Of a stretch of DNA of 64,000 nucleotides, positions 1 to 64,000 are shown piece after piece; within the stretch, counting starts at the first letter, position 1, and each line of letters opens with the position of its first letter. A program made the position numbers and the translations under genes. The notes beneath the pieces were generated by a model. The model had not been told where the DNA came from. It saw only the letters and a list, made by a program, of their open reading frames with translations, and searched no databases. This stretch comes from Antedon mediterranea. Lineage: Eukaryota; Echinodermata; Crinoidea; Comatulida; Antedonidae. The DNA lies in contig NC_092671.1 in NCBI RefSeq assembly GCF_964355755.1, positions 9,063,001 to 9,127,000 on the forward strand, read 5' to 3'.

Positions 1-2380
1 TTCATTACTGTACAGGCTCTGTATAATATGTGGGCTAATTAAGGCCTTATTATTATTTGTAGGTTGAGAAAATATGACATTATCACATATTCTGATTTAG
101 GAAATTAATTTTGAGGTCCTATCCTCCCAAAGGACTAGCATTGCCCTACTAAAGTACAGTAGTATCTTCGCACACATTTTAGGCTTTGAGCATTTTTAGT
201 CATGTCATTGCACTCTATCTTCTCAGTAAAAGTATCCATGTCAAAGACTTTTTCATTTTTTGAAATCTGCGAATTAATGCAAATTTCTTGTTAATGTAAA
301 GTTAATTTTAAAACTTCAGCATCCACTGCATGAACTTCCATCTTGTTGCAACCTGCCAGAAAATCTGTTATCTGTTACAAAACAGATTTAGGGATCGTTT
401 TGTTAGTAGCAAGCAAGCCTTGTTTACGCACCTTTCATTCAAGAAGTGTGCCACTGTTTTGAAAGTGTAGCGTCCAAATAAATGATTATTAACGGTATAT
501 TATCTTTAGACTACACAACATGTAGCACTATTCATACAAAAATGTGTGTGGCTGTAATGTACAGTCATTTTTAAATAATGAACAATATTTGGCCTAGATA
601 TTGTGTTAATTCTTAGGTTTAATGACTACAGTAGTCACTAGTTAACTGAGTAATACTGTATTTTTATTATAAAATCGGTAGGGAAATTTCGGTGTGTTGT
701 ATGATGTGTTGTGTAAAATGCAGTACTCGGTACAATGTTCACCAAAAACCATACTTTAACAATTTATTATATATAGTATACGGACATATAGAGGAGTAGA
801 GCAAAATCATAGTAAAATATTTTTGAATGAAGATCAAAAAAGGGACAGTCATCATCACTCAGCAATTTTCACATTTCCTGCTCTGAACACTTAAGTTTCT
901 TAAATCAACGAATCAGATCATTTTCACTTCGTTGCAGCAGCTCGGCCTTAACACGTTTCGTCATGCTCTGGATATCTATCTTCATGTCTAGTCACACTGG
1001 CTAGAGGTTTACAACGAGTTATTCAGCAGTGAGCTATACTACGTCTAGTCAACTTGGCTAGGCCGTGTTATTATTCAACAAGGAGCCAGTTGACTTTGCT
1101 GTACTTATGTTATAATTAACTTGGCATTCCAATAACAAAAAGCAAACCAGTCTTCCCAGCATGCACAGTGGTTATGTTGACATTTTTTTGGTGCAACAAC
1201 AATTTGTATCAGTGTTTTAGATGTAAACATTGTTTCATGTTTGACGTGCAAGTTCTCGAAATAAAATCTGTCAGACGACGTGCTATACATGTTGAATACA
1301 ATTTTTGAAACATTATTAACATAGGAAATTAATCAATTAGAAAAAGGAAATAAATTAATCTTTGTAATTTCTTTTTTCCACACACTATTTTAAAATATAA
1401 TGTTAATTCAAATCATTGAAGGTTAATAGCACTTCAGTGTAAATATTAGAAACTTGAATTTTATTTTATTTTCAAATTATTTGAACCTGCAAGTTTTGGG
1501 CAAGGGTCTCAACCAACAAACAAGTGAAGATGTGATATTATCAGTATGCTTACTTCATAGTTGAAAATAAAACAAAACTTGTTTAATCAATTATAAAACT
1601 TACCCTGTATTATCTTGTCTCTGTTTGACTGTGTCTCTCCACTGTAAAACAAAATAATGTTATTTTGTAATACACTATACTGTATAATACTGCACAATGT
1701 GAAAACATTCTTTATATCAGTGAGTGGTTTTAATTCCTTTTATCATTTCTTCTTACCACATGATAATTGCCCAAAACTAAAATACAATTGGTTAAAATGT
1801 TTGAATGCAGTATTTTTTGCAATGAGAAAGATATTTTTGGTCCACTTTTTGATGTGTCCGCAAGCAAGTCTATACAGAGCATACAGTAATTAAACTGAAT
1901 AAAGTAATAACATGTAAAGGTGTTCTTTTGTTTCAGTAGAAATGCACCTGTGTCTACCCTTAACTGATTAATTCTGGTCACAAACTTTTAATAGTGTACA
2001 GGACAAATAATCTTTCCCAAACAAAATTTTAAAATACTTGACATTTGCATGCTAAAATTCAATTCAAAGCAATAATGACATGTAGTATGGAGAACTTTAA
2101 TTGGAACAGAGCCAGTTACGAGAGCAGTCAGAATTCTGTCCCATGATGTAGTTATCAGACATATATCCTGAATAGTCTTCCCTTGTTGTAGACTTACCCA
2201 CAAACCAACCAATTATTGTCTCGTAATAAACCACACTGTTATTTGTTAAGAGAATATCTACTCCTGTTTTTATAGTATTTTAATATGGTTTGTTTTTAAA
2301 ATATAAATTACAATCTAATGATATTTATTTAGTTTGCAATATTGTTTACTTATTGTTACTGTATATAAAACTTTTTCTTA
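1..2380. other. Intergenic, no gene seen
   Basis: AT-rich sequence with stop codons in all frames at short intervals. I found no protein-like reading frame, RNA gene or clear transposon ends on either strand. Confidence 0.5.
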
Positions 2381-2454
2381 AATTTTAGTATGGTTACGTA
2401 CATTTTAAGTTTGATGTTGAATTTTGTTATGCTTGACAGCAATAATAATATAAG

Positions 2455-2720
2455 GTTTGGGCAAGTTGAAAGAAGAAATTTTAGTTTCATTGGATCAATG
2501 GACTGCATCACAATCAAACGTGCTGCTGCTGAGGTTTCACAACCGCTTGTTTGAATCCCACAATCTCGCAGATTTGACTGGTCACTCGCGCAAACACATC
2601 CTCGCACACGCAGTGATCTATTCCCACCTCGACTGCTCGTACATAAACAGTGACGAGTTTGAGGAGCTAGATATTATGCTATCTCCTCAATCAAAGTCAA
2701 GTATAATACGCTTAATATAA
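2455..2720 (+). other. Coding-looking stretch, possible last exon or gene relic
   Basis: An open frame of about 87 codons runs from just after a possible acceptor AG (2453-2454) to a TAA at 2718-2720. Its composition is more protein-like than the flanking DNA, with runs such as LLLRFHNRLFESHNLADLTG and FEELDIMLSPQSKSS, and base composition is less AT-rich than its surroundings. There is no convincing ATG at its head, so it would need an upstream exon, and I found none in the 2.4 kb to the left. I do not recognise the family. It could be a terminal exon of a gene that starts outside the window, a retro-copy, or chance. Confidence 0.25.
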
Positions 2721-3506
2721 TGTGGTGGTCATTTATACTCCTCCTGAGTGCGTTGCGGGGTGCATTGTGTATAACAGTTACAATTTGCACAGAAAACATA
2801 ACATACTTTGATTTATCTCTGTGTCAAATACCTGCCTAGCTAGACTACATTGTATTGTTTGTAGTCTGGCTCCATTGCAGACATTAATAATTTCATTAAT
2901 TCTCAATGAAACATTGATTACAGTTTTTCCACTTACTAGCCTATCAATATTCAATACTACTGTAGACCTAGGCTAGGCCCTATATTATTAAGACTCAAGA
3001 GAGAAGCTCACTTTTTAAATCAATTTTGTAGGCTGAAAAAAAGTAAAACAACGGGCTAATAAATACTTACTGTCGTACTAATGTAAGTAGAAAATAACAA
3101 TTTCGGTTAAAATCATTAGAATCCTTTCCATTCTGATCCATGATTAAACGCTTGTAATTTGGTTGAAAGACTATTAATCTAGGCTCATTCATAACCATGG
3201 TCCATCATGACACGCTTGATATCCTTGCCAATTCGCACACAAATTAAAGTCTAGCCTAAACTAGCTAGCAGCTGCACACTCGCTCTCCTCTCGCGCTGGC
3301 TAAACGTACCTATCATCATCAATCTTCTTTCAACCAAATTTTAGAGGTCTTTTTAGAATTGGCCAATCACATGCCGGTATTGAGAATAGAGAGTTGACCT
3401 TTAAATTAAGAGGCCCCCGGGCGGCAGGGGGATGATTTGCTCACAGATTGCATGCTTGGGTGAATTTGTTGCACGGTGTTCGTCGTCGTCGTCCTGCTGT
3501 ATGTCG
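2721..3506. other. Intergenic, no gene seen
   Basis: No coding frame is supported. Around 3240-3310 there is a small cluster of CG-containing words and AGGCCTAG-type words just left of the foldback-like element. It might be promoter-like, but nothing shows what it would serve. Confidence 0.35.
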
Positions 3507-6500
3507 TGTTCGCGGAGGTATATTCAGAGCGTCATTTCGACGATCGAGCATTCTCTACTTCTACGGAGCGCCATTTATGCCTTTATTTACTTCCGAATTA
3601 GAAATAGTACTACGGTAACTGCTCCAGTCGACCAAATTTAGCACCGGTGGAGCACAGTGATATAAAATAGAAATAAATCACTGAATTTTAATATCTTTTC
3701 GTATGTTAATAACACTGTGCTCAAGTGGACCCAATTTGGAGCCAGGGGAGCACAATGATATAAAATAGAAATAAATCACTGAATTTTAATATCTTTTCGT
3801 ATGTTAATACACTGTGCTCAAGTGGACCCAAATTGGAGCCAGGAGAGCACAGTGATATAAAATAGAAATAAGTCAATGATTTTTAGTATCTTTTCGTATG
3901 TTAATACACTGTACTCAAGTGGACCCAATTTGGAGCCAGGGGAGCACAGGAAGAGTGATATAAAATAGAAATAAGTCACTGAATTTTAATATCTTTTCGT
4001 ATGTTAATACACTCTGCTCAAGTGGACCCAATTTGGAGGCAGGGGAGCACAGTGATATAAAATAGAAAAAAGTCACTGACTTTGAATATCTTTTCGTATG
4101 TTACTACACTGTGCTCAAGTGGACCCAATTTGGAGCCAGGGGAGCACAGTGAATAGAAAAAAGTCACTGAATTTTAATATCTTTTCGTATGTTAATACAC
4201 TGTGCTCAAGTGGACCCAATTTGGAGCCAGTGGAGCACAGTGATAAAATAAAAAAAAGTAACTGAATTTTAATATCTTTTCGTATGTTAATACACTGTGC
4301 TCAAGTGGACCCAATTTGGAGACAGTGGAGCACAGTGATATAAATAGAAATAAGTCACTGAATGTTAATATCTTTTCGTATGTTAATACACTGTGCTCAA
4401 GTGGACCTAATTTGGCGCCAGTGGAGCACAGTGATATAAAATCGAAATAAGTCACTGAATTTTAATATCTTTTCGTATGTTAATACACTGTCTCACGTGG
4501 ACCCAATTTGGCGCGCGCGCCAGTGAGTACACAGTGATATAAAATAGAAAAAAAGGCACTAAATTATAATATCTTTTCGTATTTTAATACACTGTGCTCA
4601 AGTGGACCCAATTTGGCACCAATGGGAGCACAGGGAAATAGTAACATATCGAGAAAAAATACTTCTGGAATTTAAAAATATTTCAAACTTGGTATATTTG
4701 TTCAATATCGGTTACTCCATCCGTAAATTCAAAGAAAAAATAGTTTCAAGCCACATCAGTGATTTTAATAACTTGCGTTTGCTTAAGATAATACTTACAA
4801 AAAAACATAAAATTCCGACACATATTATGTTAAACTCTAATAATGATTTTTACAAAAAAAAAACCGGTTAGGAATTCGATTTTTTCCCTGTAAATTGAGC
4901 AACTTAAATTAAAAATATACCAAGAAATATATATTGAAATCAAGGAGTATTTTTTTTTACAAAAGAAATGTTCGTATGTTAATACACTGTGCTCCAGTGG
5001 ATCCAATTTGGCGCCAGTGGAGCACAGGGAAATAGTCACATACAAAAACATCAAGAAAAAATACTTCTGGATTTCAAAAATATTTCAAACTTGGTATATA
5101 AGTTTAATATCGGTTACTCCATCCGTAATGCAAAAGAAAAATTAGTTTCAAGCCATATCAGTGATTTTAGTAATTTTCGTTCGTTTAAAATGTATATTTA
5201 TGATAGAACATAGAATTCCAACACATTTTTTAAACTTTAAATTTTGATCGTCATAAAATAATTGTCCTACACATTTGAAATTTGGTAGTATACGTTCAAT
5301 AGGTTACTACACGTTCAATATGTTACTACATAATTCATATTTTTAACATATGTCTTTTTTTTAATCGCTAAAGTTTAAAAAAATGTGTTGGAATTGTATG
5401 TTCTTTCATAAGTATTTATCTTAGACAAACGCAAGTTATTAAAATAACTAATGGATGTGGCTTGAAACAAATTTTCCTTTTGCATTACGGATGGAGTAAC
5501 CGATATTGAACTTATATACCAAGTTTGAAATATTTTTGAATTCGATAAATATTTTTTCTAGAAGTTTTTGTATGTGACTATTTCCCTGTGCTCCACTGGC
5601 GCCAAATTGGATCCAATGGAGCACAGTGTATTAACATACGAACATTTCTTTTGTAAAAAAAAAATACTCCTTGATTTCAATATATATTTCTTGGTATATT
5701 TTTAATTTAAGTTGCTCAATTTACAGGGAAAAAATCGAATTCCTAACCGTTTTTTTGTTGTGAAAATCATTATTAGAGTTTAACATAATATGTGTCGGAA
5801 TTGTATGTTTTTTCATAAGTATTATCTTAAGCGAACGCAATTTATTAAAATCACTGATGTGGCTTGAAACTATTTTTTCTTTTGGTTTACGGATGGAGTA
5901 ACCGATATTGAACATATATACCAAGTTTGAAATATTTTTTAATTCCAGAAGTATTTTTTCTCGATGTTTTTGAATGTGACTATTTCCCTGTGCTCCCATT
6001 GGTGCCAAATTGGGTCCACTTGATTGAGCACAGTGTATTAACATACGAAAAGATATTAAAATTTAGTGACTTTTTTCTATTTTATATTACTGTGCTCACT
6101 GGCGCGCGCGCCAAATTGGGTCCACGTAAGCACAGTGTATTGACATACGAAAAGATATTAAATTCAGTGACTTATTTCTATTTTATATCACAGTGCTCCC
6201 CTGGCTCCAAATCGGGTCCACTTGAGCATAGTGTATATTAAATACGAAAAGATATTAAAATTCAGTGACTTTTTCCATTTTATATCACTGTGCTCCACTG
6301 GCGCCAAATTAGGTCCACTTGAGCACAGTGTATTAACATACGAAAAGATATTAAAATTCAGTGACTTATTTCTATTTCATATCACTGTGCTCCACTGGCG
6401 CCAAATTAGGTCCACTTGAGCACAGTGTATTAACATACGAAAATATATTAACATTCAGTGACTTATTTCTATTTTATATCACTGTGCTCCCCTGGCGCCA

Positions 6501-6922
6501 AATTGGGTCCACTTGAGCACAGTGTATTAACATACGAAAAGATATTAAAATTCAGTGACTTATTTCTATTTTATATCACTGTGCTCCCCTGGCTCCAAAT
6601 TGGGTCCACTTGAGCACAGTGTATTAACATACGAAAAGATATTAAAATTCAGTGACTTATTTCTATTTCATATCACTGTGCTCCACTGGCGCCAAATTGT
6701 GTCCACTTGAGCACAGTGTATTAACATACGAAAAGATATTAAAATTAGTGACTTATTTCTATTTTATATCACTGCGCTCCACTAGTGCTAAATTTGGTCC
6801 ACTGGAGCAGCTACCGAAGTACTATTTCTATTTCGTAAGTAAATAAAGGCATAAATGGCGCTCCGTAGAAGTAGAGAATGCTCGATTGTCGAAATGACGC
6901 TCTGAATATACCTCGTTCGCGA
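3507..6922. mobile_element. Foldback-like element: giant inverted repeat made of tandem units
   Basis: The two halves are reverse complements over nearly the whole length, with the symmetry centre near 5214. The outermost arm (about 3507-3620 pairing with 6815-6922) carries the words GAGCGCCATTTATGCC and their complement. Inside it each arm is a tandem array of units of about 90-95 bp (left about 3640-4640, right about 5990-6790). Each unit contains GTGATATAAAATAGAAATAA, ATATCTTTTCGTATGTTAA and GTGCTCAAGTGGACCCAATT. The innermost parts (about 4640-5200 and 5230-5990) hold a second set of longer repeats with GGTTACTCCATCCGTAA. No transposase frame is present. Long inverted ends built from tandem sub-repeats are the known hallmark of Drosophila foldback and sea urchin TU elements. 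Assignment to that class is inference; exact ends and target duplication were not resolved. Confidence 0.8.
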
Positions 6923-6989
6923 AGTGTACTTGCTACACATGCGGTTTTAACCTGGGAAAACAATTCTCAGCGACATAACTGTAGCATAC

Positions 6990-7350
6990 ATCAGCCAAAG
7001 AACTTATAACACAAGAATCTCTTGTTCGTCCGAAGCGCGTAACAATTTCGAAAGGCATTGTGGGATAGAATAGAGCTATGGGTGGCGCCAATGTGAGCCA
7101 TGGAGTAGGGCGCCCGCATCAAATTAGAAAGTCAAAATCATAGAGGGGATCGGATCTGCTAATACTCTAGGGGGATAGAGTAATTATACCTCCATGGAGT
7201 AATTGACTTCCTAGTTTGGAGGGGGCGCTGCTTCATGCTGTGAAATGGCGTCGCCCAGTTTGACCTTTTAACCCTGTACTTCCGACACTGTGTTTTGAAT
7301 GGAAATTGAAGAACAGGAGATTCTTGTGTTATATAAGTTCTTTGATACAG
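6990..7350. repeat. Small inverted repeat beside the foldback element
   Basis: The word AAGAACTTATAACACAAGAA near 7000-7020 recurs in reverse complement near 7320-7340 (one extra AT in the stem), with GAATCTC and TGTTC also shared. The arms are about 38 bp and 280 bp apart. The origin is unclear; it may be a decayed MITE. The enclosed 7070-7300 region has no supported gene. Confidence 0.5.
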
Positions 7351-7429
7351 CCTACTAGTACTACTTGACAAGCTTAGGTTTAGGATAGAATTTTTGCCAT
7401 CAGTATTGTGCGAATGTAAAGCAAGTAAA

Positions 7430-7492
7430 ATGTCAAACACAAAAAAAGACAAAGCGGCAAATCAGCTAAAAGAATATAAGAAGCTGTTGCAG
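7430..7492 (+). other. Possible first coding exon of an unidentified gene
   Basis: ATG at 7430 opens 21 codons (MSNTKKDKAANQLKEYKKLL then Q) that end exactly at CAG followed by GTAAAC, a good donor, in phase 0. The peptide is lysine-rich and helical-looking. The following intron would contain the transposon at 7548-10016. I searched the + strand up to catalase at 16372 and could not find a second exon, so the gene is unidentified and the call is weak. Confidence 0.3.
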
Positions 7493-7539
7493 GTAAACCA
7501 AAACAAATTATATATTTATTATTTTTATTAGCCTATCAC

Positions 7540-7547
7540 TCAGTATC
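7540..7547. repeat. Target-site duplication TCAGTATC (left)
   Basis: Identical to the 8 bases at 10017-10024 immediately right of the element. It fixes both ends of the transposon. Confidence 0.85.
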
Positions 7548-8007
7548 GGTCACAGTGCATTTCGGCCGCCAAACATTTCGGCCGCCGGTTATGGAACGAC
7601 CAAATTCATGAAACTCCAAAAAGGACAAAATATGGCATGATCATTTCGGCCGCCAGGTATGGCGCGCCAAATTGAAATAGCCAGAAATAACTGTACAGAA
7701 TTACAGTGAAAAAAAATAACTTTATCAAGTCTATGGAACGCCACAGAGAATTATGGTCATTTAAACTAGAGATCAGTTGTGCAATGGGCTAAAAACTTCA
7801 GCATCAACTCCTTCTTATTAAAAAAATATCATTAATATTCACTGTAGTGATGGCAATGTGCACGCTATAAATATCGCTTGCTGTTTCTGGAATTGAAGCC
7901 CGCCGATACACTATTTAGTAAAATATTAACATTTTAACACACATGGCGTGTCATACATATTCAAGAATAATTACAATTCTGGCGGCCGAAATTAACAATA
8001 CATATTT

Positions 8008-9943
8008 ATATATATGAAGAAACACAAATTATACAAAAAGTACAGACAGACAAACCAGTACAAGGACTACCTTGAGTACAAGAAACAGAGGAATGTCGCA
8101 AGTGCAAACGTGAGAAAGGCACGTATAGAACATGAGCAAAAGTTAATGAAGAACTTTAAGAAAAATCCTAAGCCAGTATACAAGTACATTAGGGAACAAC
8201 AAAAAGTAAAAGAAGGTATAACTAATCTTGTAAAAGAAGATGGAAGTTTGACCGAAAATGACCAGGAAGCAGTTGAAATGTTGAGCAAATTTTTTCAATC
8301 TGTATATACCCATGAACCAGATGGTGACCTACCCCAGTTTGATAGCAGGAACAGCGACAACATTCTTGAAAATATTGTATTTTCGGTAGAAGATGTTCAG
8401 AAAAAATTAAATCAACAGCAACCAAACAAAGCTCCTGGTCCAGATGGTGTCCATCCTATGGTTCTGAACCAATGTGCCAGTTCTCTAGCTCATCCACTTA
8501 CTATCATTTTCAAGCTCTCACTTGAGACAGGTAAATTACCAAAAGATTGGAAGACTGCAAATGTCACACCAATTTTCAAGAAAGGATCCAAGAAGAAAGC
8601 TGAAAATTATCGGCCCATCAGCCTAACATCAATACCATGTAAAGTTTTTGAATCAATCATCAAAGACAATGTGCTTGGCTTTGTTAAAGGAAGTAGAATG
8701 CTGTCTAGGTGTCAACATGGATTCCTAAGTGGTAGGTCTTGTCTAACAAATTTGCTACAAACATTCGAAACAGTCACTGAAGCTCTAGATAGTGGTGAAG
8801 ATGTGGATATCGTATACCTTGATTATATGAAGGCGTTCGATAGTGTTCCACATCGAAGACTAATTCACAAGCTGATAGGCTATGGAATATCTGGTAAGAC
8901 TATAAATTGGATAGCTGAGTTTCTGGCAGGAAGAACACAGAAAGTAATTGTAAGAAATACAACATCCAAGCCGGTAGATGTAGTGAGTGGAGTCCCACAA
9001 GGATCAGTCCTTGGCCCAATCCTATTCATCCTCTTCATAAACGATCTTCCAGATAAAATTATCAGCGCAGACTTTAACATGTTTGCAGATGATGCAAAGA
9101 TTATAAAGACCATCAAAGAAAAATCGGATTCAAGAAAACTTCAAATTGATCTTGATAGGGCTCAGGAATGGTCAGAGGACTGGCTGCTAAAATTCAATAC
9201 CAAGAAATGCGAAGTGCTCCATGTTGGTAGAAAGACAGAGAAATCAGAATATTGTCTAAATGGAGAAACGTTATTGGCAGTAAACGAAGAAAAAGACCTT
9301 GGTGTTATCTTCACTAGCGACTGCAAGCCAAGCCGACAGTGTGCTGCAGCAGCAGCTAGAGCGACGAATAGTATGAGAACTGTCAAAAGAACATTCAAAA
9401 ATATTGACAAAGAAAGTTTTCAGGTCATGTACAAGGCATACATCCGTCCACATATGGAATACTGTATACAGTCCTGGTCTCCTTACTATAACAAAGACAA
9501 AGAAATCTTGGAGAAGGTGCAGAGAAGAGCTACAAAGATGGTCAATAAGTGATCTACCATATGAAAAAAGGTTAGAATATCTTGATCTTCAACCATTAGA
9601 GACAAGAAGACTACGAGGAGATTTGATTGAAGCTTTCAAAATTTTGAAAGGCTTTGAGGATATTGACCCAAAAGATTTATTTAAATTGTCTCACAACATC
9701 AGAACCAGGGGACACAGCTTAAAACTATATCGTCCAAAACTTAGAGGAAATCTTATGTGCAGGGTCAACTTTTTTACCATCAGAGTCATACATCACTGGA
9801 ATTCTCTGCCTGAATATGTAATACAAGCCTCTTCAGTGAACATCTTTAAGTCTAGACTTGACAACTATTTTCGGCTAGAAATGGAATCTAATAGGCACTA
9901 GCCTAAACTATTTCCATCAAACATTAAGTGTAAGTGTAAGTGT
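8008..9943 (+). mobile_element. 5'-truncated non-LTR retrotransposon (LINE), CR1/jockey-like
   Basis: A reverse-transcriptase-coding segment ends in a short tandem tail (TAAGTG repeats, about 9925-9942) instead of poly-A, as in several CR1-like clades. ATATTT occurs on both sides (8002-8007 and 9944-9949), a likely short target duplication. Comparison with the empty site in the second transposon copy (near 51680) shows that this LINE inserted into the right end of the 7548-10016 element. The 5' part, including any endonuclease region, is missing. Confidence 0.85.
8014..9901 (+). pseudogene. LINE reverse transcriptase, frameshifted
   Basis: The first frame (8014-9552, 512 codons) holds the reverse transcriptase core: NKAPGPDGVHP, a finger region with NYRPISLTS, the palm motif YLDYMKAFDSVPH, GVPQGSVLGPILFILFINDL, and the catalytic FADDAK box. 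It stops at TGA 9550-9552. The usual C-terminal region of this family (RDLIEAFKIL-like heptads and the WNSLPE box) continues in another frame to TAG at 9899-9901. A small indel near 9535-9552 has therefore split one protein, and the copy is dead. The host element lacks its N-terminal domains. Confidence 0.85.
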
Positions 9944-10016
9944 ATATTTTGTCCTTTTTTTTGGCGTTTCATGAATTTGGCAATTCCATAACCGGCGGCC
10001 GAAATGATCAGACACC

Positions 10017-10024
10017 TCAGTATC
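10017..10024. repeat. Target-site duplication TCAGTATC (right)
   Basis: Matches 7540-7547 exactly. Confidence 0.85.
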
Positions 10025-10513
10025 TAGCCTACGCTATAGTATAGTTACATACAACAATCGTAATAGATAGATATGTGACAAGTTTAGGTATATGATAGGG
10101 CTAGTCTAGGCCTAGCTAACAGTAGGCTCTACCTAGCAGGCCCTAACCTACACAGTAGTAAATAGAGTCACTGGTGCTCCTATGTTTTAGGAGGCTATAT
10201 GTACAGGGGCCGGGCCTCAGGGCCTACACACTCTCTAGCTAGGTAAGGAACCAAGAAGGCAATTTGAATTATGCAGTGCAATTTTAATTGTGCAAGGAAA
10301 TCCTTGCGCAATTTCAAATTGCACAAGAATAATTATTTCTGATAAAAATTGACAAAAAAAATAAATTCTATGATACCCTTTCTTTATTTAATTAAAACCA
10401 TATGGTGGGTGATAGGCCTAGTCTTTGTTGCAGCAATTTTCAAATGTCTTTTACAACGGTTCCCCGGAGCCAGAAATTCAAATCGAACGAATTTTTCGCT
10501 TTCACACACAGCT
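10025..10513. other. Intergenic, no gene seen
   Basis: Contains many AGGCCTAG-type words and a short self-complementary run at about 10290-10330 (AATTGTGCAAGGAAATCCTT). No coding frame is supported. Confidence 0.4.
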
Positions 10514-11012
10514 ACGCGCATATCGCTTGAAGCAAAGATTATATAGCGCCGCTACGCGGCGCAAGATAGGTAACTGTTGCCAAGCTCCTATCTTATAACA
10601 CTACGCGCCCAGTAAATCCATGGACGCCATTCGGGCGGACAGGTTATTATTGCGATTTAAATGTAAATGGTTTAAATTTTGCGGTCCGCCTCGAAGTATC
10701 TGTGGTTAACCATCTTTATGATTGATTCATGGAAAAGGGAAGAAATTATGTAAACAAAGTAAAATAAAAGTTTCTTTGGGATCTGGACACTTTCCGATTA
10801 ATTCTGTGTGTTTACATTGATATGTTTGGTTAGACAAATTCGTTCTTTAACCGAAACATCGTGGATATTGCCTTGACAACGACTTTATTCCGGTTCAAAC
10901 TTGTCCGCCGGAATGGCGTCCATGGATTACAAAGGTCTCACCCAGTTACCTATCTTGCGCCGCGTAGCGGCGCTATACAATCTTTGCTTGAAGGTGCATA
11001 TCTGCGTGGTGG
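10514..11012. mobile_element. MITE-like palindromic element
   Basis: The left arm (about 10514-10575) and right arm (about 10942-11012) are near-perfect inverted repeats sharing TAGCGCCGCTACGCGGCGCA and AAGATAGGTAACTG. Inner arms AATCCATGGACGCCATTC (about 10616) and its complement (about 10912) continue the symmetry. The GC-rich stem stands out against the AT-rich neighbourhood. There is no coding capacity. I could not fix the outer ends or a target duplication. Confidence 0.65.
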
Positions 11013-11407
11013 GGCGCAGTAAAAAGGAAACATTAACATTCAATTTGTCATCGCCGGAGCGGAATCGTGCCGGAACATGTGTGAAAGACCCTTAACTGTA
11101 AACTACAGTATATCATGAGTATATCTATAATTTACTGACTTGCTGCACTGTGGCAGAATTTGAACTTTAAATACTGCCCTCTATTTATTATATATTTCTG
11201 CAGTTTATTCATGATTACTGTAATAATATCCTAGATTTATATAATGTTGTGAAACCTCTAAACGCTATACATATAATTTCCCTGGTCATTTTTAAATCAA
11301 ACATGTATCGAAACATACTCCCAAATGCTAGTAATCATTGCAAAGTTGTGTTTTGACCTTAACCACCAGGTAACTATTTGTACACCTAGGTAGAGAGGAA
11401 ATCTTAA

Positions 11408-12033
11408 AGCCCCCTTCCCTACGTTTTTTAGATCTAATTTAAGATCACAAACTATATTTAATGTAAAAATAATACTATATGGTCCTATTGCGATAACTTT
11501 TTTCGTCTTTAAACGGTTAAAAATGTGAAAAATAAGTCGATTCTAATAATTATAGCGGCCCGCTATAAATCCCAAAATGCATTGCGCGCGGATTGATATT
11601 TTTGTTTTTCACCTGTAATTCGACCACTTTTCGATCGATCGTGAGGCCAAAACAAATGGAAGACTCCTAACTTTTCAGCGAAAATACCGGGTTTTCCCCA
11701 ATTTGTATCAACGGAGTCTTGCAAAAATAGAAAGACAATTAATGCAGCAACTATACAACGTCAGGCTAGGTATATAGCTAGCGTACGATGTTCGTACGTT
11801 ACCGACGTTTACCAGCTAGGCCTACAAAACTAAGCCTAGCTAGGCTAGGCCTAAGACCGTCCACCTGAGGTCGATCGCCGCGAGCTACTTAGGTAGTGCA
11901 TTGTTTCTCACTTTTTATCATAATTTACCATAAAACGTACATTTAAGACAAGGAATGACATGGTTTAATGTTTTTAAAGTGATATATATGTATTATTTTC
12001 CAAAAAACGTCCAAAATTGCAGGGAAGGGGTCT
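11408..12033. mobile_element. MITE flanked by TTAA (family C, copy 1)
   Basis: The element starts AGCCCCCTTCCCT and ends AGGGAAGGGGTCT, a 13-bp inverted repeat with one mismatch. TTAA directly precedes (11404-11407) and follows it (12034-12037). TTAA duplications are characteristic of piggyBac and Kolobok elements. No protein is encoded. A diverged copy of the interior lies at about 56240-56835. Confidence 0.75.
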
Positions 12034-12035
12034 TT

Positions 12036-12141
12036 AAGTTTAAGTAGTGTCTTGCCTAAGGATACAAGTGGATTCGAACCCACGATCTCATGATCATTGT
12101 GCAGTTAATATCACCAAGACAATCAATCAATATTTTTTTGA
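12036..12141 (-). mobile_element. tRNA-derived SINE head
   Basis: On the minus strand the sequence has a good B box, GTGGGTTCGAATCCAC, preceded by a tRNA-like half with ATGATCATGAGATCG and followed by TTAGGCAAGACACTAC, a word often found just after the tRNA part in animal SINEs. It cannot fold as a full tRNA, so I call it a SINE fragment rather than a tRNA gene. Confidence 0.55.
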
Positions 12142-12855
12142 TTTGTTTTTGGCCACAATTAGCGACCAGGGACCACGATACCATTTTCGCGAACTATTTT
12201 TCCCATTTCTTCCTCTTTTATATTGAGTATCAGTCAAGAATTCTTGACAATTGAATTTGGACATGTCCAACCAACAGTGCCTCTTCATGATTTCCTTTGT
12301 AGACACCAGTACGGCATTCTTGTCATACAATAAGGAGATAATGCATGTTGATCTTGGGAGTGGGAAAGGATTGAGTGTTTTTGAGTTTATAGTTATAAAG
12401 TTAGAGTTCAACCAAATTTGTTTATTCCGATTTTGTACTGTTTTATTATTTTGCTATGAGTTGCTTACCGGAAAAGTTAGGGGTGGGTTACTATTTTCAG
12501 GTGCCTAATTTAAGATTAGTAATAGTAACCCACTACTCTAATAGTACCCCCGTTCTATTAGTAGCCCACCCTAAAAAACAATCAATAATAACCCAGGGTT
12601 ACAATTAGAAGATTTACGGTACTGTTTTACCAGTTATACAAGTACCAGTTATTTACTACTTTTAGACCATCATCTCCTTTTATAGCCAAGAATTATGCTG
12701 GTTGTAAAAGGAAATAATATTGCAATTATTAACAGTTATATTTATAGAAATTAATTTATGAAAATATGGTCTGTTTTTAAAGTGTTGAAACGCTAAAAAT
12801 TATCACTTTCAGAGTATATTCAAATTCAATGTTCAAATTAAGGTTTATAATTTAG
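12142..12855. other. Intergenic, no gene seen
   Basis: Open frames of up to 94 codons on both strands (12127-12508) overlap the SINE edge and each other and look accidental. A run of TTAGTA/ACCC words near 12500-12600 is mildly repetitive. Confidence 0.4.
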
Positions 12856-12857
12856 TA

Positions 12858-13010
12858 ATTGAGTTGTAGCTTGGTGGTTAAAATGTGCTTGTCTTCCAAT
12901 CCTAAGGTCCAGCTTCAATCCTTACCTAGTGCCAGGGTTGTAACTCACAAAGTATTTCAACTGCACTCCCTAACCCTCAAATTAATAAACATGATAAATT
13001 GGCAAGTTAA
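12858..13010 (+). mobile_element. tRNA-derived SINE, family 2 copy 1
   Basis: Contains an A-box-like TAGCTTGGTGGTTAAAATG and, about 35 bp on, a degenerate B box (GGTCCAGCTTCAATCC), then a body with GGGTTGTAACTCA and ACTGCACTCCCTAACCCTCA ending near AACATGATAAATT. The same order of words occurs at about 29540-29665, which shows a dispersed family. Confidence 0.6.
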
Positions 13011-13079
13011 TTAAATGTACAGGAATCTGCAACGTTAAATGTAAACCTAAACAAAGCGTAGATCACAATAATTGCTTTG

Positions 13080-13153
13080 TAACAATGCTTGGTCATTTTA
13101 TTAGTATCCCACAAGTGAATGGCTGACCATACTGTAATGACCAAGCATTGTTA
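13080..13153. repeat. Perfect 18-bp hairpin
   Basis: TAACAATGCTTGGTCATT at 13080-13097 and its exact complement at 13136-13153 enclose a 38-bp loop. It may be a tiny MITE remnant. Confidence 0.7.
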
Positions 13154-13456
13154 TAATTTAGGTCAAACTACTAGAAATTCTAATCTTTATAATGTATTGT
13201 TTCATAAATTGACCAAATTTTATACTTTCATCTTATTTTTAACAGTATAGTTTTGGTAACAAAATAATGTAATGTATGTAATACTCGAATATAATCCCAT
13301 CCCCTAATTTCGGCTCAGTGTGGTAAAGTTTACATTAGACTGTACCAGTCAATGCAAAGTATTTATGTACTGTATGCTATTTCATATTTAATAATATTTA
13401 AATTTGCAGCCAGGCTGTATTAGATTATAGTAGTTAATGCTTTACATTAGATCCCC

Positions 13457-15075
13457 TATTAAATTAAGGAGACACCTTGAGACCTAACAAAGTGTCCCCT
13501 TAATGGACCCAACAAAGTTTCCTTTTTAATAGACCCAACAAAGTGTCCCCTAAATGGACCCAACAAAGTTCCTTCTTAATGGACCCAACAAAGTGTCCCC
13601 TTAATGGACCCAACAAAGTGGCCCCTTAATGGACCCAACAAAGTGTCCCCTTAATGGACCCAACAAAGTGTCCCCTTAATGGACCCAACAAAGTGTCCCC
13701 TTAATGGACCCAACAAAGTGTCCTCTTATTAGACCCAACAAAGTGTCCCCTTAATGGACCCAACAAAGTGGCCCCTTAATGGACCCAACAAAGTGTCCCC
13801 TTAATAGACCCAACAAAGTTCCTTCTTAATGGACCCAACAAAGTGTCCCCTTAATGGCCCCAACAAAGTGTCCCCTTAATGGACCCAACAAAGTTCCTTC
13901 TTAATGGACCCAACAAAGTGTCCCCTTAATGGACCCAACAAAGTGTCCCCTTACAGTAAAAGACCCAACAAAGTGTCCCCTTAATAGACCCAACAAAGTT
14001 CCTTCTTAATGGACCCAACAAAGTGTCCCCTTAATGGACCCAACAAAGTGTCCACTTAATGGACCCAACAAGGTGTCCCCTTAATAGACCCAACAAGGTG
14101 TCCCCTTAATAGACCCAACAAGTTCCTTCTTAATGGACCCAACAAAGTGTCCCCTTAATGGACCCAACAAAGTGTCCCCTTAATGGACCCAACAAAGTGT
14201 CCCCTTAATGGACCCAACAAAGTTCCTTCTCAATAGACCCAACAAAGTGTCCCCTTAACAGACCCAACAAAGTTCCTTCTTAATAGACCCAACAAAGTGT
14301 CCCCTTAATAGACCCAACAAAGTGTCCCCTTAATAGACCCAACAAAGTTCCTTCTCAATAGACCCAACAAAGTGTCCCCTCAATAGACCTAACAAAGTGT
14401 CCCCTTAACAGACCCAACAAAGTTCCTTCTTAATGGACCCAACAAAGTGTCCCCTTAACAGACCCAACAAAGTTCCTTCTTAATAGACCCAACAAAGTGT
14501 CCCCTTAATGGACCCAACAAAGTGGCCCCTTAATGGACCCAACAAAGTGTCCCCTTAATAGACCCAACAAAGTGTCCCCTTAATAGACCCAACAAAGTGT
14601 CCCCTCAATAGACCTAACAAAGTGTCCCCTTAACAGACCCAACAAAGTTCCTTCTTAATGGACCCAACAAAGTGTCCCCTTAATAGACCCAACAAAGTGT
14701 CCCCTTAACAGACCCAACAAAGTTCCTTCTTAATAGACCCAACAAAGTGTCCCCTTAATGGACCCAACAAAGTGTCCCCTTAATAGACCCAACAAAGTGT
14801 CCCTTTAATAGACCCAACAAAGTGTCCCCTCAATAGACCTAACAAAGTGTCCCCTTAACAGACCCAACAAAGTTCCTTCTTAATGGACCCAACAAAGTGT
14901 CCCCTTAATAGACCCAACAAAGTTCCTTCTTAATGGACCCAACAAAGTTCCTTCTTAATAGACCCAACAAAGTTCCTTCTTAATAGACCCAACAAAGTGT
15001 CCCCTTAATGGACCCAACAAAGTGTCCCCTTAATAGACCCAACAAAGTTCCTTCTTAATGGACCCAACAAAGTGT
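13457..15075. repeat. 25-bp minisatellite array, about 64 units
   Basis: Direct tandem repeat of a 25-bp unit that reads GACCCAACAAAGTG followed by TCCCCTTAATG. A second unit type has GTTCCTTCTTAAT in place of GTGTCCCCTTAAT. The two types alternate in larger blocks, especially after 14060. Rare variants (GTGGCCCC, ACAGACCC, AGGTG) also recur in blocks. The units are uninterrupted, and several frames stay open only briefly because TAA occurs in the unit. Confidence 0.95.
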
Positions 15076-15395
15076 TTAATAGAGTATTGATAACAAATTA
15101 TAATTTATTGTGTTTAAAAAAATGTTAACAAATAACACATACTGTACCAGGGTAACTTTACAACTTTTCTTCAATCTCTGAAACTTAAAATATAAGTTTG
15201 TAATATTGTTGATCTTCAAAACCTTAAATAAATATTTCCATACGGAGAGGTGCCGCATTTACGGGTATATTTTCGAGGGCCTGGTAGCACAAGTGTTGGA
15301 AAATATGGAGAGTTGGTAGCACAAGTGTGGGAAATGACAGGGTGAAATTAGTAGTTTAAAGTCCCTGGCCCGCCCACCCGTGTCAAAGTCATGAT

Positions 15396-15581
15396 TTATC
15401 GGCAAATTTTGCAGGTATTTTGGCATACTGCAATGCTTAATGCTATAAGCCCGGCTATAATAAGCCCATCGCTAATACCTTTGAATAGGCCTAGAGTTTT
15501 CGCATCAGCAGAAGTACACGAAACATAGCCTAGGACAAAATCATTAAACTGTGACCACTCTTGATCATCGTTGTCATGCAC
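15396..15581 (-). other. Possible small ORF or first exon, one predicted membrane segment
   Basis: A minus-strand ATG at 15579-15581 opens 61 codons ending in TGCCGATAA. The N-terminal half is acidic (MHDNDDQEWSQFNDFV). The C-terminal half has a hydrophobic stretch ISDGLIIAGLIALSIAV that would suit a membrane helix. A possible donor GGTATTAG inside the frame (about 15475) could instead make this a first exon. No family is recognised and no further exon was found. It lies 0.8 kb upstream of catalase in divergent orientation. Confidence 0.25.
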
Positions 15582-16371
15582 CGCGGACGCGCGATTAACT
15601 TGTCAAAACACGTTCATGATTTTGCCATGAACGCTCACTTTGGCCATGTGCAGATCATGCCGGGAACCAGTACTAATATTGCGCCCTCTTTGGCGTAGCC
15701 TTGTTTCTGCCGTCATTTTAGAGAACACTGGATTTTGGTAAATGGTAGTTCAAGTCCGTAGTATTTTTCAGTAAAACAGGTAGCGCAAGTGCCTCGTGTC
15801 TTGAAGTGGCTGCTGCACCCTCCCCCCTGTTTGGTTTATATACAAGTGACCCCTGGGCTTCAAAATAAATTTATACTACTATGAATATTTTTTTGAAATA
15901 TGTAGTTTTGCCCTATAATTTATTGCATTTTGTGCTGTAAATAACAAAATCTGTAAATATTTACCTTAAATAAATCAAGATGGTCTACAATTGGATACTT
16001 GTACTAATGTAGTTTAATCTACCAATTGTACAAAGAATCTAACCAATGAATGATGTTGCATGTGACTTTTGAATCTAGGTATTATCATTTGTACCGCCTG
16101 TTGATGACATAGCACTTTTAGATAAGCTTTGCTGGTGTATTTACATTTCCACACACAGTGTTAGCTCTCTCATTGTCCCAGCACTTTTGATTCATGCTCA
16201 GCCAATCAGGAGACTATGATTTCTGGTGGTAGCAATATAAGCATTGTTAATACTCCAATAAGCAAGTATATTTTCACAGTCCCTGGACTAGATAACAGAT
16301 AGGTGTGTTGTATTTAGTAAAGATTCAAGTTTAGATCTTTCTTTCTCTTGCGTTGTCCTCAATCAGTCAAA

Positions 16372-26567
<10,196 letters not shown>

Positions 26568-27421
26568 AGAGCTTATATTTTATACCTCTTGGAGGTACTT
26601 GGCTGAATGCTAATTGTGAATGATTTAAATTTGTCATATTTTATTAAGTTTTCACCATATAATATTCAACAATAGCACTGTTCATTAAAATGAATGCATA
26701 AAATGTTTTAAAATATATTTTATCTACAAACTTGCAAGGAAAGTAATATTTCCATTATTTTAAATTTTGGCAAAATACACACCTGGGTTAAAAATGGTAG
26801 CTTTTGTTTCAGTATTTAAAGATGGTTACTTTATGAATTTCCATTTGTTCCTTCATAGAATATTATTATTGTATTATATATATCTTTTTCCATGATTCTT
26901 CAGTTAAATTATATATGTGTGGGTCTGCTATACAGTACATCTCACTAATATTTGTACAGTAATGTGTTTCCTTGATCGCTATTGAGTTCATATTGGAATT
27001 TATGAGTAAAAACAGACTTGGATTGGAAATTACGGGAATAAACAAGTGGTTTGTCTCAATCTCAATTGTGGTACAAACAAAATAAGCAAAAAGCTAAATG
27101 TTGAACACCAACAGACTTTTCATGATTGAAATTCAATTTTATATAATGTATAACAACACATATTAGAATGTTAGATTAAATTGTATTTTTTTTCGGTTTA
27201 ATACAAAATGAAGTGAATATAATTATGTAATTGGTAAACAAAAACAAGCATATATTAGTTCTGAATCTGAATTTTCATTTAATCTTACTAATAAAAAAGA
27301 TTATTACAATTAATGTGTTACTTTGTATATTTTGAAAAAAAATTCCCAAGCTTTTTGTAAACTTATGAAAACAATGGCTATCTATTTATACATATACAAA
27401 ATGTCATTTCTAGTACACTAG

Positions 27422-27547
27422 GCTCTGTGTACACAATCAAACTTTATGTGACAAACAAATATTAAATGCCCATATATAGACATGATGATATCACTACCAT
27501 ATTTGGGCACATCACATTTTTTTGTCACATAAAGTTTGATAGTGTTA
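27422..27547. mobile_element. Family A MITE, copy 2
   Basis: Lies between the catalase and INSC 3' ends. Left arm ATCAAACTTTATGTGACA, centre GACATGATGATATCA, right arm TGTCACATAAAGTTTGAT. The interior contains CCATATTTGGGCACATCACA. The outermost bases are decayed. Confidence 0.75.
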
Positions 27548-27745
27548 TGAAAAATTTAATTTTCTATCTATTCAAATACAAACACAAATTACTTTAAACT
27601 AATAAATATAATTTAATTACCTGATTAATTTACTCTGTACATTTAAATCACTTTGATGTGGTTTCATTTTATCTGTCCTTACCATTGTTATACTGCATAA
27701 TAAATATTAATAATTATTGTATTAAATAACATATATTTTAATCCT

Positions 27746-30700
27746 TTATACAAAACTTTCTTTAACTTTTGAGCAAAATAAAAAAGAGTCTGTAATTCTA
27801 GGTTGAACAAGTTCTTCGATAATCATCTCTTCAAATTCCTCACAAACAAACGTGTGTAATTTCCTTAATGTAACCTGTCAAAAAAAAATATATTTAAAAT
27901 AAATACTTAACTTATGCTATTTAAAAAAAAATTCTAGTAAAAAGTGAGACTAAATGCTCTGTTTATTTTCTATCCTAATAAGAAAAATCAATTTTTTTTT
28001 TCTAATTGCTCATCATTCACAATCGTCGATTTTTTTAACACATGTAAACTAATGTAATTAACTTAATAGTAACTTAACACAAGTGAACTGTTACTTAAAG
28101 ATTTTAATCTTACCAGACACGCCAACAACACTGAATCACTATTATTCCTTTCCAACGAATTATAGCACAAATCCGCAAGCTGATTCACACCTGTGGAACA
28201 GTGATTAAATTACTATTATTAACAAGTTATAAAATACTACGTTTTACATTTTCACATTTCACACAACCCATATACCAAAGTAAGTAATTTACTTTTGTGG
28301 ATTGCCTAAGATTAAAAAACCAAAACATGTTTGATATGCAGATGCCCCGACCAGTTGCTAAACTCTCTCTCTCCCCTTTCCCCAGTATTCCCTCTCAATG
28401 TGGTATGGTTGAACGGCACTAGTTTGTATACACGCATAATAGAGATAAGATTGATCTCATCCTCAACTTTTTATAAAAATTCACAAAAAAGAGTCATGCT
28501 CAAATACAGGCAAAGACATACATGTCCTTGATCAGATTGCATATGTTGAACAATAAAAAAATAATTTGGACAACACAAAGACATATTGTTTCATGAATTA
28601 TTACTCATGATTTATCGGTTTACCATACATTTACCATCATTTGGCTTTTAACTCACCATTCATGTTTGTGATGAGAGTTGCAGAAGATTTGTTTTGTACT
28701 AGTCTACCAAGCACTATTGCTGCTTTTTGCTGAACATTCTCGCAGAGTTCATGCGTTTTCTGTAAGTTTTCTTGATTTATATATTTGAGTGTAACGACGG
28801 CCTCATCTAGAAAGTTAAATAATACTTTAATACCACCGGCTTCAATGACTTGTTGTCGACATGATTCAGATGACACAATGTTTGAAAGTGTAGTTGCCAC
28901 CTGCAAAATATAAGTATTATTTTTGGTGGATTTTGCTTGCCATACTTGAAAGTTCGTGCATGTTTTCTGTTGCAAAAAGATGCACTGGCTTTAGATGTTG
29001 ATTCATGTTACTGTACTATTGACAATAAGAAAAAAAGGATAAAATATTATTAATAAATAATAATTGTTTTTTATTATTATTTTGCAGATAAATAATAATG
29101 GTATATTTTAGAGATACATATTTGTGGTACTGTACTGTGCTAGGTTTGAATCGATACCTCACTGATTGATGAAAAAAGAATATGCTAGTTCTTACATGAT
29201 TCTTGGAATAAAGATTGTCAGCTTTTCCACTTAGACAGCCGCTTAGTAATGCTTCAGCAGTGTTGTACGTTTCTAGGTATTCACATGACATACTGTCCAT
29301 GAAAGTAATGTTGGATATCGCTGCTGCTGCAAACATAAAAACATCTGAAGATGGTGCTATTATGCATAAATCTAAAACATAAATCCAAAATAAAACCATA
29401 ACTCTCACTGAACTTCAAGAAAATTGTTTATATAGTTAATAATTCTATAATTATAATACCAGTTGAAAGATTTGTTGGCTTAAGTAGATTTTTTCCTTGC
29501 TAAGCATGGCTTAGAACAATAATTTAGACAATTATACTGTAGTACAGCTTGGTGGTGAATATTCTTGCATTCCAAAGGCGTGGTTCAATCTTGCCTGGGT
29601 CCTAACTCATTACTCCACTGCCTAAGCCTCAAGCGAGCCTTAATTTATAGTTTATAAGCACGATAAATTTATGATTTATTCATCTTGTAATTGCCGTTAC
29701 TTGCCGATAAATCGTATAAAAAATCATACTTGTAAGTTCTCTCAGCAGATCATCTAGATATTCTATGAAGCCAAGCAAATGTTGAACATTGTCCACATTG
29801 GGTGAGGTAATTTGAGCTAAGATTCTGGCAACCCCAGTTTTCACTTCAATGGAAGATTCCGATGATAACAAGTCAGCTAGAACAGGTACGCCATTAGCCT
29901 ACAATAATGGTATCAATATTAATAGTTATAATTTTCATTGTGAATGGTTTTTAAAGTATACGCAATTTGAAATGTGTTCAAATCTTTTGCTAAGTTATGG
30001 GCCGGATTAATTTGTTTACCTTTTCTAACTCTATCTGTGCTTGCTGTATTTCACAAAGAACTCCGATTGTTTTAAGTGCATCTACCTTCATTGAATCAAC
30101 ATTGTTTAATGAACATATCTGACATAAGATCTGAACACCATCTTCCTAAAATTAAAATTACCAGATTGAATGCTTCCAAACATTAAAACTTTTAAAGATG
30201 TATTGTCCCCCAAACTTACATGAAAAATAAAGATTATTAAAATCAGATTTTGAATAGGCCATTTAGTTTTCATCAAGTTAATCACTTCTACAGGATAAAA
30301 AAATGTTTTCACTTATAAAAACACAAAACAAACATATCAATTCAACCAAAACCCCAATTTGACTATTTTTGGCTTTAACTTACAGTTTTTTGGGGTAAAT
30401 CATTTTTTTTCAATCAAATTTTTGGAACATCAAAATGGCATATTCACAAGAAAAAATATTTTTTCTGGGGGACAATATATCTTTAATCTGGATATTTATT
30501 ATCAGTACTTGAAGGTTGGCAATAGGCGGGCCTACATATTTAGAACTCGGGTTTACCTTAATGATGACCTTACTTATTTCTTGGTCTGTGGCTATTGCTT
30601 GTAACGATTCTATTGCAACACGTAAATGATAAATACTAGCTGATCCTCGAATGTCTTCTAACAAACTCTGAAATTAGCAAAATATAACTTAAACAGTACA

Positions 30701-33700
30701 GTACAGTTGGAATGGAATTTTATATTATACAAATAATGAATGTTTTTGAGTTGGAGGGTGAGAATATTTCATGAGTTGAGCAATTGACTGCTCTATTTAT
30801 ATATATATATATAATAGAGCAGTCAATGTTTTACTTCTAATATCAATTTTTCATTATATAGTGCTAATTCCAAAAGATGTGTTATGTGTAAGTATAATAA
30901 GAATACAATCGGGTGTATTATAAACAAAAATAAATGTTTACCCCGACAAGATTAGCTTGGATTGTTTCAGATAGTCCAGCAAAAGCGTGGCCAAGGTTGC
31001 TTAATGTTTTTAATACAGGAACAACACCTTTTCCAGATGATACCTTAAAACTGAAAACACATGAAACAATTATGTTGTTATCTTTCTAGATGTTTTTTTT
31101 TTTATTACAATGAATAATAACAAAAGTATGTATTACTTTTCCATATGACACATCAGCATTCTGCTTTGTATTCTAACATGTTCATGTTTCTGCAAGGAAA
31201 TAATAATATAGCATATTTTTATTTTAAATCCTGTCAGTAATTGTCAGTAACTCCTTATAGTTAAATCTTGCCAGTACAATTCGAGTCATTCATGTGCAGG
31301 ATGCATTTCAACTTAATATTGGTAAAAGATAAATATTTTGGTACACATGGCGTTTTATATGTATATCAATTGAGCTCGAATCAGACAAAAACTGTTGGAT
31401 CAAGATAGTATAAACTCTTACTTCTGATATGTTAAATGGTACTGATGTATAAAGAAAGCCAATGAAGTTGCCGATTATTTTCTCTATCTGATTGATCAAT
31501 TGGAAGGCAAGCCTCTGGATGGTTTGGGCATCAGCAGCATCTAGCTTGCTAAAAAATGTAAAGTTATCGACAAAAAATTAAATCTTTCCTAATAAAAATG
31601 AGTTTAACAATATAATACAACATTTTTTATGATATAATTAATTTAGAATTATTTAATTCTAAAATGATGACATGATCTTTACTTGAAGTTGATTAGGTAA
31701 TACAGTATATCTCTTACTTGTAAAAGTCTGCAAAATATGTTGAAACTTCCCAAACCTTTTTTCGTAGATTAAGAATGTTTGCTGAAATGGAAACAAATAA
31801 TCCTGTATTATGTATTAGTAGTAAATCTTATATATGTTTCATTTTCTGATTGAAAGCGCCGTTTTTTAAGTATATTTTCGGTCATACAATAATGGAATAT
31901 TCCACTCTTTTATAATAAAGATTTTAAAAGCATTTTAACCAAATATACAGTAATAATATTTGTGATGCATACATTTTTTAAGCTTGGAGGCTTTGGCCAT
32001 ATCTACGGCTGGACAATGTATTGTTTTAGCTTGAAGCAAACACATACATTCTGGTTCAGTCATCAACCTGATGTCCTGCATCCAACGTTCTACGGGGTTT
32101 ACTAGTAGACCTTCTTTAGATCTATCAAAGGAACCATTAAATAAAGTCAGTGAGTGATAACACAAAAACACAAGTTGCTCACGGTGTACAGCTTTTGTAC
32201 GCGCGCGTTTAAAACTGATATCAACCATACGGCTATATTACGCGCGTTCAAACGTCGATGGATTATTACGCGCGCGTTCAAACGCAGATGGATTTATTAC
32301 ACGCGCGTTCAAAAGTTGATGAAAATTTTAAGGCTTTAGTACGCACGCGTGAACTTTGTGATGTAATGTAGATTTATAATGTTTGATACTGTTTTCAGAC
32401 AATCTGTTATTTTAATTATGCATTAGGCTTAATATATTTACAATTTTTTATACAGACCTTTATTTTTAAGATGTAGTATAAATTGTTAAAGCTGTTTGAT
32501 AGTAATTGTATACAGTTCAATGAATTTGATTTTGTTAGCATATTTTCTTATTGACACCCTACTGGTTGACGGTGTCTACAAAATTAGTAGTGGTTAAAAT
32601 CTACAGGAGGGATGGCCTTATTTAAACTCCTAACCCCACGCAATTATAAACGACTTTCAAGACCCGGTATATAGAATGAAATATTTTTCGGGACGTGTTT
32701 TAAATAATAACTAATATCCACAACAAACTGTGAGGTGGTATTCGTATATCTTACTCATTGAAAGCTTGGTTGTTGAACCACTGATTTAATGCACTCTCTC
32801 TATTTACTTGGTTCGACCTAAGAAGAAAATATTTAAAGCTAATAAGAAAATAAAATTTCCAAACAAACAACAATAGCATATTTATTATTAATAATTATGT
32901 AATACAATGATAGGGTAGGCTGATAATATTAAAGTGTGAAAACCTCAGAACTACTAAAAAATCAAAATATATAATTGTATCCGTAAGAAATGTATGTATG
33001 TTCACATTAATCTTATATTCGGTATAATTAGCTTGTTCGTAACACATATATCTTAATGATGGAGTTGCCCTCGGGACATGCATCGTCCTTTAAGAATGTC
33101 TATTTTTTACTTCTTTAATCATCAGCCATTGGTAGCACGTAGTACATTGGTAGTTCCTGGTATAATCATTACATCCTTCCTTCAGGCTATTAATTAATTA
33201 TATTATATTACAGGTATAAGGCTGTGGTGTGCAAACATGGCTACTACCACGATATTTTGTGTTTGTCTCTTAGGATCAATTAATTAATAAAGCATACATG
33301 TCTATAATTATTAACCATGATAAAGCAATTCTTGCTTTTTTTATTGATTTTAATTAGTCTCTTCTACAATTTACTCTTTGATGCTTAAACTTCAATTCGG
33401 AAATAGCAATTTCTTTATTATATTAAATGGTCCTTCAATAACAAAAGAAACGACGATAATTCCCTTAGCAAATAGAAGCCAAGTTTATGTAATGAGAGAT
33501 CAAGTAGGTCTACTACATCAACATTCGTAGAAAATAATGTTTATACTGTATTTATTTAGCGTAGGCCCTATACACAATTGTATCGTCAGTGACACAATAA
33601 TAGTTGCAGTGTCCCCATGCCATTCCAACAAATGCCTTTGGAATGCTTCATCATCATCTCTGGGGTAATAATTATGATGTTTCAGAGTCGTGACAATCAA

Positions 33701-34318
33701 ACTTCCGTCATTTTTTATGACATCTGTTCAAAATCAATGCATTATAAATTCAATGTAACGACAATGCTCATTTCTTGATTACTGTATTACGTCACGAAAT
33801 ACGCGAGTCAAGTTATTGAACGAAAGTAGCTATATATACAGAGGAATGTTTATTTTACAACTCTTAATCGTACCCATCCCCATAGAAGCGCAGCACACGC
33901 ATTGACGTTGCTTTTCCCACCGTACAGGAGAACTAAAGACAGTATTCCTGGTCTAAACGCGGTAAAATGGATGAGTTATGAATTAAGTTTTTGCACAATG
34001 TAGACAATTTATAAGATATGACCATAACACAACATACAGGTGCGGTATTGCCTATTTGTATTATTCCACGTACAGTTTTGACTAAACTCTGTATCTTGCG
34101 GCGTTGGAGATCTTGATACAATTTTAATTCAAGCACTCAAATACCACGAAAACCAATTTCACATAGCAATGGCAAAAAAAACCCAAACAAACAAATCTTA
34201 CCTTACAATACCCTGCATCTTCCAAACAGGTAAACAAATCAATTATTCTAAAATGTCCAGGTGTCGATGATTTTATCTGTGCGTCTGAAACCGACGATCG
34301 GTCTCTACGATCTCCCAT
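27746..34318 (-). CDS. INSC: Inscuteable spindle-orientation adaptor (16 exons, 646 aa)
   Basis: Armadillo-repeat adaptor that links the Par3 polarity complex to LGN/Pins at the cell cortex to orient the mitotic spindle. Minus-strand exons, 5' to 3': 34202-34318, 33874-33952, 33576-33723, 32755-32817, 31973-32121, 31718-31781, 31422-31548, 31137-31189, 30942-31050, 30557-30667, 30020-30145, 29730-29898, 29196-29371, 28657-28900, 28114-28190, 27746-27874. Phases agree throughout. Diagnostic segments are the LGN-binding helix VERWMQDIRLMTEPECMCLL (about residues 146-165), armadillo pieces AAAISNITFMDSMSCE and CENVQQKAAIVLGRL, and the C-terminus LVQPRITDSFLFC ending ESFV, a PDZ-binding tail as in vertebrate INSC. 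The first three exons (about 115 residues) match nothing I know, and their donors (GTACGA, GTGTAT) are weak, so the N-terminus is less certain. Confidence 0.93.
29540..29665 (+). mobile_element. tRNA-derived SINE, family 2 copy 2
   Basis: In an INSC intron, opposite to the gene. A-box region CAGCTTGGTGGTGAATAT, B box GTGGTTCAATCTTG, then GGGTCCTAACTCA, CCACTGCCTAAGCCTCA and GCACGATAAATTTA in the same order as the copy at 12858. Confidence 0.6.
30196..30482. mobile_element. Family B MITE flanked by TTAA, copy 1
   Basis: Begins AGATGTATTGTCCCCC and ends GGGGGACAATATATCT, an inverted repeat with one mismatch, bounded by TTAA at 30192-30195 and 30483-30486. Sits in an INSC intron. There is no coding sequence. 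Confidence 0.85.
30783..30827. repeat. TA-repeat cruciform
   Basis: ATTGACTGCTCTATT, then a pure TA run, then the exact complement AATAGAGCAGTCAAT. The 15-bp arms with a TA loop should extrude readily as a hairpin. In an INSC intron. Confidence 0.8.
32198..32345. repeat. Minisatellite with CGCGCG core in INSC intron
   Basis: Four to five degenerate units of about 37-40 bp, each with TACGCGCGCGTTCAAA or a variant followed by a GATGGAT-like word. The CG-rich cores contrast with the AT-rich flanks. Confidence 0.7.
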
Positions 34319-34445
34319 TTTACTTACAATGGAAGAGTCCAAAAGAAAGTTGCGAGAAAGATGCTCCATTAATGTTAAAGGGGTGTTTGACAATTTCATT
34401 TCATTATTTATTTTGGTCTATTTAAGTATATACAAAAAAAAAAAA

Positions 34446-35056
34446 AATGAAATTGGGGAGACCAGGGTCAACCTAAGTGAACAACTTAATCACTGTTATA
34501 CTAGAACAAGAAATAACATATATATCCCTAACCATAACACCAATTATTTTCAACATAGCATTAGATATTCTGGACCTCTATTGTTTAACAATTTACCCCC
34601 CTCAATTTCCTGTGCTGCCAACCGCTATTCATTTAATAATAACATAAAAAATTACCTTTTGTCTCATTACTGATCGATATGATTGATATGGTCGTTTTTT
34701 CCATGTTCCGTGACTTGCTATCTTTATTATTCAATTGTCATCATATTCGCTATATGCCATGCAGCTGTACTTTTTTCTGTTCTTTTTTTATTTTTTATTC
34801 CAACTTTTATCTACTGGTTTTATATATATTTTGTATTTCTTTATTGTCTAATTAATTTATTTTCTTTATTTATATATATATATATTTTTTTTTTCCTTCT
34901 CTTATTTAAATATTTTGTAAAGGCAATCCCGTCACAAGATTGTAATCTTTTTGGGATTTGCCTTCGTCCATTTTCTTGTTTTATCACTTGCCATTTTGTT
35001 TTTGTTACTTTTGTCTTTTGGACGTGAATAAATGTTCCTTGAATTGAATTGAATTA
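34446..35056 (+). mobile_element. LINE 3' fragment between INSC and ARP3
   Basis: Encodes only the end of a LINE C-terminal domain (YSGPLLFNNLPPSISCAANR, stop near 34673). A 3' untranslated part with AAGGCAATCCCGTCACAAGA follows, with TGAATAAATGTTCCTTGAAT and a GAATT tandem tail at about 35039-35056, like the tail of the element at 17973-19258. A run of A lies just left (34431-34446). It sits in the 1.35 kb between two divergent gene starts. Confidence 0.75.
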
Positions 35057-35666
35057 AAAAACTGTAGCTATTCTATTCTATTCTATGTTTTACCATTCTA
35101 ATTGACATACAATTATTAATATATCAGCGTATGTCCAACATTGTTGAAAATTTGGCCAGATAAAAAAGATGATATATCATTTTTTTTAAACTACATGGTG
35201 AACAACTTCAACTGAGGAACTTCCGAGTAAGTGGTGAGATTAATTAGTATGCCTTCTATATAGTGGGCCGCATGTAATAGTTGTACTAGTAGTGGCGAAA
35301 GTGAATCATAATAAATAATACAATAAAAATAATAAATAGTAATTGTTTAAACGTTTTTATTTTTCTAATAGAAAACAAATTATATTTAAACTAAACTGAA
35401 ATAAGAATTTGAAAACAATTTTTGACGATTACTGATTACATGGTTCACTAGTCCTCACTCAAAAACAATTCTAATTAAATAAATCCATAAGCTTCACAGC
35501 GACTGCAGTAAAGAGTCTAACACGTAGCCATATTTTTTCAATGCTGGACTTCCTGTTCCTGTTTATTGACTTGCAAATCGCGAGGCGCGTGTGAAGAGGG
35601 TGCGGTTGAATTTAGGCTTACTTCTTGAGGCATTTCAGACTTTTAGGTCACAAATTATACCTCAAG

Positions 35667-38600
35667 ATGCAGGGACGATTACCTGCATGCGTCATTGACA
35701 ATGGCACAGGGTAGGTACTTCTCTTAATTGTATATGTATTAATTGTGTCCGCTCACCCTGGCCTTGTGCCGAGGCCTGCGCACCACCACCGCCGGGATAG
35801 TATGTCTCTCCTGTTTAAACATACACTTCCCGGTTCAAGACCTAGGCCTAGACAAAAATGTACTTCCTGGATCAATGGTTTTCACAGTTCCAAGGTGTAT
35901 TTAACCTTTTTGGTGGTTTTTATTCATGAATTGTTTTAAATAAGTCTTTATTTTATTGTTTTTCTAAAAAAAATTGTAGGTACGTCATATTTTAATATAA
36001 ATTTAAATTACATTAAATTAAATAATAATAATATTAAATAAATAATATAAATTAGTGGGCCTAGGGCCAAGACCTATATTTATATTAAAATTAGCATTCG
36101 TTTAATAAGTATATTCTTTAGACCTACTGGAGTTTATGATAGTAAGTATACCTTCTAACTAGTTATATAGGCTAGTAGTAGCTACAGTTACAGTAACTAC
36201 TTTTTTTAAATTCAAAGTGACATTTATTTTCTGTAATACAGAATACTAATGAATATTATTTAATTGCTAAAGGGTTAAATAATTTACAAGTTATTTATTA
36301 TCAATATTATAATTATTATATTTTGTATGTGGTCCTGGTCCACAAACATTGAATTATTCACATAATAAAATAGTAACGGAAATAAAATGATCAGTGATTG
36401 AAACCAAACCAATGAATAGATTTAACACAGCTATTGTGTACCACATGTCATATGACTATCAAGCTCTTACTCAATGATAGAGGCTAACAATAAATGTTTA
36501 AAATTCAACCAGAATCAAACCTCAAAACAAATGTGTCAAATTTTCAATCCGAGGATATTTTGTCTAAAATTGTTCAGCGTTACAAAACTGCAAACATGTA
36601 CTGTAGATACGATAGCATCAGAAAAAAATCTAAAAAAAATAAGATGGACAAAACATAATTTTTATTTTCAGGTATACCAAGATAGGATTTGCTGGTAACA
36701 CAGAGCCACAATATATAATACCATCAAGTAAGGAATGTTCTTGTTTTTCTTTAATTTTATTATTTTGAAAAATTTTGAAGGACTTACTGTAATTTTTTTT
36801 TGCCAACAGCAATGATAACAAAAGCCCTGTCTACACTGTGATGTGCCCATATATGGACATGATGGTGTCATATCATCAGTACTGTACCATATTTGGGTAC
36901 ATCACACTTCTTTTTGTCAAACTAGTTTGATAGACAGAGCTTAAAACTATTGTTCACTTTAATTATGTAACTATATTAAAATTAATATTCCAATATACTG
37001 TATATAATATATACTGTATATAATGATAATTCAAATAATTTTGTGTTCATACCACACATAATATAATAAAACTAAAGCAGTTTTATTTTCTCTTTTTTAT
37101 TCTATAAAATCTAATATAAATTGTATTTCTTGCAGCAATTGCTATCAAGGAAGGGCGCAAAATAGGTGAACAATCTCAACGACGTCTTACAAAAGGTGTA
37201 GAAGATCTTGATTTTTATATTGGTGATGAAGCTTCTGATAAACCAAACTATGAATGCAAGGTAATTTGCCAGGGTATTTGCTAGAGAATAATTAATATTC
37301 CATACACTCACTACTTGCCTTCTAAACAATCTAGCCAGTGCAAATTATATAAAATACACAATTTAATTGGTACTGCATACAGTCAATATTTTTTAGACTA
37401 CAGACTGAAACTAATAGTTGTATCTAACTTTCCATGATAATAAATATGTAATGAAAGTTTAATATTTTCATATATTTTATTGCATTTTACACACTGTTTC
37501 ATAAAGGCAAAAAAAAATCTCTCTTCAATATTAAAAATCAAGGCACTAACAGTAGGCTCCGATTTCGAGTAAGACACAGTCTGTAATGTACAATAATTTT
37601 ACAACATATTTATCTATATTGCTCTGCTTGTGATCAGAATAAAGCACTTGTTTTATGATCTTCATCCAATCTGCTTAGATTTTTTTCCATTGTAGTATCA
37701 GTAATAATCACATTTACAGAATTTAGGAGATTGCTTATATTCTATCTAAGCATACGTTTGATTGTTTTTAAGAGCATTTTCAATATACAGTACTATTTAG
37801 CCCAATAAGCCTTAGGATTTCCACAGTAGCATACTGTACTTTGTGAGTCACTGTCATTAAGAAGTGTAGATGATGTGTTGGAAAAAATTACCAAGTTTGG
37901 AAGAAATTATTGAGATCATTGAAAACAAATCCCTAGATAGTGGAAAGGAAATCTGAGTATTGGATTGACCATCAACTCAATATTCTAATTCAATAGCAGC
38001 CAATTGTTTGAAGTGTTGAAAACCTGATAAAAAAAAACAAATGTAACTGCCATTACCATATTACTTGTGTCCTAATAGAATATAACCTTGTTCACTAAAC
38101 TTAAACAGTAAATATGATAACATAATTCTGATTTATTTAACAGTACCCTATTAGGCATGGCATTGTTGAAGATTGGGATTTAATGGAAAGGTTTTGGGAA
38201 CAGACAATCTTCAAGTATTTGCGAGCAGAACCAGAGGACCACTACTTTTTGCTGGTAAATTTATAAAATTTTAACAAAAGTGTTTTATTACTGTAGGTGC
38301 CAATTAATTTAATATGACATTTAAAAAATGACCACCGCTGGAAGGAATTTGTTTTGTTTATTCTTAGTAGAATCAGAATCAGGCCCTAATCTTTCTAATG
38401 TTACATATTTTTAAAGCTATACAGTATATCTATCTATCATTTTTAATAACATTTTTTTTCAGACTGAACCTCCTCTCAACACACCAGAAAATCGAGAGTA
38501 CACTGCAGAAATTATGTTTGAAACATTCAACGTTCCTGGACTATATATTGCAGTACAGGTAAGGTTTAGTATTTATTGTTTGTTTTGAAAATGTATATAC

Positions 38601-41149
38601 AGACAGTATTTCATATTTGTTTACTAGGTACATCATTCAAATTAAGTACTTTTACTTTAATGAGTCACTTTGAAAGAAGCACTTATTCAATAATTTACGG
38701 TAAATTTGTCTTATGTCGTAGGCTGTCCTTGCATTAGCAGCATCATGGACTTCACGTCAAGTTGGTGAAAGAACGTTAACTGGTATAGTAATAGACAGTG
38801 GAGATGGAGTTACACACGTCATACCTGTTGTAAGATTTTTTAAATATTCAGTCATCATTCTTTCTTTCAAAAAAAGTTTCTGGTACACAAAATGTTTTGC
38901 TCTACATATGCAGTATGAATACAAATAATGCCTACTTCTGGTGTCAAAGATATGAACTATCTGAATTTTAGAACCATCAACTGGATGTCTCATCTGAAAA
39001 CAAACAATTTACTGGCATTCTGACATGCTAGGATGCATTATTTCATGCATGACCGAAATGGGTCGCTGAATCACACACACACACACTGGAGATCTAATTT
39101 ATATCTGAAAAACAATGTCTCCCTTTCTAAATACCTGTTAACATACACACTACCCACAAGTTACCATACATGATCCCATTCAATGTGGAACAGTGCCAAC
39201 AAAGTTTAGCAATATTCAGAGGTCAAGATTTTTCAGAACGTTAAAATTAAATTTGTTAATTATTGCAAAATGAAGTAAGCTTTTACTACATTTTTACAGG
39301 CTGAAGGCTATGTGATCGGTAGCTGTATCAAACACATCCCAATCGCTGGTCGTGATATTACATATTTTATTCAACAACTTTTACGAGAACGTGAAACGGG
39401 CATTCCACCAGAACAGTCACTCGAAACAGCCAAAGCCATCAAGGTACATAGTCTAATATTATTTAGGTTGTATAGACTATAATTTAAATACTGTAGTGGA
39501 ATTTTTGTATTTACTGGGTGGGTGGGTTTCAGTGATAAATTCAGTTTTCCTCAGAATGAAAATAATTTTCCAACTTAATCTATAAACTACTGATATCCGT
39601 TTATTTACAGAGATTATTGTTGCATTGGCAAACTTGTCTATAGTAGAATATAATTACTTCTAATTAATGAACATAACTTCTAAATAATAAGTTAATTCAT
39701 AATACAAGATAATTATTGTTACTTTTAGGAACGATTTAGCTATATTTGTCCCGATATAGCCAAGGAATTCAGCAAGTACGACACTGACTATACTAAATGG
39801 TTCAAGAAATATGATGGCGTTAACTCAGTTACCAAAAAACCATTTAGTGTTGATGTTGGCTATGAAAGATTTCTTGGACCAGAGATTTTCTTCCACCCTG
39901 AGGTAACATTTATTTTCACTAAAGCTCTGTCTACACTATCAAATTTTATTAATTTTACAGAAAATGTGATGTACCCATATATGGAAATGATGTCATCACT
40001 ACCATATTTGGGCATATCACTACCATATTTGGGCATATCACTACCATATTTGGGCATATCACTACCATATTTGGGCATATCACTACCATATTTGGGCATA
40101 TCACTACCATATTTGGGCATATCACTACCATATTTGGGCATATCACTACCATATTTGGGCATATCACTACCATATTTAGTGTAGACAGATCTTAAGGTAG
40201 TCAGATGAGTGTTGTCACTGCTTCATTTATTTCTCAAATCTTCATTATTATTGCCAATGAATATTGCTGTGGTCTGACACAAAAAAAGGTGCAGCATCAA
40301 ATCCAAGAAATCATTTGAGATGGCCCGGTTTACTAGAAATGATATAATTCTACTAGCAACTTTAATTATTATTTGTAATATCTTCTTTTACAGTTTTCAA
40401 ATCCAGACTTTACCACACCTATATCGGAGATAGTGGACACCTGCATTCAAAATTGTCCAATTGATGTCCGACGACCTCTCTACAAGAACATTGTCTTGTC
40501 CGGAGGTTCAACAATGTTCAGAGACTTTGGCAGAAGATTACAACGTGACGTGAAGAGAGTAGTAGATGCACGACTTAAAATAAGTGAATCACTTAGCGGT
40601 GGAAGAATAAAGGTATAATTATTTTGTTTATAAAACCACTATGAAGGAAGTGAACACATTTATTTTATTTTTACTTCCTCCACAGTTACTTTGTGAATAG
40701 GGAAGTAGTTAATTGACCAAATGGTTTTTTATTTTCCTTTTCAGCCAAAACCAATTGATGTATCAGTAATTTCTCATCATATGCAACGCTATGCAGTGTG
40801 GTTTGGAGGCAGTATGCTAGCATCAACTGTAAGTTATCAGCGTTTAATTTGAATTTTGACTCAATTCCCAGTAAAGTGTGTACCAAGGGTCATCCCCCCA
40901 ACCACCCCTAATTGTGCAAATTGTAATGCAAAAGATATAATCAAAAAAGATCAGCCCTTGTTTCACTACTTTTAGGCTCTGGGCCCTATTTCAAAATCCT
41001 GGATCAGCTACTGCCTTGGATACATTATTTAAATTTTATCTGTTATTTTTCAGCCTGAATTTTATCAAGTTTGCCACACGAAAGCCGACTATGAAGAATA
41101 TGGCGCTAGCATCTGTCGCCACAATCCAGTTTTCGGTACTATGTCTTAA
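35667..41149 (+). CDS. ACTR3: Actin-related protein 3 (11 exons, complete, 418 aa)
   Basis: Subunit of the Arp2/3 complex; with Arp2 it mimics an actin dimer to start branched actin filaments at the cell cortex. Exons: 35667-35710, 36672-36727, 37136-37260, 38144-38254, 38463-38558, 38722-38829, 39300-39443, 39729-39902, 40394-40612, 40745-40828, 41054-41149. Every intron is GT/AG with matching phase, and the total of 418 residues equals the usual Arp3 length. The start is [15 protein letters not shown]. Nucleotide-binding loops appear as [15 protein letters not shown] and [29 protein letters not shown] and [11 protein letters not shown] are the other actin-fold signatures, and the end is GTMS. 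The first Arp3 loop usually reads DCGTG; here Asn replaces Cys. Introns 2 and 8 carry family A MITEs. The gene is divergent from INSC. Confidence 0.97.
36820..36943. mobile_element. Family A MITE, copy 3
   Basis: In ARP3 intron 2. Left end AAAGCCCTGTCTACACTGTG, centre GACATGATGGTGTCATATCA, right end GATAGACAGAGCTTA. Confidence 0.75.
39920..40195. mobile_element. Family A MITE, copy 4, with internal minisatellite
   Basis: In ARP3 intron 8. Left end TAAAGCTCTGTCTACACTAT, right end GTGTAGACAGATCTTA. Where other copies have one CACTACCATATTTGGGCA segment, this copy has about nine perfect 21-bp repeats of it (about 39996-40180). The array has no stops in several frames and reads MPKYGSD repeated on the minus strand. 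That is a repeat artefact, not a gene. Confidence 0.85.
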
Positions 41150-42686
41150 ATTCACCAGCTAACAACATCATCATAACACCACAATATTTTAAGCCTCAAT
41201 TTTAAAGATAATGCAACTTAAACAATCGTGATAGATTTATAGGAGGGTACTGTGCCTTTTGTATTTTGGGGATTTTCGAAAAGAACAAATTATTAGTTTT
41301 CAGAAACTGTGTAGACAGTACTCTTAGAAAAAGTAAATTACCTAATACAAAATATGAGTTGGTAAGTATGACAACTTATAATGTAAATAATGTATAACAG
41401 TGTGATTTTTCTTACACACAGTTAATACTAGATATTTGTAGAAGAAAATAAATGACATTTATAGTAATTTCTAGAAATTATTATAAACATGTCTGGAACA
41501 TTATTGCATTTAATTTGAATAAAATTGCAAATTAAACGACATGATAATGATGGGTGGCCAAATTATGTTTCATAGTTTTTTAAAAGATAATTATTTGAAG
41601 CAGAAACGTTAGTACATAGATACACTCAAGATAATTTAATATGAAAATACTCAATACATCAACTAAGCATATCAGAATTGACATTTTTGACAAAAAATGA
41701 TACAATGGCATTTTGTCACCACTAACAAATTTGAAATCAATACATCCCTCTCAGTAAATCAATCCTATTGTTTATATTTTCTGAAATTTTAAATTGCATC
41801 TGAATTTTACTGTACTCAATAATCTACGATGAAACTAGCTACCCTTAATGAATACCCTTATACTTATAACATTCTACAATTTCATATACAAAAGTATTTA
41901 TTTTGCAGTACTTATAATAATTACAATAAATGACCCCACAATATGAACATGAATTGCTATACTATTCTAATTGATGTTGGGTTGCATTTTATATTGAATT
42001 ATCTTGTAGATACAGCTAATACTAAGTCGGCAGAAAAAAGCACAATATATAAATATATATATATAATATGAGGCCATATTTGTGGCCATATTTTTCTGGC
42101 TTGTGCAGCTTTTAAGGATATATGGATTAATAAAAACATTTAAAATCGATTAAATCAAGGACAAACCAAATCAAATGAGTATACTAATTAAAATATTCTA
42201 TCATTATTTGAAATTAATAAAGAAAACTTTTATTGAATTTACTCGATATTGTGTTTTTTACAATTTTTATGGTATGTGTGCATTTACACTAGGTCTCTTG
42301 TCTAGTAATACTTGCCATTTAAGTAATAACTAAAAAGTTTGAATCTGGCAAGAAGTATTTAAAAACCCCCTTATCGTATTAACCTTTACTTTAAATGATT
42401 TATTGATATTTATGCGTTAACTTTGTTTTACAACTCAAAGCTGTGTTATTAAATACATGAAATAATTCAACACTATATACAAAAGCTGTAACACAATGAA
42501 AATAGGGCATTTACATATAATATACATATAGCACATCTGTTTGTATCAACTTGTATTCATACAATGTGTCCCTTCACCAAATAGGCCCTTTACCAACATA
42601 GTTGTCACCTTAATTCTCACTAAAAATAGAACATAACAGCAGAGCTGTAAAATATTTGCATTTAGACAAATCTCTAATCTATATTA
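41150..42686. other. Convergent 3' region between ARP3 and the SH3 gene
   Basis: AT-rich, no coding frame. Contains AATAAA at about 41446-41452, a plausible ARP3 polyadenylation signal 300 bp after its stop, and a short TA run near 42050-42066. Confidence 0.4.
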
Positions 42687-45600
42687 TTACATTGGGAGCT
42701 CCAATGCAAAAGGTCTGGCACAGAATGCAGGGATATAGCCAAACCTCTCAGCCCTCGGTACATATACCCACATCCAGTCAATTTCTCGTTGCTGTCCTGC
42801 ATGTACTACCACAACCTCACCTGTCAGTACCTCAACTTCATCTACCTCTGTTGGTTTGTAATTTGTGATGACTGTGTATGATTCAATTATCAATGCATCT
42901 GTGGAAAAGCTCTGAAAGAGTTCTTTTGGGGAATCTTTTTCAAAATGTTCATGTTTTGACTTTTCAGAACTATTTGTATCTGCAGTGTTCAATGTTGTGA
43001 CTTCTTTCCTATCTTTTGCTATTATCTGTGTTTTTGGAGTTGAATCTGTTAGATCTACCAAACTCTCAGACTTTCTGTACTTCTGATTTTTAAGATCATT
43101 TGAATCTGGAGTTTCTGGATTACTTGACATTCGAATATGATTGCAAAAGTATTTTTTCTTGCGGGAATCCAGTGAACGATAACTGTTTCTTGTAGCTATT
43201 AAATGAGAAATATTAAATGAGAAATAGAACAGAAATTAAACAATTTATAATATTTTAACAAATCATTCAGGCACAAATTTGTAATATAAAAATAAATGAG
43301 GCTTTTGTGGGCCTAATGTAACCAAGCTGTGGAAGGATTTATAATTTAGATTAGCTTACTATTTAAAAGGATGCAAGAATTACCAAGCACTTTAGACCTT
43401 ACTTCGGTAAAAAAAAAGCCTTACCTGGCAATGCAAATCTAGGAATAACTAATGACCTTGGAACAAATCCGGCTGTTTTTTCCTGTAAGTTAGCTGGACC
43501 GTTTATATCCATTGCAATTTGAACATACAGCCATTTTGGATCATCTTCATTCATAACAATCACCTCAACTCCTTGACCAACATTAAAATCATCAGAAGTG
43601 TATTCATGCAGAATTGAAGCAGACCACAATTTAAATAACTTCTCAGGAATTGTACGCACTTTCTTTCCTCTTCTATTGAATTCTTTTTCTTGTTTAGCAG
43701 TATTACTCTTACTATCATCAATTTGTGTAGTATTTAATTCAATTTTTTTAGAACCCAGTTCGATAGAAGAGCTACTGACGGTCTCTTTAATTGATGTAGT
43801 TTTAAATTTGGCTACTGGTTTTATGTCGCGTGTTGTGTGTTTCTCAAATGCTAAATTCTGCAGTTGGTTCTTAATGTTTATATCATTAATGTCCTCATTT
43901 ACATCAGCACTTGCAAGCTTATTCTCATCAATTTCTTTTATTTCTTTACCATATTGGGCAATCATGGGTTGGACTATATCATCAAAGTCAATAGTAATGG
44001 TCTTTTTACAATCTAGGTGTTCAAAAGCTTTCACGAGTTTAGCAACTGATTTTTGTTTTTTCAACTTTAACTGTACTAAAGTTGGAGATTGATATTTCTG
44101 GTCAAGAAGATGTTTATTACCAACATATGACAAACAATGGTTCTTATTGAAAACAGTTTTTACCTTTCTTGAAGAATGAACTGGGGTATTTGGTAAAGTT
44201 GAAAACATTGAGGAGATCTCTGATTGCATTGGAGTAACATTTGTAAAAGTTGTATCAACAGGAGAGACACTTCTTACAGATGTAGCAAATGTGTCGCCCA
44301 TTGTAACATCTGTTGACATAAATGTCGTAGATGAACCATCCGTCAAAGTAGTGCTTGTAAAAGTGTCTTCTGCAGGATTGGTACAAGACGAGACCATGTT
44401 AATAGGAGTTAGTAAATCTTTCAAATCCAAGTTATCATTTAAATTTTTTTGTTCTACAGAAACATTAGCTCTTGTTATAGTAGAACATGTTGGTGTAAAC
44501 CCAGTTTGGACATCTTCTAATGATTTCATTGTACTACAGCATCCTGTTACATCTGATGCTACAGACATTGTTAACTTTAGGTGATCACTAATACCGACAC
44601 TCTCATCACAGACTGGTATGATGTCATTTTTCAGTGCATAGTCTTCCAACAATTTGGTCGTCTCTAGTTCCTCTAACCTCATTTGATCATTTGTTTCAGA
44701 AACAGATTCTTCTACAAACAATGACTTTTTCTCGGGGAGATCACTACAGTACATCAACTTGCATTTTATGTTTTCCTTCCTTACAGTTTCTGAGAGTACT
44801 ACATGAGGTTTTGGTCCATTGACGATTCCTATAAATGATGGTTGAATTAAGTCATCAGTTTTATCAGTTAAGCTAGAATGTTCCTCAATGATTTGTTTGT
44901 TATTGCCGGCTACAATTGGTAAAGATGCTTTCTTTTCCTTGTGGCTATCACTGGAAGCGAATAGCACATTAGAATCTTTACTTCTATCATCACCATTGAT
45001 GGAATGGACTGTTGTTTCATTATTGTTTATCTCATACTTGACTGGAATTTTATGACATGTGTGTTGATTCTGTTTACCATCTTTTGAAGAGGAATTTGTT
45101 AAAGCCATCTGCTGTCTGTTTTGTATTTCTGTTAATGGTCTGTTTTTAAACGACATCTTGTTTTCTTCTTTTTTATTTTCTGGTAAATCCATACAATTGG
45201 TCTGAATTCTGCTTTCTGAACCTGTACTTGAAGTCTTTCTGAGGGAGATTTTCTTTCTATTTTGTATTTCATTTAGTGTCTTTGTGTGGGAGATCCGACC
45301 GTCCATAGTTGATGGTCTCATACAAGATACTTGCTGTTTTGTATGTGTTGTTGGAAACTTTACAGATTTTTCATTTCTGAAATGTTTTTTATTTAAAGAT
45401 GAGGTCCTAAAAGTATCACGCTTTCTGTTTCTTAATGGTAGGGTACCTGTACCATTAGATGAAGTAGTAGCTGACTGCATCCCATTTTTAAAAGAACATG
45501 TTTCCATAAATGTCACCTGTTTAGAATCAGCAGTTTTAGTTTTCCATTTGTCAGCTGATTTTGTTGTGGAGCTCCTTGTTGACTTCGGTAAGGAAAGACA

Positions 45601-47670
45601 GCTCTTTGGAGTAAGCCATGAACAATCTTCCTCTATCAGTATACTTTCAACCAAGTTTAACTTCTTAGGCTGTAACCCTGTAAAAGAAAATTGTTAATTT
45701 GGAACTGACACCTGCAAGTCATAGTTTAGATAATATATTATCATACAAGGAATTAAGTTAAGCATTCTGGTAACGACAATTTTCTAGCTGAATCGCTTTT
45801 AAAAATGAAGTTTTTTTTAGTTAAAGATGTATTGTCCCTTTGACTAATTCCAAAAAATAAAAAAGTGGATCATATTGAAGTATCATAATAACTTCCAGTC
45901 ACAGTTTTCAATCAAAACATATCCCATAATGCAACACGCTTGTGTGGCTACTCTGTATGCATAATCATAAAACTTCCCCACGATCTGTGTGACCTTTTCA
46001 ACCATGACGAGTTGTAAACAATCCTAATTAGCATATCATGCATGCATACTCATGGTTTGAAATCTTTGTTTACTTTCGCTTGCGACGATTTTACAGACAA
46101 AATGTAATCAAATTAATTTACATGTTAATTACGTAAACTTTTTGTTTTTGGCTCGAATTTTCGACTTAAAGTGAATAATTTTAATATTACTTAGATATGG
46201 GTAATTTAAATTTAGAATATTTTGACCTTCATTTTTGGTTTTCAAGGGACAATACATCTTTAAGTCAATCTAAACTGTTGTCTAGATTGTTGAGTCACAT
46301 AATCTGATAATCCGGGTCCTTGGTTCAAATCTTCCAAAATAATAATCTAATAAGACTTAATGTTTATTTAGAACAATATAATATTTACAGCAATGATTAA
46401 AATTTGCTATTTAGAATTTAAAATACCATCATAGATATAACAACTATCATTCTCCATAGCTTTATTCTCTTTTGCCCATTCATCTACAAAACCATAATCA
46501 TCACTGTTGTTGTTTCCAGGTCTTCTGGACTTTTTCTTTGCTAGAATGTATGCATCAGGGCTATACATTGCAGAGCCTGAAATACACAAATATATAACAT
46601 ATATTCATTTGTACTACATACTTTTTTATTTTATTTACAGTTTTATTGTGTTTTTCATTTATTTATTCGACCAGCATAATAAAAATACAATAACATACAA
46701 TATAATATATAAAAGTGATGAATTTGGTATTTATTGAACAAACCTGTTTTTCAGTATTTACCTTTTTTTCAAATTAATAATACTCTTTTGACATAATTAA
46801 ACAAAATGTCAATGAAGTCAGAATACCCCACCATCTGATTCGTGACTGTACAGTGTACACAGACGTAACACAAGCTTTAAATCTCGGGTACAGGCATGAA
46901 TATTAAATATAATATCAGCTTAATTGTACATAAATCAAATATTTATAATAGAAATCAAGACGAAAAAATATGAATTTCCCTTAATATGGTCAAATACAAA
47001 ATTTGGCAAAATTCTTCTATAAAAACCAGGAAGACTTTTTTCATTAGTTAGGTAGCCTAATGCAATAACATGTCTGGTGACTCCCTAGAAGGTGAAAAAA
47101 GATGGTGGATATACGGTGGATAATTTTTGCTATAGCATGAAAATAAAAATATAAAGTTGAATAAAAATACTAAAAATGTAAAATTCAAGTAATATTACCT
47201 ATATTTAGTCATCTGATAACATTTTTTATCACACCGTTTATTTTTCATAGCTTTTTAAAATGCCTGTCTATTTACAAAAATGTGTGTACAAAAGAATAGA
47301 GATTTTACTGTGTAATATAAACTATCTCCCCACTGATAAGAAAGTGCTTATTTTCAACAAGCTCGTGTAACACAAATAAAATCCCAAAAATTATGAAACA
47401 TTGGGGAAACTATAGATCGATAATTATTGGAATGTATGATCAATAGAAATGTTTTGCTCGTACCTGGCCTTTAAATAGGACTAGGTCACTGCAGTGCTGT
47501 ACATGATGATATACTCCGGTATGTGACCACCATGCCATGATGCTTATAATGTGAACAGATCCACAGCACAGAGTGGGAGCCGAGCCTAATTCAATATGGG
47601 TACCGTACTTACCCGAAAAACATCCATGACGAAAGTTCTTCTTAAACCTTTTACCACACAAATATGCCAT
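42687..47670 (-). CDS. Unrecognised protein with two C-terminal SH3-like domains (4 exons, 989 aa)
   Basis: Minus-strand exons: 47613-47670, 46427-46576, 43425-45677 (2.25 kb), 42687-43195. The phases agree (all phase 1), and ATG at 47668-47670 leads a clean frame. The N-terminus is basic (MAYLCGKRFKKNFRHGCFSG), then SPDAYILAKKKSRRPG. Residues about 70-740 are Ser/Thr/Lys-rich and probably disordered, with repeated EIQNRK/EIQNRQQ-type words. SH3-like domain 1 is at about 749-820 (ILHEYTSDDFNVGQGVEVIV, WLYVQI, AGFVPRSLV). Domain 2 is at about 925-985 (VITNYKPTEVDEVEVLTGE, DWMWVYVP, FGYIPAFC). Both keep the SH3 order of acidic RT loop, tryptophan and G-[FY]-[VI]-P. This suggests a scaffold binding proline-rich partners, which is inference. 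I know no vertebrate counterpart. Confidence 0.82.
45825..46259. mobile_element. Family B MITE flanked by TTAA, copy 2
   Basis: In intron 2 of the SH3 gene. Starts AGATGTATTGTCCC, ends GGGACAATACATCT (perfect 14-bp inverted ends), with TTAA at 45821-45824 and 46260-46263. At 435 bp it is the longest of the three copies, and its middle (about 45900-46080) differs from the others. Confidence 0.88.
46275..46345 (+). mobile_element. Possible tRNA-like SINE fragment
   Basis: Has GTCACATAATCTGATAATCC and TTGGTTCAAATCTT, resembling an anticodon region plus B box. The A box is poor and no body follows, so this is tentative. Confidence 0.3.
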
Positions 47671-49221
47671 CTTACTTAGTTCTACGTAACTGTTTTTACA
47701 ATATCACTTCACTTTACTCACTTTCGTGCCGAGAATTTGAACGAAAACATCACTGTTTTAGGAGTCAAATTACTAACATTTGCACCCCTGTGATTGGTTA
47801 ACAGGTATTACTGTTTTCACCTTGATTAATGGACCATAAAACCGATTTCAACAGGTAAAATTTTGTCGATGTTTACGCGTGAATTAAACATACCATTGTT
47901 CTTCATTTATTGTGATTAATAGTAGAACAATGTACTGCTTCCCATTGCTTGAGAACAAACGAACACTTAATACCCGGAATAATAATTGATTTTATTAATA
48001 GGTCTATAAATCGAATCTGTTACAATTTCCATTTGAAAAATGTTACCATGGTTTAGGCCTAGTCTCAATTAATTTTAATTTTGTTTATTTAATTATGCCT
48101 AAATTACTCTGTGCTCTATAGGCCTACGTTATTTTTAAATAAATATAATTGGTTAAATGTTGTTATTTGCATACAATTAGTAATCTACTTGATTTAATTA
48201 CGGATCCCTTCTTTATGAGTGTATATAGGCCTACAAACAAAACCTTCCTCCAAAATTGACTAACCTAAGTAGCTATAAGAACATTTTGATAAAAATATAC
48301 ATATATACTACTACCAATTTCTCTATCTATCAAACAAATCATTGATGACGATACGCGAATTCCCCCGTACCCTGTATGTCAATACAATTACTAGGGTCCT
48401 TTAACACAGAGAGGTGGGGGTAATTTGATGTAAACACACAACTTTTTGGTAAACTTTAATCAAAGAACCGGTACTGGTAAGATCCGTTCAGTATACGCGG
48501 TTAGCATGCAGCATGAGTAGTCCAATCCGCGCTAGCTGTCTTCTCATTTACATACAAGTGAAACAATTATTTTGGGGATTTGGAAGAATGTAATGCGCCA
48601 GCGGACGGAGATGAAATGAAGATAGTGGGCTCAGGTTGGTACGTATTTATTATAATATAAACACGTCCCAGGCTACACGCGGCCGTATTATTATTTTTAG
48701 CTTACATTTTAATAAACAGTTCTGGCTATGGGACAGATTTACAGACTCAGTAGGTATATGCATAATATATTGATACCGAAATCATCCAGCCTGGCTGGGA
48801 CGGACACATGTGCTTTACTGTTCGACTGTCGATACACAACTGCAGAAACCAGACATGCGCGCACAGCGTTTTTTGTTATCCATTTATACCTGCCCAAATT
48901 TAACAATTTACAATAATCTCAATCATGGATCGATCGAGTACAGAAAAAGATTTTTCATAAAATGCAGTAAATCTTACGATAATGTGTGTGTCTATTAAGG
49001 AAGAATTTGCAATACTTTCACTATATCTAATTCTAAAAATGTCCCGATTCTGTTGACCGGGTCATCATTTAAAAATCCCTTTTAGCGTTCCATATTGCTG
49101 AGGATATGATCAGGGTACCAATTATGTACCTAAAGTATACCTCTGCTAATATTAACGTTTTTCAGGAAAAGTGATGTGATGAATTTATCAATGCATAATA
49201 AGCATAAAGTATCAGGATAAA
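47671..49221. promoter_or_regulatory. Divergent upstream region of the SH3 gene and MRPL10
   Basis: 1.55 kb separates two starts that point away from each other. I saw no reading frame with protein character and no element with recognisable ends. It presumably holds both promoters, but no specific site is visible. Confidence 0.35.
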
Positions 49222-52200
49222 ATGAATTTAATTATGCTACAACGAAGTAATAAAGGTAAGCCTAGTAAATATAATACACATTCCAATTGTGTATTTTAAA
49301 TGCATTGTTATATAACCACTTTTAAAGACTTATTAGGCTAGGCCTATCTAGGCTTTCGTCTGACCAAACAGCACCACCAGGAAGGAAAGCTTCGGTCACA
49401 GTGCATATCGGCCGCCAGTCATTTCGGCCGCCGGTTATGGAACGCCTAAAATCATGAAACGACAAAATATGTATTGTTCATTTCGGCCGCCAATCGTCAA
49501 TATTGTTAATGTATGGCACGCCTCAATTATAAAAAATGGTGTATACATGTGCCTATCGCCTGAATAGACGTGCTTCAAGCAGCAATCAACAAAAACGATC
49601 ATACTTTTTGATTTGTATAGAGTTGCGCTATTTTACTGTCATTCGCCGGCTTCTTCCTGAGAACTGAGCCCTACAACCCCTCAGCCCCTCCCCCCCCCCC
49701 ACAACAACCACTGTGAAATAAAATAAGTCGTGTAGAAATACTTTAGTTAAAACTACTAAACTAATGATTTACACGGGTTTTTGATGATATCGGTCGCGTT
49801 TGAAATCGGTCACCCTATTTTGTATGGAGCGGGATGCATGCTAGCGGGATATACATTTTCTTCATTTATATAGATTTAATTGATATTTTTTAGGGGCTAG
49901 ATTATTTATGTGGATATTTTTTATTTGGTTATCAATCATTATTAATTTTAAATGTATTTCACAGGTATCGGAGAAGGACTATGTCTTTCCAAAATAGTCA
50001 TTTCTAAACACGTTTAAATATTAAATTAGGTAAATATTATATCAGGCATATAATAATTTACCTCCAGTTATATGTACTGTAATTAATATATTATATAGAG
50101 AATATACATCTGTCCTTTATTATGCAAACAATTACGTAAAAGAGAACAATTTATTTAAAAACAATAATTGTTACAATGTATAGCCCGTAAAGCCAGCGTA
50201 TCCATTGTTATACTTATGCATAATGTGGCAGATTATATCATGTCGTTAACAACATACTATTCGATCACATAATTTTTATTTTTTTATTTTACTTACATAC
50301 TTTATGTAGGATAATATTATTAAGTGTATAATAATAATTGTTGAGACAAATCACGTGTATACTTTTATTTCTAATGTTTAAAATAGTTGTTAGTAAAAAT
50401 GATCATTATATGCGGATGGTTAAAAGGCGAGTTACTGAAATAAACCCCCGAATAAGCCATATTGGGGGAGATGCGCCTTCTATGATCATGCAGCTGTTTC
50501 CTCTAACAATGCGTTATTTTGCTGACGGGGTTTCCCCTTTTTTAAAAGCACGCACTTGTTAGTGTGTCAAATCATGGACAAAACACGTACGATCGTTGTC
50601 CATGGCCAGGTAAAGATGCCGTCTATTACTAATAACCATACTTTTAAAACGTCTATAGGCCTCCTGCACGTGTTTTTGTGAAACGATGTATATAATTTAC
50701 GTATATTGTACGTCGATACTATAGATTTTAATTTGAAAAATATCTTTTATTTCTTTATTTACAATAATCATTTAATGTAAATAATTAAGTAAGTAGTCTC
50801 ACATAACATCCATACGACGTTCGTAAATCTAAATGTTTAAATATCAGTACCTCTTTGAGAATCGTGTCCACCTTTATTATCCATACATTATTCTCACATC
50901 TATCATTGTACATCATAGACATACTGTAGGGCTGGTAGATTGATTTATAATGGAATATTATCTATATTTTATTATTATCCTAAACCATGCTCACGTCAGA
51001 GTGGCGGATATCGAATGCAAAAATCATCATCATGCATCAAATTCCTTTATTGCATAAACCTCATTGAGCTGGTATCCACTTGCAGGTATAGAACGAGTTT
51101 CGTAATTAACTGTGATTAAAAAATACGCAATAGGCGCGTCTACTTGTTTAACTATTAAATTATTATTTATTTTCGAAACCTTAAACAACGGCATGCTAAA
51201 AGAACACATTACAATTCATTAAAACCTGTAAGATAAAATGGAAACACAAATTATTTATAAATAATGAGATAAATATTTATATTTACTGTACTTAAAAAAT
51301 AACGATCGAGGTTTAAAAAAATGTCAAACAGTATTATTAGAAATTCCAATATTCAAAATTAACTAAAAACATAATGAACGTTTTCATTAAAAATGTATCT
51401 AATGCGCCATATGCAAATTAGCGCGACCAAAATAAAACGCGACCGATATCAAACGTAACTAATAGGATAAAAAGCGTATCTAGCGGCGCTCCATACAAAA
51501 TACCGGATGTTTATTTTATCGCGACCGATTTCAAACGCGATCGATTTCAAGCGCAACCGATTTCATCTGACACCATTTACACACGTCTATTCAGGCGATA
51601 GGCACATGTATACACCCTTTTTGACAAGTAAGTAACAATACGTTATTAACAATATTGACGATTCTGGCGGCCGAAATGAACAATACATATTTTTTCTTTT
51701 TTGGCGTTTTATGATTTTGGGCGTTCCATAACCGGCGGCCGAAATGACTGGCGGCCGAAATGATCAGACACCAAAGCTTCCACTAGGCGTAGGCCAACTA
51801 GACTAGCGGTTCGAAAGGGCATAGGCCTAGTTAGTAGCCTTGTGCCTGTTCGTGCTGATGGATGCTGATAGTAATACTAATTTACAACTGTGCCAATAGA
51901 AAAACTTTTTGAGTATGTGTGCAGATAGCTTTGTCTGGTGGAATATAGGACTAGTTAGTCTGTCTAGGGTTAATTATTAATATTATAAATAAAAGTGATT
52001 GAATTTCTTTTTGCTCTCAAAAAGTTTTTTTAGATCACATCATACTTCATAGCCTAGAGGCCCTACATTGAACTTTATAAACTTGTACTTGTTTCTCCAT
52101 AGCAGGCCTTCTAGGCCTCTCTTCATATCAGTCACCAATGATATGGACATTTATAAGAACAATGAAATCTGTAAATACAAGAAAGAAAAAACCTATGCAC

Positions 52201-53743
52201 ATAATGAGAGCAAAGCTCATGAAAGTAACAGAGTGGAGAGAGAAGCCAGATTATCGTCCTGCTGGACTTTTATGTGATCGTATTGCAGCAAAAAAAATTG
52301 TGGAAGTTGAACCAGAAGTAAGTACACTGATAACCAACAATCTAGGTCAGAGTTCTCTCAACTTTGTATTTAAATAAATTTCAGTATGTCCGTAGTAAAT
52401 AGTAAATTTCAGTAGTCATTTTTACTCATCATGTCAATCAGTCATTCTGTTTTTGAGACTGCGCATAATGATTTTCTGACTTGACAGTGCATTATATTTG
52501 CTTGGTGCATCATGAAAATGCTTTGTTTTACTCGTGCAATAATTCAATAGTTTGTATGTACTGTATTACGATAGCATTTATCTTCATTTCCGTACATCCA
52601 TAATATGACCAAATTTTCTGTAGTAACTACTATAAATGTTCCATAGTTGTAGTATATTTGTTTGTATATAATAATTTTGTTTTTCTTCAAGGAAAACCTT
52701 GCCCTAGAGTTTGAAGCAAGAGAGTTTTACAAGCTCCTGTCCTCCTCAAAGATGGTAGCAGTGTTTCACAATAATGGCATTAATATGCAAACAAAAACAA
52801 ACTTACAGAAGAAATTGATGAAAGCGAACATTCAAGTGCATATCATTGCTAATGATGCTGCGAAATTGGGAACAGATGGCACAGAATTTGCCAACATGCA
52901 GCGTCTATTTATTGGAAGTAATCTATATGCTGTGTCCGATAAACCCAATGTAAAAGAATTGTTGAAAGCTACCAGAAAAGTACCAAGTATTCTACTAATT
53001 GGTAATTATAATGTCTTTCTGTACTCCTTTCTCACATGCTTAAACTGTTATGCACTTAATTTGACAAAGAACATTCCATCGCTTTCCTTGGTCAAATAAA
53101 AACTGCATTTTTGTGCCTGCTACAGTACATCCTTAAGTTGTTTTCTAGTTTTTGATGGTTTGTGGTTCCAGCCAAAAATTGATAACACATCAATTTACCT
53201 GACCTACTTGTTCTCACTTCGAATTTGTTCTTGCTAATCGAAAGCGTAAAGCCTTGACTACACTATCAAACTTTATGTGACAAAAAAATGTAATGTGCTC
53301 ATACAGTATATTGACATGATGATGTCATATCATCACCCTTTTTTTTAAACGAGTTCGATAGTGTAGACAGAGCTTAAGATTATATGCATGTGTAGAGAGA
53401 TTTGGAAGATGGAAGCATGAATACACTTTATGCATATAAGCTGTCGCTTTTCGCGCGTTGGAAAATAGGCTTCATGCTCTTTTACTAATGTAGACGCAGT
53501 TTGCAATATTTAAATGTGTCTATTGACGGGTTTTTTTTGTATTTAGGTGGCTTATTAGAAAATCAGTTGATGTCATTTGCAGACTTGGAGCAATTTGGAA
53601 GTCTTCCTTCTCTAGACATTATGCAATCTCAAATTGTGTCTACTCTTTCATCAAGTATATCAACAACTAGCAGATATCTGCAGACCAATCAACAGATGCT
53701 TGCAGCCAATTTGTCTCAGTTAGAATCACAAAAACAACAATGA
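49222..53743 (+). CDS. MRPL10: Mitochondrial ribosomal protein uL10m (4 exons, complete, 251 aa)
   Basis: Protein of the large mitoribosomal subunit that forms the base of the L7/L12 stalk. Exons: 49222-49255, 52103-52317, 52692-53001, 53547-53743; phases agree and the product is 251 residues (human about 261). Matches to the family include KKKPMHIMRAKLMKVTEW (residues about 34-51), KMVAVFHNNGINMQTKTNLQ, LFIGSNLYAVSDKPNVKELL and the IGGLLENQLMSF loop. The N-terminus is rich in Arg, Ser and hydrophobic residues and lacks acids for about 45 residues, as expected for a mitochondrial import signal. The 11-codon first exon was chosen because its phase (AAA G then CA) joins exactly and its GTAAGC donor is good; the protein core is independent of it. 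Intron 1 holds two nested transposons. Confidence 0.92.
49386..49393. repeat. Target-site duplication AAAGCTTC (left)
   Basis: Identical to 51773-51780 on the other side of the element. Confidence 0.88.
49394..51772. mobile_element. Non-autonomous DNA transposon with GGCCGCC-rich ends (copy 2)
   Basis: In MRPL10 intron 1. Starts GGTCACAGTGCATATCGG and ends CCGAAATGATCAGACACC, as copy 1 does at 7548. The inverted ends reach about 180 bp inward, as shown by GTGCCTATCGCCTGAATAGA (about 49550) and its complement (about 51585). ATTTCGGCCGCC or a near variant occurs three times at each end. A perfect 8-bp duplication AAAGCTTC flanks it. Most of its length is a second element (49775-51574) nested inside. 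Confidence 0.9.
49775..51574. mobile_element. Second DNA transposon nested inside copy 2
   Basis: A perfect 8-bp duplication ATTTACAC lies at 49767-49774 and 51575-51582. The ends begin GGGTTTTTGATGATATCGG and finish CGATTTCATCTGACACC. Subterminal repeats CGGTCGCGTTTGAAATCGGT (left) and their complement (right, three variants) and TTTTGTATGGAGCG (left) with its complement (right) form the inverted arms. The 8-bp duplication and ACACC terminus are shared with its host element, so both may have used the same transposase. No protein is encoded. Confidence 0.85.
51773..51780. repeat. Target-site duplication AAAGCTTC (right)
   Basis: Matches 49386-49393. Confidence 0.88.
53247..53376. mobile_element. 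Family A MITE, copy 5
   Basis: In MRPL10 intron 3. Left end TAAAGCCTTGACTACACTAT then CAAACTTTATGTGACAAAAA, centre GACATGATGATGTCATATCA, right end GATAGTGTAGACAGAGCTTA. Confidence 0.8.
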
Positions 53744-53881
53744 GTTTTATTTTAGTGAACTGAAGATCTGATAACTTAAACTTTGCTCACACTTTAATTG
53801 TTTGTTCTGCTATGTTCCAATTTGGAGAGGTGGTTGTTGATGTGTATGAGACATCCTCAGCCTAAGCACTGAATTATGTTG

Positions 53882-53965
53882 CTCTAGCATCATCCCCAAT
53901 GATGAACCACACCAAACCATAATGATGATCCACACCAAACCATAATGATGATCCACACCTAACTC
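53882..53965. repeat. Short tandem repeat after MRPL10
   Basis: ACCAAACCATAATGATGATC is repeated with a period of about 23 bp, roughly two and a half to three times, probably within the MRPL10 3' untranslated region. Confidence 0.7.
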
Positions 53966-55019
53966 AAAGAACCAGGTCCAACGAATTACCCAAATTAACC
54001 ACATTTTATGACGAGTCATGCTTACTGCGATCACCGTGTTCAGGAGATCGTACCTCCGACCCTAGGAAAACGGTGAGTAAAACCATGGGTTCATTCTGGT
54101 TTGGTGTGGCTCGATGAAGGTGATTCGTCAGACTAGTACGAATATTTAAATAAAAACAGTTCTTTAAACATTCATGTTGTGACATTTCCAAGCATTATGT
54201 GCCTATAATTGTATCATAGTACATAATTATTCCTGTATTTTATTCAAAAAAATCAAATAGTATAATGAACCAGTAAATGTACTTTACATTTAAAGACGGG
54301 TTTATTGCAGAAATAATATTGTATTGTACAATATAGTACAATGTTATTGTTACAAATAAAAACGGAAAAAAAAACTTCATATGACTATCTTTTCTATTCG
54401 TATACTGTACTTGTGTTTACACATTGATTTTAATTGTTACATGATTTGAGGCACTAAACCATTTAGGGTATGAAGGCTTTTAATTATAGAGTAAATATGA
54501 ATGCTTTTGCTGAATTAGTCCTGTTAACCATGATCCATCTAAATGAAGACAAATGTTAAGCATTCTGATTTCTACAACTGTATGCCAAGAGCCTATGGTC
54601 AATCACAAGAAACTGCACTTATTAAACTTGCTCAGATAGGAATAACATTGCTTTAGTTTTACTTGCACAAATAACATCTTATCTGCAATATTTTCCTGAA
54701 ACACAAGCGAGCCACCATTTACAAGTATGATTTAAAGGATAATAAAGGAATTATATAATATTTGAAAATACAATATTACAGTGCTATGTAAACACTGCAA
54801 TGTTCAAAATGGTTGTAATATTATCACATTAACTGAAATGTTCTGTATGTACATTTTTTTCTAGCATGTTTAAACTTTTTTTCTTAATTATTTTTTTGTA
54901 GAGCGCCAGTGGATGTAATGTACTACAGTACTCTGTGCTATATAAATGTAGTAACAATAATTATGAATTTGAACACTAATTATGAAAAAGCACCAACCAA
55001 ATTTTACAACGTTCATTAA
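53966..55019. other. Convergent 3' region of MRPL10 and the caspase gene
   Basis: No coding frame. A possible MRPL10 polyadenylation signal (AATAAA) is at about 54355. Confidence 0.4.
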
Positions 55020-55338
55020 AGATGTATTGTCCGCCTCAAAAAATAATGTTTTTGTCCAATATGCCATTTCAATGTTACATAATAGTTGTTCACTTTGAAC
55101 AAAAATTAGACCAGAAAATAAATTATTTAACTGAAAATACTGTAATTTAAGAGAAATTGGCTCCCAGCTAATGTTTTTGGTTGAAATTAACCATTTATTA
55201 TGTCATTTATTAAGTAATAACATTTTTTTTTTCCTACAGAAGTAATTAACTTTGTTAATATAAAACTACAAAATGGCCTATTCGAAGTCCAATTTTATTA
55301 ATCTTCATTTTTCATGTTTTTTGGGGGACAATACATCT
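55020..55338. mobile_element. Family B MITE flanked by TTAA, copy 3
   Basis: Starts AGATGTATTGTCC and ends GGGGGACAATACATCT, with TTAA at 55016-55019 and 55339-55342. The inner part shares AATGGCCTA and TTTTTCATG words with copy 1. Lies just downstream of the caspase stop codon. Confidence 0.85.
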
Positions 55339-55452
55339 TTAACAGTTATATATATATGTTATTCTAGTTACATTATTTGTATTAGCTTATGTAATAATTT
55401 TGACAAATAATTCTGTACATAATTGAAAATATTGAAACGAAAGCGAGTTGAT

Positions 55453-58400
55453 TTATAATTTTGGAAAGTATAGGTTCTTTCTTAGTGTATACTGGGGAGC
55501 TGGAACCTGCTTGTAACAGCCGTTAGACTCCCTAGCAATAGCTTTGCTTACTTCACTATTCACTTGTGTCAGGATATCTAGTATGTGATTGGTATGGTGG
55601 TATTTTTTCAAATTTTGTGTCAGCGTTGTAATGTACCACGATCCAAAAGTCTTGCTCCTGTATGACACGTTGCCAGGTGCTGTGGCATATCCGAGCAGGA
55701 AATCGGCATCATCCGGGATATTCTCTGTAGCAGTTGGTGGAGCATCATCTGTTTCCATATTATGTACAAACTGCTCAGCTCGTCTAGTGCCTTGGCAGGC
55801 TTGTAGAAAGAATAACTTTGGTTTGTTTGCAAGTGTCTTGCAATGTCCTGTACGAAATGCGCTGGTCATTTCTATTATTTTACAAGTTTCTCCGTCACTG
55901 CCAAAAACATTTCCAAGGTCACCGTGGGACAAAATACAACACACAAAACAATCATACTTGGAATGATCCATTTTACGAATGTCAATTATTTTATTCATCA
56001 TCTGGGCTGCAGTTAAATTGCGCATCACATCAACATAAAATCCTAGGTATCCGAAAACATGTTTAAGATTATCTGTGAAGGAATTAATTTAATTAAGTGT
56101 TAGTACTACCCTTATATTGAACATTAATATTAAAAAAACAGGAATATTTTAATGTTTATTATAACATATGCCTGAGCGTATCAGGGGCAGATCCAGGGGG
56201 GTGGGGGGCTAAATATTATATCCGTCGGGTTGCAGAAAAATTTTTCCTACATTCTTTAGATCTAATTTAAGGTCACAAACTACATTTAATGTAAAAATAA
56301 ATACTATATGGTCCTATTGAGATAACCTTTTTTCGTCTTTAAATGGTTAAAAATGTGAGAAATAAGGCGATTCTAATAATTTTAGCGGCTCGCTATAAAT
56401 CTCAAAATGCATTGCGCACGGATTTATATTTTTGTTTTGATCGATCAAAGGTCAAAACAAATAGAAGACTCCTAACTTTTCAGCAAAAATACTGGGTTTC
56501 CCCCAAGTTGTATCAACGGAGGCAAAAACAGAAAGATAATTAATACAGAAACTATACAATGTTAGGCTAGACCTATATCTAGCGTAAAATATTCGTACGT
56601 CATCAATGTTTACCAACTAGGCCTACAAAACTCAGCCTAGCTAGGCTAGGCCTAAAGACGACCAACGAGAGGACATTCACTGCGAGCTACTTAGGTAGTG
56701 CATTGTTTCTCTTTTTTTATCAGCATTTACCATAAAACATACATTTAAGACAAGGAATGACCTGGTTTAATGTTTTTAAAGAAATATGTATGCATTATTT
56801 TTACAAAACATAACAATTATAGGGAATGGGTTATTAAATTTTAGGGGTGGCTAAAGCCTGTTTAGCCCCTGCCTAAGTCTGCGCCTGCGTATTCTTGCCA
56901 TTTGAATAGTTAATTATTGTGTGACGTTGGTATTATTCCATGGCAAAGTGAAGTGAACACCATTGCTATATGTGTTGATTTTTTATTCTTTTGTGTGTTT
57001 ATTGCGTCTTTTACTATTTCTGTAAATAGAAATCAATCTATTAATTTATATATATATATGTAGTTTATAATAAAGAATATATAAATTAACTGTTGTTAGC
57101 TATGACATGAATATTACATTTAAAGACTCCCTAAATTGAAAGTAAATACCTTCATCAATCTCTGAACCTCTTCTTTCTTTTAGGATTTTAGTAAACTGCA
57201 TATTGTTTATAATAAGGCATATTCCACGTGTAGCGTGAGTCATATTGTATTTCTCAATCTGCAATCCTGTTATAGTAAAAATAATAAATTAAATTACTCA
57301 AAACTTTATGTGATTTATATATTGGTTAAGTACAACCATTTATCTATAGTTAACAGTCTAGACTTGCCCTGAGGCTCTAATTGGTCTTTTTTTATGTTGG
57401 TAGTATTCCATTGGTGTTATTACAGCTCAAGTATTATACATATGAAATGCCAAATTTGCGAAAATCTTTTTACCAATGTCAAATATATAGAACCTACACT
57501 ATTTACAGGGCACTAAGCAAGGCTCCTACCAAAAAGCTATGTTTCAAATTCTTGAACTGTAGTATAATTCATGTCAAACACATGAAATACACATGAAGAT
57601 GAGCCCATTGAATGAAGCTTTTAGAAACATTGTATAATGTGCTCTATAAGACCAAGACAAGGATGCTGAGCTCTGGAGATCTAAGGGTTTATCTGTGGCT
57701 GCAACACAACCGGTTCCACGCCATTTAATAGCCACTGCGTGCCACAAAGAATATGTACACAGTACAGTACTTTTGGTATTTGTCGCAACTATGAGCCATA
57801 AGATAAAATGAATGTTACGAGTTTGTATCTTGACGGGGCGAGCTCAGTGTTCTGTTGTTCGCCTTGATAAATAAAGCGATGTCTATGTCTATGATAAGAC
57901 TACCATTATTATTATTAGTATTATTAGGGACGAAACACGACGGTTAGGTGAGGATGACGAATATCCTGTGTTCGCTAGAGCGTAAAATCATGTACAGTCA
58001 ACATAGCCGTTTTATTAGTTACGCACCCTTGCACGAAGACGATGACGACCGGCAGGATCTCTCCCCCTCCTCTGTCTCGCGGCGCGGGGCTTTTCTGAAT
58101 TGCTTGGCTCTGGTGATACAGAATAGGCCTTCCTAGCTAGGGGCCTCACATTCAAATGCTGCTTTTAACAAAGCCATTTTAACCCAATAAAAATGTTATT
58201 TCATTCAGGGATGTCACCAGCTTTTTGGAGTGCCGGTCGGCAAATTTCCCGGGGGGGGTGGGTGTAACCCCGGGGTACCCCCCCCCCCGGGTTTGTCGTC
58301 ATTTCAGCGAAACATAAAGAATTATGAAAATAAATAACAACAAATTGCGTCAGGTCTAGGCCTAACCTTGTACCACAGGGGAGTCGCCGTTATTATTCGC

Positions 58401-61400
58401 GAAAACAAAAAACGCTCACGAAATGAATAGCAATAGATCGCGTCAGGCTTAGGCCTAGCCTTGTAGACACTACGACCACTAGGCCTAGCCAAGGCTTAGA
58501 TAGATGCCCCAAAACCCAAAATCCGAATTCCACAAAAACGGGCGCTTCTTTATTTAGGCCTAATCCCTAATCAAATAATGTAGATAAATTATTAGCCTAG
58601 ACCTTACTACTTGTTGCTCGATATAACGGTTCGTGTTCTTTTGCGCGAGAGTTTTTTAGCGTATTCGCGAATTCCGGATTTTTTGTTTCACAACTGTGCG
58701 GCTAGCATGTATGTAGTGCATGGCCGGCAAGAACAGAGACACGTGTTTATGGGTTAACTGAAGTTCAGCAACCTGAAGTTATCCCAGGGACGTGTAATTG
58801 TACCATGCTCGGCGATCATAAACGAACGAACTTGCCCGGTCTCACTGAACCATGCGCATGTTTTTTATTTTTTTTAATAGTTCGTAGAGTACAAAAATGT
58901 AAAACTAGTAACATAATATAATTAAAGCAGGGTGACAAAACATTCAGCAATTAAAAATGATTTTGTTTGGGTCTATGTAGTTGTACATTTTTAATTACTG
59001 CGTACTTGTTTGTATTTTTAATCTGTGCAAAATAAAACGCTTGAATGGTCGCTATGTGAACTTTAAACTTGTACACTGTGCTGTGTAGCACGTTGTTCGC
59101 CATGACTCACAAGCTGTAACAATGAATACCACCAGGGCAGGGTAGGCCTGGTATTGTGTTACAAATAAAGTAACGTACGTAACCACGGAAACATTTGCTG
59201 TAGTCTTTTGTCTTATCTATTATGAGGCTAGCTTGTCTGTTATTAACGATGTGCTAGGTAAAATGTTTTAGTACGAATTTTAGTTAGGCCTAGGCCTAAT
59301 ATAAATATCGCCGTGGTTAGGATTCCGGCACCGGAACTCAACTGCCCACCGTTAGGGAATCCGACACGCTATTGCGCATGCTCATAGCTCTGGGAAGTGA
59401 ATTATAGCTTGCACTTATAGAGTGCCACACACACCACACCACCGAGAGTCGGAGTGTTATAGGGATTTACTGTAGCCTAGATAGTCGTTGCGCGAGCGAG
59501 AGAGCGATGGATGAAACTTGGCCTATGCCATACATGAATTAATAATTAAAATACGACTACGCCACGCGTTAAAATAATTATAATGATATTAATAAGTATC
59601 AGTATCTATCTAAGAATCGTAATGCTGTTTTTAGCGTTGCGACCCTGACTTTCCAAACAGTTTTCACATCCACGCGGGTGGCTGCCGTCAACAAATCAAC
59701 TTGTGATTGCATGTTGTTATGTACAGTATAATGCGTTATGAAAAATCATAAAACTAGTCATGTAATTATATAATTCATAATGATATGAAGTTTATATATG
59801 AATGAAGCAACCACTATTTAATTTAAAAATAAATAGGCCCACTGGTCACGTCTAACTGGTAACCCTAGCCTAGATTAGTGGATACCGTATTAGTAGGCAT
59901 CTAGACTAGTTTGCCGTGTGTGGCGCAGCTATGAAATGATCCATCGCTGTTGTTGATAGGTGGTATAGAGTCGCCGATTACCTCGCTCTGGGCATGCGCA
60001 ATAGCGTGTCGGATTCCCTAACGCTGGGCAGTTGAGTTCCGGTGCCGGAATCCTAACCACGGCGTATAAATATCGTATCGTAATGATTAAATAGTGGTGG
60101 TCGGCAGCCTGTAAATCCTGGTCGGAAATGTTGAGTGCTGGTCGGGGCCGACCAGCGCCGACCAGCGTGGTGACATCCCTGATTTCATTAAACAATTAAA
60201 TTGTTCAAGTTCAAATATTATTTAGAGTTCTGAAAATTCCACCTTTAAGTGTAATTTGAACTGTATATTTAAGGTTAGATACATTATTTCTAGTCGTTCT
60301 CCGTAAACAGGAAGATGGCAACTTTATCGTTCTCAAAAAGTTAAGACAGAATTTCACGCTAAGCTCAGCCTACTTTGTTAAAGCTCATGCATAAATTATT
60401 CATGAGCACCGTCCTATGGCATTCCATTGTGTTTCATGAAGTCCCTATTATTATTGTTATTAATAATACATGGTGCAATTACCTCGAGTGTTCTGAGTAT
60501 CTAAAACTGCATCTCTTTGCACAGCTTGTTTAGTAAGACTTGGTGTTGCTTCTACCGGTTGTGAAATGGATTGAATACTGCTCATTTCTACACAGAAATG
60601 TATGACATTTTGTATAAAACAAATCAATCAATCATCATTATGATTTAATAGTGTAGCATTAATTTGACACTAACATTAGTATGAATTGTCTAAAAATAAG
60701 TAATAGGTAATAATATATTTTTTGTATAAAACATTTACCATTTTTCAGATAGTTAGATAAATCTTGTCGATCGATTTTAGGAGATCCTAATGCTTCACAC
60801 AAGGAATCCATCTGTTGTTCTGGATGTGTTCTTTCTTGCCATTTTAATAGCATTGTATAAGAATCCTCGATGCCATCCATATCAACAGCAGACAGTCCCA
60901 GTTTATAGCCCAACATTCTCCATTCATATCCTAGCGAACTGGCAAGATAACTGATGTAACTCTCTTGCTGAGAGCCTATAACACAAATTCAAAATTAAAA
61001 TGTACTGCCACTCTTAAAGCTCTGTCTAACTATCAAACTGGTTTGACAAAAAAAAGTGTTATGTGCCCAAATATGGTAGTGATATGACATCATCGTATCC
61101 ATATATGGGCACATCACATTTTTTTGTCACATAAAGTTTGATAGTGTAGAAAGAGCTTTACAGTCAGAAAATATATTATAAAGAAAAGTAGATTCTTTAG
61201 TCATAGTCATATACTTCATAGTCAGATTCTTTATACTGTATACAACCACATGTTGATCAAATGACAATGAATGACAATAAAAATAGGTTTTAGATGATTT
61301 TCGTTCTTATTTTTCAGGAACTAGACTCAAATGATTTCCCTGTAAGATCAAAGGCAGTAATATTCTAAAATACTAAAGCAACAGGAACTAGTTAAAGCAC

Positions 61401-62649
61401 CTTGGTTTTTAACTGGCGGTTCAGTCAGTTTTAAGCTGTTGAAAGTTTCTTGAACGTCTTGATATTCTTCCTCTTGTACGACTGGCTCGCTTCTAGAACT
61501 CGATTGTGAATGTTCTTTTACATTTCCACATTCAGAAGAACCTTTGAAATTTGAAAGGAAATTATGATTTAGTAAAGATTAAAATTACGAATGATGACAC
61601 AATCGTGGTAAAGATCAATCATAATTATTAGTCATTGTGCTTAAAACTGTGCTGTATGTAAGAAAATCATTACCAAACACCCTCTATTACAAAGATGTGT
61701 TCGAAATAAGTATAAGGCCTATTCAGCAACATACCTCTATATCTTGTTACTTTTGACACCAATTCGTTACTTCCTATATACACCCCAATTTCTTCAAGAA
61801 AATCTAGATTTGTTGGTGATATTATCATGAGTTTTTCCAATTCAATCATTAGTTTGATTGGCTCGTCAATTTTCTCAATTTTTCTGGCTGCCATATGATC
61901 TCTTAATAGAGGCTTTAATGAAGACAAGTCATTCTTTCCGATATCATATGCAAAATCAACTACCATACGTCTGGGTAAAAATAATATGATTTAAATTATG
62001 GATAAATGTATAATACTACAGTAATAGTGTATAGTTATTAAAATCTACTGAAATAGTAACAATAATGAAAGTTTATAGTAGTTAGAATATTTTCACCATT
62101 CAACTTTTGAGATTATTTTGAAATATTTTTTTTTTGGAAAATCTATCTATTGTACAATTATTTCCTATTATGCAATAGTATACAATAAGGGTGATAACAT
62201 TAATACACTGTCTAGAGATGTGTAGTTTACTAGTTTTTATAAACACAGTACCTGTATGCCGATATACAGTTAGTTTTTTTCCCTCTTTCTGCAAACGGTA
62301 AACACTTTTCAACTTGTACTTTAAGATCAATTCTTTCTATCAGGCTAAGCATTTCTATCATAATTCCTAAGTTGTCTTTTGATAGCCGTCCTCTCTTCTC
62401 AAGTTTATCCAAAAGATCGAGACCTCTACTGGCAGTCTCCAGTTCCCCATGACGAAGGCCGATGTTTGTATCCAGACATAAGTATTTTAGCCTACAAATG
62501 TCACTTTCTGTTAAATTTCGATCAATGTTTAACAACATTTTGCGGTAATCAAAGCGGGAAAATTCTTTTATGGTGCGAGTTTGCTCTTGAGCTCCAAATG
62601 TGGTACTAGTAGGGCTGTTAGGTATTGGTTTAGCATCTGTTTCCGCCAT
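55453..62649 (-). CDS. Caspase-8-like initiator caspase with DED-DED-DD-protease layout (7 coding exons, 617 aa)
   Basis: Cysteine protease expected to start death-receptor-type apoptosis in the cytosol. Minus-strand exons: 62252-62649, 61735-61970, 61401-61541, 60739-60975, 60483-60587, 57150-57266, 55453-56072; all phases agree. DED1 is at about 33-118, with the RxDL motif as ERIDL. A more diverged DED2 is at about 135-210. A death domain is at about 260-337 (GYEWRMLGYKLGLSAVDMDG and LLKWQERTHPEQQMDSL). The protease is at about 376-617, with catalytic His about 461 in ILSHGDLG and Cys about 504 in FLQACQG. METD and IPDDADFLLG around the large/small subunit linker, and VSYRS with GSWYI in the substrate pocket, match caspase-8/10. 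The death domain is absent from vertebrate caspase-8. The intron between exons 5 and 6 carries a hAT-type element. Confidence 0.92.
56240..56835. mobile_element. Family C MITE, copy 2 (diverged ends)
   Basis: In the last caspase intron. The interior matches 11430-12020 over most of its length, for example ACTATATGGTCCTATTG, AAAATGCATTGCGC, GAAGACTCCTAACTTTTCAG and GAGCTACTTAGGTAGTGCAT. The ends are degraded, and I could not confirm TTAA flanks. Confidence 0.75.
57640..57900 (+). mobile_element. Probable retroelement 3' tail
   Basis: In the caspase intron, opposite to the gene. The sequence GGGGCGAGCTCAGTGTTCTG is followed by TTGATAAATAAAGCGATG and a short TGTCTA tandem run, resembling a LINE 3' end with a tandem tail. 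No coding part is left. Confidence 0.4.
58198..58205. repeat. Target-site duplication ATTTCATT (left)
   Basis: Identical to 60182-60189. Confidence 0.88.
58206..60181. mobile_element. Non-autonomous hAT-type transposon in caspase intron
   Basis: Ends are CAGGGATGTCACCAG and its complement CGTGGTGACATCCCTG (one mismatch), flanked by a perfect 8-bp duplication ATTTCATT. CAGGG termini with an 8-bp duplication fit hAT elements. GCCGGTCGGC-like words (left) and GGTCGGGGCCGACCAGCGCC (right) lie just inside. C- and G-runs occur at about 58250-58290. No transposase frame is visible. A second element (59309-60064) lies within it. Confidence 0.85.
59309..60064. mobile_element. Nested element with about 80-bp inverted ends and 9-bp duplication
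   Basis: Begins CGCCGTGGTTAGGATTCC and ends in the exact complement. The two arms stay nearly identical for about 80 bp (differences near CCCACCGTT versus CCCAGCGTT and at the inner edge). TATAAATAT occurs directly on both sides (59300-59308 and 60065-60073). Long inverted ends plus a 9-bp duplication suggest a Mutator-like MITE, which is inference. High arm identity argues for recent insertion. Confidence 0.8.
61016..61160. mobile_element. Family A MITE, copy 6
   Basis: In the caspase intron between the linker and death-domain exons. Left end AAAGCTCTGTCTAACTATCA, centre with TATGACATCATCGTATCC, right end TTGATAGTGTAGAAAGAGCT then TTA. This is one of the better preserved copies. Confidence 0.85.
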
Positions 62650-63235
62650 GATAAATATATCTGCCAAAAAAAGATGGTTGATTTAAATTAATGATATTCA
62701 ACAAGTTTTTTACTTCGTTCTCAATTTTTTAATCTTCGTTCAGTGGGTCCCTAAAGTTTATTAGTGGTCATCATGATTGTCCTGTCCAGTCAATTGACAA
62801 AGAATTTTGTCAATAACCCTTTGCAGCACGATTTACCATACACTAGACAGTCTAGTAGTAGTAGTAGGTTAATTCGGAAATTAATATTTAGACTATACTC
62901 TGCAGACTAATGGCCTAAATTCAACCAGGCCTAGCCTATAATGTGTTTGATATAATACGGTATTTATTAAGTTAATAATTAACCGTAATGTGGTAGGCTA
63001 GGCGCCTAGCCTAGGCCTATAGTAGGCCCAATTTTAAAAGAACTTACCTTTATAATATTATTCTTGCTGAACCATGAATCGAACCTTCAAAGCCTTTTGT
63101 CTTCGTTGTGTATGTGTAAGCCCAGGCCTAGCCACTTTCGCCTAGCTAGGCTTAAATTAAATGAGCCAATTAATCTAATTTAACTCTTACCTATGTAGTC
63201 TTCGATGCCGGAAGACAAGGCAAATGTCAATATTG
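62650..63235 (-). promoter_or_regulatory. Caspase 5' leader: likely non-coding first exons
   Basis: An acceptor (TTTTTTTGGCAG) ends at 62659-62660, ten bases before the ATG, so the leader is spliced. Two upstream donors read GTAAG on the minus strand: one near 63047-63050 (after AATATTATAAAG) and one near 63190 (after GAAGACTACATAG). They may be alternative first exons. No core promoter motif is evident. Confidence 0.4.
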
Positions 63236-64000
63236 ACCGTGCGTGACGTTAGTTCCTGCTGCCTAAAAACTAGGTTTAGGCCATACACAGTAATTAATAA
63301 TAGAGTAAACCTATGAAACTAAAACACTAGAGAACTTCAACTTCAGAACTGTTTATTTTTACCGTTACTACTAAGGTCTATCTAATACTGTAGCATTCCA
63401 AGCATTTTTGAAAATTCCAATCATCTATTTTTTATTCACTCCGTCATAAGCAATAAAGGGAATTTCCCTTATCGTCTCAAACAACAATGAGGGCGCTTTT
63501 GCTATTATTTTAGTCACTTTTATTTGCAAGACAAAATGAGCAACCTTACGAAATGGCAGCCAAAGATTATGTAAGATGTTCCACCACCATCCACGGTATG
63601 AAAAGGGCACACTGAAATTGGTATACCCATAGAGATATTATAATATCTCTTTGGTATACCCCTAATTTTCTTTTACCGCTCATGCAATTTTAATGTCATA
63701 CAATTAAAAACAAAAACTGAACACAAAAAAAAAGTAGTCAATTGGAAGCCCTGTCTGTCATTAGCAGACAACGGGTTTGGTTAATTCAACCGTTTATTTT
63801 TTATAAGTGATCGTTATTTTGTGTTAAGAAAGTTAATAATTTTTACATTATGGCCTACGAAGTTTGATTTTATTCATCTTTATTGTTATGATGCATTCTT
63901 TAATTAATATTTCAGACCTATAATAATCACATTGTAAAATTGCAGAACATTTAAAACTCCATGCCCTATAGGGCATAAATTGTTAATGTGACATAATCCA
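63236..64000. other. Right edge, no gene seen
   Basis: A frame of 61 codons at 63425-63610 (minus) has no other support. The complementary words GGTATACCCATAGAGATATTAT and TAATATCTCTTTGGTATACC near 63620-63661 form a short hairpin. Confidence 0.4.

Follow-up and report, generated by a model that had tools for sequence, protein, structure and literature searches.

A crinoid caspase-8-type gene predicted to join two DEDs, a death domain and a protease in one chain

The question raised by this stretch of the Antedon mediterranea genome is whether a single gene joins a death domain to the protease of an apical caspase and, if so, how such a caspase might be brought to its site of activation. The window, that is, the whole stretch of 64,000 nucleotides that was analysed, corresponds to C2:9063001-9127000 of the 354-Mb genome. 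On its minus strand, at 55453-62649, lies a caspase gene whose seven exons had been joined in the original prediction into one in-frame DED-DED-death domain (DD)-caspase. Splice joins, reading frame and the order of the Pfam domains all agree with that reading. The exons (Table 1) run in frame for 1854 nt and encode 617 aa with one terminal stop, all of the introns (6/6) are GT-AG, and DED1, DED2 and the DD each fall on a single exon. Chance open reading frames are ruled out by the domain scores and the splice phases. An extra frame at 56910-57019 (EIVKDAINTQ...HGIIPTSHNN, followed by a stop) is without a family match and was excluded from the model. At the level of sequence, the seven-exon gene is confirmed as real and correctly read, and its exons likely form one gene with a predicted single transcript.

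Table 1. Exons of the caspase gene and the insertion in its fifth intron (window coordinates)
Feature	Position	Strand	Details
Exon 1: start codon and DED1, residues 1-133	62252..62649	-	Donor CAG/gtactg, ends in phase 2
Exon 2: DED2	61735..61970	-	Ends in phase 1
Exon 3: acidic/serine-rich linker, 141 nt	61401..61541	-	Symmetric, phase 1-1; paralogue lacks it
Exon 4: death domain, 237 nt	60739..60975	-	Symmetric, phase 1-1; Pfam Death
Exon 5: DD-protease linker, 105 nt	60483..60587	-	Symmetric, phase 1-1
Exon 6: start of p20, P1-Asp-binding Arg in KERRGSEID	57150..57266	-	
Exon 7: remaining p20 (SHGD, QACQG), linker METD↓D, p10 (VSYR), stop	55453..56072	-	
Repetitive TE-like insertion in intron 5	58196..60191		24-nt terminal inverted repeats

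In the Pfam search proposed along with the original prediction, DED, Death and Peptidase_C14 all scored above their curated cut-offs. The two DEDs together reach 112.5 bits over two stretches (cut-off 35.9), the protease reaches 208 bits, and the death domain (PF00531, residues 265-331) reaches 31.2 bits in context (cut-off 22.6). The best PDB match of the whole protein is human caspase-8, at 200 bits over the DEDs and the protease, and the two proteases are 43.7% identical. The catalytic and linker motifs, which the original prediction had taken to be intact, are indeed kept in the alignment with human caspase-8: SHGD with the catalytic His, QACQG with the catalytic Cys, VSYR, the substrate-pocket Arg residues and METD. 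The last of these forms a putative cleavage site, METD↓D, aligned at the human VETD processing site, while VLD↓T in exon 5 is a possible candidate for cleavage of the prodomain. A tree built from the genome's caspases and human caspase-8 is too small to settle orthology, so the relationship is argued here by residue comparison and identity only. DED2 reads SLKPLL against the human SFKFLL, placing a Pro at the position that we take to be human F122, and the contacts of DED2 may be weakened as a result. With these features in hand, we lean towards reading the gene as a caspase-8-type apical caspase with an additional death domain in its prodomain.

Judged by its sequence the death domain is short and divergent, but the exon that encodes it gives 34.2 bits (E 2.8e-8) against Pfam Death when searched alone. 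By the density of death-domain matches in the genome, an estimate that rests on at least 149 of them, chance would place about 0.0009 such matches on the gene's strand between exons 2 and 6. The nearest PDB sequence is the FADD death domain, at a weak match. No close relative of the domain was found in its own genome, where the best other match has E 0.3, and a scan of viral contigs found no relative. A single-sequence AlphaFold model of the domain has five helices at a pLDDT of 52, and a Foldseek search with it gave no significant match.

How the death domain sits in the gene is best seen by comparison with a second DED-DED-caspase, about 220 kb away at C2:8900429-8902256 (minus strand), that has no death domain. 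Intron phases agree in both genes: the DEDs are separated by a phase-2 intron, and phase 1 is found both at the junction of DED2 with the protease and within the protease. To this common plan the window gene adds three phase-1/1 exons (141, 237 and 105 nt) at the junction of DED2 and protease. Three symmetric, frame-neutral exons with the death domain in the middle read as an exon insertion, or else as the loss of a block from the paralogue. Skipping exons 3-5 leaves an open frame that predicts a 456-aa DED-DED-caspase; the death-domain exons can thus be skipped in frame, and forms with and without the death domain may both be made. Carried further, this would make the gene a classical caspase-8 in practice, its message mostly DED-DED-caspase and its death-domain exons rarely included or a decaying cassette. 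The three additional exons, all symmetric and multiples of 3, fit such a view, as do the open skip form and the divergence of the death domain. That said, the death-domain exon retains an open frame, both splice sites and a Pfam score above cut-off, all features that decay would tend to remove, and we regard this outcome as distinctly unlikely. In the paralogue, RKSK replaces VSYR and the active-site motif reads ETCRG, residues from which an altered specificity or activity may be suspected. With the paralogue diverged in both pocket and active-site motif, the gene with the death domain resembles caspase-8 more closely than the paralogue does.

A different objection concerns intron 5, the longest of the gene at 3216 nt. 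Here the exons might be divided between two adjacent genes, exons 1-5 encoding an adaptor of DED-DED-DD type and exons 6-7 belonging to a caspase of their own, for which a further 5' exon would be needed but was not found. The length of the intron and the transposon-like insertion within it are consistent with such a division, and read-through of exon 5 stops after 7 residues. The genome's FADD orthologue, moreover, is itself DED-DED-DD. Exons 6-7 also occur elsewhere in the genome as two copies, at C7:15956769-15959293 and C2:37524188-37525426 (both plus strand), and no DED, DD or CARD was found near either one, whether in the fetched loci or among the matches listed genome-wide. Exon 6, however, requires an upstream coding exon that ends in phase 1, which is what exon 5 provides, and the compact paralogue joins DED2 directly to its caspase exon across the same phase-1 junction. 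The insertion also accounts for most of the length of the intron. At least 39 other places in the genome partly match a 206-nt piece of it; some 2.0 kb of the intron is accordingly a multi-copy insertion, and before it arrived the intron probably measured about 1.2 kb. Weighing these points, we consider two separate genes very unlikely, and the argument continues with the single gene.

Within the insertion, two 80-nt arms (59309-59388 and 59985-60064) are 96% complementary and may be a nested insertion. Long plus-strand frames at 7996-9901 and 17918-19021 carry reverse-transcriptase motifs (FADD/YADD type) and were judged by eye to be LINE-like.

The copies of the protease exons are recent. 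Exon 7 is 88% identical to that of the window gene in the C7 copy and 85% identical in the C2 copy at 37.524 Mb, and both copies keep the position of the exon 6 splice acceptor. Between the window protease exon and the two copies, dN/dS is 0.21-0.30, so the protease is under purifying selection. At C5:22033618-22136918 (minus strand), at least eight related caspases, with protease exon identities of 46-56%, form a tandem cluster that encloses two death-domain exons (22062190-22062928).

What the death domain might do depends on the partners present in the same genome. A FADD orthologue was found on the minus strand of C6:9652500-9657500, at about 3520-2130 within that piece, with human FADD as its best PDB match (97.6 bits). 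Its two DEDs lie on one exon, followed by a death-domain exon; vertebrate FADD has one DED. On C9, TNFR_c6 (cysteine-repeat) exons, taken here as separate exons, are found a few kb from death-domain exons, an arrangement that death receptors would be expected to show. Over C9:20181647-20359640 (plus strand), exons for TNFR repeats and death domains form a tandem array, which suggests an expanded family of death receptors. As the genome has a FADD orthologue as well as exons of TNFR type close to death-domain exons, the classical route exists in this animal too, so a caspase with its own death domain would supplement the FADD route, not replace it. Death-domain receptors may recruit the window caspase directly, with no need of FADD, though its death domain could equally dock on FADD.

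By analogy with caspase-8 and bivalve caspase-8B, the death domain would recruit the zymogen to a clustered protein that has a death domain of its own, be it a receptor of TNFR type or the FADD orthologue. The tandem DEDs would then recruit more procaspase and so extend the assembly, and neighbouring protease domains would dimerise through proximity. They would then cut themselves at METD↓D, which separates p20 from p10, and probably also at VLD↓T after the death domain, and the activated caspase would go on to cleave executioner caspases. The single transcript, the binding of the death domain, the cleavage sites and the order of events are all inferred. The partner of the domain may instead lie outside the death receptors, for instance among PIDD/NLR-like or nuclear death-domain proteins, a view that draws on the at least 149 death-domain matches in the genome and on the amphioxus DED-DD caspase, whose death domain serves nuclear localisation and FADD2 binding (PMC3196919). 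We think this unlikely, given that protease and DEDs resemble those of caspase-8 and that a bivalve death domain of the same layout is reported to bind Fas and FADD (PMC7836458).

The original prediction held the layout to be undescribed, a claim that does not survive the literature. In Vogeler et al. 2021, oyster Cg8B and mussel Mc8B are presented as caspase-8B proteins of bivalves in which two DEDs are followed by a death domain, with one exon per domain in the oyster gene (PMC7836458). According to Sakamaki et al. 2014, as cited there, the Mc8B death domain binds the human Fas and FADD death domains. In amphioxus, the bbtCaspase-1/2 of Xu et al. 2011 is a DED-DD-caspase whose prodomain binds the FADD2 death domain, and its own death domain is needed for nuclear localisation (PMC3196919). 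With the layout published for bivalves, the window gene extends a known architecture, now in an echinoderm. Two tektins of the genome agree with such a host: they match chains of PDB entry 8snb (sea urchin sperm axoneme) at 290 and 239 bits, with the next matches at no more than 156 and 147, and taken alone would make an echinoderm probable and a hemichordate the less likely alternative, while a search for mitochondrial COX1 found no match. An incomplete literature search found no report of a DED-DED-DD-caspase in an echinoderm, and no claim to a first report is made.

The distribution of this layout does raise the prospect of an old origin: lophotrochozoans and echinoderms would have inherited the DED-DED-DD-caspase from a bilaterian ancestor, vertebrates would have lost it, and that ancestor would already have had, next to the FADD route, a caspase able to dock on death-domain receptors by its own death domain. 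We put this forward tentatively, as somewhat doubtful. Common descent with bivalve caspase-8B would mean that death-receptor apoptosis formerly ran along two routes, one with the caspase recruited via FADD and one with a caspase bearing its own death domain, and that vertebrates kept only one of them. A single genome that holds the death-domain form, a paralogue without it and FADD makes the two-route idea directly testable. The value of the locus is therefore evolutionary, as it allows a test of whether a caspase-8 with a death domain predates the protostome/deuterostome split.

Set against known systems, the window protein shares with vertebrate caspase-8/10 the tandem DED, the protease, QACQG, a METD/VETD-type processing site and the VSYR pocket. 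It differs in having a death domain, which the vertebrate proteins lack, and in the shorter loop that precedes its P1-binding Arg. With FADD it has in common a DED joined to a death domain, but FADD is without the protease that it carries. The amphioxus bbtCaspase-1/2 likewise places DED and death domain ahead of the caspase domain, yet its DED is single and its protease is closest to caspase-2/1, whereas the window protein has two DEDs and is caspase-8-like. Closest in layout, as compared by published description, is bivalve caspase-8B (Crassostrea gigas Cg8B, and Mc8B), which shows the same DED-DED-DD-caspase order and the same arrangement of each death-fold domain on one exon. In both settings a caspase without a death domain lies on the same chromosome, caspase-8A on LG7 in oyster and the paralogue on C2 here, although the distance is about 220 kb in the crinoid and several Mb in oyster, and the hosts are an echinoderm in the one case and lophotrochozoans in the other.
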